A stretch of DNA of 64,000 nucleotides from Hyphomicrobiales bacterium. Lineage in GTDB: Bacteria > Pseudomonadota > Alphaproteobacteria > Rhizobiales > Beijerinckiaceae. The DNA lies in NCBI GenBank assembly GCA_028290705.1, contig JAQGJH010000115.1, positions 1 through 64,000 of the forward strand, in the 5' to 3' direction. Position 1 is the first letter of the stretch, and every line of letters begins with the position of its first letter. The notes beneath the pieces were generated by a model, which made no database searches, was not told the origin of the DNA, and was given only the letters and a program-made list of their open reading frames with translations. Shown in pieces: positions 1 to 64,000 of the stretch. The position numbers and the translations under genes were made by a program.

Positions 1-191
1 GGGGCTCCTCCAGGCGCGCCCGCGCTCCTGGTCCGCACTTCCGCTCTCATCGTCTCGGGCGCGTCGCGCCACCGCGACGACCATTTTCCTGCTCCTCCGG
101 TCCCCGCCCTCGGGGCGCGCGCACCGCCCCTCGCCTGACGATCCGACGAACGATCCTTCGCCATGACCGGCACGACCGGTCCGGATTTCAG

Positions 192-1184
192 ATGAGGTAC
201 CGCATGTCCATCATTCAAAAAGCCCTGGTCGCTGGCGTGTTGTCGCTGGCGCCGCACATCGCCTTCGCGCACGTCACGCTCGAACGGCAGGAAGCCAACG
301 CCGGCGCCAGCTACAAGGGTGTGTTGCGCGTAGGGCACGGCTGCGACGGAGCGCCGACGACCAGCCTGTCGGTCGAGATCCCCGACCACGTCGTCGCCGT
401 GAAGCCGATGCCGAAAGCCGGCTGGACACTGGCCGTCCAGGAAGGGAACTATGCCGCCCCCGTGACCCTGCATGGCCGCAAGCTCGAGGCCGGCGTTCGC
501 CGGATCACCTGGAGCGGCGGCAAACTGGCTGACGGCGAATACGACGAGTTCGTGTTCGCGGGCCAGATCGCAGTCGCCGCGCCGGCCGGTCAGCTCTGGT
601 TCCCGGTCGTGCAGACCTGCGAAAAGGGCGAGAATCGCTGGACCGAGGTTCCGCCTCCTGGCCAGTCGGCGCGCGGACTCAAGTCCCCGGCGGCTGCCTT
701 GCGGATCCTGGCTTCATCTTCGGCTCCGCAAGCCGCGGCGCAGGGTCCAATCCGGATGGAGCAGGCCTGGTCGCGCGCCACGCCTGGTGGCTCGAAAATC
801 GGCGCGGGCTATCTGCGCATCACCAACACGGGCTCGACGCCCGACCGGCTGGTTTCGGGAACAAGCGACGCCTCCGAGCGGGTCGAAATCCACGACATGA
901 GCGTGACCGATGGCGTGATGAAGATGCGGCCGCTCGCCGAAGGCATAGCGATTGCGCCCGGACAAACGGTCGAGCTGCGCCCGGGAAGCCTGCACATCAT
1001 GTTCGTCGGCCTGAAAGCCCCATTGACCGCAGGCGCGGGATTCAACGTGACGCTGGATTTCGAGAAGGCCGGCAAGATCACCATGCCGTTCGTCATCCAG
1101 CCGATCGGAGCAGGCGCGCCCGGGTCCACCAAACCCGCCGAACCCGAGATGGATCATTCGAGCCATCACCCCGGCCACAAGTGA
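192..1184 (+). CDS. YcnI-like (DUF1775) domain fused to PCuAC (DUF461) copper chaperone domain, secreted
   Basis: N-terminal signal peptide followed by HVTLERQEANAGASYKGVLRVGHGCDG (YcnI-like), then IRMEQAWSRATPGGSKIGAGYLRITNTG...M-rich PCuAC motif; His-rich C-terminus DHSSHHPGHK. Confidence 0.88.
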   Translation: MRYRMSIIQKALVAGVLSLAPHIAFAHVTLERQEANAGASYKGVLRVGHGCDGAPTTSLSVEIPDHVVAVKPMPKAGWTLAVQEGNYAAPVTLHGRKLEAGVRRITWSGGKLADGEYDEFVFAGQIAVAAPAGQLWFPVVQTCEKGENRWTEVPPPGQSARGLKSPAAALRILASSSAPQAAAQGPIRMEQAWSRATPGGSKIGAGYLRITNTGSTPDRLVSGTSDASERVEIHDMSVTDGVMKMRPLAEGIAIAPGQTVELRPGSLHIMFVGLKAPLTAGAGFNVTLDFEKAGKITMPFVIQPIGAGAPGSTKPAEPEMDHSSHHPGHK

Positions 1185-1973
1185 TCAACGGCCTTTGAAA
1201 ACCGGCGCGCGTTTTTCGGCAAATGCGCGCCGACCCTCCTCGTAATCTTCGCTTTCGAAACAATTCTCCACGGCGCGCGCAGCCAACGCGACATCACGCT
1301 GGCTTTCAGGACGCGTCAGTTGGTTCAGCGCGAGCTTGATCGCCCGCAGCGTCAGTGGCGCATTCGCAGCCAGGCCCGCGAGATACTCGGCACTCTCGGC
1401 CGCGAACCCCACCGCCGGCCAGACCTTCGTGGCGACGCCGAGCCGCAGCGCCTCCGCGGCGTCGAACCCGCGGGCCGACAGGAGAATGTCGGCCGCCGCT
1501 CCCGGTCCGAGCCGCTGCACCATCATCTCGACATTGGCATAAGCGTAGCCGAGCCCAAGCCGGGCCGCCGGAATGCGAAAGCGGGCGCCCTCCGCGACCA
1601 GCCGAAGATCGCACGAGAGCGCCAGCGCAAGCCCGCCGCCGAAACATACGCCGCGGACCAGCGCGACGCTGGGTTTTACGCCGCGCGACAGCGCCGCCAG
1701 GCCGCCGCTCACCGCCTCCTCGTAAGCTTCGACCGCCGCTGTTCCGCTGCGCTTTTCGCCAAATTGCGAAATGTCCGCTCCGGAGCAGAATGCGCGCTCG
1801 CCCTCCCCTGCCAGGACGACGGCGCGCACCGACCCGTCGGCTTCGGCCTGCGCCAGAAGGCCCGGCAGGCTGGCCCACATGTCGAAGCTCATCGCATTCA
1901 TTCGTGCTGGCTGCGCGATCGTCAAATGCGCCAGCCCATCCTCGACCCGATACCTGATCCGCCCGTCCGCCAT
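1185..1973 (-). CDS. Enoyl-CoA hydratase/isomerase family protein
   Basis: MADGRIRYRVEDGLAHLTIAQPARMNAMSFDMW...GERAFCSGADISQF...GVCFGGGLALALSCDLRL crotonase signature; start trimmed from the ORF track to the ATG at 1973. Confidence 0.9.
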   Translation of the reverse strand: MADGRIRYRVEDGLAHLTIAQPARMNAMSFDMWASLPGLLAQAEADGSVRAVVLAGEGERAFCSGADISQFGEKRSGTAAVEAYEEAVSGGLAALSRGVKPSVALVRGVCFGGGLALALSCDLRLVAEGARFRIPAARLGLGYAYANVEMMVQRLGPGAAADILLSARGFDAAEALRLGVATKVWPAVGFAAESAEYLAGLAANAPLTLRAIKLALNQLTRPESQRDVALAARAVENCFESEDYEEGRRAFAEKRAPVFKGR

Positions 1974-2096
1974 GCCCGTCTCCCCCACTCTGCCGACAAG
2001 CGCTAGCCCGACCGGCGGCCGCTGGGCAATGCTCCTTAGGGCGGCATGCAACCCGAAGCGCTGGCTTACCGTTGAGGCTGCGACACAGGAGGCGAC

Positions 2097-3572
2097 ATGA
2101 CGACATCGCGGGCCGAACCCCACGCATCGACCACGCAGCGCGCGGACGGCCTGTATGAAAGCGATGTCCCGAGGCGGCTCGAGCGATTGCCCTGGGGACG
2201 TTTCCACACGCTCGTCGTCGTCGCCCTGGGCATCACGTGGATCCTCGATGGTCTCGAAGTGACCCTGGCGGGTTCCGTCGCGGGCGCGCTGAAGGAGAGC
2301 CCCGTTCTGCAATTCGGCGATCGCGAGGCCGGTCTCGCCGGCACCTGCTACCTGGCGGGGGCCGTGCTGGGCGCGATCTTCTTCGGCTGGTTGACCGACC
2401 GGCTCGGTCGCAAGAAGCTCTTCTTCATCACTCTGGCGGTCTACCTCGTCGCGACCGCCATGACGGCCTTCGCCTGGGACGCCTACAGCTTCTTCTTCTT
2501 CCGGTTTCTGACCGGCGCCGGCATCGGCGGCGAATATACGGCGATCAATTCGACCATCCAGGAACTCGTGCCCGCGCGATATCGCGGCTGGACCGATCTC
2601 GTCATCAACGGCAGCTTCTGGATCGGCGCGGCGCTCGGCGCATCAGGCTCGATCGTGCTGCTGGATCCCGCGTATTTCGCGCCCGATCACGGCTGGCGCG
2701 CGGCCTTTCTGATCGGCGCATTCCTGGGCCTGATCATCATCTTCATGCGGATGTGGATTCCCGAAAGTCCGCGATGGCTCGTCATTCACGGCCGGCCCGA
2801 CGAGGCCGCCCGCATCGTCGATGACGTGGAGGCACGTTTCGTTCGCGAGGGACACCGGCTCGGAGATTTGCCTCCCGGCAAGCCGATGCTGCTGAAGGGA
2901 CGCACGCACACCCCGCTCGGCGAAGTGTTCTCCGCGCTTTTCGTGCGCCATCGCGGCCGGACGGCCGTGGGACTGGTGCTGATGGCCGCACAGGCCTTCT
3001 TCTACAACGCGATCTTCTTCACCTATGCCCTCGTGCTCACCCGCTTCTACAACGTGCCTTCGCACGATGTCGGCTGGTACATCCTGCCCTTCGCGCTCGG
3101 CAACGTCATGGGCCCGATCCTTCTCGGTCGTTTCTTCGACACGATCGGCCGCCGCAAGATGATCGCCTTCACCTATGCGATGTCCGGCATCCTACTGGCG
3201 TTGGTTGGCTGGATGTTCCAGCAGGACATGCTGACGGCCTCGCAACTCACCATCGGCTGGATGATCATCTTCTTCTTCGCCTCTCCCGCCGCGAGCGCCG
3301 CCTACCTGACGGTGAGCGAGACGTTCCCCATCGAGATCCGCGCGCTCGCCATCGCGATCTTCTACGCGGTGGGGACCGGCATCGGCGGCGTCGCCGCCCC
3401 CGTGGTGTTCGGAATGTTGATCGAAAGCGGCTCGCGCACCAGCGTCTTCGGAGGATATCTGTTCGGAGCGGCGCTGATGATTTTCGCGGCTTTCATTGCC
3501 GGGCGGTTCGCCGTGGCGGCCGAGCGGCGGTCCCTCGAGGATGTCGCGAGCCCGCTGTCGAGCCACCATTGA
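2097..3572 (+). CDS. MFS transporter (sugar/aromatic acid:H+ symporter type)
   Basis: 12-TM pattern; GWLTDRLGRKKLF and ESPRWLV MFS motifs. Confidence 0.9.
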   Translation: MTTSRAEPHASTTQRADGLYESDVPRRLERLPWGRFHTLVVVALGITWILDGLEVTLAGSVAGALKESPVLQFGDREAGLAGTCYLAGAVLGAIFFGWLTDRLGRKKLFFITLAVYLVATAMTAFAWDAYSFFFFRFLTGAGIGGEYTAINSTIQELVPARYRGWTDLVINGSFWIGAALGASGSIVLLDPAYFAPDHGWRAAFLIGAFLGLIIIFMRMWIPESPRWLVIHGRPDEAARIVDDVEARFVREGHRLGDLPPGKPMLLKGRTHTPLGEVFSALFVRHRGRTAVGLVLMAAQAFFYNAIFFTYALVLTRFYNVPSHDVGWYILPFALGNVMGPILLGRFFDTIGRRKMIAFTYAMSGILLALVGWMFQQDMLTASQLTIGWMIIFFFASPAASAAYLTVSETFPIEIRALAIAIFYAVGTGIGGVAAPVVFGMLIESGSRTSVFGGYLFGAALMIFAAFIAGRFAVAAERRSLEDVASPLSSHH

Positions 3573-4019
3573 TCAGGCGGCGCGAACCATGTCGCGCGCG
3601 GCCCTGTCGAGCGTCGTCCTGAGCTTCGCCGGCTGGCACGGCTTCTGAAGGCAACCCATCGCCCATCCGGCGATGTCGGCGCTCATGCGGGCATCCACGT
3701 GCGCGCTCAGGAAGATGCTGGGAATGTCATAGCGTGCACGTATGGACCTGGCAGCATCGATGCCGCTCGATCCTCGTGCGAGGCTGATGTCCGTCAGCAC
3801 CAGATCGGGCTTCAGGTCGCGCGCCATGCGCTCCGCCTCGTCGGCCGTCGTGGCAATTCCGCAAACCTGGTGACCGAAGCCCGTGAGCAGGTCCTCGAGA
3901 TCGAGTGCGATCAGGAACTCGTCCTCGACGATCAGGATGCGTAGATGGGGAGCCACCGGCATGGGAACCTCCGCCTCAGGGTCCGGCTGTATGCGTTTGA
4001 GGAACAGGCATTCAGCCAT
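3573..4019 (-). CDS. Single-domain response regulator (PhyR-receiver-like)
   Basis: LRILIVEDEFLIALDLEDLLTGFGHQVCGIATT...DLVLTDISLARGSSGIDAA...LQKPCQPAKL; ATG at 4019. Confidence 0.88.
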   Translation of the reverse strand: MAECLFLKRIQPDPEAEVPMPVAPHLRILIVEDEFLIALDLEDLLTGFGHQVCGIATTADEAERMARDLKPDLVLTDISLARGSSGIDAARSIRARYDIPSIFLSAHVDARMSADIAGWAMGCLQKPCQPAKLRTTLDRAARDMVRAA

Positions 4020-4199
4020 GGCGGTTCGTCCAAAACCGTCAATTTGACTCAAATCTCCGGCGGCATGGTTGATGAAGCGTGAACGCGTTAGATCCCGCAG
4101 GGTCTTGCTCTGAGGCAAGGCCATGGTGATAGTGGGCCGAAGTTCCCCCGCCCGCCGAAACGGCGGAGCACAGCAAGCGGGGAGCCATGGAGGAAATAG

Positions 4200-5222
4200 A
4201 TGCACATCTGGAAAAACATGGCCTGTGCGGGCTCGGTGGCCTTGGGCTTCGCCATGAGCTCGACGGCGGGTTTTGCGCAGGCCGAGTTCTATCAGGGCAA
4301 GACAGTCAGCCTGTACGTCGGCTATAGCGCCGGTGGCGGCTACGACGTCTACGCCCGGATGGTCGCGCGCTACATGGGCAAGCACATCCCGGGCAATCCG
4401 ACCGTCGTCGTGCAGAACATGCCCGGCGCGGGCAGCCTTCGCGCCGCAAACTGGATCTTCAACGTCGCGCCGAAAGACGGCACGGTCTTCGGAACGGTCG
4501 CGCGCGGCGCGGCCTTCGATCCCCTGTTGGGCCTGCCCGGTGCGCAGTTCGACGCCACCAAGTTCAACTGGATCGGAAGCGCCAACGACGAAGTCAGCGT
4601 CTGCGTCACCTGGAACCCCACCAAGGTAAAGAGCTTCGAAGACTTGATGACGACCGAACTGGTCGTCGGCGGCACGGGCGGAAGCGCCGATACAGATCAG
4701 TTCCCGAAGGTCATCAACGGCGTGCTCGGCACCAAGATGAAGGTCATCGCGGGTTACCCGGGCGGCAACGACATCAACCTCGCGATGGAGCGCGGCGAGG
4801 TGCAGGGCCGCTGCGGCTGGTCCTGGTCGAGCGTCAAGTCGACCCAGCCGGATTGGCTGAAGGACAAGAAGATCAACGTGATCCTCCAACTCTCGATGGA
4901 GAAGCACGAGGATCTGCCCGACGTGCCCGTCATTCTCGACAAGGCCACGACGGATGAGCAGAAGGCCATCCTGAAGCTCATCTTCGCCCGCCAGGTGATG
5001 GGCCGCCCCTTCATGGCGCCGCCCGGTGTCCCCGCCGATCGCGTTGCGACGCTGCGCAAGGCCTTCATGGACACGATGAAGGACCCGGCGTTCCTGGCCG
5101 AATCCGAGAAAGCCAAGCTCGAAATCACGCCTGTGTCGGGAGAGAAGATCCAGCAACTCGTGGTCGATTCCTACAAGGTCGCCCCCGAGATCGCCCAGAA
5201 GGCTGGTAGCCTTCTGAAATAA
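4200..5222 (+). CDS. Bug/TctC-family tripartite tricarboxylate transporter substrate-binding protein
   Basis: Signal peptide, FYQGKTVSLYVGYSAGGGYDVYARMVARYMGKHIPGNPTVVVQNMPGAGSL. Confidence 0.9.
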   Translation: MHIWKNMACAGSVALGFAMSSTAGFAQAEFYQGKTVSLYVGYSAGGGYDVYARMVARYMGKHIPGNPTVVVQNMPGAGSLRAANWIFNVAPKDGTVFGTVARGAAFDPLLGLPGAQFDATKFNWIGSANDEVSVCVTWNPTKVKSFEDLMTTELVVGGTGGSADTDQFPKVINGVLGTKMKVIAGYPGGNDINLAMERGEVQGRCGWSWSSVKSTQPDWLKDKKINVILQLSMEKHEDLPDVPVILDKATTDEQKAILKLIFARQVMGRPFMAPPGVPADRVATLRKAFMDTMKDPAFLAESEKAKLEITPVSGEKIQQLVVDSYKVAPEIAQKAGSLLK

Positions 5223-5355
5223 GTTGAAAAATGCGGAGCGGCATTTGGCGCGAGCCATTTGCCGCTCCGCAGCCGAACGAAAACTCAGCGAACAGACCGA
5301 AGAGCGCCGGTCTCCCTCGCATCAAGAATAAGGCGCTCGCAAAGAAGGGAACAGC

Positions 5356-7113
5356 ATGACCAGGAACACCGACGACAAGTTGCGTGGCTGGCAGTCTGAC
5401 ATCATCGTCGATCTCATCAAGCGCTACGACTTCGAGTACATCTCGATGAACCCCGGCGCGAGCTTCCGTGGCCTGCACGATTCGATCGTGAACTACGGCA
5501 AGGAAGATCCGCCGATGCTGCTCTGCCAGCATGAGGAAATCGCCGTCCAGATCGCGCATGGCTACGCCAAGGCGTCCGGCAAGCCGATGGCGGTCATCCT
5601 CCACAATCTCGTCGGCCTGCTGCATGCCACCATGGCGATCTATTACGCCTATATCGACCGCGCGCCGATCTTCATCATGGGCGCGACCGGCCCGATGGAT
5701 GAAGGCAAGCGCCGCCCGCACATCGACTGGACGCACACTGCGCTCGTACAGGGCAACGCCATCCGCGACTACGTGAAATGGGACTACCAGCCCTACTCGA
5801 TCGACGGTGTTCCGGAATCCTTCGCGCGCGCCTATTCGGTGATGACCACCGAGCCGCAGGGCCCTGTCTACATGTGCTACGACGCGGACCTGCAGGAGCA
5901 GAAGCTCACGCGCGAGATCCCGCTGCCGCCGGTTGATTCCGTCCGCACGCCCTCGCCCATGATGCCGGACCCGCGCGCCATCGAGGCCATCGCCGACAAG
6001 CTGCTGGCCTGCGAAAACCCGCTGCTCATGCCCGAATACGTCGGTCGCCGCGAAGGCGGCTTCGACGCCATGGTGAAACTGGCGGAAGCCGTCGGCGCTG
6101 GCGTGTGGGACATCAACAACGCCCTCAACTTCCCCAACAAGCATCCGCTGTCGCTCAGCCTCGACAAGGGCGCGCTCAAGACCGTGGACGTCGTCCTCGG
6201 CCTGGATTGCAAGGACGTCGAGAAGGCGACGCGCGAACTCAACAGCACGAAGCGCGAAGTCACGACGGTGGTCGCCGACAATTGCGACTGGCTGGAAATG
6301 GGCTTCGCCGAAATCAACATGAGCAAGTGGTCCATGGACTATTGCCGCATGCAGCCTTGCTCCATCCGTGCGCTGGGCGACACGTCGCTCGGCATCCCGG
6401 CGCTCACCAAGATCATCGAGGAGAAGGTCGCCAAGGACCCGGCCCTCAAGGAGAAGATCAAGAAGCGCACGGCCTCGATCACCAAGCGCCACCACGAGAC
6501 CTGGGCCAAGTGGCAAGAAGAGGCCAAGCAGGATTGGGACGCCGCTCCCATGACCGTGCCGCGCCTCGCCCACGAAGTCTGGGATGTCATCAAGAACGAG
6601 GACTGGGTTCTCACCGCCAACACGCTGAAGAACCAGGTCCGCAAGATGTGGGACTTCGACAAGCCCTACCGTCATCCGGGCGTCGAACTCGGCACGTCGA
6701 CGCAGATCGGCATGTCGATCGGCGTGGCGCTCGCGCACAAGAAGGCGGGCCGCCTCGTGGTCGATCTTCAGCCTGACGGCGATCTCATGTTCGATGCCGG
6801 CGCGCTCTGGGTCGCGGCGAAATACGAAATCCCGATGCTGATCGTGATGTACAACAACCGCGCCTATTACAACGACTGGGAACACCAGATCCGCATGGCG
6901 CGGCTGCGTGGCACCGACCTCGAAAAGGCGCACATCGGCATGGATCTGTTCGGACCCGAGCCGGACTTCGGCGCTCTCGCCCGGTCGATGGGCGTGTGGG
7001 GCGAAGGCCCGATCGAAGACCCGAAGGACGTCCGCGGCGCGCTGGAGCGTGCGCTCGCAGTGGTCAAGAGCGGCAAGCCCGCGCTGGTCGACACGATCAC
7101 GCGCCATCGCTGA
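5356..7113 (+). CDS. Thiamine-pyrophosphate-dependent enzyme (acetolactate synthase large-subunit-like)
   Basis: Conserved N-terminal Glu region (CQHEEIAVQIAHGYAKASGKP) and C-terminal TPP motif DLQPDGDLMFDAGALW...YNNRAYYND. Confidence 0.87.
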   Translation: MTRNTDDKLRGWQSDIIVDLIKRYDFEYISMNPGASFRGLHDSIVNYGKEDPPMLLCQHEEIAVQIAHGYAKASGKPMAVILHNLVGLLHATMAIYYAYIDRAPIFIMGATGPMDEGKRRPHIDWTHTALVQGNAIRDYVKWDYQPYSIDGVPESFARAYSVMTTEPQGPVYMCYDADLQEQKLTREIPLPPVDSVRTPSPMMPDPRAIEAIADKLLACENPLLMPEYVGRREGGFDAMVKLAEAVGAGVWDINNALNFPNKHPLSLSLDKGALKTVDVVLGLDCKDVEKATRELNSTKREVTTVVADNCDWLEMGFAEINMSKWSMDYCRMQPCSIRALGDTSLGIPALTKIIEEKVAKDPALKEKIKKRTASITKRHHETWAKWQEEAKQDWDAAPMTVPRLAHEVWDVIKNEDWVLTANTLKNQVRKMWDFDKPYRHPGVELGTSTQIGMSIGVALAHKKAGRLVVDLQPDGDLMFDAGALWVAAKYEIPMLIVMYNNRAYYNDWEHQIRMARLRGTDLEKAHIGMDLFGPEPDFGALARSMGVWGEGPIEDPKDVRGALERALAVVKSGKPALVDTITRHR

Positions 7114-7133
7114 TCAAGGCGACAGACATCAAG

Positions 7134-7165
7134 AAGCCCGCGCACGGAAGTGCGCGGGCTTTTTC
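7134..7165 (+). terminator. Rho-independent terminator of the Bug SBP/TPP-enzyme operon
   Basis: AAGCCCGCGCAC-GGAA-GTGCGCGGGCTT perfect 12-bp stem followed by TTTT. Confidence 0.9.
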
Positions 7166-7199
7166 AGATGCAAGCTTCCTTTTTCAGATGCAAGCTTCC
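7160..7199. repeat. Perfect 20-bp tandem duplication (TTTTTCAGATGCAAGCTTCC x2)
   Basis: Read directly: ctttttcagatgcaagcttcctttttcagatgcaagcttcct. Confidence 0.97.
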
Positions 7200-7213
7200 T
7201 GGCGCCGAAAAGC

Positions 7214-7288
7214 TCAGCGCAGAAACGCGAGGAGCAGAATGATCGGAATCGGAATGCCCAGCATCCAAAGCAGAATTCCACGACCCAT
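7214..7288 (-). CDS. 24-aa hydrophobic micropeptide MGRGILLWMLGIPIPIILLLAFLR
   Basis: ATG at 7288 preceded by AGGAGG (CAGGAGGACGTCATG); single TM-like segment; absent from the ORF track because of its length. Confidence 0.75.
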   Translation of the reverse strand: MGRGILLWMLGIPIPIILLLAFLR

Positions 7289-7317
7289 GACGTCCTCCTG
7301 TTCAGGTTCGTGGTCTC

Positions 7318-7342
7318 AACTCCCGCCAAGGTGAGCAGTTCC
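7318..7342 (-). promoter_or_regulatory. Candidate EcfG-type promoter GGAAC-N16-AGTT
   Basis: Reverse strand GGAAC tgctcaccttggcggg AGTT, about 30 nt ahead of the micropeptide ATG. Confidence 0.45.
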
Positions 7343-7385
7343 GCTTGCCGCTTAGGCAGATATGCCTCGAAATGGATCAGGAGCC

Positions 7386-7410
7386 GGAACTTTCTAAAAG
7401 TGTCGCGGTT
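7386..7410 (+). promoter_or_regulatory. Candidate EcfG-type promoter GGAAC-N16-GGTT
   Basis: GGAAC tttctaaaagtgtcgc GGTT, about 80 nt ahead of the ATG at 7490. Confidence 0.4.
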
Positions 7411-7489
7411 CTCCAGCGCAGCAATGAGGCATCTGGCTCATGGCGGTCGGCCACGCGCGTCGCGTCGGCCATTTACGGGGATTACGCGG

Positions 7490-8419
7490 ATGGCAAACAT
7501 CTACACCACACCGGCAGGAAACGCGGGGGTCGCCATGACCGCCGCCAGCGCCGACGCATCGAACTCTTCCGCAGTCTCGTGGGCCGCCATTACGGCTGGC
7601 GCGGTCGGCGCAGCGGCGATCACGCTGCTGCTCCTCGTCATCGGCGCGGGATTGGGCTTCGCTTCGGTTTCCCCCTTCGCCAACTCGGGCGTCTCCGGCA
7701 CGACCTTCACGGTGGTGACGGCCGTCTGGCTGATCGCCGTCCACGGTATTGCCGCCGGGATCGGCGGCTATATCGCTGGCCGGCTCCGCACCAAGTGGAT
7801 TGGCGTTCACCATGATGAAGTTTTCTTCCGCGATACCGCTCACGGCTTTCTCTCGTGGGCCTTTGGGACCCTCATTGGCGCGCTGCTGCTGACCTCGGTC
7901 GTCTCATCGATCGTCGGCGCAGGTGCACAAGCGGGCGCGACCCTGGCTTCAGGCGCGACGCAGGGCATCGCCGCGGGCGTGGGCGCCGCCGCCTCGGGCG
8001 GAAACAACGCATCGGGATCGTCCATGACCGATCCGACGAGCTACTTCGTCGATGCCATGTTCCGGACGGATCGCCCTTCGCCGGACGCCAATGACCAGGC
8101 GGTTCGGACGGAAATCGGCCGCATCGTCGCCAATGCGGTGCGCGCCGGGGAACTGCCGCCGGCCGACCGCACCTATGTCGCCCAGGTGATCACCAACCGC
8201 ACGGGCGTGCCGCAGCCTGAGGCTGAGAAGCGCATCGACCAGACGATCCAGTCTGCGCGCGATGCAGCGAACCGCACCACCGAGCAGGCCAAGCAGGCTG
8301 CGGAAGCGGCACGCAAGACCGCGTCCTACGGCTCGCTCTGGATGGCCCTGGCCATGCTGGTCGGAGCGTTCGCGGCCAGCATTGCAGCCACCTGGGGCGG
8401 TCGTTCGCGCGACGACTGA
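7490..8419 (+). CDS. Multi-TM membrane protein with coiled C-terminal region (hypothetical)
   Basis: Several hydrophobic segments (AAITAGAVGAAAITLLLLVIGAGLGF, FGTLIGALLLTSVVSSIVG, WMALAMLVGAFAASIAATWGG); start trimmed from a longer ORF. Confidence 0.75.
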   Translation: MANIYTTPAGNAGVAMTAASADASNSSAVSWAAITAGAVGAAAITLLLLVIGAGLGFASVSPFANSGVSGTTFTVVTAVWLIAVHGIAAGIGGYIAGRLRTKWIGVHHDEVFFRDTAHGFLSWAFGTLIGALLLTSVVSSIVGAGAQAGATLASGATQGIAAGVGAAASGGNNASGSSMTDPTSYFVDAMFRTDRPSPDANDQAVRTEIGRIVANAVRAGELPPADRTYVAQVITNRTGVPQPEAEKRIDQTIQSARDAANRTTEQAKQAAEAARKTASYGSLWMALAMLVGAFAASIAATWGGRSRDD

Positions 8420-8438
8420 CCGCATCGTCGGAGTTGAG

Positions 8439-8466
8439 AAAGGCCCCGCAACGCGGGGCCTTTCTT
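8439..8466. terminator. Rho-independent, probably bidirectional terminator
   Basis: AAAGGCCCCGC AAC GCGGGGCCTTTCTT between convergent genes. Confidence 0.85.
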
Positions 8467-9575
8467 CATTCCGCAGCTTGGCGCAACTCGGCCGCCGCAA
8501 AAGCGCTGGAGGGCACGTAGAGCGTGCCGTCGAAGAGCAAACGCGCAGTGCGCAGCAGGCCGGAGCGTTCGATCACGGGATCTTCCTGCGTCCCGCCCAC
8601 TTCCATGCGCACCGAAAATTCGCCCGTCGGATGCTCGACCGACAGCGTCTTGACCTTGCCCTCGGGAATCTGCGCCGCACGCCAGCCCGGCGAATTCGGC
8701 AGGACGCATGCGGTCGCCACCGACACGGCGGCGAAAACCCCGATGGAAGCATGGCACTCATGCGGGATGAAGCTGCGCGTCGAGACATTGCCGCCATGAA
8801 TCGGCGGGGCCACCAGCGCGATCTTCGGCACGACCTTGTCAGTGACGTCGCCCAGATTCATCAAAGGCCCTGCCGCAATGCGAATTTCTTCGATCCGCGC
8901 CTTCAACTCGGCATCGACGTTCAACTCGTCACGCGGTTCATAACCGGTGCGTCCGACCGACTTGGCCTCCAGCACGATGACCGGCATGCCATTGTCGATC
9001 AGCGTACACTCCACGCCGGCGACGACGTCGACCGCATTGCCGGTCGGCAGCAGCGATCCGCAGACGGAACCGGCGGCATCCAGAAAGTCGATCGCGATCG
9101 GCGCAGCCGTCCCGGGAACTCCGTCGATACGCGCCGAGCCTTCGTAATTGACGCGCCCCCCCGGAGTCTCGATCAGCAGTTCGGCGATCGTGCCGGTGTT
9201 GATGGTCCGCACCTTCACGGTGGTGACCGGATCTTGCGCTTCGATCAGGCCGCGCTCGATCGCGAACGGCCCGACTCCCGACAGGATATTGCCGCAGTTC
9301 GGGGTGGTGTCGACGAGCGGCCGATCCACCACGACCTGACAGAACAGAAAATCGATGTCGCAGTCGGGCGAAGTCGACTTCGAGACGAGCGCAACCTTGC
9401 TGGTCAACGGATGCGCGCCCCCGACGCCATCCACCTGCCGCGGATCGGGCGAGCCCATGGCGGCCAGCAGAACGCGATCGCGGGCGGCGGGATCGGACGG
9501 CAAATCCTCCGCGAGGAAATACGCCCCCTTCGACGTGCCTCCCCGCATCAACATGCAGCGAATACCGGTCAGCAT
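8466..9575 (-). CDS. ligU: 4-oxalomesaconate tautomerase (PrpF superfamily, LigU/GalD type)
   Basis: MLTGIRCMLMRGGTSKGAYFLAEDLP...DTTPNCGNILSGVGPFAIERG. Confidence 0.82.
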   Translation of the reverse strand: MLTGIRCMLMRGGTSKGAYFLAEDLPSDPAARDRVLLAAMGSPDPRQVDGVGGAHPLTSKVALVSKSTSPDCDIDFLFCQVVVDRPLVDTTPNCGNILSGVGPFAIERGLIEAQDPVTTVKVRTINTGTIAELLIETPGGRVNYEGSARIDGVPGTAAPIAIDFLDAAGSVCGSLLPTGNAVDVVAGVECTLIDNGMPVIVLEAKSVGRTGYEPRDELNVDAELKARIEEIRIAAGPLMNLGDVTDKVVPKIALVAPPIHGGNVSTRSFIPHECHASIGVFAAVSVATACVLPNSPGWRAAQIPEGKVKTLSVEHPTGEFSVRMEVGGTQEDPVIERSGLLRTARLLFDGTLYVPSSAFAAAELRQAAE

Positions 9576-9584
9576 GCGAACCTC

Positions 9585-10490
9585 CTAATCGTCGAACCCG
9601 TAAAGCCGCGCCGGATTGTCGACGAGAATGCGCTTCTGCGTCGCCGCGTCGGGTGCGAACAGCGGGATGAGGTCGACGAGATCCCCGTCGTTGGGCATGG
9701 ACTTCACGTTCGGATGGGGCCAATCCGTGCCCCAGATGCAGCGATCCGGGGCGGTCTCGATCAGCTTCGCGGCGAACGGGGCCGAGTCATGAAAAGGCGG
9801 TCCCGCCGACGACACGCGTTCAGAACCGCACACCTTGACCCAGGCCTTTTCGTCGTTGCGCATGAGGCCGACCAGAATGCGGAACGGCTCCTGATCCAAC
9901 CCGTCCGATGCCTTCACCCGACCCATGTGATCGATGATGTAGGGGACGGGAAGCTTGCCGAGCATGTCGGCGTATTGCGGCAGGTCGATCGCATCGAAAT
10001 GCAGGTTGAGATGCCAGCCGAGCGGCGCGATCATCGAGACGACGCGATCCAGAACGCGCATGTCCGGCACGCCGCCGAGGTGACGCACGAAGTTGAAGCG
10101 GCAGCCGCGGAAGCCGCCCTCGTGCAACTCGCGCAGCCCCTTCTCGGTGATCGTGCCGTCGATGTTGGCGACGGCGCGATACGCGCCGTTGCTCTGCGCA
10201 ATCGCGTCCAGCGCCACGCGATTGTCCGTGCCATGCGCACTCGCATTGACGATGACGGCACGCTCGATCCCGAGCTTCGCATGAAGCGCGCGAAACATTT
10301 CGAGCGGCGCATCCGGAGGCGTGTACGTGCGGTCCGGCGCGTAGGGATATTTGCTCCCCGGCCCGAAGATGTGGCAATGCGCGTCGCAGGACTTCGGCGG
10401 CACTTTGAATTTCGGCGTCTTGGTGTTGGGATCGGGGCCCGGGATCGTCGGGGTATCGTCAACCAATGTCTGTCCTCCGCCAGTGTACAA
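9585..10490 (-). CDS. ligI: 2-pyrone-4,6-dicarboxylate hydrolase (amidohydrolase superfamily, LigI type)
   Basis: SCDAHCHIFGPGSKYPYAPDRTYTPPDAPLEMFRALHAKLGIERAVIVNASAHGTDN...WGTDWPHPN. Confidence 0.8.
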   Translation of the reverse strand: MYTGGGQTLVDDTPTIPGPDPNTKTPKFKVPPKSCDAHCHIFGPGSKYPYAPDRTYTPPDAPLEMFRALHAKLGIERAVIVNASAHGTDNRVALDAIAQSNGAYRAVANIDGTITEKGLRELHEGGFRGCRFNFVRHLGGVPDMRVLDRVVSMIAPLGWHLNLHFDAIDLPQYADMLGKLPVPYIIDHMGRVKASDGLDQEPFRILVGLMRNDEKAWVKVCGSERVSSAGPPFHDSAPFAAKLIETAPDRCIWGTDWPHPNVKSMPNDGDLVDLIPLFAPDAATQKRILVDNPARLYGFDD

Positions 10491-10499
10491 CCAGATCCG

Positions 10500-11327
10500 T
10501 CACTTGCCGGCCTTGCCGGCTCCACGTTCCTGAGCGGCCGCCACCGCGACCGCGAGTTCGTCCGCCATTCCGAGATCCGCGAGCATCATGCCTGCTTCGC
10601 GCATTTCCGCTCCGCGCCGCACGCCATGCTGGTTCACCCGGCCGGCCATCGTGACCGCAAGCTTGGGCCAGTCGATCGACGGAAAACTCTCCTGGAGACT
10701 GCCGAAAACCTCTTCCTCGACGTTCCAGGACTTGGCGGCCCTGGCGCAATCCACGATCAGCGCCTCCAGCCCCTTGATCATGATCGACCGGCACAATTTC
10801 ATCGCCGATGCGCGGCCGTATTCACGGGCAACCGGCCGGATGTTCATGCCCAGCGCATTGAGCATGGGAGCGAGCTCTTCGGCGCTTGGCCCGCCAGCCA
10901 GGATGGAAACCTTGATGCCCGGCCCCGGGACCGGGGCCATGACGGCGCCCTCGACGTAGGCCGCACCCGTCGGCGAAATCATTGCGGCCGCCTCGGTCTT
11001 GGTGCCCGGGGAAGCGGAATTGATGTCCAGAAAAAACTGGCCAGCCTTCATGTAGCCGGCAGCTTCTCTGGCGACATCCTTCACCGAAGCCGCAGTCACG
11101 GCGGAGATCACCACGTCGGCGCCCTCCGCGGCTTCCGCTGCACTGCGCGCGAGCGCTACCCCGTCACGCTCCGCCGCGGCAACCTGGCTGCCGGACCGCT
11201 CCGGCCGGTCGAATAAGATGTCGTAGGCTCGGATGCCCTCCGCTCCGCCGGCGAGCAACTCACGCGCAAAGATCTGGCCGACTTCACCGTAGCCGATCAG
11301 CGCAATTTTCTTGGCGGCAACTTTCAT
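10500..11327 (-). CDS. NAD(P)-dependent oxidoreductase, 6-phosphogluconate dehydrogenase-like with DUF1932-type C-terminus
   Basis: KIALIGYGEVGQIFARELLAGG Rossmann motif; FLDINSASPGTK; start choice uncertain. Confidence 0.78.
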   Translation of the reverse strand: MKVAAKKIALIGYGEVGQIFARELLAGGAEGIRAYDILFDRPERSGSQVAAAERDGVALARSAAEAAEGADVVISAVTAASVKDVAREAAGYMKAGQFFLDINSASPGTKTEAAAMISPTGAAYVEGAVMAPVPGPGIKVSILAGGPSAEELAPMLNALGMNIRPVAREYGRASAMKLCRSIMIKGLEALIVDCARAAKSWNVEEEVFGSLQESFPSIDWPKLAVTMAGRVNQHGVRRGAEMREAGMMLADLGMADELAVAVAAAQERGAGKAGK

Positions 11328-11419
11328 GGCGACGAACATCCTCCCGAACTTTGGCGGGAACATGCGCCCGGCCTGACGGCGATGCAAATGACTGGTTTTT
11401 CCTCACTCATGAGCCTGGT

Positions 11420-12364
11420 TCACGCGGTGCGGAGCCTTGGCATGACCGGCTTGGCACGGGCCACGCCATCCGCCTTGACCATGCGCTCGACCGTCTTGCG
11501 AAGCGAGTCCGCAGCCGGGCTCAAGGGGCGCTCCCGCGCACTCAGCAGGCCGACCGTGCGAGTGATCCCTGGATTGTGCAGCGGCAGCGCCACGAGGTCG
11601 CGCATGTCGATCCCGTCGATCGCCAGCCGCGGAATGACCGTCAGCCCGACACCAGCGCTCACCATGCTGACCGCGGTGGCGATGTGCAACACCTCCCAGC
11701 GCCAGTCGAGTTGGTCGCGCCTCGGCCCGAGCGCGTCGTCGATCAGCAGCCGGTTGCCGGCCTGGCGGCTCGTGCGCACCAGGGGAATGCCCACCAGATC
11801 GCTCCAGTCCACCTGCCCGTCCCGCGCGATCGGATGGCTTTTTGGGCAGAGCAACACGAACGGCTCTTTCATAAGGGGCTTCACCTCAAGATCCGGATGC
11901 GTGTCGGACGCGAGCGTCAGGCCGAATTCGGCCGTGCCGGCGCGCACCAGGTCGCAGATCTCGGTGGCGGAATTGTCGTAGATGCGGACCGAGACACCCG
12001 GATGGCTGGCATAGAACTCGCGCAGCAATTGCGGCAGGTAATGCACCGCGAGTGTCGGCAGGCAGCACACAGCGATCCGCTCCTGCCTCTCGCGGCCTTT
12101 CTGGCGGAGTTCTTCGAACGACAACGCAAGCTCGCCGATCATGCGTTGCGCGTTCGGAAGCAGCTGCGCGCCCGCCTCCGTCAAGGTCACCTGGCGGGTG
12201 GTTCTGACGAAGAGTTTCAGCCCCAGGTCCTGCTCGAGCTTCTTCATGCGATGGCTGAGCGCCGTCTGCGACAGGTTCAATTGCGCGGCCGCTCTCTGGA
12301 AGCTGCCGCGCTCGGCAATCGCCAGAAAGGCCTGCAGGCCCAGAAAGTCGATTCTGGCGTTCAT
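11420..12364 (-). CDS. LysR-family transcriptional regulator
   Basis: LQAFLAIAERGSFQRAAAQLNLSQTALSHRMKKLEQDLGLKLFVRTTRQVTLTEAG; ATG at 12364. Confidence 0.93.
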   Translation of the reverse strand: MNARIDFLGLQAFLAIAERGSFQRAAAQLNLSQTALSHRMKKLEQDLGLKLFVRTTRQVTLTEAGAQLLPNAQRMIGELALSFEELRQKGRERQERIAVCCLPTLAVHYLPQLLREFYASHPGVSVRIYDNSATEICDLVRAGTAEFGLTLASDTHPDLEVKPLMKEPFVLLCPKSHPIARDGQVDWSDLVGIPLVRTSRQAGNRLLIDDALGPRRDQLDWRWEVLHIATAVSMVSAGVGLTVIPRLAIDGIDMRDLVALPLHNPGITRTVGLLSARERPLSPAADSLRKTVERMVKADGVARAKPVMPRLRTA

Positions 12365-12391
12365 GGTCGTTTCCCTCTGCACTCCCGTCAG

Positions 12392-12406
12392 ATGAAACCA
12401 TTTCAT
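12392..12406. promoter_or_regulatory. Candidate LysR operator ATGAAA-CCA-TTTCAT (T-N11-A)
   Basis: Perfect inverted repeat in the divergent intergenic region between LysR and the 2-hydroxyacid dehydrogenase. Confidence 0.6.
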
Positions 12407-12522
12407 GAATGCGCAGGCAAGCGCCGTGGCGTGCATCTTTCGGCTCGTGGGATGAACTCCCTGCGCATTGCGGTCGCCCAAGCGGCTTCCTATGCTGCGC
12501 CCAACTTCCATGGAGAGCCCTG

Positions 12523-13479
12523 ATGCGCATTGCCGTTCTCGACGATTACCAGCGCCTGTCCCTCGAGCTGGCGGATTGGTCGCGCGTGCGGCGGCAATGC
12601 GACGTGACGGTCTTCGACAAGAACATCCCCGACGAGGACGAAGCTGCGCGGCTTCTGGCCCCGTTCGACATTCTCTTCGTCATGCGCGAACGCATGCCGG
12701 TGCGCCGCTCCCTTCTCGAGCGACTTCCCAACCTCAAGATGATCGTGTCGACGGGCACCCGCAATCGTGGCCTGGACTCGGCGGCGGCGCGTGAACGCGG
12801 GATCGTCGTCACACACACGACCGGCCTGCACGCAACCGCGACCACACTCGAGCTCACCTGGGCGCTGATTCTCGCGGCCGCGCGCAATATCCCCTACGAA
12901 GACCGGATGATGCGCGAGGGCCGCTGGCAGGAGACGCTCGGCATGCGGCTGGTGGACCGCACGCTCGGGCTCTGCGGCTTTGGAAAACTCGGTTCGGCAG
13001 TGGCGAAGATCGGCCAGGCGTTCGGCATGAAGACCATCGCCTGGAGCCAGAACCTGACGGAAGAACGAGCCCGCGCCGGCGGCGCCGAACTCGTCAGCAA
13101 GCAGGATCTCTTCGCACGATCCGACATCGTGTCGGTCCACCTCGTTCTCAGCGAACGGACCCGCGGGCTGATCGGCGCGCCGGAATTCTCCGCCATGCGA
13201 CCGGACGCGATCTTCGTCAATACGTCACGCGGCCCCATCGTGGATGAAGCCGCCCTCGTCGACGCGATGCAGCGCAAGGCGATCCGGCGAGCAGCGCTCG
13301 ACGTCTACGACGTCGAGCCCCTGCCCATCGATCATCCCTTGCGCAGGCTCGACAACGTCGTGCTGAGCCCGCACCTCGGCTATGCGTCGGAGGACAACAT
13401 CCGCCAGTACTACGTCGACGGCGTCGAGAACATCGAGGCCTTCCTGGCCGGCAAGCCGATCCGGATCGTCGAAGACTGA
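12523..13479 (+). CDS. D-2-hydroxyacid dehydrogenase family protein
   Basis: GLCGFGKLGSAVAKIGQAFGMK; VNTSRGPIVDEAALVDAM; LSPHLGYASED. Confidence 0.92.
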   Translation: MRIAVLDDYQRLSLELADWSRVRRQCDVTVFDKNIPDEDEAARLLAPFDILFVMRERMPVRRSLLERLPNLKMIVSTGTRNRGLDSAAARERGIVVTHTTGLHATATTLELTWALILAAARNIPYEDRMMREGRWQETLGMRLVDRTLGLCGFGKLGSAVAKIGQAFGMKTIAWSQNLTEERARAGGAELVSKQDLFARSDIVSVHLVLSERTRGLIGAPEFSAMRPDAIFVNTSRGPIVDEAALVDAMQRKAIRRAALDVYDVEPLPIDHPLRRLDNVVLSPHLGYASEDNIRQYYVDGVENIEAFLAGKPIRIVED

Positions 13480-13486
13480 TCCGGCC

Positions 13487-13741
13487 TCACGCGTGCTCGG
13501 CTTCACCCGTCTCCAGCGCGCTCAGGATGCGCGCCACGAGAGCCCGAGCCGACTCGGCGCTGAGTTCGACCGCCACGCGCTGGCTGGAGTCCGGCGACAT
13601 GAAATCGATGCTCAGCGCGTGATCTAGAGGCGCGTGATACGGGTGATCGAAATAGACGTTGGCGCTCGTCACGTTGACCCAGCCGTCGGGCCCCTTGGCG
13701 CTGCCGACGATCGCCGCCGTTTCGGTGATGTAGGAACACAT
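13487..13741 (-). CDS. Conserved small protein resembling DUF6295
   Basis: MCSYITETAAIVGSAKGPDGWVNVTSANVYFDHPYHAPLDHALSIDF. Confidence 0.7.
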   Translation of the reverse strand: MCSYITETAAIVGSAKGPDGWVNVTSANVYFDHPYHAPLDHALSIDFMSPDSSQRVAVELSAESARALVARILSALETGEAEHA

Positions 13742-13752
13742 GGCCCCGGCCC

Positions 13753-14499
13753 TCAATCCAGATGCTTGTGGAAGAACGAAATGACCTTCTGCCATCCGTC
13801 CTTCGCCTGTTCGGGACGATAGCCCGGCCGGTCCGCCGCGAAAAAGCCGTGCCCGGCGCCGTCGTAGCGGTGGAACTCGTAAGATTTGCCGAGGCTCTTC
13901 AATGTTTCCTCGAGCTTGTCGACATGCGCGGGAGACGGGTTCTTGTCGTCGTTGCCGAAAAGGCCGAGCAGCGGCGCCTGAAGCTTCCCGGTGAGATCGA
14001 TCGGCGCCACGGGCCGCTGCGGCGTGAGCTGCGAGGGATCGTCCACCACGACGTTGCCGCCCCAGCAATCGACGGCAGCGTCGACCCCCTCGAGCCGGCA
14101 AGCCGCCAGAAACGTATGACGGCCGCCCGAGCAAAAGCCGATCACTCCGACCTTGCCGTTCGCCTCGGCCTGCTCGCGCAGGAAAGCCATGCAACCCGCA
14201 ACATCGCCCACCACCTGATCATCCGCGACGCCTCCGGCCGTGCGCGCCTTTGCGGCGAGATCGTCCGGCGTTCCCGGACCGTGCCGGAAATAAAGATGCG
14301 GGGCGATCGTGGCGAAGCCGAAATGCGCCAGCTTGCGGGTCGCCTCCATGCACCAGTCATCCCAGCCAGGCATGTGATGGATGAGCACCACGCCGGGGAA
14401 AGGTCCAGCCCCGGAAGGCCGCGCGTAATAGGCCTCGCCCGTATCGCCATTGTGTGCCTTGAACGACACCATTTCAGCGATCATCCCACGGTAGGACAT
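13753..14499 (-). CDS. Dienelactone hydrolase family protein
   Basis: PGVVLIHHMPGWDDW; GVIGFCSGGRHTF catalytic Cys motif; YDGAGHGFF. Confidence 0.9.
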   Translation of the reverse strand: MSYRGMIAEMVSFKAHNGDTGEAYYARPSGAGPFPGVVLIHHMPGWDDWCMEATRKLAHFGFATIAPHLYFRHGPGTPDDLAAKARTAGGVADDQVVGDVAGCMAFLREQAEANGKVGVIGFCSGGRHTFLAACRLEGVDAAVDCWGGNVVVDDPSQLTPQRPVAPIDLTGKLQAPLLGLFGNDDKNPSPAHVDKLEETLKSLGKSYEFHRYDGAGHGFFAADRPGYRPEQAKDGWQKVISFFHKHLD

Positions 14500-14568
14500 G
14501 TCTTCTCCCCTTGTCGTTGAAGGCGCGATGCTAAGGACCGCGCCACGAAAGTCCAGTGCCGGGACCGA

Positions 14569-16008
14569 TCAGCCGTAAACGAGCCTGCGCACCTCCGAAA
14601 GATCGGCGACGAACGCCTCGTACTCCCTCCGCTTGTCCGCCTCATCCTGCAAGCGCAGCAGGAAAGAGGGATGAACCGTGACGAAGACGTCGCCCAGGAA
14701 GGGCGAGGCCAGGACTTGGCCGCGTGTCTTCAGAACGGAGTGACTTTCGCCCGTCAGGCTCCTGATCGCCGTCGCCCCCATGGCGATCGTGAGCTTCGGC
14801 TTGAGCAGGGCTGCTTCCTGTTCGATCCACCAGCGGCACGCGTTGATCTCCGAGACGTTCGGAGACTTGTGGATGCGGCGTTTGCCGCGCGGCTCGTTCT
14901 TGAAGTGCTTGACCGAATTGGTCACGTAAGCCGCCGTCCGGTCGATGCCGGCATCCGCCAGCGCACGATCGAACAATTGCCCTGCCGGTCCCACGAAGGG
15001 GCGACCCGCCAGATCCTCCTTGTCGCCGGGTTGCTCGCCCACGAACAGCAGCTCTGCATTCGCTTCGCCTTCGCCGAAAACCGTCTGGGTTGCATTCGAC
15101 CAAAGCGGACACCGCTTGCAACCCGCAGCTTCCTGCCGAAGACCCTCGAGCCCACCGACATGCGGCGCCGAGGGCCGCGCGGCCTCCACCTGCTTCAGAA
15201 TTTTGGCGCTGCGTTTCGCCGCGACCAGCGCAGGCGCCGCGATCATGCCTTCGGATGCCCGCGAGGCGCTTTGAATGAGCCCCGGGATGGCGCTACTCTC
15301 GGGCAGGTTCTTCCAGTATCGCATCGGCATTTCCCGCTTCATCGCGGCGATCTTCAGTCGCGCCGGATTGAAGATGTGGGCGTAGTAAGTGCGCCAATGC
15401 TCTTCGAGCCGGTCATCGTCGGGCGCGAGATCGCGGGTCGCGCCGGGCGTGAAGCTCAACGCCTGACGATCCCAATGGACGCAGAGTTCAGGCGTGAGAA
15501 TCGACCATCGCATGGCCGCGAACCTGTCGACGAAGAACGGCGCGGTCAGACGCACGACGTGGTGCTCGGGCTCGAACCAGGCCACGAAGGCCGGACCATC
15601 TTCGGTCGCGACCTCGCGAAAGCGCACGAATGCCGTCATCTTGTGCCGTTCGCGGCGCACAGCCTTGGCCATATTCTCCGCTCGGAACACGTCGTCATCG
15701 GTGACGAGTTCGAGCAGCTTCGGCTGCTCCTGCAAGCGCAGAAGCATACGATAAAGAAGGGCGAACCGCTCCTCGTCCCGGTGACAGACCACTCTCTCAG
15801 CCAGATCGACGAAACGCCGCGACACGCGGAGCTCGCCGCCATTCTCGCTTACGTCCGGCATGACGGCTTCCGCGGCGAACAGATCCCGCAGCCCGCCGGG
15901 CGTGCGCCACTGCACGTCGCTTGGCGCAACTCCCGCCATGGCGAGCCGCCGGGCGGCTGAGCGCCAACCGTCGAAATCCGCAGCATGCTCCAGATCGACC
16001 GCGATCAT
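14569..16008 (-). CDS. udgX: UdgX-type uracil-DNA-binding protein/glycosylase fused to an N-terminal DUF4130-like domain
   Basis: CKRCPLW...LLFVGEQPGDKEDLAGRPFVGPAGQLFDRAL...NSVKHFKNEPRGKRRIHKSPNVSEINACRWW; KRRIHK loop is diagnostic of UdgX. Confidence 0.9.
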   Translation of the reverse strand: MIAVDLEHAADFDGWRSAARRLAMAGVAPSDVQWRTPGGLRDLFAAEAVMPDVSENGGELRVSRRFVDLAERVVCHRDEERFALLYRMLLRLQEQPKLLELVTDDDVFRAENMAKAVRRERHKMTAFVRFREVATEDGPAFVAWFEPEHHVVRLTAPFFVDRFAAMRWSILTPELCVHWDRQALSFTPGATRDLAPDDDRLEEHWRTYYAHIFNPARLKIAAMKREMPMRYWKNLPESSAIPGLIQSASRASEGMIAAPALVAAKRSAKILKQVEAARPSAPHVGGLEGLRQEAAGCKRCPLWSNATQTVFGEGEANAELLFVGEQPGDKEDLAGRPFVGPAGQLFDRALADAGIDRTAAYVTNSVKHFKNEPRGKRRIHKSPNVSEINACRWWIEQEAALLKPKLTIAMGATAIRSLTGESHSVLKTRGQVLASPFLGDVFVTVHPSFLLRLQDEADKRREYEAFVADLSEVRRLVYG

Positions 16009-17249
16009 CAGAAGAGGCTCAATTGCAACGGTTTCTCGATTTTCGGCGTGACGCAGGCGACGAGACCGGCGGCATCCGTCGCAGCACCGGGATGCCAATC
16101 GAGCGTCACGATGAACGGCCGCATGGTTTTCAGAGAGCGCGTCAAGCGCGCGACGTCCGCGAGACGCAGAGCCGCCAGCCGCCTCATGCGGATCATTTTA
16201 TCGACGCTCTTCACGCCCAGGCCGGGGATGCGCAGCAGCATCTCGCGTGGCGCGCGATTGACGTCGATGGGAAATCGATCGCGATGCGAGACGGCCCAGG
16301 CCATTTTGGGATCCAGCGCGAGATCGAGCATCCCATCTGTCGTCGAGGCGACGATCTCGTCGACCGAGAATTCGTAAAAGCGGTACAGCCAGTCCGCCTG
16401 GTACAGGCGATGCTCTCGCATCAGCGGCGGGGTCTGCGACGGCAACGCCGTCGGGCTCCCGGGTATCGGGCTGAATGCGGAATAATAGACGCGCTTCAGA
16501 TGATAGCCGCTGTAGAGCGTCGCGCTCGTGCGGATGATTTCCGAGTCCGGCGCGGCATCCGCCCCAACGATCATCTGCGTGCTTTGTCCGGCAGGCGCGA
16601 AGCGCGGCGCACGTGTGCTCTTGCGCCGCTCCTCACGTCCCTCCTCCATGCGCAGCCGCAAGCCGCCCATGGCCTTCCGGATCGAGCGGGAATCCTTCTG
16701 GGGCGCAAGTTCCGTGAGACTCTCCTCGCGCGGCAGTTCGACGTTGATCGAAAGCCGGTCAGCATAAAGACCGGCCTCTTCGAGGAGGCGCGGATCGGCG
16801 TCCGGAATGGTCTTCAGATGAATGTAGCCCTTGAAGCCATGGTCTTCGCGCAGGAGCCGCGCCACGCGAACCAGTTGCTCCATCGTGTAATCGGGCGTCC
16901 GGATGATGCCGGACGACAGGAACAATCCCTCGATATAGTTGCGCTTGTAAAAGCCGATCGTCAGGTCGACCACTTCCTCGGGGGTGAAGCGCGCGCGCTG
17001 GACGTTGCTGCTGACCCGGTTCACGCAATAAAGGCAGTCGTAGATGCAATGGTTGGTCAGCAGCAGCTTCAACAGCGAGATGCAACGGCCGTCGGGTGCA
17101 TAGGAGTGGCAGATGCCCATTCCCTCAGTCGAGCCGAGACCGCCATCCCTCGAATGGCGTTTGCTGGTTCCGCTCGAAGCACACGAGGCATCGTATTTCG
17201 CGGCATCGGCCAGCACCGCGAGCTTTGCCATCGAGTCGAGTTGGGCCAT
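16008..17249 (-). CDS. Putative DNA modification/repair radical SAM protein with C-terminal helix-hairpin-helix
   Basis: LLTNHCIYDCLYCVNRVSSNVQRARFTPEEVVDLTIGFYKRNYIEGLFLSSGII; C-terminal LLRIPGLGVKSVDKMIRMRR. Confidence 0.9.
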   Translation of the reverse strand: MAQLDSMAKLAVLADAAKYDASCASSGTSKRHSRDGGLGSTEGMGICHSYAPDGRCISLLKLLLTNHCIYDCLYCVNRVSSNVQRARFTPEEVVDLTIGFYKRNYIEGLFLSSGIIRTPDYTMEQLVRVARLLREDHGFKGYIHLKTIPDADPRLLEEAGLYADRLSINVELPREESLTELAPQKDSRSIRKAMGGLRLRMEEGREERRKSTRAPRFAPAGQSTQMIVGADAAPDSEIIRTSATLYSGYHLKRVYYSAFSPIPGSPTALPSQTPPLMREHRLYQADWLYRFYEFSVDEIVASTTDGMLDLALDPKMAWAVSHRDRFPIDVNRAPREMLLRIPGLGVKSVDKMIRMRRLAALRLADVARLTRSLKTMRPFIVTLDWHPGAATDAAGLVACVTPKIEKPLQLSLF

Positions 17250-17300
17250 GAAAACGACGCTCCTGTTCCGCCTTTGTTCTAGGGCGCGGCAGGAGGAGGG

Positions 17301-19130
17301 TCAACCTGAGCGGGGGACGGGCTGATCCACGAAATCGTGAGCTGCCCTCTCCTGGGCCGGGCCTGCGGTGCGGTGCAGGTTGAGGGCGCTGTTGATCAGA
17401 CCGACATGACTGAACGCTTGCGGAAAATTGCCCAGCATCTCGCCCGTTCGCGGATCGTGCTCCTCGGCCAGCAACCCGACATCGTTGGTGAGGGACAACA
17501 GCCGTTCGAAAAGCTGCCGCGCCTCGTCGCGGCGCCCGATCAACACGAGGCTGTCGACCAGCCAGAAGCTGCATGCCAGAAAGACGCCCTCCCCAGGCGG
17601 GAGTCCGTCCTCGACGCTTTCGGTGTCGTAGCGCAGGAGCAAGCCGTTCCACGTCAGTCGATCCTGCACGGCCGAAATGGTGCCGCGAATGCGTGGATCG
17701 TCCGGCGGGAGAAAACCGACGAGCGGAATCTGCAAAAGGCTCGCATCGAGCTGCTTCGAACCATAGGACTGGACGAAGCTGCCAAGCTCGGGGTCGAATC
17801 CCCTGGCGCAGACGTCGGCATGGATATCGTCCGCGACCGCTCGCCATCGGGCGACAGAAAGCGCCTCCTCTTCACTGTGCGGCACGAGAGACGCAGCCCG
17901 GTCGAACGCAACCCAGGCCATCACTTTGGAATGCGTGAAGTGCCGACGCTCACCCCGCACTTCCCAGATGCCCTCGTCCGGCTCGCGCCAGAGTCCGCTC
18001 AGATATTCCAGCCCCACACCGCGCAGCGCCGCCGTGCGCGGATGCGGCGGAAGACCACCCTTGGCCGCCTGCATCATGGCGTCCGATACTTCGCCGTAGA
18101 CGTCCAGCTGGAGCTGCCCTGCGGCGGCATTGCCGACACGCACCGGCTTCGAGCCCCGGAACCCTGCAAGCCAGGGCACCTCCCATTCCGGCAGCTGTCG
18201 TTCACCGGCGACGCCATACATGATCTGCAATTGCGCCGGATCGCCCGCGACGGCGCGCAGCAGCCAATCGCGCCAGGCGCGCGCCTCGCTGTAATAGCCA
18301 AGCTGCATGAATGCCTGCAAAGTAAAGGTTGCGTCGCGAAGCCAGCAGTAGCGATAGTCCCCGTTGCGCGATCCGCCGATCCATTCGGGCAGCGAGGTGG
18401 CGGCTGCCGCCACGATGCCGCCGGTCGGCTCGTAGGTGAGCGCCTTGAGGGTGATGAGAGATCGTTTCACCGGTGCTGAGTAAGCGCCGACGGGTGGACA
18501 ACGATCTGAAAATTCACGCCAGAAGTTTTCCGTCCGTGCAAGTTCGAGCATGGCGTCGCCATGTTGACGCGTCTCGACGGTCGAGCTCTTGTGAGTCAGC
18601 ACGAAGGGCACGTGCTCTCCCGCACGAACCCGAAACTGACCGACCGTTCGATGATCTTCGCCATGCAACTCGGCCGGCGTCCGCAAGAGCAACTGGTCGG
18701 GACCCGCCAGGAGCGACAATGTTCCGTCCTCGAGGCGCGTGACCCACGGAACCGTGCGGCCGTAGTCGAAGCGCACCACCAGGGTCGTCTCGAAATCGAC
18801 CTCGCCCCATTCGCCGATCACGATGCGCACCAGGTCCGCCAGAGGCTGGCGTGGTGTCATGAAGTCGACGACGGTCGCGGCGCCTGTCGACGTCTCGAAT
18901 CGGGTTTCGAGGATGAGGGTGCCATCGCGATAGGACCGCGAGGCCTGCGCCTCAGCATCGACGGGCGCCAGCGCCCAGAAGCCGTTCTCCGGCCCGCCGA
19001 GCAAGGCCGCAAAACATGCCGGTGCATCGAACCTTGGCAGGCAAAGCCAATCGATTGATCCCGCGCGTGAGACGAGCGCAGCCGTCTCGCAATCACCGAT
19101 CAGGGCGTAATCGTCGATCCTGGGCGTCAA
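17301..19130 (-). CDS. Glycoside hydrolase family 15 protein (glucoamylase/trehalase-like)
   Basis: MTPRIDDYALIGDCETAALVSRAGSIDWLCLPRFDAPACFAALLGG; GSRNGDYRYCWLRDATFTLQAF; ACSFWLVDSLVLIGR. Confidence 0.92.
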   Translation of the reverse strand: MTPRIDDYALIGDCETAALVSRAGSIDWLCLPRFDAPACFAALLGGPENGFWALAPVDAEAQASRSYRDGTLILETRFETSTGAATVVDFMTPRQPLADLVRIVIGEWGEVDFETTLVVRFDYGRTVPWVTRLEDGTLSLLAGPDQLLLRTPAELHGEDHRTVGQFRVRAGEHVPFVLTHKSSTVETRQHGDAMLELARTENFWREFSDRCPPVGAYSAPVKRSLITLKALTYEPTGGIVAAAATSLPEWIGGSRNGDYRYCWLRDATFTLQAFMQLGYYSEARAWRDWLLRAVAGDPAQLQIMYGVAGERQLPEWEVPWLAGFRGSKPVRVGNAAAGQLQLDVYGEVSDAMMQAAKGGLPPHPRTAALRGVGLEYLSGLWREPDEGIWEVRGERRHFTHSKVMAWVAFDRAASLVPHSEEEALSVARWRAVADDIHADVCARGFDPELGSFVQSYGSKQLDASLLQIPLVGFLPPDDPRIRGTISAVQDRLTWNGLLLRYDTESVEDGLPPGEGVFLACSFWLVDSLVLIGRRDEARQLFERLLSLTNDVGLLAEEHDPRTGEMLGNFPQAFSHVGLINSALNLHRTAGPAQERAAHDFVDQPVPRSG

Positions 19131-19197
19131 ACATGGCTCCGCTTCGCCTACCGTGCGCCTCTATCTGGAGTGCACGTCTCATCCGTCAACGGTCAAG

Positions 19198-20145
19198 TCA
19201 GACGACGATGCGAACGCGATCGGATACGGCTCCGGCACGCTTGCGCAGTTCCGGAATCACGGTTTCGGAAAAGATCTCACGACATTCCTGCGCAACCACC
19301 TGGGCGGCCGTCCCGCCCCGATCCGGCATCCAGACGAGATTGATGCAGCGGATCGGCGTCGAGGACGGAAACGGCGCGATCGTCAGATCGCTGGCCTGAA
19401 CGTTGGCGCAGTACAGACACAACGGCGTGGACGCGGTCCATCCGAGCCCGCTGCGGACGAGATCGAAGACCGCGAACGACGAATCGAATTCGAGCGTGCC
19501 ATGCGTCTCGATCCCGAACCGCTCGAACTGTCGCTCGACGACCCGGCTCAGTCTGCGCTTCGGCCCATACCGGATCATGTCGAGCGATTTTGCGAGAGCC
19601 GCCATGTCGGGCCAATCGGCAGGCGCGGCGCGGTTGCGTGGCAGGCAAAGCACCACTGGTTCGACCAGCAGACCGATGGATTCTGCGCCCTCGACGCCGT
19701 CGACTTGTTCGGTCGTGATGATCATGTCGATCTCGCCGCGGATCAGCTCCGGCAGCAAGGGATGCGTCGTGCCACTGGTGATCGACAGGTTGCCCACCTT
19801 GCTCGACAGGCGCGGCACCAGCTTTGGCAGCAAGGCAGCTGCCACGGATTCGATCATGCCGATTTTGAGTTCGGGGATCTCGCTGTCCCGATAGCGCTTC
19901 AAGCCCCGTTCGATCTCGTCGATTTCGCCAAACAATTTGCGCGCACGCCGCCTGAGGAATTCGCCCGCGATACTCGGGCGCGGGGGCCGCACGGAACGGT
20001 CGACCAGCAAGAGACCCAGCTCTCGCTCGAGCTTGGAAAGATGCTGGGAGACGGCCGCCTGCGTGACGCCCAGCGTTCTTGCAGCCGAGGTCAGTCCGCC
20101 CGTCTCGCACACGGCGAGAAAGATTTCGAGCCCTCGAATGTCCAA
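19198..20145 (-). CDS. LysR-family transcriptional regulator
   Basis: LEIFLAVCETGGLTSAARTLGVTQAAVSQHLSKLERELGLLLVDR. Confidence 0.93.
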   Translation of the reverse strand: MDIRGLEIFLAVCETGGLTSAARTLGVTQAAVSQHLSKLERELGLLLVDRSVRPPRPSIAGEFLRRRARKLFGEIDEIERGLKRYRDSEIPELKIGMIESVAAALLPKLVPRLSSKVGNLSITSGTTHPLLPELIRGEIDMIITTEQVDGVEGAESIGLLVEPVVLCLPRNRAAPADWPDMAALAKSLDMIRYGPKRRLSRVVERQFERFGIETHGTLEFDSSFAVFDLVRSGLGWTASTPLCLYCANVQASDLTIAPFPSSTPIRCINLVWMPDRGGTAAQVVAQECREIFSETVIPELRKRAGAVSDRVRIVV

Positions 20146-20206
20146 ACTCCCGGTCCTCCCCGCAGGTCAGATACGCAGGAGAACTGCAAGCAATGTGCCG
20201 TCCGTC

Positions 20207-20998
20207 TCAGCTCGAGGCCACGAGGCGCAGATGCGACCCGTCCGACGCTGCGGGCTTCGGCAGCCCGGGAAAAAGATCGTCGGGCAGCGTGCTCACATGC
20301 GCGATGATTTCGCTGGACGGCAGAACGTCTGCATATTTCGCATGCATGTCGCACAGGTTCACGGCATGGCTGGCCTGCGACCGGTCGAAACAACCATCTT
20401 CCGCAACCGCCACACGAAAGTTGAGGCTGAAGGCATCGATGACTGTCGCGCGAACGCAGCCTGACGTGGTCGTGCCCGTGACGATGACGCTATCGGCGCC
20501 GAGCAACTGCAGATAACTCGCGAGATTCGTCCCGAAAAATCCCGAGGGCTTCTGCTTCAGGACGACGATGTCCTGGGGCTGCGGACCGATCTGCCGCACG
20601 ATCTCGTTGGCGTCGAGCTCCTGGGTCGGGCGCGGCACCGATTCATCCGTGCGGGTGTTCTTCCACGCCCAGCTGCCGATATCCCAGCCGTCGGCCCTCG
20701 TCTGGCCGGTCGTGTAGATGACCGGAAGCTTTTTGGCCCGAAACGCCTTGGCGAGATCGTCGATGGCCGCGATCGCGTCCCAACTCTCTGCGCCGCAGGA
20801 ATTGCTCCAACGCTTGATGGAATCCAGAATCGGCTCCGGCTTGTCGCCCGAAAATCCATAGCTCACATCGATCACGAGCAGCGCGGGCTTCTTGCCGAAA
20901 CCCGCGCGGGCGCCGAAGCCCGAAGTCGCGAAGACCTGCTTGTCGCGTTCAGTGAGATATTGATCCCAGATCCGGCCGTTCTTCCTGTCTTCGCTCAT
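20207..20998 (-). CDS. Isochorismatase-like cysteine hydrolase (paralog 1)
   Basis: ALLVIDVSYGF; VIVTGTTTSGCVRATVIDAFSLNFRVAVAEDGCFDRSQASHAVNLCDMHAKYADV. Confidence 0.9.
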   Translation of the reverse strand: MSEDRKNGRIWDQYLTERDKQVFATSGFGARAGFGKKPALLVIDVSYGFSGDKPEPILDSIKRWSNSCGAESWDAIAAIDDLAKAFRAKKLPVIYTTGQTRADGWDIGSWAWKNTRTDESVPRPTQELDANEIVRQIGPQPQDIVVLKQKPSGFFGTNLASYLQLLGADSVIVTGTTTSGCVRATVIDAFSLNFRVAVAEDGCFDRSQASHAVNLCDMHAKYADVLPSSEIIAHVSTLPDDLFPGLPKPAASDGSHLRLVASS

Positions 20999-21008
20999 CT
21001 CATCCACC

Positions 21009-21776
21009 TCAGTAATTGACGGCCTTGGCTTCAGCCTTGGGTGCGCCTTTCGGCAGGTCGAACATGCCCGAGGGAAGCGTATCGAAGAACGACAACACCT
21101 CCGCGGTCTTCACCACGTCGGCATATTTGGCGTTCATGTCACAGAGGTTGATGGCATGGCTGGCCTGGGATCGGTCGAAACATCCCTCCTCGGCGAGAGC
21201 GACGCGGAAGTTGAGGCTGAATGCATCCAGCACGGTGGCGCGCACGCATCCTGACGTCGTGGTCCCGGTCACGATCACGCTGTCGCAGCCCAGCAGTTGC
21301 AGATAGCTCGCCATGTTGGTGCCGAAGAAACCCGACGGCTTCTGCTTCAGGATGACGATGTCCTGGGGAGCCGGCGCAATCTCCGGCACGATCTCGTTGC
21401 CGTCGATGTTGCTGACCGGAACCTTGGGCTTCTCACCGCCGCGGCTGTTCTTCCACCCCCAGGAGCCAGCGTCCCAATTGTCTTCGCGCCGCACGCCCGT
21501 CGTGTAGATGACCGGCAGGCCCTTCGCGTGGGCCTTGTCGATGAGCGACCGGATGGCGGCAACCGCCGGCCAGGCATCCTCACCGCAGGAATTTCGCCAG
21601 CGCTTGATGGACTCGAGGATCGGCTCCGGCTTGTCGCCGCAGAAGGCGTAATTGACATCGATGACGAGCAGCGCCGGTCTTTTGCCGAAGCCCCCACGCG
21701 CGCCATATCCCGAGGCTTCGAAGACCGCCTTGTCGCGATCCGTCAGAAATTCGTTCCACACTGGTTCCGACATCAT
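21009..21776 (-). CDS. Isochorismatase-like cysteine hydrolase (paralog 2)
   Basis: ALLVIDVNYAFCGDKPEPILESIKRW; VIVTGTTTSGCVRATVLDAFSLNFRVALAEEGCFDRSQASHAINLCDMNAKYADV. Confidence 0.9.
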   Translation of the reverse strand: MMSEPVWNEFLTDRDKAVFEASGYGARGGFGKRPALLVIDVNYAFCGDKPEPILESIKRWRNSCGEDAWPAVAAIRSLIDKAHAKGLPVIYTTGVRREDNWDAGSWGWKNSRGGEKPKVPVSNIDGNEIVPEIAPAPQDIVILKQKPSGFFGTNMASYLQLLGCDSVIVTGTTTSGCVRATVLDAFSLNFRVALAEEGCFDRSQASHAINLCDMNAKYADVVKTAEVLSFFDTLPSGMFDLPKGAPKAEAKAVNY

Positions 21777-21825
21777 GCTTCTCCCAATGGTCTGGACATC
21801 GCTGTCCGTTGATCCGAGGCTGAAA

Positions 21826-22869
21826 TTACTTGGCGACCTCAGCCTTGAGGGCCTTGAGGAAGCGATTGTCGATGATCTGATCGTAAGGAACGTCCTGCTT
21901 GAGAATGCCGGCTTCCATCACGACGGATTTGCCGGTGTCCCATGACGCCTGCGAGATCGAGCCGTCCTTGCTCCACAGCTCGTCCTTGAAGGTGCGGTCC
22001 AGAGTAGCCTTCAGGTCTTCCTCCGACATGGTGGGAAACTCCTTCTTGGCCACGAGGGTCGCTTCGCCCGGATTGGCGTAGGTGAACTTCAATCCCTTCA
22101 CGACGCCGTTGACGAACTTCTGCACGGTATCCGGATCCTTCTCGATGGAGTCGAGACGCACGTTCAGTGTCGAATAGGCGTAGGGACCCAGATCTTTGGG
22201 AACCGACAGGAAAGGTTCGCCCCAGAGGCCTTCCTTGAGACCGCGTGCGATCAGCGGCTCCGAAACGTTGCCGATGTCGGCCGCGCCCGTCTTGACGGTC
22301 GCGATCACGGCAGCCGTCGACGTTTCGACCAACGTCACGTCCTTTTTCACGTCGAGCCCATATTTGGCCATGAGGTATCGGGTGATCGAATTCGGCGTGC
22401 CGCTGTATTGGCCGACGCCGATCTTCTTGCCCTTGAAATAATCGGCCATGCTCTCGCCGGGCTTCGGCTCCTTGCCTTTCCGGGCCACGAAATAAACATT
22501 GCCGCGATCGACCACGTTCACGACGGCGCGCAACTCCGCACCCTTCAGCTTGGCGAATGCATTGTGCTCGGGCCCACCGATGAATGCGAATGCCTGACCG
22601 GTCAGCACGGCGTTGGTGTGGCCAGACCCGCTGTCCACGGTCATCACCTTCACCTCGATGCCCTCTTCGGCGAAGTAGCCCTTGTGCATGGCGACGTAGA
22701 GCGGGAGGTACCCGATGCCGTGCGTCGGCTCCGCCACGATGAGCGTCTTCTTTGCCTGCGCGTTTGCCGTCGCGGGCAAGGCCAGGGAAAGGGATGCGGC
22801 GGCTGCGGCAGATGCGAGCGCCAACGTCGTCCGGCGGGTCAGACCGCGCATGCGTGTGATCGTCTTCAT
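21826..22869 (-). CDS. ABC transporter substrate-binding protein (NMT1/SsuA-like)
   Basis: Signal peptide; LPLYVAMHKGYFAEEGIEVKVMTVDSGSGHTNAVLTGQAFAFIGG; ATG at 22869. Confidence 0.9.
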   Translation of the reverse strand: MKTITRMRGLTRRTTLALASAAAAASLSLALPATANAQAKKTLIVAEPTHGIGYLPLYVAMHKGYFAEEGIEVKVMTVDSGSGHTNAVLTGQAFAFIGGPEHNAFAKLKGAELRAVVNVVDRGNVYFVARKGKEPKPGESMADYFKGKKIGVGQYSGTPNSITRYLMAKYGLDVKKDVTLVETSTAAVIATVKTGAADIGNVSEPLIARGLKEGLWGEPFLSVPKDLGPYAYSTLNVRLDSIEKDPDTVQKFVNGVVKGLKFTYANPGEATLVAKKEFPTMSEEDLKATLDRTFKDELWSKDGSISQASWDTGKSVVMEAGILKQDVPYDQIIDNRFLKALKAEVAK

Positions 22870-22918
22870 GTTGATCTCCAAGATCAGGCGTCGAGACTGA
22901 AAGGATTGACGTCGCGTT

Positions 22919-23794
22919 TCAGTGCACGATGCCCTTGCGAAGGAATTTTTCGAGGTAGGCGACAGACACGTACATGACCATCGACAGCGCCGAGAGCACG
23001 AACACGGCCACCCAGACGAGCGGGATTTCATACGTCTGCCCGGCGTAGAGGATCGTGCGGCCGAGGCCGTGCTGCGAGGACACGAATTCACCCACGATGG
23101 CGCCGGTGAGCGCCAGCCCGATGTTCACCCGCAGGATCGAGATGATCCACGGAATGCAAGCCGGCATGACCAGCTTGGTGAAGACCTGCCAGCGGCTCGC
23201 GCCAAGCGAGTAGAACAGCCGCTCCTGATCCTTGTCGACGGCCTGAACGCCCGCATAGGACGTCAGTGTCGAGACCACCAGCGTCAGCGCGGTGGCGATC
23301 GCCACCTTCGACGATAGGCCCATGCCGAAAACCAGGATGATGAGCGGCGCGAGGGCGAGCTTGGGCAGCGACTCGAGACAGATGATGTAGGGCTGCATGA
23401 TGCGCGCATAGTTTCGCGACCACCAGAACGACATTCCGAGCAGCGATCCCATCGTCGTCCCGATGAAGAACCCCAGCAAGGTGGACCGAAACGTGAAAGC
23501 GATGTCGGTGAACGCGTCTCCCTGGGTGAAGAAAATCACTCCGGTCTGGAAGATCGCACTGGGCATCGACCAGAAGAACGGATCAATGACGCCGAACCGT
23601 GCGCCAAGCTCCCACGCAAGCACCAGGCCCACGAGAAGCCCGACCTGCACGAGCGCAATGAGGGAACTCGGCCAATCCCGCCGGACCGGCAGGCGGCGCA
23701 CCGGACGGGCGCGCGGCTCGATCATGGACGTTGCACTCGACGTCGTGTCCCTGACGGACTGCGGCATCGGCAAGGAAGAGGTCTTGGTAGCCAT
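22919..23794 (-). CDS. ABC transporter permease (SsuC/TauC-like)
   Basis: Multi-TM; ESLPKLALAPLIILVFGMGLSSKVAIA (EAA loop). Confidence 0.9.
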   Translation of the reverse strand: MATKTSSLPMPQSVRDTTSSATSMIEPRARPVRRLPVRRDWPSSLIALVQVGLLVGLVLAWELGARFGVIDPFFWSMPSAIFQTGVIFFTQGDAFTDIAFTFRSTLLGFFIGTTMGSLLGMSFWWSRNYARIMQPYIICLESLPKLALAPLIILVFGMGLSSKVAIATALTLVVSTLTSYAGVQAVDKDQERLFYSLGASRWQVFTKLVMPACIPWIISILRVNIGLALTGAIVGEFVSSQHGLGRTILYAGQTYEIPLVWVAVFVLSALSMVMYVSVAYLEKFLRKGIVH

Positions 23795-23824
23795 CGGCAA
23801 CCTTTCAAGCGTAATCGCGAAGCC

Positions 23825-24610
23825 TCAGGCGGCTTCGGAAGCGGGTTTGTCCATGTGGAGAAGATCGAGGCAGTACTTCTTCATCGCGACGAAACGCGGT
23901 GAGCTCACGACCGAGCGGTCACGCGGTCGAGGCAGGTCAATCGGCAGCTTCTCGACCAGCCGCCCCGGCCTGCTGGCCATGACGTAGATCTCGTCCGACA
24001 GAAAAATCGCTTCCTCGACGTCATGCGTGACGAACACGACCGTACGGCCGAAATCGTTGAACAGCTGCAGCAGCCACTCCTGCATGCGCCCCTTCGTCTG
24101 CGCATCGAGCGCGCCGAACGGCTCATCGAGCAGCACCACGTCCTGATCGACCAGCAGGGTTCGCAGCAGGGCCGCGCGCTGACGCATCCCTCCGGAGAGC
24201 GAGGAAGGATAGCGATGCTCGAACCCGCCGAGCCCGTACTTCGCGAGCAGCGGCATGGCGCGCTCGCGCGCATCCTTCATCTTGACGCCACGGATTTCCA
24301 TGCCAAGCGCGACATTGTCCAGAACCGTCCGCCATGGCAGCAGAAGGTCCTTCTGCAGCATGTACCCGACCCTGCCGATGAGGCCGGTGGCATCCTCACC
24401 GTCGATGAGCACACGCCCCGTGGTGGGAGGCTGCAGGCCTGCCACGATGTTGAAAATCGTGCTCTTGCCGCAACCGGAAGGTCCGATCAGCGAGATGAAC
24501 TTGTTGGCCGGGATTTGCAGATCGACGGGAGCGAGCGCCGTGAAAGGTTGTCCGTCCGTCTGGAACGTCATCGAGACATTTTCCAGAACCAGCTTTGGTT
24601 GGCTCGACAT
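23825..24610 (-). CDS. ABC transporter ATP-binding protein (SsuB/TauB-like)
   Basis: LIGPSGCGKSTIFNIVAGLQ Walker A; LSGGMRQRAALLRTLL signature; VVLLDEPFGALD Walker B. Confidence 0.95.
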   Translation of the reverse strand: MSSQPKLVLENVSMTFQTDGQPFTALAPVDLQIPANKFISLIGPSGCGKSTIFNIVAGLQPPTTGRVLIDGEDATGLIGRVGYMLQKDLLLPWRTVLDNVALGMEIRGVKMKDARERAMPLLAKYGLGGFEHRYPSSLSGGMRQRAALLRTLLVDQDVVLLDEPFGALDAQTKGRMQEWLLQLFNDFGRTVVFVTHDVEEAIFLSDEIYVMASRPGRLVEKLPIDLPRPRDRSVVSSPRFVAMKKYCLDLLHMDKPASEAA

Positions 24611-24912
24611 CAGTCGCCTCCATAAGCGCAGGATCGCGGTCCTGCCATCCTGCGGAAGCCTCAAGCATGCGCCGTGCCAAGCGGACTTGGCGCCGGGTTC
24701 TCTCTGAACTGCGCGATGGACCCGTTCGAACCCGACACGTTGCGCCTGCCGGGGTTGGCGCAGCCTTGCTCTCCGGCTCGAATTCGATCACCGCGAGACG
24801 GTCGATCGACACAGAGAAGGTGCTCTAAAATCAGCGGCTGCCAGCGCAACTTCAGCGGATCTGATGGAAGAATGCCCAGCAATAGGGCAAGTCTGCCCGC
24901 TCGCACGACATC

Positions 24913-26133
24913 TCAAGCCAGGCGGTCCCGCTCGCGCAACTGGGGAAATGTCCGTGCACAGATGGCAGCGACGCCAATGGCGCCCACCCCACCGAGAACC
25001 ACCGCGAGAACAGGCCCAACGAAGGATGCGAGCAGACCCGACTCGAACTGGCCGAGTTCGTTCGATGCGCCGACGAAAACGGTGTTCACCGCGGACACGC
25101 GGCCACGCATTTCATCCGGCGTCTCGACCTGGATCAAGGTCGATCGAATGACAACGCTGACCATGTCTGCGGCGCCCAGGATGAAGAGAAACGGAGCCGC
25201 GACCCAAAAGCTCGTGGAGAGACCGAAAGCAATCGTCGCGGCCCCAAACAAGGCGACGCTCTGGAACATACGCAGTCCAGCCTTCTTGCGAAGGGGAAAG
25301 TTTGCCAGCACGAGCGACATGGTGAAGGCGCCCAGAGCCGGCACGCTGCGCAGAAGGCCGAGCCCCCAGGGACCGACTATGAGAATATCGCGCGCGTAGA
25401 TCGGCAACAGAGCCGTCGCCCCGCCGAGCAGCACCGCGAACAGATCGAGGGTGATCGCCCCCAGGATGATGGGCCGCGATTTGATGTAGCCAAGGCCCGC
25501 CGTCATATAGGCGAAGCTGAAACGCTCCGGACGCGCAGTGACGCCACGCCGGCGCATGATCAGGTAGCCGGCGAGCGCGCAGGAAAAGCAGAATGTCGTT
25601 GCGCCGAACACCACTGGCGCGCCGAAAGCGTAAAGAAGGCCGCCCAGCGCGGGCCCAGCGATGATCGCGGTCTGGTAAGCGGACGAACTCAGCGCCAGCG
25701 CATTGGCCAGATGTTCCGTCGGGACCAGACCGGGCACGATCGCCTGACCCGCCGGGTTGGCGAACGCGCGCGCGGTGCCGAATACGGCGATGAGAACGAA
25801 CAGCGACGGCACGCTGACATCCGGTTGCAACGACACGAAGACCAGTCCGAGCGCGCAACTCGTCGACAACAGATTGCACGCCACCAGGATGTGCTTGCGA
25901 TCGAACATGTCCGCCACCTGCCCGGCCGGCAAGGCGAACAGGATGTTCGGAATGAAGATGCAGAGGCCTACGAGCCCGAGCGCCAGCGCGCTCTCCGTCA
26001 ACGTGTAGACCAGCCACCCGATCCCGACATCGACCATCTGCGCGGCAAGCGCGTTGAAGACGCGAGCGATGTAGAATGCCGTAAAGTCGCGGTATCGAAA
26101 GGCCACGAAGCCGCCGTGCCTGGCAACGTTCAT
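24913..26133 (-). CDS. MFS transporter (EntS/DHA3-like)
   Basis: 12-TM pattern; AGQVADMFDRKHILVAC. Confidence 0.85.
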   Translation of the reverse strand: MNVARHGGFVAFRYRDFTAFYIARVFNALAAQMVDVGIGWLVYTLTESALALGLVGLCIFIPNILFALPAGQVADMFDRKHILVACNLLSTSCALGLVFVSLQPDVSVPSLFVLIAVFGTARAFANPAGQAIVPGLVPTEHLANALALSSSAYQTAIIAGPALGGLLYAFGAPVVFGATTFCFSCALAGYLIMRRRGVTARPERFSFAYMTAGLGYIKSRPIILGAITLDLFAVLLGGATALLPIYARDILIVGPWGLGLLRSVPALGAFTMSLVLANFPLRKKAGLRMFQSVALFGAATIAFGLSTSFWVAAPFLFILGAADMVSVVIRSTLIQVETPDEMRGRVSAVNTVFVGASNELGQFESGLLASFVGPVLAVVLGGVGAIGVAAICARTFPQLRERDRLA

Positions 26134-26206
26134 CGAGAAGAGCCGTCAAGAGAAGAAGAATGCCACGCGGCGAGGAGCCGGACAGTCGCCTTCGTCAGAA
26201 CGCTTG

Positions 26207-28651
26207 TCAATCGGACCGCGCAGCCGGGATCCCGACGGCGCCATTCGCTTTGGAAAGCGCCTGAACGATCTTGGCAGCCAGTTCCTCTTCCTGGAACGGC
26301 TTCTGGACGATGCCGTTTTCCCCCACCTCCTTCAGTGCGCCCAGATCCGCATATCCGGTCAGGTAAAGATACGGCAAGCCGGGCCGCCGCGATTGCGCCT
26401 CGCGCACGACATCAGCGCCATTCATACCCGGCATGGCATAGTCGACGACCAGAAGATCAATGTCGGCGGCCCTGTCGAGTTGATCGAGCGCAGCACCGCC
26501 ACTTCCCGCCTCCACCACGACGTAACCAAGCTCCGAAAGCGTCGTGACGGTGATTTCGCGGACCGAGGCATCGTCATCGACCACGAGAATCTTTCGCCCC
26601 GAATGTGGCCGACCAGGATCGGCCGAACGCTGGCCGCCGACGGCACTTTCGACACCGCGCACCGACGCGCGCGGCATCAGAACGCGGACCTCGGTGCCTC
26701 GCCCGACGCAGGTCTCAATCTGCACACCGCCGCCCGATTGTTTTGCAAACCCGAAAACCTGAGCGAGACCGAGCCCGGATCCCTTCCCCACCTCCTTGGT
26801 GGTGAAAAACGGCTCAAACGCTTTCGCGAGAACCTCGTCGGACATGCCCGCGCCTGTATCGGCGACGCTCAACATGACGTACTCGCCCGGGCCCGGCTCC
26901 TCCGGGCGGCGCGGCGGGTCGTACAAGACAGTGTTGGACGTCGCGACAGTCAGGCTGCCACCGACCGCCATCGCGTCGCGTGCATTGATCGCAAGGTTCA
27001 GGATGATGAGCTCGATCTGCGTCGGATCGACGAGGGCGGGCCAGAGATCCGAGCTGAGATTGGTCTCGATCTGGATGCTGCCACCCATCGTGCTTTGCAG
27101 CAGATCGCGCATGCTGTGAACGGTCTCGTTGAGATCGAGCGGCTTGGGCTCGAGTCTCTGCCGACGCGAAAACGACAGAAGCTGAGATGTGAGCTTTGCC
27201 CCCCGCTCCGCCGCGATCCGCATGTGCGACAGGCGTCGCATCAGGGACGGCTCCCCGCCGGCGCTGCTCAGGCCCCGCTCGATGAAGGTCACGTTGCCGA
27301 GTATCACGGTCAGCAGGTTGTTGAAGTCATGCGCAACCCCCGAAGTGAGCTGGCCCACGGCATCGAGCCGCTGCATCTGCTGCAGGGTCTTTTCCACACG
27401 CTCGCGCTCGGCTATCTGCTGCAACAATTGCCGATTCGCCGCCTCGAGTTCAGCCGCCGCTTCGCGCTCCGAAGTGATGTCGCGCGCGACGCAATACATG
27501 AGGCCATCCTCTGTCGCCGCAGTACCCGACAGCCAGCGGAAACTGCCGTCATGATGTCGGCACCGCGCCACGAAACGGGGAGATGCGTCGTCGGCAAAGA
27601 GCCGCGCCAAGGCGGCACGGGTGGCCGAGAGATCGTCAGGGTGCAGGAGCTCGTAGAAAGGCCGGCCAGTAATGTCCTCAGACCGCCAGCCAAGAACGCC
27701 GGTCCACGCAGGATTGACGCTCAGCATGACGCCGTCGGCCGATAGAACGCAGAGGAGATCCCGAGACAGGTGCCAGATCCTGTCACGCTCGCGCGTTCGC
27801 TGCTCGACGCTGGCTTCGAGCCGCTCGTTGAGTTCGCGCAGCGCCTGCTGGGCGCGCTTCTGCTCCGTGATGTCCTGCACGACACCGGTGAAGCGGACGC
27901 AGACGTTGCCTTCGAAAATGCTGCGTCCCCGCGTCGCAATCCAGCGCTCACCAGCGCTCGGATGAAGAATGCGGAATTCCTCGTCGATCTCGCGTGTTCC
28001 CTCCAGCAAAATGGCTTGCTGTACGGCCGCATCCATACGTTCACGGTCCTGCGAGTGAACGCTGCCAAGAAAAACGGAATAATCCAGCGGTGCGGCTGGA
28101 TCCGTGCCAAACATCTCGCGACAGCGCCGGTCCCACTGCAACTGCCCGGTCGTCGGCATGAAGGCCCAAAGCCCGAAAGAAGCCGCTTCAAGCGCGATCC
28201 GCGTGCTGATTTCGCTCGCCGACAACGCCGCCTCGGCGCGCCGCCGTTCGCGCCGCTCGTGCGCTTCCGCCAGCGCGCGGTCGACAGCAAATGGGAGACG
28301 CATCAGATTGCGCTTCAGAACGTAGTCAGTCGCCCCCTGCTTCAGGGATTCGGTCGCGAAGAGTTCACCCAGCACACCCGACACGAAGATGAATGGAGTG
28401 TCCGGCGATATGTCGCGCGCGAGACGCAAGGCGAGATGACCATCAAAGCCCGGCAGTGCAAAATCTGAAAGGACCAGATCATACCCGCCCGTCCTCAAGG
28501 CGTTTTCGAAGTCCGCCTGGGTTTCGACCCGATCCAGTGTGTATGTCAGACCCGCGCGACCAAGATGTCCCGCCAGCAGTTCACCGTCGAGTTGGCTGTC
28601 CTCCAGCAGGAGAATCCGGACGCTCCGATCTTGCCGTGGCTTGCTCGTCAT
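26207..28651 (-). CDS. Hybrid sensor histidine kinase: REC-PAS-PAS-HisKA-HATPase-REC
   Basis: [19 protein letters not shown] (N-terminal REC); [17 protein letters not shown]-box; [50 protein letters not shown] (C-terminal REC). Confidence 0.92.
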
Positions 28652-28652
28652 T

Positions 28653-29096
28653 TTAGCGGACACGCGGCGGCGGTTCGTTGAGGATGGCCCAGAACATGCC
28701 CAAATCCTGAATGGCTTCGAAGAATGCACCAAAATCGACAGGCTTGACCACGAAGGCGTTGACGCCCAGCTCGTAGCTGCGCACGAGATCGCGTTCTTCG
28801 CGGGAAGAGGTCAGCATCACGACCGGGATGCGGCGCAGCATGGCGTCGCCCTTCAATTGTTCGAGCACTTCGAGCCCGTCGACCTTGGGCAGCTTGAGAT
28901 CCAGCAGCACCACCGCGGGGTCGCCGGGGTCGCGATTTTCATGAATGCCCCGACAAAAAACATAGTCCAGGGCTTCCGCGCCGTCGCGCGCGACAATGAT
29001 GTCATTGGCAAGCTGGCATTTGGCCAAGGCCGCGAGAGTCAGCTCCATGTCCTTGGCACTGTCTTCCACGAGTAGAATGGGTCTTAGGTCGCTCAC
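28653..29096 (-). CDS. CheY/Rcp1-like response regulator (GTG start)
   Basis: ILLVEDSAKDMELTLAALAKC...VVLLDLKLPKVDGLEVLEQLK...VVMLTSSREERDL...NAFVVKPVDF; codon at 29096-29094 is GTG. Confidence 0.93.
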   Translation of the reverse strand: MSDLRPILLVEDSAKDMELTLAALAKCQLANDIIVARDGAEALDYVFCRGIHENRDPGDPAVVLLDLKLPKVDGLEVLEQLKGDAMLRRIPVVMLTSSREERDLVRSYELGVNAFVVKPVDFGAFFEAIQDLGMFWAILNEPPPRVR

Positions 29097-31312
29097 GTCG
29101 TTGCTTCCTTGTCGCGCACCGGAAGACCGAAGGTGAAGGTGGCGCCCTTTCCGAGCTCGCCTTCAGCCTTGATCCAACCGCCGTGTCGATCGATGATCCG
29201 TTTGGTGAGAGCGAGCCCGATGCCCGTGCCCTCGAACTCTTCGGCGCGGTGAAGGCGCTGAAAGACCCCGAACAACTTGCCCACATAGGCCATGTCGAAC
29301 CCGACGCCGTTGTCGCCGATGCTGATCACTGTCTCGCCCTGCAGCTTTTCACCCTTGATGCGGATGACCGCCTCCTCGCATGTGCGTGTATATTTGAGTG
29401 CGTTGGAGCAAAGATTGAGGATCGCCTGGCGCAACATGGCGTGATCTCCCCAGACGACCGGGAGCGGGCCAACGTCCCAATGTACCTTCCGCGCGGCCTG
29501 CTCGGTCTCGAGCGTGCGCCGGGCCTCTTCCACCAGCTTGACGACGTCGACATTGGCAAGCGCGAGCGAGTGGCGTCCGAGCTGCGAAAAGCTCAGAAGA
29601 TCGTCCACCAGGCGTCCGGCCGACATGGCCGCATCGATGATGTTGGCGAGATAGTGCTGCGACCTCTCGTCCATGTCGCCGTTACGATCGCGCAGGAGTT
29701 CAGAAAATCCGACAATGTGCCTGAATGGCGCGCGCAGGTCGTGCGAGACCGAGTACGAGAACGCCTCCAGCTCCTTGTTGCTCCGTTGCAGCTCTTCAAT
29801 CAGCTTGGAGCGCTCTTCGGCCTGCCGGAGGACCACGTTGAGGATGGCGTTCCTCAGATCATTCGCGCCCAGCACGTCTATGTCCGACCATGGCAGCGAT
29901 CTGCCCTTCACGAGTTGTTTCCACGTTCCGAACGATTGCCGCGGATGCAGCCGTTCGGGCTCCTGAACATCCGCGACCTTCCGCGGCTCGCCGCCCCAAC
30001 TGACGAGTTGCACGCGTTCCGGCCGAAACCAGATCAGGCAATTGGCGCGAAGCTGCGAGATCCTGACCGCCAGAATGCCACTCGCCACATCTTCGGGCGC
30101 GCCCAACTCCGGAGCAAGCTCACCCAGCCGTTCAGTGGCGACGACTTCGTCCGTCTGCTCGTAAATCCATGCGGCAAGCTTCTGGATAAAAGCCTCATCC
30201 GGCACGACGCCCGCCGTGACAATGCCTTCGTCCAACACGGCGGCGGCCCCCTGTGCAGAGGCAAGCTTCAACCAGAGGTCGGGGTTGTCCCGGAGACCCT
30301 GAACGACGCTCAAACTCTCCGACAATCGCGAGAGCAGCGTGACCTCGATCTGCTTCAGCTCGACGGCTCGGGATGCAACCTCGGCTCGCTCCAGCGCACC
30401 GATCTGCAGGGCCATCATCTGGCCAATGAGTTCACATGCCGCGCGCGCTTGCGCGCCAACGTGATGCGGCTGCGCACTGTGGCATGAGATTAAGCCCCAA
30501 AGCCGGCCATCCACGATGAGAGACACCGACATCGACGATGCCGTGCCCATGTTGCGCATGTATTCGAGGTGTACGGAAGACACGCTGCGCAAGGCCGACA
30601 TACTCAGATCGAGTGGACGGCCGTCGACCGGACTCGTGTCCGGCACGATGGGGGATGGCTCATACGCCGCCGTTCTGATGAGCCGAATTCGATTGAGCAG
30701 GTAAAGCTGCCGCGCCTGTGCCGGAATGTCGGACGCGGGAAAATGTAGATCGAGATAGGACGGAAGTGTTCCATCTCCATCCTCGGCGATGACTTTGCCG
30801 TTCCACTCCGGATCGAAGCGATAGACCAGAACCCTGCTGAAACCGGTCAATTGTCGCGTGTGACGCGCCACCGTGGCGCAGAGTTCCGCGAGACTCTGCC
30901 CGTGACCCAGCTGCATGAGAAAGGCCCGGGTGCCGGGATATTGCACGGCGTGAGAGCCGTCGCGCGGCGGATCAGCCGGCTCGTATTCGACGATCGCGCC
31001 CTGGGGAGTCCGATGCACCGAGACATCGTAACGTCGAGCGGAGATCTCGTAGGTCCGAACGAAGACGGGCTCAGCGACGAAATCCCAGCTCGCAAGATGA
31101 GACGAAAGCTCTACGCCTCCGGGCAGGTCGCAGAGCCTCATACCAATGCGAACGTCGGCTTCGAGACAGGAGGAAGCATTGGCGCTCGCCTGTGTGAGGC
31201 GCCCATCTACCGGATGAAACACGAGCAGCGCGCCGTGCGGTTGAATCGCGCCGGGGATGCGGATTGGCTCACGGGCGCAGATCGCGTCAAGATCACGGGT
31301 GGCTTCGGGCAT
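29093..31312 (-). CDS. bphP: Bacteriophytochrome histidine kinase (PAS-GAF-PHY-HisKA-HATPase)
   Basis: N-terminal bilin-attachment Cys (LDAICAREPIRIPGAIQPHGALLV); PASDIPAQARQLYLLNRIRLI; PHY tongue PRQSFGTW; SYSVSHDLRAPFRHIVGF H-box. Confidence 0.95.
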   Translation of the reverse strand: MPEATRDLDAICAREPIRIPGAIQPHGALLVFHPVDGRLTQASANASSCLEADVRIGMRLCDLPGGVELSSHLASWDFVAEPVFVRTYEISARRYDVSVHRTPQGAIVEYEPADPPRDGSHAVQYPGTRAFLMQLGHGQSLAELCATVARHTRQLTGFSRVLVYRFDPEWNGKVIAEDGDGTLPSYLDLHFPASDIPAQARQLYLLNRIRLIRTAAYEPSPIVPDTSPVDGRPLDLSMSALRSVSSVHLEYMRNMGTASSMSVSLIVDGRLWGLISCHSAQPHHVGAQARAACELIGQMMALQIGALERAEVASRAVELKQIEVTLLSRLSESLSVVQGLRDNPDLWLKLASAQGAAAVLDEGIVTAGVVPDEAFIQKLAAWIYEQTDEVVATERLGELAPELGAPEDVASGILAVRISQLRANCLIWFRPERVQLVSWGGEPRKVADVQEPERLHPRQSFGTWKQLVKGRSLPWSDIDVLGANDLRNAILNVVLRQAEERSKLIEELQRSNKELEAFSYSVSHDLRAPFRHIVGFSELLRDRNGDMDERSQHYLANIIDAAMSAGRLVDDLLSFSQLGRHSLALANVDVVKLVEEARRTLETEQAARKVHWDVGPLPVVWGDHAMLRQAILNLCSNALKYTRTCEEAVIRIKGEKLQGETVISIGDNGVGFDMAYVGKLFGVFQRLHRAEEFEGTGIGLALTKRIIDRHGGWIKAEGELGKGATFTFGLPVRDKEATT

Positions 31313-31898
31313 ACGACGATCTCGTTGGAAGCCAATCGGCAAGTAGAGAAAAGGTATGGACCGCTCCCGCAACGATCAGCGGCGCGTCCAGCGAGGTCGA
31401 GGCTGTAACGAGGCGCGTCCGAAATTCGTTCCACATCCGCCCGGTCTCGTGACCGTAGGGATGGAAGGTTCGCAACCCGCCCGGGGGAAGCCACTTCGTT
31501 CCAGCCAGATTTCGGGTGATCACCTGCCCGCCGAGAGTCGAACCCTCGATGACATAGGCTGCGCCCCATGCTTCGGAAACGCTGCGGCCACACGTCTCGG
31601 CCCCCAGGCAGATCGGCGCGACATCATCCAGATCGAGGTCGACGCCGAGGTCCGACAAGTCGGCCCTGATATGTGGGATACGACTGCGCGCCGGCATGAA
31701 CGAAGCCAGTTCGGCATGGCGAAAAACGGCGGGCTCGAACACCTGATGGAAGCTCAGAAAGCTTCGCAGAACGGCTATGAAATATTCGCGATCCGCAGGG
31801 CGCGCGAGGAGATCGAGACTACTTTCGAGACGCTCGTGTTCCGACCTGGTGGAGCGTCGAAGCGCCTCGAGAATCGTTGCGGTCCTTGCATCATCCAA
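31293..31898 (-). CDS. bphO: Biliverdin-producing heme oxygenase, probable TTG start
   Basis: RRSTRSEHERLESSLDLL (proximal His region), YVIEGSTLGGQVITR; no ATG available near the domain start; TTG at 31898 preceded by GGAG with 9-nt spacing. Confidence 0.85.
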   Translation of the reverse strand: MDDARTATILEALRRSTRSEHERLESSLDLLARPADREYFIAVLRSFLSFHQVFEPAVFRHAELASFMPARSRIPHIRADLSDLGVDLDLDDVAPICLGAETCGRSVSEAWGAAYVIEGSTLGGQVITRNLAGTKWLPPGGLRTFHPYGHETGRMWNEFRTRLVTASTSLDAPLIVAGAVHTFSLLADWLPTRSSYARSHP

Positions 31899-31992
31899 TT
31901 CTCGGCACTCCGGAACAACTCGGCGGAAGCGGCGAGAGAGTACGCAAGCGCGCAATGGAATCAACCTGCAGCTCAGCTTTTGGAGATTCGTT

Positions 31993-32916
31993 TTACTTGA
32001 GCGGGCGACCAAATTGTCCCAGCGCTGCAAGTATCTTCGCCTCGAGCTTGTCCATGAAGCGGTGCATCGCGTCTTCATGTGTCGCGAGATGCCGGCCCGT
32101 CGGATGAACCGCGTAAAGCGTTCGAGTGATGGCCGGCCGGTCGATCCGCCGTCCCACCAGGGCTCCGCGTTTGAGCTCATCGGCCGCCAGCGAGAATGGC
32201 ATGATGCTCGCGCCCACCCCGCGGGCAATCAGCGATTTCATGGAATTGATCGAGTGAACTTCGAAGGCGAGCCTCAGCTTGAGCGAAAGTCGCTGTGCCT
32301 CGGCCTCGACGATGGATCGCAACAAGCCGCGTTCGCCGCCGATCACCAGTTCCATCTCCAGGGCTTCAGCGAAACTGACCGTCGGGTTCGAGGGAGCGAG
32401 GCTGGGTGACGTGACGAGCACGAAGTCTTCTTCCAGGATGGCCTGTCGGGTGAAGCCGCTCCGCTGTGCGATGTTGTAGGCCAGGATGACGTCCAACTGG
32501 CCGCGCTCGAGCGCCTCTGCCAGAACGAAACTGCGTTCTTCCGAGAGGCTCAGGAACACCTCCGGCATTTCGCTCCGCGCCTCGAGCAGGACGTCAGGGC
32601 CGATCAACAGCATGATGCTCGGCGATAAGCCCAGCACGATCGAATCCCTCCGCGCCGTGCCGATGGTCTGAACCTCCCGGCGCATGTCCTCGACCTCGCG
32701 CAGAATGACCTTGGTGCGCTCGTAGAGGCGCCATCCGGCTTCCGTCGGCGAAACCCCGCGTGAGTGACGCACGAGGAGAGACACGTTGAGCTCCTTCTCG
32801 AGCTGCCGCATCTGCGAGCCCAAGGCTGGTTGCGCAAGGTTCAGTTGTTCGGCCGCGGCCGTCATGTTGCCGGCATCCACGACTCTCAGATAGTAGGTGA
32901 GCTGCCTGAGATTGAT
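31993..32916 (-). CDS. LysR-family transcriptional regulator, apparent ATC start
   Basis: INLRQLTYYLRVVDAGNMTAAAEQLNLAQPALGSQMRQLEKEL; codon at the expected Met is ATC behind GGGAGGG-TTCG; the upstream in-frame ATG (33024) lies close to a terminator hairpin. Confidence 0.82.
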   Translation of the reverse strand: MNLRQLTYYLRVVDAGNMTAAAEQLNLAQPALGSQMRQLEKELNVSLLVRHSRGVSPTEAGWRLYERTKVILREVEDMRREVQTIGTARRDSIVLGLSPSIMLLIGPDVLLEARSEMPEVFLSLSEERSFVLAEALERGQLDVILAYNIAQRSGFTRQAILEEDFVLVTSPSLAPSNPTVSFAEALEMELVIGGERGLLRSIVEAEAQRLSLKLRLAFEVHSINSMKSLIARGVGASIMPFSLAADELKRGALVGRRIDRPAITRTLYAVHPTGRHLATHEDAMHRFMDKLEAKILAALGQFGRPLK

Positions 32917-32986
32917 CGAACCCTCCCGCGGTCGCGCGTCTTGAGAAGAGACTCTACACGGCCTCCCTTCGACGCCCAATGCCGCA

Positions 32987-33014
32987 AAGAAAAGGCGGCC
33001 CGAGGGCCGCCTTT
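32987..33014 (-). terminator. Rho-independent terminator downstream of the amidohydrolase gene
   Basis: Reverse strand AAAGGCGGCCC TC GGGCCGCCTTTTCTTT. Confidence 0.88.
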
Positions 33015-33077
33015 CAGGCATGGAGCCGTAGACCGGCTTCTTTACGGACCGGACTTCGCCGGTACACCACCCCCAGG

Positions 33078-34316
33078 TTAGCCGGCGGTGTAATTTCCGT
33101 ACTTGATGAGGTTTTGCTTTTGAGCCTCGTTGCGGGGCTCCAGCTTGAACAGGCGCGCGGCAGTGCCGCCCACGATGTTGTGCTTCGCTTTCTCGGACAG
33201 GAACGGCAGATCCCAGATCGTGCTCGGCAGATCGAAGTCCCAGTGCGGATAGTCTGACGCGTAAAGCAATTGCGTTTCGGCGTTGATCATCCGGAACGTA
33301 CATTCCAGCGCGTCCATGTCCTGAATTTCCATCGGCTGCGAGGAGTAGAACATGTCGCGCATGTAGTCCGACGGCTTCTTCTTGAGAAGCGGCGCTTCCG
33401 ACGGACGCATCATGTACTCATGATCAAGCCGCTGCATCAGGAATGGGATCCAGGCAAGACCGGCTTCGATCCAGATCACCGGCAGTTTGGGGAAGCGCTC
33501 TCCCATGCCGTTGATCACCCAGTTGGTGCAATGAAGGATGTTGTAGAAGCTGAATCCCAGCGCATGCACGGACAGGAATCGGTTGCAGCCTTTGAAGACG
33601 GGCTCACCCCAGTTGGGACCCGAATGAAAGGCCAGCGAAAGCCCACGCTCTTCGATGGCGCGATAGACTTTCATCAGCGAATTGTCGTGCACTGGTAGCG
33701 TCCGGACGGTCGTCACCATGAAGCCGGTGACGCCCTTGCAATGGCCGAACTTCTCCACCTGGCGCAACGAGGCGTCCGGGTCTGAAATCGGCAACGCAAG
33801 CTGCGTATAGAAGCGGCCATGATGTTCCGGCAGAACCACTTCCGTGAGCCAGCGATTGTAGGCCCAGCACAGCTCGACCTCCATTTCCTTCTGCGGGTGG
33901 AGGCCCACGTTCAGCATGCCGGTGGGGAACAAGCAGGAATAGTCCACCCCCATGGCATCCATCCAGCGCTCGCCGAGTTGTGCATCGCGCAAGCGGCCCG
34001 GCTCCGTCTTCTCGGAATTGCGCAACGGATAACGCGTTACGCGGCCGCCCATGTCCTGGTAGCCGATCTGACCCGGCACGATGGAGTGACGCCCCTTGGC
34101 GCGGCCCGACATGGTGAGCTGACGGAAAACGTCATTCTCCATGAATGGCAGAATCTCGCTGAAGTTCTCGTTCTCGTAATGATGCGCGTCGCAATCGACG
34201 ATCATCACGTCCTCGAACTTGCGGTCGCGCGCCTGCTCGGCCGCATGCGCCAGCAGCTTGGTGGTATTTAATTCTTCGACTGTGACGCGTCGCCCGCGAT
34301 CGGCAATCAGATCCAT
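33078..34316 (-). CDS. Amidohydrolase family protein (ACMSD-like metal-dependent hydrolase/decarboxylase)
   Basis: VMIVDCDAHHYENENF; HSGPNWGEPV; WIEAGLAWIPFLMQRLDHEY; LLYASDYPHWDFDLP. Confidence 0.85.
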   Translation of the reverse strand: MDLIADRGRRVTVEELNTTKLLAHAAEQARDRKFEDVMIVDCDAHHYENENFSEILPFMENDVFRQLTMSGRAKGRHSIVPGQIGYQDMGGRVTRYPLRNSEKTEPGRLRDAQLGERWMDAMGVDYSCLFPTGMLNVGLHPQKEMEVELCWAYNRWLTEVVLPEHHGRFYTQLALPISDPDASLRQVEKFGHCKGVTGFMVTTVRTLPVHDNSLMKVYRAIEERGLSLAFHSGPNWGEPVFKGCNRFLSVHALGFSFYNILHCTNWVINGMGERFPKLPVIWIEAGLAWIPFLMQRLDHEYMMRPSEAPLLKKKPSDYMRDMFYSSQPMEIQDMDALECTFRMINAETQLLYASDYPHWDFDLPSTIWDLPFLSEKAKHNIVGGTAARLFKLEPRNEAQKQNLIKYGNYTAG

Positions 34317-34351
34317 GGGTCTCTCCTGTCCAACGATGCAGACGCCTCGGA

Positions 34352-34669
34352 TCAGCGACCCGTCCAGCTCTGCCACATTCCGAGTTCGAACACCTGCAGA
34401 TCGGCGGCCTTCAGCATCGCGCCGCAAAGGACGAGAACGTCGGTGCCAGACACGCTTTGCGGTCCGGCCAGTACCGGATAGCTGTTGCCCGCTTCGACGT
34501 TTGCCCCATAGAGCTTCGCCAGCGACGACAGCATGGACTGCAGCGCGTGCGGCGTCAGCGCTTCGAGGTTTCCGGCCATCTGCGCGGCTTCGACCTCCCG
34601 CGCGAGAGCCATCACACGCTCCGACAGCGTCGCTTCTTCGGCCATGGGCGCGCGTTCAGGCGACGACAT
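34352..34669 (-). CDS. Hypothetical protein within the Rieske/amidohydrolase cluster
   Basis: About 105 aa; overlaps the 3' end of the Rieske gene, consistent with translational coupling. Confidence 0.6.
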   Translation of the reverse strand: MSSPERAPMAEEATLSERVMALAREVEAAQMAGNLEALTPHALQSMLSSLAKLYGANVEAGNSYPVLAGPQSVSGTDVLVLCGAMLKAADLQVFELGMWQSWTGR

Positions 34670-35021
34670 AGATATCGTCCCCTTTTTGGACGACATCGAA
34701 CCGCTTCAGCTTGAGGCGCCGATCCGAAATGCATTCGCCCGTCTTCATGTCGTACTCGTAGCCATGCCACGGACAGACGAAGTTCATCTCGGTCTCGGAG
34801 AAGAACAGCCCCATGGACGTCTTGTCTTCGCGCAGATGCTCCTCCACGCGCGCGATCGTCAGGCCCTCGCAAGCCGGACCGCCCTGATGCAGGCAATAAT
34901 TGCTGTAGGCGAAGAACTCGCCCTCATGCCGGAAAATTCCGACCTCGGTGTTTCCGAGTTTGACGATCTGGCGCGCGCCATCCTCGAATTCGGACAAGCG
35001 ACCAACGAACTGCTCGGCCAT
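34656..35021 (-). CDS. Stand-alone Rieske [2Fe-2S] ferredoxin
   Basis: CLHQGGPACEG and CPWHGYEYDMKTGE Cys/His clusters. Confidence 0.88.
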   Translation of the reverse strand: MAEQFVGRLSEFEDGARQIVKLGNTEVGIFRHEGEFFAYSNYCLHQGGPACEGLTIARVEEHLREDKTSMGLFFSETEMNFVCPWHGYEYDMKTGECISDRRLKLKRFDVVQKGDDIYVVA

Positions 35022-35208
35022 GAATTCAGACCCTCCCGTCGAATTCGCCGCTGGTCTCGATGTGCGATCCGCGAGGCTTCTGCTGGCCTTCTGCGATGCG
35101 CCGACCTGACGGCTTCGATAGGCCGTACCCTAGAAACGATTCAGACTTCTGTCCAAAACAATCCTGTTTGTCCTGCCCAAAGTTTTTCTTTGGTCTTGGC
35201 CGGAGCCT

Positions 35209-36339
35209 TCACTCTTCACCCGCAGTTCGAAGCGCCAGATCCAGCAAGGCGCCGGGATCGCGCATATCCTCCAGAAGGTCGAAGTGATGGCGCCCCTCCA
35301 CCACCAGCGGCGGCGCCGCTCCCCAAGCCATGGCGAACTCGGCTGATTGGCGCTTGAACTCGTCTGTCTCCAGCCCCCCGAGCGCGACCGCCACCCGCAC
35401 GTCCAGAGGCCGCGGATGAAAAAGAGGTGACAGGCTTCGCGTCTTCGCATCGTCATCGAGCCCGATCAGCGCACCCATGGGCAGAAATCCCAGCGGCGCG
35501 AGATCGAAGATTCCCGACAGAAGCAGAGCGGAGGCAGGCCGCGGCCCCTCGGGATCGATGGCTGCCATCGCCGCGAGCTGCGCGCCCGCGCTATGGCCGG
35601 CAAGATGGATGCGGGCCGGATCGAACCCGAGCGAGGCTGATTGCGCGACCAGGAACTGCAGGGCGCGTCTGATCTGCGCGACGATCTCGGGCAGCTTCGT
35701 TTCGGGCGCCAGACCGTAATCCAGCTGCGCGACGGCGAAACCCCGAGCGCGCATGCCTTCACCGAACTGGCCGTGCTGATCTTTGGTACAAGCCTGCCAG
35801 TAGCCGCCATGCAGGAACACCCATAGGGGCGCGCTGGTATCCGCGGCAGGATAGAAATCCAGCACCTCCTCGCGCGCCCGTCCATATGACAGGTCGAGAC
35901 CGCCCTGCCCGGCGCGCGCCTCCATGCCGTCATAGTTCCACCGGCGGAAGACCTGCCGCATGTCGGCCTGCGCGCGCGCATTGTAGCCCCGCGCGATCTC
36001 GGCGCGCGTCATGCCGCGCCAAACCACCGCGTCCGCGACAGGCCGCCCAACGTGAGCCTCGGCCCGCAAACAGAGGTTGGCGTCGGAACGCACGTAGCTC
36101 ACCGGCCGCCGCAATCCCCCGCAGACCTCGCGCCAGGCGAGGTCCATGTCTCGCCGCGCGAGATGGAAGGCCAATGGATCACGCGCCGCAAGTTCGAACT
36201 GCCGAACGTCGCCCGGCGCAGCACCCTCTCGCGCGAGCGCCGTCATCAGATCCGCCAACGCGATCCGCAAAGCGTCGGCAGGATCGGCCATGGAGCAGCG
36301 TGCTTCTGCGCGGACCACGCGGACATCAGAACGAGACAT
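35209..36339 (-). CDS. Alpha/beta hydrolase (kynurenine-formamidase-like) with N-terminal extension
   Basis: LWVFLHGGYWQACTKDQHGQF; IHLAGHSAGAQLAAMA nucleophile elbow; about 110-aa extension before the hydrolase-like start MTRAEIARGYNARAQ. Confidence 0.85.
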   Translation of the reverse strand: MSRSDVRVVRAEARCSMADPADALRIALADLMTALAREGAAPGDVRQFELAARDPLAFHLARRDMDLAWREVCGGLRRPVSYVRSDANLCLRAEAHVGRPVADAVVWRGMTRAEIARGYNARAQADMRQVFRRWNYDGMEARAGQGGLDLSYGRAREEVLDFYPAADTSAPLWVFLHGGYWQACTKDQHGQFGEGMRARGFAVAQLDYGLAPETKLPEIVAQIRRALQFLVAQSASLGFDPARIHLAGHSAGAQLAAMAAIDPEGPRPASALLLSGIFDLAPLGFLPMGALIGLDDDAKTRSLSPLFHPRPLDVRVAVALGGLETDEFKRQSAEFAMAWGAAPPLVVEGRHHFDLLEDMRDPGALLDLALRTAGEE

Positions 36340-37027
36340 GCCGATGCACCTCCGCGCGTTCGCGCACGAAGTCGGCGCGTGTTCCGGCCCAGATCGTACG
36401 GCCTTTCTCGATCACGTGATGCCGGTCGGCCAGACGCTCCAGGACCGTGATGTTCTTGTCGACCAGCAGGATCGATTGACCCTCGGCCTTGATCGCCTCG
36501 AGGCAATGCCAGATCTCCGCACGGATCACGGGAGCGAGCCCTTCAGTGGCTTCGTCGAGAATGAGCAGATCCGGATTGGTCATCAATGCCCGGCCGATGG
36601 CCAGCATTTGCTGCTCTCCGCCCGAAAGTGTTTTCCCAGCCTGCCCCTGCCGCTCGTCCAGGCGCGGGAAGAGGCCGAAGATGCGTGGCAACGTCCAGGG
36701 CGATCTTGCCGCATTCCTGTCAGCTGCGGTCGCCACGAGGTTTTCACGCACGCTCAAGGTTGGAAAGATCTGGCGGCCTTCCGGCACGAGGCCGATCCCG
36801 AGCCGCGCGATCCTATCGGCCCGCCAGCCCGCGACCGAGCGGCCGTTGAATTCGATCACACCCGCCTGCGGTGGCAGAAGGCCCATGATGGCCCGGGTCG
36901 TCGTCGTCTTCCCCATGCCGTTTCGACCGAGCAGCGTGACGACCTCGCCGGATGCGACGTCGAGCGAAACGTCGAAGAGAACGCGGCTGGCGCCGTAGGA
37001 TGCCTTGAGGCCGCGCACCTTGAGCAT
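36326..37027 (-). CDS. livF: Branched-chain amino acid-type ABC transporter ATP-binding protein
   Basis: LLGRNGMGKTTTTRAIMGLLPP; TLSGGEQQMLAIGRALMTNPDLLILDEATEGLAP. Confidence 0.94.
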   Translation of the reverse strand: MLKVRGLKASYGASRVLFDVSLDVASGEVVTLLGRNGMGKTTTTRAIMGLLPPQAGVIEFNGRSVAGWRADRIARLGIGLVPEGRQIFPTLSVRENLVATAADRNAARSPWTLPRIFGLFPRLDERQGQAGKTLSGGEQQMLAIGRALMTNPDLLILDEATEGLAPVIRAEIWHCLEAIKAEGQSILLVDKNITVLERLADRHHVIEKGRTIWAGTRADFVRERAEVHRHVSF

Positions 37028-37773
37028 CAGGCCTCCTCCGTCCCCAGATAAGCGCTGCGCACGACTGGGTCGCGCTGAATGTCCTCTGCCGAACCGCACG
37101 CGATGACGCGTCCATAAACGAGCACAGAAATTCGATCCGCGAGCGCGAAGACGGCGTTCATATCGTGCTCGACCAGCAACATGGCGACCTCGCCGCGAAG
37201 GCTGCGCAAAACTTCGATCATCTGTGCGCTCTCGCCGGGCCCGAGCCCGGCCATCGGTTCGTCGAGCAGCAGCACGCGCGGCATGGTGGCCAGCGCCACC
37301 GCCAGTTCGAGAAGCTTTCGCTCTCCATGCGCGAGATCGGCGACGCGAACGTCGCCGCGCCCCGCCAGCCCAGCGCGGAGAAGAAAACCGTCGGCTTCCT
37401 CCGCGAGCGCGCGATCGTGACGCGGATTGACGAGGGGGCGCGTCCGCCGGTGCGCGAGCAACGCCGCCAGCACATTGTCGCGCGCGCCATACTCGCCGAG
37501 CACTTCGGGCACCTGGAACGTGCGCGCCAGGCCACGGCGCACGCGGCTCGCCTGCGACAAGCGCGACAGGTCCTGCCCCTCGAGCAGAATTGTTCCAGAA
37601 TCGGGCTCGATCTCGCCCATGACCTGGCCGATCAGCGTGCTCTTGCCCGCACCATTCGGCCCGATGAGCGCGTGAATCTCCGCCGCACCAACGTCGAGCG
37701 TCACGTCATCGGTGACCAGCAAACCGCCGAAACGCTTGCTCAAGGCCTCGATCTGCAGAACCGGCGGGCTCAT
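37027..37773 (-). CDS. livG: Branched-chain amino acid-type ABC transporter ATP-binding protein
   Basis: ALIGPNGAGKSTLIGQVMGE; LAHGERKLLELAVALATMPRVLLLDEPMAGLGP. Confidence 0.94.
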   Translation of the reverse strand: MSPPVLQIEALSKRFGGLLVTDDVTLDVGAAEIHALIGPNGAGKSTLIGQVMGEIEPDSGTILLEGQDLSRLSQASRVRRGLARTFQVPEVLGEYGARDNVLAALLAHRRTRPLVNPRHDRALAEEADGFLLRAGLAGRGDVRVADLAHGERKLLELAVALATMPRVLLLDEPMAGLGPGESAQMIEVLRSLRGEVAMLLVEHDMNAVFALADRISVLVYGRVIACGSAEDIQRDPVVRSAYLGTEEA

Positions 37774-38783
37774 GGCCCCTGCTCCGATCGGCCGAGGCGC
37801 GCGAGACCGCCGCGGAACGTGAGCGCCATGAGTACCAGCGCGGGCCCGAGAATGATCTGCCAATGTTCGGTCCAGCCCGCGAGAAGCGTTTCAAGTCCGA
37901 TCAGTGCGAATGCCCCCAGCACGGGACCGAAGATCGTGCCGGCTCCACCCAGCACGACCATGATCAGCAACTCGCCCGATTGCGTCCAGTGCATCATGTC
38001 GGGGCTGACGAATCGTCCGAACACCGCCATCAGGCCGCCGGCCAGACCCGTGCCCACACCGGAGAGGACGAAGGCGAGCCAGCGATAGCGCACCGTCGGC
38101 ACCCCGATCGCCTGCATGCGCCTTTCGCTCTGCCTGATGCCCCCGAGAAGCAGGCCGAACCGCGAGTGGAAGAGCCTGGCGCTGACCCCGAGCCACGCGA
38201 GCAGGATCGTCAGGCTGGTGAAGTAGAACGTCACGTCGTCGCGCATGTTGAGGCCGGGAAGCGCGTTGCGGCGCCGCATCGACAATCCGTCGTCGCCCCC
38301 ATAAGCCTTCAGCGCCACGAAGAAGAAAAACAGCATCTGGGCAAAGGCCAGCGTGATCATGATGAACGGCACGCCGCTGGTCCGCAGCGCCAAGGCGCCG
38401 ATGAGTCCGGCGACGATGCCACTGACCGACATCGCCACCAGCAGGTTGACGGCAAGGTGCTCGCTGCCCGGCACGAAGCCGAGGAAGGGCATGCCGGAGG
38501 CGCCATGCGTTGTGAGAATACCGACGGCATATGCGCCGACGCCATAGAAGGCCGCATGGCCGAAACTCACGAGGCCGCCGAGTCCAAGCGCGATGTTGAG
38601 AGCGCTGGCCGCGATGGCAAGGATCAGCATTCGGGTCGCCAACGATGTGAGCGCCGACTGCCCGAACGCCTGGGCGGCGAACGGCAGGGCGACCAGAAGA
38701 ACGAGCCCCACGAGCGGCAGAAAGCCGCGCCAGCGCGGGGAACCGCTCTTCTTCATCGGGTCTGAACCGCGCGCTTTATCCAT
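37770..38783 (-). CDS. livM: Branched-chain amino acid-type ABC transporter permease
   Basis: LivM-like TM topology; ALNIALGLGGLVSFGHAAFYGVGAYAVG. Confidence 0.93.
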   Translation of the reverse strand: MDKARGSDPMKKSGSPRWRGFLPLVGLVLLVALPFAAQAFGQSALTSLATRMLILAIAASALNIALGLGGLVSFGHAAFYGVGAYAVGILTTHGASGMPFLGFVPGSEHLAVNLLVAMSVSGIVAGLIGALALRTSGVPFIMITLAFAQMLFFFFVALKAYGGDDGLSMRRRNALPGLNMRDDVTFYFTSLTILLAWLGVSARLFHSRFGLLLGGIRQSERRMQAIGVPTVRYRWLAFVLSGVGTGLAGGLMAVFGRFVSPDMMHWTQSGELLIMVVLGGAGTIFGPVLGAFALIGLETLLAGWTEHWQIILGPALVLMALTFRGGLARLGRSEQGP

Positions 38784-39687
38784 GGGCGGGAAACAGTCCC
38801 TTGGGACGAACCAGCAGCACGATCGCCATCAGCAGATAGACGCCCATGGCCGAAATGCCGCCCGCCAGGGCATCGGCCTCCGAGCCCGTCATGATGCCGC
38901 GAAGCAGGCCCGGGAGAAATGCGCGCAGGGATGTGTCGACGATGCCCACCAGCAGCGCGCCCGCGAAGGCGCCCGAGACCGAACCGAGACCGCCGATGAC
39001 CACGACGACGAATGTGAGGATCAGGATCTGCTCGCCCATGCCGACCTGAACCGACAGGAGCGGCCCCGACATCAGCCCCGCAAGCCCGGCCAGCAGCGCA
39101 CCGAGCCCGAACACGACCGTGTACAGGAGCCGGACATCGACGCCCAGCGCCTGCACCATGTCGCGATGGGTTGCGCCGGCGCGAACCAGCATACCGAGCC
39201 GCGTGCGCTGGATCAGCCAGAACAGGGCTCCGGCTGTCGCCAGACCCACGGCGATGATGCACAGTCGATAAACAGGATAGGAGAACAGCCCGAGATCGAT
39301 GGCGCCGGCGAAAGCTGGCGGGATCTGCACGAACATCGGCTGACGACCAAACATCAGCACGACCAGTTGATTGAAAAACAGGATGAGCCCGAAGGTCGCC
39401 AGCACCTGATCGAGATGGTCGCGGGCATAAAGGCGCCGCACCACGGTGAATTCAATCGTCATGCCGACAAGCGCCGCCGCCGCCAGGCCTGCCGGGATGG
39501 CCAGCAGGAACGAGCCCGTCGCCTGCGCGACGAAGGCCGCCGCGTAAGCGCCGACCATGTACAGCGAGCCATGCGCCAGGTTGATCACGCCCATGATGCC
39601 GAAAATCAGCGTCAGGCCGGCCGCAAGCAAAAACAGCATCACGCCGAGCTGAACCCCGTTCAGCATCTGTTCGAGCAGCAATGCCAT
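38776..39687 (-). CDS. livH: Branched-chain amino acid-type ABC transporter permease
   Basis: AGLTLIFGIMGVINLAHGSLYMVGAYAA LivH motif. Confidence 0.94.
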   Translation of the reverse strand: MALLLEQMLNGVQLGVMLFLLAAGLTLIFGIMGVINLAHGSLYMVGAYAAAFVAQATGSFLLAIPAGLAAAALVGMTIEFTVVRRLYARDHLDQVLATFGLILFFNQLVVLMFGRQPMFVQIPPAFAGAIDLGLFSYPVYRLCIIAVGLATAGALFWLIQRTRLGMLVRAGATHRDMVQALGVDVRLLYTVVFGLGALLAGLAGLMSGPLLSVQVGMGEQILILTFVVVVIGGLGSVSGAFAGALLVGIVDTSLRAFLPGLLRGIMTGSEADALAGGISAMGVYLLMAIVLLVRPKGLFPAHG

Positions 39688-39753
39688 GTGACCCTCGGGC
39701 AGGAAGCGGTTCGCGCCAGCGAGGCGCGAACCGACCGATGGAGCAGTTCGCTC

Positions 39754-40935
39754 CTAGAGCTTGCAATCCTTGGCGTACGAATCGCCCACTTCGGAGAGGA
39801 TCTTTTCGCGCGTCTTGATGATCGGATTGCCGGCCTCGTCCTTCTCGACCCGCATCGAGTACCAATCCTGCACCGGGTGCTGGTTTCGGCCGAACTTGAA
39901 GTTGCCGCGAACCGACTTGAAGTCGGCCTTCAGCATCGCCGTGCGGAAGGCTTCGGCGTCCGCGACTTTTCCACCCGTGGCTTTCAGCGCAGCTCCGATG
40001 GCCAGCGCCGTGTCGTAACCCTGGCTGGCGTAATAGGTGATCGGGCGGTTGTACTTCTTGGTCCAGGCTACGACGAACTCCTTGTTGGCGGGATTGTCGA
40101 AGTCGCTGTTCCACTGGGCCGAGACGTTGAGGCCGAGCGCCGGAGCGCCCACGGCTTTCAGGGTGACGGCGTCCATCGAGGGTGACGGCACGACCATCGG
40201 GATCGCCTCGATCAGACCGGCCTGCTGGTACTGACGCAAGAAAGCGATACCGGCGCCGCCCGGGTGGAACTGGAACACGACGTCGGGCTTGGCATTGCGG
40301 ATCTGCGCCATCTCGGCGGCGAAATCCGTCTGGTCGAGGCGCGTGAAGACCTCACCGACGATCTCGCCCTTGAACATGCGCTTGAAGCCTTCCAGCGCAT
40401 CCTTCCCGGCCTGATAGTTCGGCGCCAGGATGAAGGCCTTCTTGTAGCCGAGATTGTTGGCGTTCTGACCCGCGCTCTCGTGCAGCGAATCGTTCTGCCA
40501 GGAGACGACGAAATAATTGCGGTGGCATTCCTTGCCGGCCAGCGTGGACGGCCCGGCATTCGGGCTGACGTAAATTCCGTCATTGTCGAGAACGTCCGGA
40601 ACGACCGCGAGAGCGACGTTCGAGAACACGATGCCGGTGAGCAGTTTCACCTTGTCGGTCTTCATGAACTTGTCGGCGATCTGCTTGCCCTGGCCGGGCT
40701 TCAGCGCATCGTCCTCGACCAGCACCTGCACGGGCGTGCCCCCGAGCTTTCCGCCGCCCATCTCCACCGCGAGATTGAACGCATCGCGGATGTCCTGGCC
40801 GAGATATCCGCCGGGTCCCGAAAGAGTGGTCACCATGCCGATCTTCAGCGGCTCCTGCGCGCCCGCTCCGCCGGTCAGCGCCAAAATCGACATGCCGGCT
40901 GCGGCGGCCATGGCCGCTTTCCTGATCACGCTCAT
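39754..40935 (-). CDS. livK: ABC transporter substrate-binding protein (LivK/Peripla_BP_6 type)
   Basis: Signal peptide; PLKIGMVTTLSGPGGYLGQDIRDAFNLAVEMGGGKLGG. Confidence 0.92.
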   Translation of the reverse strand: MSVIRKAAMAAAAGMSILALTGGAGAQEPLKIGMVTTLSGPGGYLGQDIRDAFNLAVEMGGGKLGGTPVQVLVEDDALKPGQGKQIADKFMKTDKVKLLTGIVFSNVALAVVPDVLDNDGIYVSPNAGPSTLAGKECHRNYFVVSWQNDSLHESAGQNANNLGYKKAFILAPNYQAGKDALEGFKRMFKGEIVGEVFTRLDQTDFAAEMAQIRNAKPDVVFQFHPGGAGIAFLRQYQQAGLIEAIPMVVPSPSMDAVTLKAVGAPALGLNVSAQWNSDFDNPANKEFVVAWTKKYNRPITYYASQGYDTALAIGAALKATGGKVADAEAFRTAMLKADFKSVRGNFKFGRNQHPVQDWYSMRVEKDEAGNPIIKTREKILSEVGDSYAKDCKL

Positions 40936-41092
40936 TTCGTCCCCTCTCGAACCGCTTTCCGCCGATCTTTGTAGAGGGCGACCGGCGTGGCTGGCAAGGG
41001 GATCGGCGGGTGGCGGCCGGTCGCTCGACGGCGGGCCAGCGCCGGCGCATTTGCGCGCCGGGCCTGGCCCGCCGACGTCCGGAAGCGCGGGC

Positions 41093-42091
41093 CTATTTGG
41101 CGCGCGCGCGATCCTGATAAGTGGTTTCGATGTATTTGGCCGGCGAGGACGGGCTGGCGTTGCCGTAGACGCTGCGGAGCTTCAGCACCATCTCGACGCC
41201 CCGCGGGTTGAGTTCGGCATTGCGGTTGAGCCCCCCCGGCCCGGTCAGCCGACCGTAGAGGGCCTCGGCCTCGTCGTCGCCGAGTCCCTTGCTGCGCGCC
41301 TTCAGCACCTCCAGCGCTCCGGCCTTGTTCTCGAAGACGAAATTCTGCGCCGCGATGACGGCTCGAACCAGCGCCATGATTTCCTTGTCATGCGCTTTGG
41401 CCCAACTGCGACGCACCACATAGGCGCTGCCCTGATAATCTCCGATCGCCGCGGCTGCATCGTCGAGAATTCGAAACCCTTCCTTCTCGAGTTCTCGATC
41501 CTGAGGCGACGAGACGATCGCCACCTGGGCGACGCCATCCTTCAAGGCCTTGACCCGCCCTTCCGTGCCGCCGACCGAAACGATCTTGTAATCGCGGTCC
41601 TTCTCCAGCCCCTTGTTCTTGAGGATCTGGTACAGCACCGTGGCATAGCCAGATGTTATCGCGTCGACCGCAACGGTCTTGCCCTTCAGGTCCTCGTACG
41701 TTTTGATCTCCGGGCGAACCAGAACGCTGTTCAGCCCCGAATGGACGCCGAGCACGGCCACGATATCGAAGCCGTCGTATTTGGCCGCGCCCTGCCCGTC
41801 CGTGTAGGCCACGATGTTGTCGAACGCCGACGTGGCGAACTCGTATTTGCCCGACATGATGTCGGCGATCTGCTCCCTGGAGCCAGGCGTGCGGTCGAGC
41901 GTGACGGCCAGCCCCTCCTTGGCGAAGAATCCCTTATCGAGCGCGACCCAGACCGGGAGATTGGTGGCGCCCCCGAAACCGATCATCCGGATGGGCGTCG
42001 GGGCAGCGGTTTGCGCCTGCGCGAAGCCGCCGATGGCCAGTGAGGCCCCGAGCGCCAGGGTCAGGCCGACGCGTCTCGTCAATGTTGTCAT
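41093..42091 (-). CDS. ABC transporter substrate-binding protein (NMT1/SsuA-like)
   Basis: Signal peptide; NLPVWVALDKGFFAKEGLAVTLDRTPGSREQIADIMSGKYEFA. Confidence 0.87.
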   Translation of the reverse strand: MTTLTRRVGLTLALGASLAIGGFAQAQTAAPTPIRMIGFGGATNLPVWVALDKGFFAKEGLAVTLDRTPGSREQIADIMSGKYEFATSAFDNIVAYTDGQGAAKYDGFDIVAVLGVHSGLNSVLVRPEIKTYEDLKGKTVAVDAITSGYATVLYQILKNKGLEKDRDYKIVSVGGTEGRVKALKDGVAQVAIVSSPQDRELEKEGFRILDDAAAAIGDYQGSAYVVRRSWAKAHDKEIMALVRAVIAAQNFVFENKAGALEVLKARSKGLGDDEAEALYGRLTGPGGLNRNAELNPRGVEMVLKLRSVYGNASPSSPAKYIETTYQDRARAK

Positions 42092-42118
42092 GGCTCGATC
42101 CTCCCGCAGTCTTTTTGA

Positions 42119-43012
42119 TCAGGGATAACCCGGATAAGTTCGCTCCGAGCCGAATCCCCAGTAATTGCGCAACGTCTCGGGTCCCCAGGTCTTGGGACGC
42201 TGCGGCCTGTCCTGATGCCAGGGGCGCGGCTCGAAATATCCGAGATCCTCGTCCTTCATCTGGTCCATCTCGCAGAAGAACTCGACGCGCACGCCATCCG
42301 CATTCCGGTGGTAGCACGCGACATTGTGGCCGATGATGTGACGGCCCGGTCCCCACACGAGATGGATGTCGTTCTTGGCGAGCGTCTCGGCGGCGCGGTG
42401 GATCTCGCCCCAATCCTTCAGCTCGAACGCGATGTGGTGAAGGGTTGGATCCTTGTCGACCACGAAATTCACCGTGTGATGATCGACCCCACAGCGCAGG
42501 AAGGCGAAGAAATCGCCACGGAAATCCGAGACCCGGAAGCCGAGCATGTCGCAGTAGAATTTCACGGTCTGCTTCACGTCGAGAACACGATAGGCGACGT
42601 GGCCGAATTTCACCGGCATGATGCCGACCGGCTGCTTGTCATCCGGCGCGAACGTATAATCCGAATAGATCTCCAGCATCGTGCCCTTGTTGTCGTTGAA
42701 GCAAAGCGCCTGCGCGACTCCGGGGGTGATGCCGGACCGCAGTTCGGCCTTGACGCCTTCCTTCTGCAACTTGCTGGCGAGCTCGCCGAGGTCGGAGCCC
42801 GGCTTGATCTGGAACGACAGCCGCGTCAGCTGGCCGGCCGTATCGGCCTCCTCGAGCACGATCGACTCCTGCCCCATCTTGGTGGCCAGCACGGCCCGCT
42901 TCTTGTCGCGCGCGACGACGCTGAGGCCGACGATGCGCGTGTAGTAATCGAGCTGCCGCTCGAGGTCGGTGGTGGTCAGTGTGGCGTGCGCCAGTCTCTT
43001 CACCTGGATCAT
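42119..43012 (-). CDS. VOC-family extradiol dioxygenase (catechol 2,3-dioxygenase-like)
   Basis: RLAHATLTTTDLERQLDYYTRIVGL; HVAYRVLDVKQTVKFYCDMLGF; HHIAFELKDWGEI; two VOC modules. Confidence 0.87.
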   Translation of the reverse strand: MIQVKRLAHATLTTTDLERQLDYYTRIVGLSVVARDKKRAVLATKMGQESIVLEEADTAGQLTRLSFQIKPGSDLGELASKLQKEGVKAELRSGITPGVAQALCFNDNKGTMLEIYSDYTFAPDDKQPVGIMPVKFGHVAYRVLDVKQTVKFYCDMLGFRVSDFRGDFFAFLRCGVDHHTVNFVVDKDPTLHHIAFELKDWGEIHRAAETLAKNDIHLVWGPGRHIIGHNVACYHRNADGVRVEFFCEMDQMKDEDLGYFEPRPWHQDRPQRPKTWGPETLRNYWGFGSERTYPGYP

Positions 43013-43036
43013 GGTTTCTTCCTCGAACCTTTGCGA

Positions 43037-43909
43037 TCAGCCTGCGATATCGTGAGCCCGGACGGCGATCTTCATTTCGCCAAGCGCGGGAAGGGAATTG
43101 ACCCGGATGACGTCACCGGGCTTGACGGGACCGACCCCCTCGGGCGTGCCCGTGTAGAGCAGGTCGCCCGGGTGCAGCGTGTAGAACGAGGAGGCGAATT
43201 CGATCAGCCGCCGCACGCTGTAGACCATGTTCGACGTGTTCGAATCCTGCCGCTTCTCGTCATTGACATGCAGTGTGAACGGCACGTCGTCAGGGTCGGC
43301 AATTTCGTCGGCCGTGCAGATCCACGGACCCAATGGCGAATAGCCATCGACGGATTTGCGAAACGACCGGTCTTCCGGGCCGCGCACGGTCATGTCCAGT
43401 CCCAGCGCATAGCCTGCGACGTGATCGAGCGCGCGCGATTGCGGAATATCCGATCCGGCCTTGCCGATGATGACCACCAGCTCCGCCTCGTGATCATTGC
43501 GCCGGTCGGGAAAGCGAATCGCGATGCCCTCCGATGGACCCACGACGGAGGAGTTCGCCTTCAGGAACAGTCCAGCCTTGCCGATGTCCGAGCCCATCTT
43601 GGAAGGGGCGCCGGCGCGGTTCGCCTCCATCTCGGCAATGTGCTTTCGGTAATTGGTCGGAGCCGCCATGGTCTTGGTCCAGCGCGCGACCGGAGCGAGC
43701 AGACGCACCTGCGACAGCGGAATCCCGGTCGCACGCGCGGCCATCTCTTCAAGTCGCGATCGCCATTCGGGCAGTGCCGCGATGACCGCGTCGCCCTTCA
43801 TGGCATAGGGTGCTGCGGCGCGGATCTGATCCTGTGCGGCGGTGACGTCATGCACCATGTCGCCGACCACCACGCCGAGCCTGTCATTGTCGAAGCGGCA
43901 GATCTTCAT
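43037..43909 (-). CDS. Fumarylacetoacetate hydrolase family protein
   Basis: DHEAELVVIIGKAG; ALGLDMTVRGPEDRSFRKSVDGYSPLGPWI; LLYTGTPEGVGPVKPGD. Confidence 0.93.
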   Translation of the reverse strand: MKICRFDNDRLGVVVGDMVHDVTAAQDQIRAAAPYAMKGDAVIAALPEWRSRLEEMAARATGIPLSQVRLLAPVARWTKTMAAPTNYRKHIAEMEANRAGAPSKMGSDIGKAGLFLKANSSVVGPSEGIAIRFPDRRNDHEAELVVIIGKAGSDIPQSRALDHVAGYALGLDMTVRGPEDRSFRKSVDGYSPLGPWICTADEIADPDDVPFTLHVNDEKRQDSNTSNMVYSVRRLIEFASSFYTLHPGDLLYTGTPEGVGPVKPGDVIRVNSLPALGEMKIAVRAHDIAG

Positions 43910-43948
43910 ACGTCGTCCCCTTTTCTTATTGCATCGACCTTCGTCGGC

Positions 43949-45703
43949 TCATCCATGGCCGCCTCCCTGAACATGGTGCTCGAGGCGGCGCAGCAGCGCG
44001 ACGATGAGAATGAGCGGGGCGATCTGGATGACGCCGAGTGCGCAGACCGCGCCATAGCTTCCACCCTCTTCCCACATGGTGAGCGAAATCGTGCCCAGCA
44101 CGTGCGTTCCCGGGCCCACAAGCATGATGGAGGCTCCGAGTTCGCGCACCGCCAGGACGAAAATGTAGATCCACGCCGAGAGTGCGACAGGAACCAGGAG
44201 CGGCAGGAGGATGCGCCGGAAGGTCTGGCCATAACTCGCACCGCTCGTATGCGCCGCTTCCTCCAGCTCCTTGTGGATCTGCACCAGTCCGCCTGAGGCG
44301 AACCGCATGCCGTATGGCATGTAGAGCGTGACGTAGGCGATCAGCAGGATCCAGATCGTGTTGTAGACAGGGATCGGCAGGATCAGATAGGCGAAGAGGA
44401 TGCTGGCGCCCACGATGATGCTGGGAAACGCAATGGGCAGAAAAGCCAGAAGATCCAGCATCCATCCAAAGCGCGGAATGGCCCGCTGCGCGATCCAGGC
44501 CATCAGGAAAGTCAACCCGACGATCAACGTGGCCGCCATGGCGCCGAGTGAGACGCTGGTCTTCACCGCATCGGCGAAGATCGGGTAGTCGATGATGAAG
44601 CGGTAATTGTCGAGCGTCATTTCGCCGGCCCCCGCCATGAAGGGCAGCGTCGGCTTCTGGAAAAGTGATTGCCAGACCAGCGTGGCGACAGGCAGGCCCA
44701 ACGCAAAGGCGAAAATGAAGCCCATCAGAATGGCCAGCGGCCAGCGCCACACACCGAGTTTCATGCGCGTCGGCTTGTAGCCTTTGCCCGTGATGGTGGC
44801 GAATGCCTCGGCGTTCCGCGTCGCGCGGCGGTAGAGGTAGACGCTGAACACACAGATCGCCAACAGCGTCAGACTGAGCGCGCTGGCGACGCCCAATTCC
44901 GGAACCGCACCCCGGATGGCAGCCTGAATGTCGGTCGTGAAGACCTCGATGCGCGCCGGATTGCCGATCAGCCGCGGAACCTCGAAGGACTCGATGCCGC
45001 GGATGAACAGCAGCAGCAGGGTCGACAGGATCGCGGGCTTCATCAACGGCAGCGTGACGCGCCGTGCGATATGCGATTGTCGTGCGCCCGACATGTAGGC
45101 CGCTTCTTCCATGCGCACGTCGAGCGAACGGAATGCCGGGCCCAGCAACAGATAAGCCAGCGGGAAATAATGCGAGGCCAGCACCCAGATCATGCCGCTC
45201 ATCGTATAGATGTTGAAGGGCGCCGCCTCGAGCCCGAAGCCGATCTTCAGCAGAGAATTCACCCAACCGACATTGGGGCTGAGGATCAGCATCCAGGCCA
45301 TGGTGGTGAGCAGACCCGGCAGGGCAAAGCTCAGCAGGGTGAGGTTGTGAAAGACTTCACGGCCCGGCATGTCGGTGCGCTCGATGGCCCAGGCCACGAA
45401 GCCGCCGATCAGCAGGGTGAGCACACTGGCGCCGCCGGCAAAAACCACCGAGTTCCAGAAGAGCGTCAACAGATGCCAGCGCGTATAGGCGCTGACGAAA
45501 TTCTGCAGCGTGAAATCCCCCGGGCCGTAGATCGTGTCCTCGCTGAACGCCGTCAGCAAGAGAGCCGCGAGTGGCACGAACACCAGCCAGATGACGACGC
45601 CGATCCCCAGCACGGCGATCAGTTTCGCGATCGAAAAACGGAAGAGCGAGTCCCGTACGCGGCCCAGCCGGTCGGTAACGTCGAAACTGCTGGAAAACGC
45701 CAA
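43949..45703 (-). CDS. Iron(III)-type ABC transporter permease (two fused permease domains)
   Basis: About 12 TM segments; two EAA-like loops (MEEAAYMSGARQSHIARRVTLPL and LEEAAHTSGASYGQTFRRILLPLL). Confidence 0.92.
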   Translation of the reverse strand: MAFSSSFDVTDRLGRVRDSLFRFSIAKLIAVLGIGVVIWLVFVPLAALLLTAFSEDTIYGPGDFTLQNFVSAYTRWHLLTLFWNSVVFAGGASVLTLLIGGFVAWAIERTDMPGREVFHNLTLLSFALPGLLTTMAWMLILSPNVGWVNSLLKIGFGLEAAPFNIYTMSGMIWVLASHYFPLAYLLLGPAFRSLDVRMEEAAYMSGARQSHIARRVTLPLMKPAILSTLLLLFIRGIESFEVPRLIGNPARIEVFTTDIQAAIRGAVPELGVASALSLTLLAICVFSVYLYRRATRNAEAFATITGKGYKPTRMKLGVWRWPLAILMGFIFAFALGLPVATLVWQSLFQKPTLPFMAGAGEMTLDNYRFIIDYPIFADAVKTSVSLGAMAATLIVGLTFLMAWIAQRAIPRFGWMLDLLAFLPIAFPSIIVGASILFAYLILPIPVYNTIWILLIAYVTLYMPYGMRFASGGLVQIHKELEEAAHTSGASYGQTFRRILLPLLVPVALSAWIYIFVLAVRELGASIMLVGPGTHVLGTISLTMWEEGGSYGAVCALGVIQIAPLILIVALLRRLEHHVQGGGHG

Positions 45704-45780
45704 GCCCGCCCCTCCCCTGTTCAGGCTCTCCGGCCTGTTTTCTGCATGCGTTCAGTGCAAGGCTCCGCGAAGGAGATGCG

Positions 45781-46869
45781 TCAACGCGGCCGCAGGAGAT
45801 CTGTCGTGATCCTCTGCCATTTCTTCTCGTCGTCGGGGGTGAAGTTCGTGGCGATGATCTTGTTTGCGCCAAACCGCTTCACAGCATCGGCCGGATTGGG
45901 GAGCACGTCGGCGCGCACCGGCAGTCGGCCCGCGATCGTGAGAAGCGTCTGCGCTTCCTTGCTGAGCAGGAAATTGGCCGCCAGAAGCGCCGTCTTGGGA
46001 TGGGGAGCCCGCACATTGATACCCGCCTGGCCGAAAAAGAGCGCGATCGGCTGCAGCGCCCAATAGTCCGTCTCGCCGCCCTTGAGCATAACGTTGATGG
46101 TGAGGTTGGTATAATTGTTCAGCGCAACCCAGTACTCGCCGAGGCCGACCGACCGCGCCAGCGCGAGATGCCCGTCGACGACGGTAGGCTTCAGGTTGGT
46201 GACGATCTCGCCGATGATCTGGCGCGCGCGCTGTTCGCCGTAATGCTCGAACATCGCATAGACCCACTGGCTGTCGTTGCCGTCGATCGCAACCTTGCCC
46301 GCCCAGTCCTTGCGACTGGCGAATTCCTCAAATGTCTTCGGCAGAAAAGCCTTGTCGACGAACTTCGTGTTGTAGGCCGGCGTATTATAATTGGCGTAGA
46401 CGCCACACCACTTGCCCTTGGGATCCACCGCATCCTTCATGACGTTCTTGGCTTCGGGCAAATCCAATGGCGCCAGAAACTCGGACGGCAATTTGCTGAC
46501 GGCCGTAGTCACCACCAGGTCCCAAGCCCGCTGCTGGGCCCGCGCCTCGAGCACGATCCGGCTCATCAAGCCGGTATCGGACGAGCGGACGTATCTGACC
46601 ACGATGCCGGTCGCCGCCTCGAATTCCTTCCAGAGCGGCAGCGCCTCCTGCTCGTTCATCGACCCGTAGATGATGATCTCGCCGCGTTCGGCCTTGGCCG
46701 ACGCAATGGTCGCCGGGGTGGCCCAGGACACGCTCTTTGGCGCGGCACGTACACCATTCGCCTCCTGGGCGAGTGCGCCGAACCCCGAGAACCCGAACGA
46801 AGCGGGCACGGAGGCTCCCGCAAGACTCGCGGCCCCTGCCCGCAGGATGTCCCGACGCCTCCAGCCCAT
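45781..46869 (-). CDS. Iron(III)-type ABC transporter substrate-binding protein, Tat signal
   Basis: RRRDILRAGAASLAGA twin-arginine leader; IIYGSMNEQEALPLWKEFEAATGIVVRYVR. Confidence 0.88.
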   Translation of the reverse strand: MGWRRRDILRAGAASLAGASVPASFGFSGFGALAQEANGVRAAPKSVSWATPATIASAKAERGEIIIYGSMNEQEALPLWKEFEAATGIVVRYVRSSDTGLMSRIVLEARAQQRAWDLVVTTAVSKLPSEFLAPLDLPEAKNVMKDAVDPKGKWCGVYANYNTPAYNTKFVDKAFLPKTFEEFASRKDWAGKVAIDGNDSQWVYAMFEHYGEQRARQIIGEIVTNLKPTVVDGHLALARSVGLGEYWVALNNYTNLTINVMLKGGETDYWALQPIALFFGQAGINVRAPHPKTALLAANFLLSKEAQTLLTIAGRLPVRADVLPNPADAVKRFGANKIIATNFTPDDEKKWQRITTDLLRPR

Positions 46870-47000
46870 ACGCCCCTCCCTCGCGGTCGCTCTTCGCGCC
46901 GGAGAACCGGTCGTCATCGGCGACATTCGATGCCGCTACTATGGAGCGCTCCCGCGCAGGAAGGCAAGCCCGCCCTCTCGGGTCCCGAAACAACCGCCAG

Positions 47001-47039
47001 AAAAGCAGAAAGGCGTCCCCCGCCGAAACGGGGAACGCC
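47001..47039 (-). terminator. Rho-independent terminator of the PRC-barrel gene
   Basis: Reverse strand GGCGTTCCCCG TTTCGG CGGGGGACGCC TTTCTGCTTTT. Confidence 0.8.
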
Positions 47040-47065
47040 AGCCGTACCGGAATCGACGTCAGATG

Positions 47066-47704
47066 TTAGCGGCTGGTGGCCGGGGCCGTGCCGGAAGCAT
47101 TCGGAGCACGGGTCTCGACGTCGGAAGCATATTTGAACTCCGGCGCGTTCTGCAGATCCTGCTTGCTCATGCGAACCATGGCGCGCTCCGGGTAGTCCAC
47201 CATGCCGGTGCGGGCGCCGGTCGCAGCCGTCGTTTCACGAGCAGCCCCCGTCGTCGCCGGCGCATTGGCCGAATTCGTCGTGGTCGCGGCCATACCGCCG
47301 GTGCGGTTGGCGTCGGTCGGAGCGGTCGTGCTCGAGGTCATCGAACCGGCATTGTCGCCACGGGTCCACTCGACCATGTCATAGGGAACCGCCACGTCCT
47401 TCTGGCCGAGCCCCAGGAAGCCGCCCACGCCGATGACGATCGCCTTCACGGAACCCGAGCGGTCGACGATGACCTCGTTGATGTCGCCGATCTTGGCGTT
47501 GTCGGTGCCGTAGACGTCGACGCCCACCAGCTTCGAGCCACGCCATTCGTTGGCCGACATCTGCGTCATGAACTTTCCGCCGGCAGGCGCCGGCACGGAC
47601 GCGGTCGCATTGGGGGTCGCGGGGGCCGTTGTCGTCTGCGCCATGACGGGCGAAGCCATGAGGGCGGTGCCCAGAAGGGCGGCGGCGGTGATCTGTTTCA
47701 GCAT
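47066..47704 (-). CDS. PRC-barrel domain protein, secreted
   Basis: Signal peptide; WRGSKLVGVDVYGTDNAKIGDINEVIVDRSGSVKAIVIGVGGFLGLGQKDVAVPYD. Confidence 0.9.
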   Translation of the reverse strand: MLKQITAAALLGTALMASPVMAQTTTAPATPNATASVPAPAGGKFMTQMSANEWRGSKLVGVDVYGTDNAKIGDINEVIVDRSGSVKAIVIGVGGFLGLGQKDVAVPYDMVEWTRGDNAGSMTSSTTAPTDANRTGGMAATTTNSANAPATTGAARETTAATGARTGMVDYPERAMVRMSKQDLQNAPEFKYASDVETRAPNASGTAPATSR

Positions 47705-47729
47705 GTTGGTCTCCTGTGTCGATTGTGCC

Positions 47730-47755
47730 GGAACGGCGTACGACCGATAACGGTT
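47730..47755 (+). promoter_or_regulatory. Candidate EcfG-type promoter GGAAC-N17-GGTT upstream of the YihY gene
   Basis: GGAAC ggcgtacgaccgataac GGTT. Confidence 0.45.
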
Positions 47756-47829
47756 AGGGTCCCGTTGGGTTCGATTCGATCGCAGATAAGATCGATCCGA
47801 TCTGGGAACGCGCGGTCGAAGGCTCGGGC

Positions 47830-48780
47830 ATGATGAATGGAACGCGACAAACGGCGGATGGTTCGGCACGCAGGCGCGGATATCGGCTCAGGGCTTACGC
47901 AATCGTCATGCGCGTGTCCGACGACAACATCATGCTGGTTGCAGCTGGCGTGGCCTTTTACGCCATGCTGGCAATCTTTCCGGCGCTCGCGGCATTGATC
48001 TCGATCTACGGCCTGTTTCTGAATCCCGCGCGCATTCAGGCGCAGGTGGAAAGCTTTGCCGCACTGCTGCCGCCGGAAGCCATGAAGCTCCTCGTCGATG
48101 CATTGCAAAGTTTTGCGGAGAACAGCGCCAACAAGCTCAACACGGCGTTCCTCATCGGCCTCGCGCTGGCGCTCTGGTCGGCAAAAGCCGGCATGTCGTC
48201 ACTGATGGCCGGCCTGGCGATCGCGCACCGTCGTCCCGATCAACGCAGCTTCCTCATGCAGCAATTCGTAGCGCTGGGATTGACGTTTGCCGCGATCCTT
48301 TTTGCGATCCTCGCGCTCAGCATGATCGCGATCCTTCCCGTTGTTCTCGCCTACATTCCGATGGACGATCGTTTGCGGAGCTGGATGAATTTTGCGCGCT
48401 GGCCGCTCCTCGCCACGATGGTGAGTTTCGGCATCGCGCTGCTGTATCGATTTGGATATTGGAAAAAAGGTCGCCGCTGGCGCTGGATGACCTGGGGTGC
48501 TGCGACCGCCACGATCCTCTGGATTGCTGGGTCGCTGGGACTGTCGTTCTACGTTTCGAATTTCGGCGCCTATGACAAGACGTATGGCTCGCTGGCAGCC
48601 GTCGTGGTGCTGCTTCTCTGGTTCTGGGTGACGGCCCTCGTCGTCCTGGTCGGCGCCGAAATCGACGCAGACGCTTCGGATGACCCGGTGGCCTCGGCGC
48701 AGCTTCCCGCCGCCGAAGGCACGCCCGTCATGTCAGCCGAAACGGCCCACGCCCAGGTCACGGGCCGCGCTTCGACCTGA
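47830..48780 (+). CDS. YihY/BrkB family membrane protein
   Basis: MLVAAGVAFYAMLAIFPALAALISIYGLFLNP; AYDKTYGSLAAVVVLLLWFWVTALVVLVGAEID. Confidence 0.93.
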   Translation: MMNGTRQTADGSARRRGYRLRAYAIVMRVSDDNIMLVAAGVAFYAMLAIFPALAALISIYGLFLNPARIQAQVESFAALLPPEAMKLLVDALQSFAENSANKLNTAFLIGLALALWSAKAGMSSLMAGLAIAHRRPDQRSFLMQQFVALGLTFAAILFAILALSMIAILPVVLAYIPMDDRLRSWMNFARWPLLATMVSFGIALLYRFGYWKKGRRWRWMTWGAATATILWIAGSLGLSFYVSNFGAYDKTYGSLAAVVVLLLWFWVTALVVLVGAEIDADASDDPVASAQLPAAEGTPVMSAETAHAQVTGRAST

Positions 48781-48793
48781 CGTCACGCGTCCG

Positions 48794-51148
48794 TCAGCGG
48801 CCGCTGCGCCGGCTGTCCGGCTTCCCGGTTTGTTCGGGGCTCTGCATCCCGGCGCGCCGCAAGGCGTCAGCCAGCAAACCGCCCGCAGACGAAGCCGGCC
48901 GCGCCGTCGGAACTGGCGACTTCGGCATGCGCACCGGCGGTGTGGCGCTCCGGCCGCGCGGGACGGACTCGGAAGCATTCTGATCGAGCCGCATCGTCAG
49001 GGCGATCCGCTTGCGCGCTGCATCGACCTCCAGCACTTTCACCCGCACCACGTCCCCGGGCTTCGCCACCTCGCGCGGATCCTTCACGAAGGTGCTGGAC
49101 ATGGCCGAGATATGGACGAGCCCGTCCTGATGCACGCCGATGTCGACGAACGCCCCGAAGGCCGCGACATTGGTGACGACGCCTTCCAGCATCATGCCCG
49201 GCGCGAGATCCGAGATTTTCTCCACGCCGTCCTGGAAGGATGCTGTCTTGAAGCTCGGCCGCGGATCGCGTCCGGGTTTTTCCAACTCTTTCAGGATATC
49301 GGTCACCGTCGGAAGCCCAAAATGCTCGTCGGTGAACTGGCTCGGTTTCAGCGCGCGTAACGAGGCAGCATTGCCGATCAGAACCTTGATGTCGCTCTTC
49401 GTCGCCTCGATGATCCTCCGCACGACGGGGTAGGCTTCGGGATGTACGCTCGATTGATCGAGCGGATCCTCGCCATCGCGGATGCGCAGGAAGCCGGCGC
49501 TGAGTTCGAATGCCTTGGCGCCAAGCCGTGGCACGTTCTTGAGCGCCGTCCGGCTTCGAAAGGGCCCATTCTGATCCCGGTGGAGCACGATGTTCTGCGC
49601 AAGGCTTTCGCTCAGCCCGGAGACCCTCGCCAACAAGGGAGCCGACGCCGTGTTCACGTCCACTCCCACCGCATTCACGCAATCTTCCACGACAGCATCG
49701 AGAGAGCGGGACAGCTTGGCCTCGCTCAGGTCATGCTGGTACTGACCGACGCCGATCGACTTCGGATCGATTTTGACGAGTTCAGCGAGCGGATCCTGCA
49801 GACGTCGAGCGATCGACACGGCGCCGCGGATCGAGACATCGAGATCGGGCAGTTCCGCCGAGGCAAAGGCGGAGGCCGAATAAACCGAAGCGCCCGCCTC
49901 CGAAACCATCACCTTGGTGAGTTTGAGATCCGCCGCCAGCTTCAGCAGATCGGCCGCCAGGCGGTCGGTCTCGCGTGACGCCGTGCCGTTGCCGATCGCG
50001 ATCAATTCGACCGAGTGCTTGCGGCACAGGTTGCCGAGGATGGCCAACGACTCGTCCCACCGTCTTTGCGGCTCGTGAGGATAGATGGTCGATGTCGCCA
50101 CGACCTTGCCGGTCGCGTCCACGACCGCCACCTTGACGCCCGTTCGGAAGCCGGGGTCGAGGCCGAGCGTCGCCCGCGCGCCGGCCGGCGCGGCGAGGAG
50201 CAGATCGCGCAGGTTGCCGGCGAAAACCTTGACGCCTTCGTCCTCCGCCTTCTGCCAGAGCCTCACGCGCAGATCGACCGCGAGACTCGATTCCATGCGC
50301 GTCCGCCAGGCCCAGCGCACGACGTCGGAAAGCCACTTGTCGGCCGCCCGGCCGAGCGCCGCTACCCCGACGCGTGCCGCGATCCTGTTTTCATACAGAC
50401 CCGGCGTTCCAGGCGGAGGAGCCTCCGGTTCGGCATCCAGTTTCAGGTCGAGAACCTCTTCCTTCTCGCCTCTGAACAAAGCCAGGATTCGATGGGACGG
50501 GAGTTTTGCCAAAGGCTCGGAGAAATCGAAATAGTCCGCAAACTTCGCGCCTTCGACTTCCTTCCCGGCCCGCACGCAGGAGCGCAGAATTCCCTGCGAC
50601 CAGAACGTTTCGCGCAACCTGCCAATCAGTTCCGCATCTTCCGAGAAGCGCTCCACCAGAATGGAACGCGCGCCATCCAGCGCCTGCTCGATCGTGTCAA
50701 TGCCCTTCTCGGCATCCTTGAATGCTTCTGCGACGAGGCGCGGTTCGAGCGTCGGGTCCGCCAGAAGGTTGAGCGCCAGCGGTTCCAGCCCTGCCTCTCG
50801 GGCAATCTGGGCCTTGGTCCGGCGCTTGGGCTTGTAGGGCAGATAAATGTCTTCCAGCCGGGCTTTCGTCTCGGCGGCATTGATCGTCGCCAGGAGACCG
50901 TCGTCGAGCTTGCCCTGCTCGCGAATGCTCTCCACGACGGCCTTTCGACGATCTTCGAGCTCTCGCAGATAGCGCAGGCGCTCATCCAGCGTTCGCAACT
51001 GCGTATCGTCCAGCGTGCCCGTGACCTCCTTGCGGTAGCGGGCAATGAACGGAACGGTCGCGCCCGAATCGATGAGATCCACGGCCGCCCCGACCTGCCA
51101 TTCCTCAACGCTCAGTTCACGAGCCAGACGCTGGTTGATCGAAATCAT
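48794..51148 (-). CDS. tex: Tex-family transcription accessory protein (S1 RNA-binding)
   Basis: [49 protein letters not shown]-terminal S1 domain [22 protein letters not shown]. Confidence 0.96.
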
Positions 51149-51258
51149 GCATTCATCCTGCGAATCAAGGGAGGCAACCTGACTATTGCCGGCGACCCGC
51201 GGGGTCAAAGGGAGCGCTGGGCGGTTGTGGGTAACTCGCCAGCGCGAATCAGCCGCCT

Positions 51259-51284
51259 GGAACCAAATCGCGCCCTCACGCGTT
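51259..51284 (+). promoter_or_regulatory. EcfG-type promoter, exact GGAAC-N17-CGTT
   Basis: GGAAC caaatcgcgccctcacg CGTT, 36 nt ahead of the ATG at 51321. Confidence 0.65.
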
Positions 51285-51320
51285 ATCTCTGAGTACAGTC
51301 AAGCTCAAACAAGGAACCAG

Positions 51321-51467
51321 ATGACGTTTGAAATGAAGAATAACGAGCATGAAGCGCATTGCGACGAGGCTTTGGAGAACCAGGTCGAAGTCAAGGATGA
51401 GCGCGAGATCCACGGCGGTTTGACCCGTGAGGAACTCCGCGCCATCGTCGTAGAGATGATCGGCTGA
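51321..51467 (+). CDS. 48-aa acidic small protein MTFEMKNNEHEAHCDEALENQVEVKDEREIHGGLTREELRAIVVEMIG
   Basis: In-frame ATG directly downstream of the exact EcfG-type promoter; AAGGA about 6 nt upstream. Confidence 0.65.
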   Translation: MTFEMKNNEHEAHCDEALENQVEVKDEREIHGGLTREELRAIVVEMIG

Positions 51468-51535
51468 TCGATGATCTTAGCTGTCGATTTCTTCTCATTT
51501 TCCGCGGCGAGAGCGTAGCCCGACACCCGACGGGC

Positions 51536-53713
51536 TCAACTCCCGCGACCTTCGCTGGCCAAGGCCGGCGCAACCATTGCAATCACGTTTCCTGAACCTG
51601 AAACGCTCGGCCGTTCCGACAAGGCTTTGCGGACAGTCAAAGCCAAGATATCCGGACGATATGGCTTGGGCACAAGAACGAAGCCGTCCGCCAGAACCTT
51701 GGCGGCCGCCTCACTGTAGCCCGTGGCCAGGACGATGAGCACGCCGGGGCGGCGCTCTCTCACGGCACGCGCGAGATCCAGCCCGTCCATCGTGCCTGGC
51801 ATGACCAAGTCCGAAAACACGAGTTCGATCGAAGCGTCGGAAATGATGATCTGCAGCGCCTGATCGGCCTGCGAGGCCTCCACCACGTCATGCCCCTCCT
51901 CGGCCAGGATCGACGCGGCGAGTTCCCGGACTTGCGGATTGTCCTCGACGAGAAGGATCCGGGCCGGTCGGCGCTCGCTTGCGACCTCCACCGAAACGGG
52001 AGAGGCTTCAGCCACGACCTCACCGGAGGCGCGTGGGAGCAGGAGCGACACGGTCGTGCCCCGCCCAACCTCGCTGGAAATGTCGACAGCCCCGCCTGAC
52101 TGATGAATGAAGCCGGTCACCTGCGACAAGCCGAGGCCCGTTCCGCGACCGATCTCTTTCGTCGTGAAGAATGGCTCGAACGCACGTTCGAGCACCTCCG
52201 GCTGCATGCCCGACCCGGTGTCCGAGACCGAGATGGCGACGCCAGGCCCCTCGCCCAGAGCGCTGTTGACTGTTCGAACGACGAATGAGCCTCCGCGGGG
52301 CATGGCATCTCGTGCATTCACCGCAAGGTTGATCAGCGCGGTCTGCAGCTGAACCGGGTCCACTTCAACGGGCCAGATCTTGTCGGCCAGATCCAGTTCG
52401 AACTTGATGTCCCCGCGCAGCGACTGGATGATCATGTCAGTCATGCCCGCAATGAGCATGTTCACATCCAGGATTTCCGGGCGGAGATTTTGCCGGCGGC
52501 CAAAAGCCAGCAATTGCTGGGTCAGACGCCGACCCTGCTCGACCGCGTGCATGCCATTGTCGATAAGTCGGGGACGGCGATCTTCCTTTGCGCGTCTGAG
52601 AAGATCGAGATTCCCCATGACGACGGTCAGAAGATTGTTGAAGTCATGCGCGATGCCGCCGGTGAGCTGACCAAGCGCCTCCATGCGTTGGGCGGTCACC
52701 AGCTTCGCCTCGGTTTGCTTGTGTCGCTGCGTCTCCTCCAGAAGGTTCTGCACGGCCTGCTGGGCGCCTCGCGTCCGCGAAAGCGCCAGATAGGTCATGG
52801 ACCCGAGTCCCAGCATGGCCGCGAGGGCGAAAGCCGCAAACAGCGCCATCTGCTCCCACCAGCGCGCCAAAACGGCTTTGGTGCCGACCGCGAACATGAC
52901 ATAGACCGGGGCATCATTCAGCTTCCGGTACGACACCAGGCGCTGAACTTTGTCGATCGTCGAGATGCCCACGTAGGTTCCGGACGGAGCCTTCGCGGCC
53001 GCTTCAGCGAACATCGAGCTGGCGCGCTGCTCTGTCGTCTGCTCAGCGGTGTGTGCGTCACGCACGATGAAGATGCCGTCATGCCTGATCAGCCCCGCGG
53101 AGTAATTGAGATCGGGCGCGGCATTGGCGAAACGCTGCCGGAAGAATTCCGGAGAGCTCGACACGACGATGGCGCCGCGCAACTCACCTCCCGCGCCCAG
53201 CAGAGGGCGAGAAACATTGATCAGAGTCCGGCCGGAAGAGCGTGCCTGGGAGGGTTGGCTGATGAACAATCCCCGTTCGCCACTCTTGAAAGCTTCGAGG
53301 AAATCTGGAGATTCCAGGGCTTGAAATCCGGTCGGGAAACGCAGGCTCGAGTTCAGCGGAACGCCATTGACGTCGACGACCCACAGCGATCCCAACTGTG
53401 CGTATGAACCGACGATGGATTTCAGTCTGTCGTGCAGGGCGGCCGACCCCTGGATCTCCCCGTCGGATAGCTGTGCTACCGAATCATCTACCCGGTCCAT
53501 GGCGAGTTCGAACGTCTCGAAAACCGTATCGAATTGCGCTCGAAGTGTTTCGGCCATCCGGGCGGAGGACGCCTTCGCATCCTCGACTGCTTGATCGTGG
53601 CTGTGCCAGGCGGCAAGAGCCAGCAACGAAGCCGGAATCAGGATGGATGCGACCAGCAGGCCCCAAAGTATTTTGACCGCGCCCTCGGTCCGTACGTGAG
53701 CCTGTGTTGGCAA
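51536..53713 (-). CDS. Membrane hybrid histidine kinase with Cache-like sensor and C-terminal receiver, probable TTG start
   Basis: TM segments flank a Cache-like extracytoplasmic region; [18 protein letters not shown]-box; [23 protein letters not shown]-terminal REC ILLVEDNPQVREL...LVFSDLVMPG. Confidence 0.9.
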   Translation of the reverse strand: MPTQAHVRTEGAVKILWGLLVASILIPASLLALAAWHSHDQAVEDAKASSARMAETLRAQFDTVFETFELAMDRVDDSVAQLSDGEIQGSAALHDRLKSIVGSYAQLGSLWVVDVNGVPLNSSLRFPTGFQALESPDFLEAFKSGERGLFISQPSQARSSGRTLINVSRPLLGAGGELRGAIVVSSSPEFFRQRFANAAPDLNYSAGLIRHDGIFIVRDAHTAEQTTEQRASSMFAEAAAKAPSGTYVGISTIDKVQRLVSYRKLNDAPVYVMFAVGTKAVLARWWEQMALFAAFALAAMLGLGSMTYLALSRTRGAQQAVQNLLEETQRHKQTEAKLVTAQRMEALGQLTGGIAHDFNNLLTVVMGNLDLLRRAKEDRRPRLIDNGMHAVEQGRRLTQQLLAFGRRQNLRPEILDVNMLIAGMTDMIIQSLRGDIKFELDLADKIWPVEVDPVQLQTALINLAVNARDAMPRGGSFVVRTVNSALGEGPGVAISVSDTGSGMQPEVLERAFEPFFTTKEIGRGTGLGLSQVTGFIHQSGGAVDISSEVGRGTTVSLLLPRASGEVVAEASPVSVEVASERRPARILLVEDNPQVRELAASILAEEGHDVVEASQADQALQIIISDASIELVFSDLVMPGTMDGLDLARAVRERRPGVLIVLATGYSEAAAKVLADGFVLVPKPYRPDILALTVRKALSERPSVSGSGNVIAMVAPALASEGRGS

Positions 53714-53755
53714 TTCGTTCCGCCCCTCGTCCGGCTTACACCCCGGGTCATGGAC

Positions 53756-53780
53756 AACGCAAGGCTCCGCCCATGGTTCC
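53756..53780 (-). promoter_or_regulatory. EcfG-type promoter, exact GGAAC-N16-CGTT, upstream of the Cache hybrid kinase
   Basis: Reverse strand GGAAC catgggcggagccttg CGTT. Confidence 0.65.
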
Positions 53781-53822
53781 ATGAGCGACCGATGATGCCA
53801 AACACCCGACACAGACGAGCCG

Positions 53823-53848
53823 GGAACCTGCCCGCCGGAAGTGAAGTT
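53823..53848 (+). promoter_or_regulatory. Candidate EcfG-type promoter GGAAC-N17-AGTT
   Basis: GGAAC ctgcccgccggaagtga AGTT, 44 nt ahead of the ATG at 53892. Confidence 0.4.
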
Positions 53849-53891
53849 GCCGCAGACCCAGCCATGCCGGCAAGCACCGAAAGGGACACGA

Positions 53892-54710
53892 ATGAGCGAC
53901 GCGACCGAGGAGGAAAGCGGACGACATGCCGCCGGCGCCCCGGAAGCCTTCGTTCCGAAGGCTTCCCCCAAACTGAACAACCCTGAAGCCGAGGGCTTCT
54001 ACGCCGTCGCTCTTGAAGAGCTCGCCCGGCTGAAGCTCCCGTTTCTCCTCGCCGGCACATACGCCGTATCGGCTTATACCGGGATCGTCCGGCAGACCAA
54101 GGATCTGGATATCTTCTGCAAGGCGGGCGACTTCACCCGGATCCTGGCCCATTTCCAATCGCTGGGCTACGCCATCGAGATCGAAGACGAACGCTGGCTC
54201 GGAAAGGTCTACAAGGGACAGCACTTCTTCGACGTCATTTTCGCGTCTTCGAATTCCACCATGCCGGTGGGTGACGCATGGTTCGAGGACGCACGGGAGA
54301 TCGAGATCTTCGGCCAGCCCGCCCGTATTCTCGGACCAACCGAACTCATCTGGTCGAAGTGTTTCATCCAGCTCCGGCATCGCTACGACGGCGCCGACGT
54401 CGCCCACACGATCTTGCGCGCGCATGACCAGATCGACTGGCACAAGCTGCTGGCCTACATGGAAGTCCATTGGGAGGTGCTCCTGATGCACCTCCTCAAC
54501 TTCCGCTGGATCTACCCGACCGAGCGCGAACACATTCCTCGCTGGCTCATGGACGATCTGCTCGACAGGTTGAGCAAGCAGCGGGAACTGCCACCCCCAC
54601 AGATGAAGGTGTGCCGCGGTCGCATGTTCTCGCGCATCGATTTCGAGATTGACGTGAAGGAATGGGGTTTTGCCGATGTCGGAGGCGAGGGAGACTGGCG
54701 CAATGACTGA
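53892..54710 (+). CDS. Nucleotidyltransferase-fold protein
   Basis: LPFLLAGTYAVSAYTGIVRQTKDLDIFCK (G-[G/S]-like loop with DxD). Confidence 0.75.
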   Translation: MSDATEEESGRHAAGAPEAFVPKASPKLNNPEAEGFYAVALEELARLKLPFLLAGTYAVSAYTGIVRQTKDLDIFCKAGDFTRILAHFQSLGYAIEIEDERWLGKVYKGQHFFDVIFASSNSTMPVGDAWFEDAREIEIFGQPARILGPTELIWSKCFIQLRHRYDGADVAHTILRAHDQIDWHKLLAYMEVHWEVLLMHLLNFRWIYPTEREHIPRWLMDDLLDRLSKQRELPPPQMKVCRGRMFSRIDFEIDVKEWGFADVGGEGDWRND

Positions 54711-55440
54711 TACGCAGCCACAAAATGCTAACGAACCGGTGGTCATTGCCGCCATAGGCGATCTTCACGTCAAGGAAACGTCCGTTGCCCCTTACCGCGA
54801 ATTGTTCGCGGAAATGTCCAAGGCTGCGAAGATCATCGTGTTGACGGGCGATCTGACCGATCTCGGAACCGTCCGGGAGGCTGAGATTCTCGCCGAAGAC
54901 CTCAAGGCTTGCACCGTTCCCGTCGTGGCCGTCCTGGGCAATCACGACTACGAGTCCGACCAGGTCGACGACGTCAAGGCGATCTTCCGCAAGGCCGGCG
55001 TCACTCTGCTGGATGGCGACGCCTGCGAAATCGATGGCGTCGGATTTGTCGGGCTGAAGGGCTTTGCTGGCGGCTTTGGAACGCGCATGCTTGGCTCGTT
55101 CGGCGAGCCGGCGATCAAGCAGTTCGTGGGCGAGGCTACCCGCGAGGCCATGCGGCTCGAAATCGCCATGCGCTCCGTCAGAAAAGGCCGGACCTTCGTG
55201 GTTCTACACTATGCGCCCATCGCCGAAACGGTCGAAGGAGAGCCACTGGAAATCTACCCGTTTCTCGGCTCATCCAGGCTGGCTGAGACGATCGACCGCT
55301 TCCAGGTGTCGGCAGTTGTTCACGGACATGCGCATCGCGGGACCTATGAAGGTCGCACGCCCGGAGGCGCGCCCGTTTACAATGTCGCGCTCAAAATTGA
55401 AAAACCGAGCGGCAAGCCCTATGCGCTCCTGACCATATGA
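54703..55440 (+). CDS. Calcineurin-like metallophosphoesterase
   Basis: AAIGDLHVKE, LTGDLTDLG, VLGNHDYE, GHAHRG metal-binding motifs; start overlaps the upstream stop (ATGACTGA). Confidence 0.92.
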   Translation: MTDTQPQNANEPVVIAAIGDLHVKETSVAPYRELFAEMSKAAKIIVLTGDLTDLGTVREAEILAEDLKACTVPVVAVLGNHDYESDQVDDVKAIFRKAGVTLLDGDACEIDGVGFVGLKGFAGGFGTRMLGSFGEPAIKQFVGEATREAMRLEIAMRSVRKGRTFVVLHYAPIAETVEGEPLEIYPFLGSSRLAETIDRFQVSAVVHGHAHRGTYEGRTPGGAPVYNVALKIEKPSGKPYALLTI

Positions 55441-55470
55441 AAAAAGACGCGCGGCGAGACACCGCGCGTC
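55441..55470 (-). terminator. Rho-independent terminator of glgX
   Basis: Reverse strand GACGCGCGG TGTCTCG CCGCGCGTC TTTTT. Confidence 0.85.
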
Positions 55471-55476
55471 CTGAGA

Positions 55477-57660
55477 TCACGCCGCAGCGCCGCGCTTGCT
55501 GCGCAGCTCGAAGAGCAGGAACGAGCGCCCCGTCACGGCATATTGCTTGCCAAACTCGAACTCCTCCTCCTCGGCCAGGCTGGCGAGATTGGTGTCGACG
55601 AGTCGGATCCAGCTGGTTCCGCCGACCACTTCAGGCAGATGGAAGTTGACCATGTCGTGGTGGGCATTCATCACCATCAACAAGGTCGCGTCCGTTCCCC
55701 TCCGGCGAATGCCCGTCGGCTGCGCCCGCCCGTCGAGCAACACGCCGAAACAGCGCCCGTTCGGATCGTGCCAATTTTCCGAAGTCATCTCCTCGCCCGC
55801 CGGCGTGATCCAGCTGACGTCCTTGACTTCGAGTTCCTCGTTGTAAGCGCCGGTCAGGAATCGACCGCGCCGCAACATGGGTTGCCGCCGACGGATGGCC
55901 ACGAGCTGACGCGTGAATTCCATCAGCTCCGCACCGTCTTCGTCGATGTTCTCCCAGTCGATCCAGCTGATCTCGTTATCCTGCGCGTAGGCATTATTGT
56001 TGCCGTTCTGGCTGCGACCGAACTCGTCGCCACCCAGGATCATCGGAGTACCCTGCGAGAACAGCAGAGTCGCAAGCATGTTTCGCACCTGGCGCAGGCG
56101 TACGCTGCGGATTTCCGGATCGTCCGTCGGCCCCTCGACGCCATAATTGTTCGAGAGATTGTGCGAGTGACCATCGCGGTTGTCCTCGCCGTTGGCTTCG
56201 TTGTGCTTGTCGTTGTAGGAGACGAGATCCATCAACGTGAAGCCGTCATGCGCAGTGATGAAGTTCACCGAGGACCAAGGCTTGCGGCCGCGTTTGTTGA
56301 ACAAATCCGCCGAGGCCGTCATGCGGGCGGCAAGATCGGCCAGTTGACCTTCGTCGCCGCGCCAGAATCCCCGGACGGTATCGCGGAACCGATCATTCCA
56401 TTCGGCCCAGCCGGGCGAAAACCGACCGACCTGATAACCGCCCGGCCCGCAATCCCACGGCTCTGCGATGAGCTTGCAGGAGTTGAGCACGGGGTCCTGC
56501 CGGCAGGCATCAAGAAAGCCGCCGCCTTCGTCGAACCCGTGCGGCTCCCGCGCGAGAATGGTCGCGAGATCGAAACGGAAACCGTCGACCCGCATTTCAG
56601 ACGCCCAATAGCGCAGGGAATCCGTCACCATCTGCAGCACGCGTTGATGGCTCAGGTTCACGGTGTTCCCGGTGCCGGTGTCGTTGATGTAAAATCGCTT
56701 GTCGGGGGCGAGCCGGTAATAGGAAGCATTGTCGATGCCCTTGAACGACAGCGTCGGCCCGAGCTCGTTTCCCTCGGCCGTGTGGTTGTACACGACGTCG
56801 AGGATGACCTCGATTCCGGCATCGTGCAGATGCGCGATCACTTCCTTGATCTCGTTCACGAAGGGGGTCGCCATGTAGCGCGGCTTCGGAGCGAAGAACC
56901 CGATCGAATTGTAACCCCAGTAATTATGGAGTCCCTTTTCGACGAGGTAGGAATCGTCCACGAAGGCATGCACCGGAAGCAACTCGATGGCGGTGATCCC
57001 GAGCCGCCGCAGATGCTCGACCGCAGCGCCCGTCATGAGGCCGGAAAACGTGCCCCGCGCTTCTTCGGGAACATCCGGATGCATTTGCGTGAAGCCACGC
57101 AGATGAGCCTCATAGAAAACCGTCTGGTCCCACGGCGTCTGCGGCTTGCGATCGAGACCCCAGGTAAACGCTGGATCGATCACGCGGCACTTCGGCACGA
57201 ATTTGGCGCTGTCGCGCTCGTCGAATGACAAATCCTTGTCGGGCGAGCCGATCGTATATCCGAACAACGCCGGATCCCACGTTACCTCTCCGACGAGCTG
57301 TTTCGCGTAGGGGTCCATGAGCAGCTTGTTGGGATTGAAGCGGTGGCCCTCTTTCGGCTCGTAGGGGCCATAGACGCGATAGCCATAAACCGTGCCCGGT
57401 CGCGCATCGAGGAGATATCCATGCCAGACTTCATCCGTATATTCGGGCAGCTCGATCCGCTCGAGTTCGCGCTCGCCGTCGATATCAAAGAGGCAGAGCT
57501 CAACCTTGGTGGCATGCGCGGAGAAAAGCGCAAAGTTCACACCGATACCATCCCATGTGGCCCCGAGGGGAAAAGGCCTCCCCTCACGAATGCGAGGTCC
57601 CGTCGGCGCGCGACCGACGAGGCCCGCATGAGGGCTTTTGGGTTTGCTTTGAATGTTCAT
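55477..57660 (-). CDS. glgX: Glycogen debranching protein GlgX
   Basis: GVNFALFSAHATKVELCLFD; VYNHTAEGNELGPTLSFKGIDNASYYRL; GFRFDLATILARE; NFITAHDGFTLMDLVSYN. Confidence 0.96.
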   Translation of the reverse strand: MNIQSKPKSPHAGLVGRAPTGPRIREGRPFPLGATWDGIGVNFALFSAHATKVELCLFDIDGERELERIELPEYTDEVWHGYLLDARPGTVYGYRVYGPYEPKEGHRFNPNKLLMDPYAKQLVGEVTWDPALFGYTIGSPDKDLSFDERDSAKFVPKCRVIDPAFTWGLDRKPQTPWDQTVFYEAHLRGFTQMHPDVPEEARGTFSGLMTGAAVEHLRRLGITAIELLPVHAFVDDSYLVEKGLHNYWGYNSIGFFAPKPRYMATPFVNEIKEVIAHLHDAGIEVILDVVYNHTAEGNELGPTLSFKGIDNASYYRLAPDKRFYINDTGTGNTVNLSHQRVLQMVTDSLRYWASEMRVDGFRFDLATILAREPHGFDEGGGFLDACRQDPVLNSCKLIAEPWDCGPGGYQVGRFSPGWAEWNDRFRDTVRGFWRGDEGQLADLAARMTASADLFNKRGRKPWSSVNFITAHDGFTLMDLVSYNDKHNEANGEDNRDGHSHNLSNNYGVEGPTDDPEIRSVRLRQVRNMLATLLFSQGTPMILGGDEFGRSQNGNNNAYAQDNEISWIDWENIDEDGAELMEFTRQLVAIRRRQPMLRRGRFLTGAYNEELEVKDVSWITPAGEEMTSENWHDPNGRCFGVLLDGRAQPTGIRRRGTDATLLMVMNAHHDMVNFHLPEVVGGTSWIRLVDTNLASLAEEEEFEFGKQYAVTGRSFLLFELRSKRGAAA

Positions 57661-57799
57661 GTGATCGTTCCGGGGCGCAGCAGGGCTGGAGCTTCCCCAA
57701 CGCGGAAGTCCGGCAGAAGTGCCAATCTGCCGGACATATTTACCGCGATGCACGATCACTTCTTCCAGGACTTGGACGAGCCCGGAAGAGGACGTGTCT

Positions 57800-58906
57800 T
57801 CAGTGCTTCGGTGGTGCGGAACCCGGCGCCGCGGCGATCAGAGCCTTGGCGCGCGTGACGACCTCGGCCGGTGTCCGATAGAGTTCCTGAACCAGCTTGT
57901 CGACGTTGGCTCCGTCGATCGGGGCAATCTCGAGCGAAAGCGCCTTGGCTTCGGTGAGAAATTCCGGATCCTTCATGGTCGCATCGAAGGCAGCCCGAAG
58001 CGCATCGCGACGATCTGCCGGGATGGACGGCGGCGCGGCGAACGGTCGGGCCACCACTTGCCGGCTGACGATCAGCTTGATGATTTCCCGCTCACTCTCG
58101 CTCCTGGCCTTCTCGAGCACAGTCGGAACATCGGGCATGTCGGGGCTGCGGTCGAGCGTCATGGCGAGCAGGATACGCAGCTTGTTGGGACCTGCGGCCC
58201 AGTCCGGACGCGTTGCCTTGATGGAGCCCCAGGACCATCCGCACCGCCCGTCCAGCTCGCCACGCTCGATCGCCAGCGTCATATCGTTGCCGCCAGGGTA
58301 GCCGGTCACGAGTTTCATTTTCGAGCCCAGCAGATTGCGCACGAGAAGCGCATAGGTGTCCGGATCCGAGCCGGAGCCCTCGCCTCCCACGGCAACTTCA
58401 GTCTTGAGCGTTTCCTCAAAAGTCTCGACCTTGGACTTTGCCGTCACGGCGCAGACGCTCAGTTCGTTCGAGGCACTGCCGATCCAGGTGACCTTTGTGG
58501 CGTCGTACTGCACCTTTGCGCTGCCGATCAGCGGCTCCATCACGAGACCTCGCCCGAAAGTCGCGATCGCGGTGCCGTCTTTCGGCGCAACGTTGTAAAG
58601 ATAGTTGAGCGATACCAGGCTTCCGGCGCCCGGCATGTTGTTCACGACGACTTTCGGATTTCCAGGGATGTGCTTACCCATGTGGCGCGCCACGGCTCGG
58701 GCATAAATGTCGTAACCGCCGCCGCTGCTGTAGCCGACGATCATATTGATCGACTTGCCGCGGTAAAAGTCAGCCACGGCATCCTGCGCGGCCGCGGCGC
58801 CCGACGCCAGCGAAAAAGCGGTCGCCAGCGTGCAACCCATGACACGCCCTCCCCGGCGCATAGCCCGGCTGAAAACTTGCATGCACAGCATCGACATTCT
58901 CCTCAA
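57800..58906 (-). CDS. Bug/TctC-family substrate-binding protein
   Basis: DFYRGKSINMIVGYSSGGGYDIYARAVARHMGKHIPGNPKVVVNNMPGAGSL; exact start uncertain. Confidence 0.9.
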   Translation of the reverse strand: MRRMSMLCMQVFSRAMRRGGRVMGCTLATAFSLASGAAAAQDAVADFYRGKSINMIVGYSSGGGYDIYARAVARHMGKHIPGNPKVVVNNMPGAGSLVSLNYLYNVAPKDGTAIATFGRGLVMEPLIGSAKVQYDATKVTWIGSASNELSVCAVTAKSKVETFEETLKTEVAVGGEGSGSDPDTYALLVRNLLGSKMKLVTGYPGGNDMTLAIERGELDGRCGWSWGSIKATRPDWAAGPNKLRILLAMTLDRSPDMPDVPTVLEKARSESEREIIKLIVSRQVVARPFAAPPSIPADRRDALRAAFDATMKDPEFLTEAKALSLEIAPIDGANVDKLVQELYRTPAEVVTRAKALIAAAPGSAPPKH

Positions 58907-58987
58907 GCGACCGCAAACGCCATCCTGGTCAGCTTACTCAAAAGCAAGCCATGTGCCAAAATCGGTACTGAGCTCTTGCGGCGCAAC

Positions 58988-59755
58988 ATGTCTTCCCACA
59001 GAATAGGCTTTTGGGACGCTGGGGCGGCGCGAAGCGCCGACGGGAGAGATGGGCATGTGGACATGACACCCCTGGAGGCGAGACAGGTTCTGGTCGCTGC
59101 CGGGCGTTTGCTCGAAGCACATGGCCAGGCGGATTTCACCAATGGGCATGTTTCCGTGCGCGTCCCTGGCCGTCCCGATCTCTTCTTCATGAAGCCGCAT
59201 TCCATCGGCTTCGGCGAGATCACGCTGGACAACATCCTGACGGTGGATCTTGACGGCGTGGTGGTCGAAGGGACGGGCCGCAGACACAGCGAAGTCTTCA
59301 TCCATACCGAGATCTACCGCGCGCGGCCGGACCTCGCCTCCGTCATGCACAGCCATCCGCCACATTGCGTGGCGCTTTCTTGCACGGGCGAGACCCTTCG
59401 GCCGATCAGCCAGCCCGCCGCGGTCTTTTTCGAAGCCTTGCCCCTCTACGACGGTGAGATCGATCTTATTCGTACGCCTGCCATGGGCCAGGGCGTCGCC
59501 GAAGCCTTGGGCCAGCACTCTGCCGTGCTGATGCGCAATCACGGCATCGCGGTCGGCGGCAGAAGCGTGGAGGAAACGACCATTCTCGCGCTCATGCTCG
59601 AACAGGCCGCGATGATCCAAATGCTCGCGATGGGATCGGCCCGTACCGCGCCCGAATTCTCACCCGAGAAGGTGCGTGCTCTCCAGAAGAACCTGTCGCG
59701 GCCAGATCAGCACGCAGTGAACTTCAATTATCTCCTCCGAAAACTGCAGGCGTGA
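58988..59755 (+). CDS. Class II aldolase/adducin family protein
   Basis: FTNGHVSVRVPGRPDLFFMKPHSIGF; SVMHSHPPHCVALS; LMRNHGIAVGGRSVEE; start could also be the ATG at 59063. Confidence 0.9.
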   Translation: MSSHRIGFWDAGAARSADGRDGHVDMTPLEARQVLVAAGRLLEAHGQADFTNGHVSVRVPGRPDLFFMKPHSIGFGEITLDNILTVDLDGVVVEGTGRRHSEVFIHTEIYRARPDLASVMHSHPPHCVALSCTGETLRPISQPAAVFFEALPLYDGEIDLIRTPAMGQGVAEALGQHSAVLMRNHGIAVGGRSVEETTILALMLEQAAMIQMLAMGSARTAPEFSPEKVRALQKNLSRPDQHAVNFNYLLRKLQA

Positions 59756-59836
59756 AGCGCCAGACTTGCCGCCGGCCCCAGGAGGCGTCACCCTGCCGCT
59801 CATGCACCGAATGCCCATTATCCCGAAGGAACAGAC

Positions 59837-60694
59837 GTGAAGCCGGCCTCGTTCATCCATCATAGACCGAGTACGATCGACGAAGCGGTGCAACTCATCG
59901 CCAGACATGCGCCCGAAGACGGGCGCATTCTGGCCGGCGGCCAGAGCCTCGTTCCCATCATGGCGTTCAGGATGGCCAAGCCGCCGCATCTGATCGACAT
60001 CAACGAGATCGCAGAACTCGACCTCCTCGAGATTGCAGGCGACGCGTTGCGCATCGGCGCGCGCATTCGACATTCAGCCTTCGGCCGCGACCGCATCCCG
60101 GGCCCGACCGGTGCGCTTCTGGCAACCATCATGCGCAACATCGCTCATCATCCAATCCGAACGCGAGGCACGTTTTGCGGAAGCCTTGCGCATGCGGACC
60201 CTGCCTCGGAATGGTGCGCGGTCGCGGCTGTGATGGACGCGATCCTGGTGGCGCGCAGCATCGAAGGCGAGCGAGAGATCCCCGTCCGTGATTATTTTGA
60301 GGCCGTCATGACGACGGCGCTGCGTCCGGACGAGATACTCGTCGAGGTCCGCCTCCCTCTACTGCCGACAGGCACCCGCTTTGGCTTCTGCGAATTCAGT
60401 CGACGCGCCGGCGACTTTGCGCTCGCCATGGTATTGGTGACCATGCGCATCGAACAGGGCCGCATCGTCGACCCTCGTTTCGGCATCGGCGGGGCGGAAG
60501 CGTTTCCGCGTCGACTTCCGCAGGTCGAGGCCATCCTGAATGGCGCAGCGCCCGACGGCCTCACCTGGGCCAGAGCCGCAGCATTGGCGGCCGAAAGTCT
60601 TGACCCTTTGGAGGACGCCGTGACGAGCGGCGACTACCGCCGCGACCTCGTCCGCTCCCTTTCGATCCGCGCCTTCACACAGGTTGAAGCATGA
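59837..60694 (+). CDS. Molybdenum hydroxylase FAD-binding subunit (CoxM/CutM-like)
   Basis: ILAGGQSLVPIMAFRMAKPPHLIDIN; IRTRGTFCGSLAHADPASEWCA. Confidence 0.94.
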   Translation: MKPASFIHHRPSTIDEAVQLIARHAPEDGRILAGGQSLVPIMAFRMAKPPHLIDINEIAELDLLEIAGDALRIGARIRHSAFGRDRIPGPTGALLATIMRNIAHHPIRTRGTFCGSLAHADPASEWCAVAAVMDAILVARSIEGEREIPVRDYFEAVMTTALRPDEILVEVRLPLLPTGTRFGFCEFSRRAGDFALAMVLVTMRIEQGRIVDPRFGIGGAEAFPRRLPQVEAILNGAAPDGLTWARAAALAAESLDPLEDAVTSGDYRRDLVRSLSIRAFTQVEA

Positions 60695-61170
60695 CCAAGC
60701 AGGACATTACGCTCGACGTGAACGGGCGTCGCTACGCCATTTCCGTCGAGCCGCGCAAGACGCTGGCGGATGCCCTGCGCGACGAATGCGGCCTGACCGG
60801 CACGCATCTCGGCTGCGAGCATGGCGTCTGCGGCGCATGCACCATCATCGTGGGCGGTGAGACGGTACGCAGCTGCCTCATGTTTGCCGTGCAGGCGACC
60901 GGCCGCACCATCCGCACGATTGAAGGCTTGGCAGATGGCAACGATCTGCATCCATTGCAGCGCGCCTTCATGCAGAATCACGCCCTGCAATGCGGCTACT
61001 GCACGCCGGGCTTTCTCATGCTGGCCGCAGGCGTGCTCGAGCAGAACCCCGACATCGACGACAAGGAGCTGATCGACGTTCTCTCGTCGAATCTGTGCCG
61101 ATGCACCGGCTACGAAAACATCCTCGCGGCCGTCCGCGCGGCCGCGGCCGAAATGAGGGCCCCGACATGA
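60691..61170 (+). CDS. Molybdenum hydroxylase [2Fe-2S] subunit (CoxS-like)
   Basis: GCEHGVCGACTIIVGG; LQCGYCTPGFLML; NLCRCTGYENI. Confidence 0.96.
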   Translation: MTKQDITLDVNGRRYAISVEPRKTLADALRDECGLTGTHLGCEHGVCGACTIIVGGETVRSCLMFAVQATGRTIRTIEGLADGNDLHPLQRAFMQNHALQCGYCTPGFLMLAAGVLEQNPDIDDKELIDVLSSNLCRCTGYENILAAVRAAAAEMRAPT

Positions 61171-63494
61171 ACGACATGCCCAAGGGACCCATTGGCCGTC
61201 CTCTGCTTCGCCTCGAAGACCCGCCGCTCGTCACCGGCCGAGGCCGCTTCGTCGCCGACATCTCATTTCCGCATCAACTGCACATGCGCCTGGTACGCTC
61301 GCCGCATGCCCACGCGCGCATCAACTCGATCTCCATCGAGGCGGCCCTTGCGCTGCCGGGTGTGTTCGCGGTCTGGACAGCGCGCGACATTCCGGAAATC
61401 GGCCCGATCGATTTCCGCGAAGGCAAGATCGAGAAGCTCGAGCCCTACAGGCAGCCGGTTCTTGCGATCGACCGGCTGCGCTACATCGGCGAACCCGTCG
61501 CGGCCATCTTCGCCAGTGACGCTTATATTGCAGAAGACGCAGCCGATCTTGTCACCATGGATGTCGAGGATCTGCCAGTCATCACCCGGGCGGATGATCC
61601 GCCGGGAGCTTTCGACGATCATCTTTCCACCGAAGCAGCCGTCGTCCGACAGGGATTCGGCGACACCACCAAGGCCTTTCAGGAAGCTCACGCCATCGTG
61701 GAAATCGACGTTTCGATCGGCCGTCATTCCGGCGTGCCGCTCGAGACGCGAGGCGCCATCGGCCGCTACGACGCCGCGCGTGACGTGCTCGAATTGCACG
61801 GCGCCGGGAAGGTGCCGCACAAGAACCGCGAGTCGCTCGCCAAATTGTTCGGACGAAGCACCGCGGCGCTGCATCTGTTCGAACCTCACGTGGGGGGCGG
61901 CTTCGGTGTCCGGGGCGAGATCTATCCCGAGGACATTCTCGTGCTGGCGGCGGCGCTGCGCTTCGAGCGTCCCGTCAAGTGGATCGAGGATCGCCGCGAG
62001 AATCTCATCGCCTGCAACCATTCACGTCAGCAACGCCACAAGATCAGGGCCGCGGTCGACGCGGATGGTGCACTTCTGGCGATCGAGAACGAGTTCTGGC
62101 ACGATCAGGGCGCCTATCCTCGAACCCATGCGCTGCGCGTCGCCGAGACCACCTGCGGCATTCTTCCAGGCCCCTATCACCTGGGAGCCTACAAGGCGCT
62201 CGGCCATTACCGCCTCACCAACAAGACGCCGGCCGCCACCTATCGCGCACCGGGACGCTACGAGACGAATTTCGTCCGCGAGCGCCTTCTCGACGTCATT
62301 GCCGCACGGCTTGGCAAATCGCGCATCGACGTGCGCCGCCGCAATCTGATCCGGGCCGACGAAATGCCTTACGCGCGGCCACTCAGCGTGCTCGAGGACG
62401 AGGTCTCTTACGATTCCGGCGACTATGCAGGATTGCTCGACAAGACTCTGGCGCTGATTGGTTGGGATGAACTCCAGGTCGAACTCGCCGAGCGGCGTGC
62501 CAAGGGTGAATGCGTCGGCGCCGGCCTGGCGCTGTTCGTCGAGAAGAGCGGTTTGGGCCCCTCCGATGGCGCGAAGGTCAACGTCGACACCACCGGGGCG
62601 ATCGAGGTCATCACCGGCGGAGCATCGGTCGGGCAAGGCTTCGAGACCGTGATGGCGCAGGTTTGCGCCGAGACGCTGGGCACGGATTATCGCCGGATCC
62701 GTGTCGTTCACGGCCGCACGGACCGGATCGAATACGGCATCGGCGCGCATGCGTCGCGCGCCACCGTCATGACCGCCAATGCGGTTCATGCCGCAGCCCT
62801 CAAGGTTCGCGACAAGGCGCTCGCGGTGGCGGGCGAACTCCTGCAGGCCGGTCCGGCTTCCCTCGACATCGTCGACGGACAGGTGGTTCAACGCGAGCGC
62901 CCCGGCGGTCCGTCGATCGCGCTCGGCATGATTGCGCATCACCTGCGTCCGTCATCGCCGACGCGCCGCGGTCGCGATCCGGGTCTGGCGGCCGAAGGCT
63001 GGTTCGACACCGAGCATCAAACTTACCCCTACGGCAATCAACTCGCAGTCGTGAAAATCGATCGCGACACCGGCGGAGTCACGGTCGAGCGCTACGTCAT
63101 CGCCTACGACATCGGTCGCGCCATCAATCCGCTGCTGGTTCGCGGACAGATTCTTGGAGGTTTCGTGCAAGGGCTGGGCGGTGCGCTCTACGAGGAGTTC
63201 TTGTACGACGATCGCGGAGAGCCACTTTCCGTGACTTTCGCCGATTACCTGATCCCGACGTTGCACGAGACGCCGCAGGTCGACGTGATCATATCGGAAG
63301 ACGCACCGAGCACGCGCAATCCTCTGGGCATCAAAGGCGCCGGCGAAAGCGGCATCGCGGCTGTGGGCGCGGCGATTGCTTCCGCGGTCGACGATGCGCT
63401 CGGCGTCCCGGGCTCGATCACCAGCTTGCCGATCACTCCCCAGCGGCTGAAGCGCATCATCCAGAACCTGGATGCGCGCTCAGTTTCCAGCTGA
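61167..63494 (+). CDS. Molybdenum hydroxylase molybdopterin-binding large subunit (xanthine dehydrogenase family)
   Basis: GRPLLRLEDPPLVTGRGRFVADI; VGGGFGVRGEIYPED; ATYRAPGRYETNFVRERL; GIKGAGESGIAAVGAAIASAV. Confidence 0.95.
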   Translation: MNDMPKGPIGRPLLRLEDPPLVTGRGRFVADISFPHQLHMRLVRSPHAHARINSISIEAALALPGVFAVWTARDIPEIGPIDFREGKIEKLEPYRQPVLAIDRLRYIGEPVAAIFASDAYIAEDAADLVTMDVEDLPVITRADDPPGAFDDHLSTEAAVVRQGFGDTTKAFQEAHAIVEIDVSIGRHSGVPLETRGAIGRYDAARDVLELHGAGKVPHKNRESLAKLFGRSTAALHLFEPHVGGGFGVRGEIYPEDILVLAAALRFERPVKWIEDRRENLIACNHSRQQRHKIRAAVDADGALLAIENEFWHDQGAYPRTHALRVAETTCGILPGPYHLGAYKALGHYRLTNKTPAATYRAPGRYETNFVRERLLDVIAARLGKSRIDVRRRNLIRADEMPYARPLSVLEDEVSYDSGDYAGLLDKTLALIGWDELQVELAERRAKGECVGAGLALFVEKSGLGPSDGAKVNVDTTGAIEVITGGASVGQGFETVMAQVCAETLGTDYRRIRVVHGRTDRIEYGIGAHASRATVMTANAVHAAALKVRDKALAVAGELLQAGPASLDIVDGQVVQRERPGGPSIALGMIAHHLRPSSPTRRGRDPGLAAEGWFDTEHQTYPYGNQLAVVKIDRDTGGVTVERYVIAYDIGRAINPLLVRGQILGGFVQGLGGALYEEFLYDDRGEPLSVTFADYLIPTLHETPQVDVIISEDAPSTRNPLGIKGAGESGIAAVGAAIASAVDDALGVPGSITSLPITPQRLKRIIQNLDARSVSS

Positions 63495-64000
63495 CGCCAG
63501 CGCGGCCTTCACCCGCGCCACCACATTCGGCGGCGTCGCGGCGACTTTCGCGATGAGTTCCGCCACCTCCTCGCCGGTCACGAGGCTGATTTCAAGCTGC
63601 GCCTTCTCGGCTTCGGCCAGATAGGCCGGGTCGGTGAGTGTTGCCTCAAAGGCCTTTCGCATCAGCTCGACGCGAGCCTTCGGCACGTCAGGAGGAAAAA
63701 AGAACGGGCGGCCATATTCCAGCCGCGACACGATGAGGTTGAGCGCCTGCCGGTCTTCATCCGTTTCGGCGAGACTGAAGATCGTCGGCACGTTCGGAAG
63801 GTCGGGGTGCTTCCGCTCGCCATATTGCATGATGACCTTGATCTGCCCGGACGCGATCCAGTTGGCGTTCAGCGCCTTCAGGCTGAGCCAGGCATTGGCT
63901 CCGACGCCCTGCACTTCGCCACTTTCCATCGCCATGTGAATGTTGGTCGTGCCCTTGTAGCCACTCACCACCTTGTACTTCAGGCCGAGGATCTGCTGGG
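63480..64000 (-). CDS. Bug/TctC-family substrate-binding protein, N-terminus beyond window edge (partial)
   Basis: VSGYKGTTNIHMAMESGEVQGVGANAWLSLKALNANW...; reading frame stays open to the window end. Confidence 0.85.
   Translation of the reverse strand, partial: QQILGLKYKVVSGYKGTTNIHMAMESGEVQGVGANAWLSLKALNANWIASGQIKVIMQYGERKHPDLPNVPTIFSLAETDEDRQALNLIVSRLEYGRPFFFPPDVPKARVELMRKAFEATLTDPAYLAEAEKAQLEISLVTGEEVAELIAKVAATPPNVVARVKAALASAGN

Follow-up and report, generated by a model that had tools for sequence, protein, structure and literature searches.

Predicted EcfG-type promoters ahead of a microprotein gene and a hybrid histidine kinase gene in a Beijerinckiaceae genome, and a microprotein family with a conserved C-terminal helix

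Introduction

SRA and RMF of Escherichia coli are small, stationary-phase, ribosome-associated proteins. In the alphaproteobacterial general stress response, histidine kinases of the HWE/HisKA2 type (e.g., PhyK and Pak) feed PhyR. To our knowledge, the effect of this response on translation is poorly known, and we know of no earlier description of either the microprotein or the hybrid histidine kinase treated here as an EcfG target. The EcfG promoter has been given as GAAC-N16,17-C/GGTT in Methylobacterium extorquens (PMC4814048) and as GGAAC-N17-20-GTT in Sphingomonas melonis (PMC6599016).

Here, we analyze a stretch of 64,000 nt (the window; contig JAQGJH010000115.1, assembly GCA_028290705.1) from a Hyphomicrobiales bacterium of the Beijerinckiaceae. 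A first-pass annotation had reported two exact matches to the EcfG-type consensus, one ahead of a gene for a 48-aa acidic protein and the other ahead of a gene for a Cache-type hybrid kinase. Both sites are indeed present and exact, namely, GGAACCAAATCGCGCCCTCACGCGTT (GGAAC-N17-CGTT, positions 51259 to 51284, plus strand) at the small gene and GGAACCATGGGCGGAGCCTTGCGTT (GGAAC-N16-CGTT, positions 53756 to 53780, minus strand) at the kinase gene. They share the −35 and −10 boxes and the spacer of the M. extorquens promoter (PMC4814048) and are close to the S. melonis pattern (PMC6599016).

The microprotein is like SRA and RMF in its size, its predicted stress control, and a ribosome link that is suspected from gene neighbors alone, whereas its family differs from them in that the N-terminal charge is not conserved. 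With the NepR anti-sigma factors (PF18557) it has in common that it is small, helix-forming, and stress-linked. However, neither the small protein (P0001) nor its relatives gave a match to the PF18557 profile at E values of up to 10, which agrees with the earlier remark that the protein does not look like NepR. Like the HWE/HisKA2 stress kinases, the kinase is a sensor histidine kinase, and its context too is one of stress; it differs from them in having a HisKA domain and a receiver domain of its own.

Results and discussion

Exact EcfG-type sites in the window and in the genome

The window holds five exact GGAAC-N16/17-CGTT sites, compared with 0.99 expected from shuffled sequences, of which 1 in 100 reached five. 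The box of the small gene lies 36 nt from the ATG start, and that of the kinase gene lies 42 nt from the probable TTG start. A scan of the region for sigma-70 promoters found none, terminator-like sites in the region were not above chance, and an Rfam scan of the region and of 20 family loci returned tRNAs only.

Throughout the 3.02-Mb genome, the raw count is barely above chance (56 exact sites versus 45 for the reversed pattern). Raw counting, being this near background, was rejected as evidence, and positional and comparative tests were used instead, with the 45 reversed-pattern matches as control sites. Up to 3 kb was taken around each motif or control site, besides which the analysis of the genome covered a few other named loci, and genes were predicted by means of a codon model for which the window served as the training sequence. 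Noncoding positions account for 43 of the 56 motif sites but for only 9 of the 45 controls (Fisher P = 1.1e-8; the genome is about 90% coding). Likewise, a start on the same strand follows within 250 nt for 30 of 56 sites, versus 7 of 45 controls (P = 8e-5), so that the enrichment upstream of genes for which a genome-wide scan had been suggested was found. The genes behind the sites encode PRC-barrel, DUF1328, DUF308, SWIB, trehalose phosphatase, EgtB-like, DUF1236, MscS, PNPOx-like, ExoD, MdoG, and GreA/B proteins, an RpoH-like sigma factor, catalase, and glycogen synthase. This is a typical general stress response set, and the EcfG regulon of Sphingomonas comprises similar target gene classes (PMC6599016). 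No canonical phyR-nepR-ecfG locus turned up in the window's genome, the assembly of which is 74% complete; the PhyR-NepR-EcfG system is present in genomes of the same genus (e.g., G181:C73).

Chance matching would account for raw counts so near background, but it leaves the noncoding enrichment and the stress genes next to the sites unexplained, as well as the retention of exact boxes in relatives whose spacers have diverged (see below), and we regard it as extremely unlikely. From position and conservation, we predict that both genes very probably carry EcfG promoters; EcfG would then bind at both boxes, a sigma dependence that we infer.

The small gene in related genomes

The small gene (positions 51321 to 51467, plus strand) begins with an ATG codon at 51321 and has an AAGGA Shine-Dalgarno sequence just upstream. 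A longer version of the ORF that begins with TTG (51186 to 51467) was rejected: the promoter would fall inside the gene, and the extra part is not conserved. Conservation of the 48-aa frame in related genomes, an earlier proposal for a check, was found in seven other genomes (loci L001 to L005, L016, and L017). Codon differences in the conserved C terminus, mostly at third positions, number 242, of which 166 are synonymous and 76 nonsynonymous, indicating a translated reading frame that is subject to selection. The 48-aa ORF is almost certainly a real conserved gene.

The divergent neighbor of the small gene is tex (positions 48794 to 51148, minus strand), which by Pfam encodes an S1-domain RNA-binding protein and is kept in the clade of the small gene. 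It adjoins the small gene in L002 to L005, L016, and L017, while the L001 contig stops short of it. The EcfG-type box is exact and in the same place in L001 to L004, where the spacers are only 6 to 53% alike, and is absent in L005, L016, and L017. In total, five of the eight clade loci have exact boxes, compared with 0.002 expected per 250 nt.

The hybrid kinase and the nucleotidyltransferase gene

The kinase gene (positions 51536 to 53713, minus strand; the TTG start at 53713 is the probable one among the start candidates) encodes, in order, a dCache sensor, HisKA, HATPase_c, and a receiver domain according to Pfam, which fits dCache hybrid histidine kinases. The dCache_1 score of 42.8 bits is just below the cutoff of 45, and dCache_1_like exceeds its cutoff. 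The dimerization domain is HisKA (PF00512, 3.5e-8), with no HWE_HK or HisKA_2 domain found in the protein. The protein is 71% identical to the kinase encoded at L001, the gene of which has its own exact GGAAC-N17-CGTT box with a different spacer; upstream of kinase homologs from other genera (34 to 45% identical), no EcfG box was found. It is likely that EcfG raises the level of the kinase, which would be one more stress sensor.

Divergent from the kinase gene is a gene for an NTP_transf_5 nucleotidyltransferase (Pfam; positions 53892 to 54710, plus strand), which in L002 and L003 lies downstream of the small gene. An EcfG-like site with one mismatch (GGAAC-N17-AGTT, 53823 to 53848, plus strand) precedes it in the window, and the genes in L002 (from position 2172 onward) and L003 (from 4335 onward) have exact EcfG boxes of their own. 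With exact boxes in two relatives, this gene is itself a candidate stress gene.

A microprotein family defined by its C-terminal helix

AlphaFold predicts a helix at residues 36 to 47 of the small protein (pLDDT of 85 to 87 for the block), preceded by a disordered remainder of low confidence. This helix, GLTREELRAIVVEMIG (positions 51417 to 51464, plus strand; alignments A1 and A2), defines the family. It is conserved as GL[ST]R-x-E-[LIM]-R-x-[IL]-V-x-x-x-[ILM]-G and ends at the stop codon, and the window protein has the broader family pattern [LI][ST]R-x-E-[LIMT]-[RKQ]-x-x-[VI]-x-x-x-[ILM]-G-stop. The typical family end is W-[RK]-P-[EQ]-P-C-G-L-[ST]-R-[ED]-E-L-R-x-I-V-x-E-x-[IL]-G-stop, the W-x-P part of which is missing in the window clade. 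A family protein would consist of an N-terminal tail that is disordered and changes fast, followed by a conserved amphipathic helix that runs up to the stop codon.

In the genomes of the order that were retrieved, a profile of the C terminus matched 48 distinct small proteins. Further members, many in Rhizobium and some in Azospirillum (another order), are encoded on plasmids and match profile A2 with E values of 1e-12 to 6e-6; a plasmid search with the window protein returned nothing, and these members were found with diverged relatives as queries. A class-wide profile search of 289 genomes outside the order gave no match at E < 1e-4, yet the Azospirillum plasmids hold members. Outside the window clade, an exact EcfG box was found at only two members (L020 and L032). 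Net charge among family members ranges from −8 to +5. The 48-aa protein had been described as acidic, which is so in the window clade; homologs elsewhere have pI values of up to 10.8, and acidity, as calculated from the protein sequences, is a clade feature. The idea of an adaptor or anti-factor, which had been based on it, was not borne out.

No Pfam or NCBIfam model covers the family, its motif had no match in the literature searched, and no mention of a family with such a C-terminal helix was found in papers on small alphaproteobacterial proteins. A PDB profile search with the small protein gave chance matches only, and no structure or domain match pointed to a partner of the helix. The family appears to be unnamed in the libraries searched; promoters of the kind described here are already known.

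Many family members outside the window clade have leaders of 100 to 200 nt that are seemingly rich in GC hairpins (L018, L020, L023, L026, L027, L033, and L044 to L046); those scanned had no Rfam match.

Gene neighbors of the family

In Rhizobium, the small gene lies 26 to 40 nt upstream of rpsU in all five annotated plasmid records examined, and an S21 gene is also found at the unannotated small-gene loci of R. tropici CIAT 899, CC1099, and BG6. In Sinorhizobium B11, rpsU is absent beside the small gene. On three Azospirillum plasmids, the downstream gene is infC; in Microvirga, cspA is the divergent neighbor of the small gene, and rpsU lies behind; and in L033, cspA follows directly. A DUF4167 gene comes directly after the small gene at nine loci (L018, L019, L023, L025, L027, L031, L035, L041, and L049).

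A neighbor of the rpsU, infC, cspA, tex, or DUF4167 class is found at 17 of 39 family loci versus 2 of 45, 2 of 50, and 0 of 19 control loci of equal size, a ratio that should not be overread, as the classes were picked after inspection. The hits of two control sets (those of genome G000) overlap at one place. Neighbors of these classes are lacking at more than half of the family loci. Nevertheless, the recurrence of these neighbors across separate lineages and in differing arrangements would be hard to get by chance.

Two side observations were made at these loci. The protein next to the small gene in several genera is a short DUF4167 protein, and DUF4167 may share a pathway with the family. 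On Rhizobium plasmids (L195, L196, and L200 to L205), a copy of rpsU followed by a gene for a 64-aa hypothetical protein (MDELNSLTVSEERL...) forms a conserved cluster, and several such rpsU clusters also have a PNPOx-like gene.

Possible function and competing explanations

The reading that we prefer, with a probability of roughly 0.6, is that the small gene and the kinase gene would be two separate members of the EcfG general stress regulon, neighbors by happenstance, and that the small protein would be a helix microprotein docking onto the translation or RNA machinery. The C-terminal helix would make contact with a translation or RNA-handling component, and in the window lineage, EcfG control would yield the small protein under stress to adjust that machinery. 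The target itself is a tentative part of this proposal, suggested by gene neighbors, and may well prove to be another. Still more tentatively, the family could be a new alphaproteobacterial one that binds the ribosome or RNA machinery (given its links to rpsU, infC, cspA, and tex) and that here ties the EcfG response directly to translation control. The interest of the family lies in its being small, widespread, and testable: one lineage has exact EcfG promoters at the gene, and others have translation or cold shock genes as neighbors.

The first-pass annotation had instead proposed a stress-induced pair. The two genes are convergent, as it had stated, and their stop codons are 68 nt apart. 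The small acidic protein as an adaptor or anti-factor of the adjoining kinase, both being induced together by EcfG, would suit this adjacency as well as the exact boxes at both genes in the window and in L001. However, L001 is the only one of the seven other clade loci to keep the kinase; its place is taken by the nucleotidyltransferase gene in L002 and L003, by glgX in L004, and by other genes in L005, L016, and L017. Because six loci lack the kinase, a functional pair is not supported. These same loci keep the small gene (L002 to L004 with its box), which makes it the more stable of the two at this place, with the kinase as a lineage-specific neighbor. Elsewhere, family members adjoin unrelated genes, and the acidity is not conserved. 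The adaptor role is thus very unlikely, and the two genes probably form no obligate pair.

Two other explanations concern the small protein itself. The family ORF could act in cis, as a leader peptide or a nascent-chain sensor, to control the gene that follows it (e.g., rpsU, infC, or cspA), its C terminus being the sensing segment. Conservation is confined to the C terminus, up to the stop codon, and in Rhizobium, Azospirillum, and L033, a gene of the same strand follows at a short distance. For the Rhizobium and Azospirillum arrangements, this is the best rival. It cannot explain the window, because the next downstream gene there is convergent and offers no cis target; moreover, the Microvirga members are divergent from cspA, and the downstream gene in L002 and L003 has its own promoter. 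For the family as a whole, we consider a leader peptide unlikely. Alternatively, the protein could act in feedback on EcfG, NepR, or PhyR as an unrecognized NepR-like or PhyR-binding helix, for which a short amphipathic helix under EcfG control in the window clade could be suitable. Such a role is improbable in view of the lack of NepR similarity in Pfam, the absence of the EcfG box at most family members, and neighbors that are not stress regulators.

Other loci with stress response traits

At L072/L174 2403 to 2984 (minus strand; on G000:C99), a response regulator has a NepR-like C-terminal segment (23 bits; Pfam cutoff, 25.7), and another receiver-like gene adjoins it; a fusion of a receiver with NepR would be unusual. 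In G000:C86:18201-22171 (L109 and L122), two EcfG sites flank an FMN-reductase gene and a gene for an 83-aa protein, and the same stretch also holds a cold shock or S21 gene.
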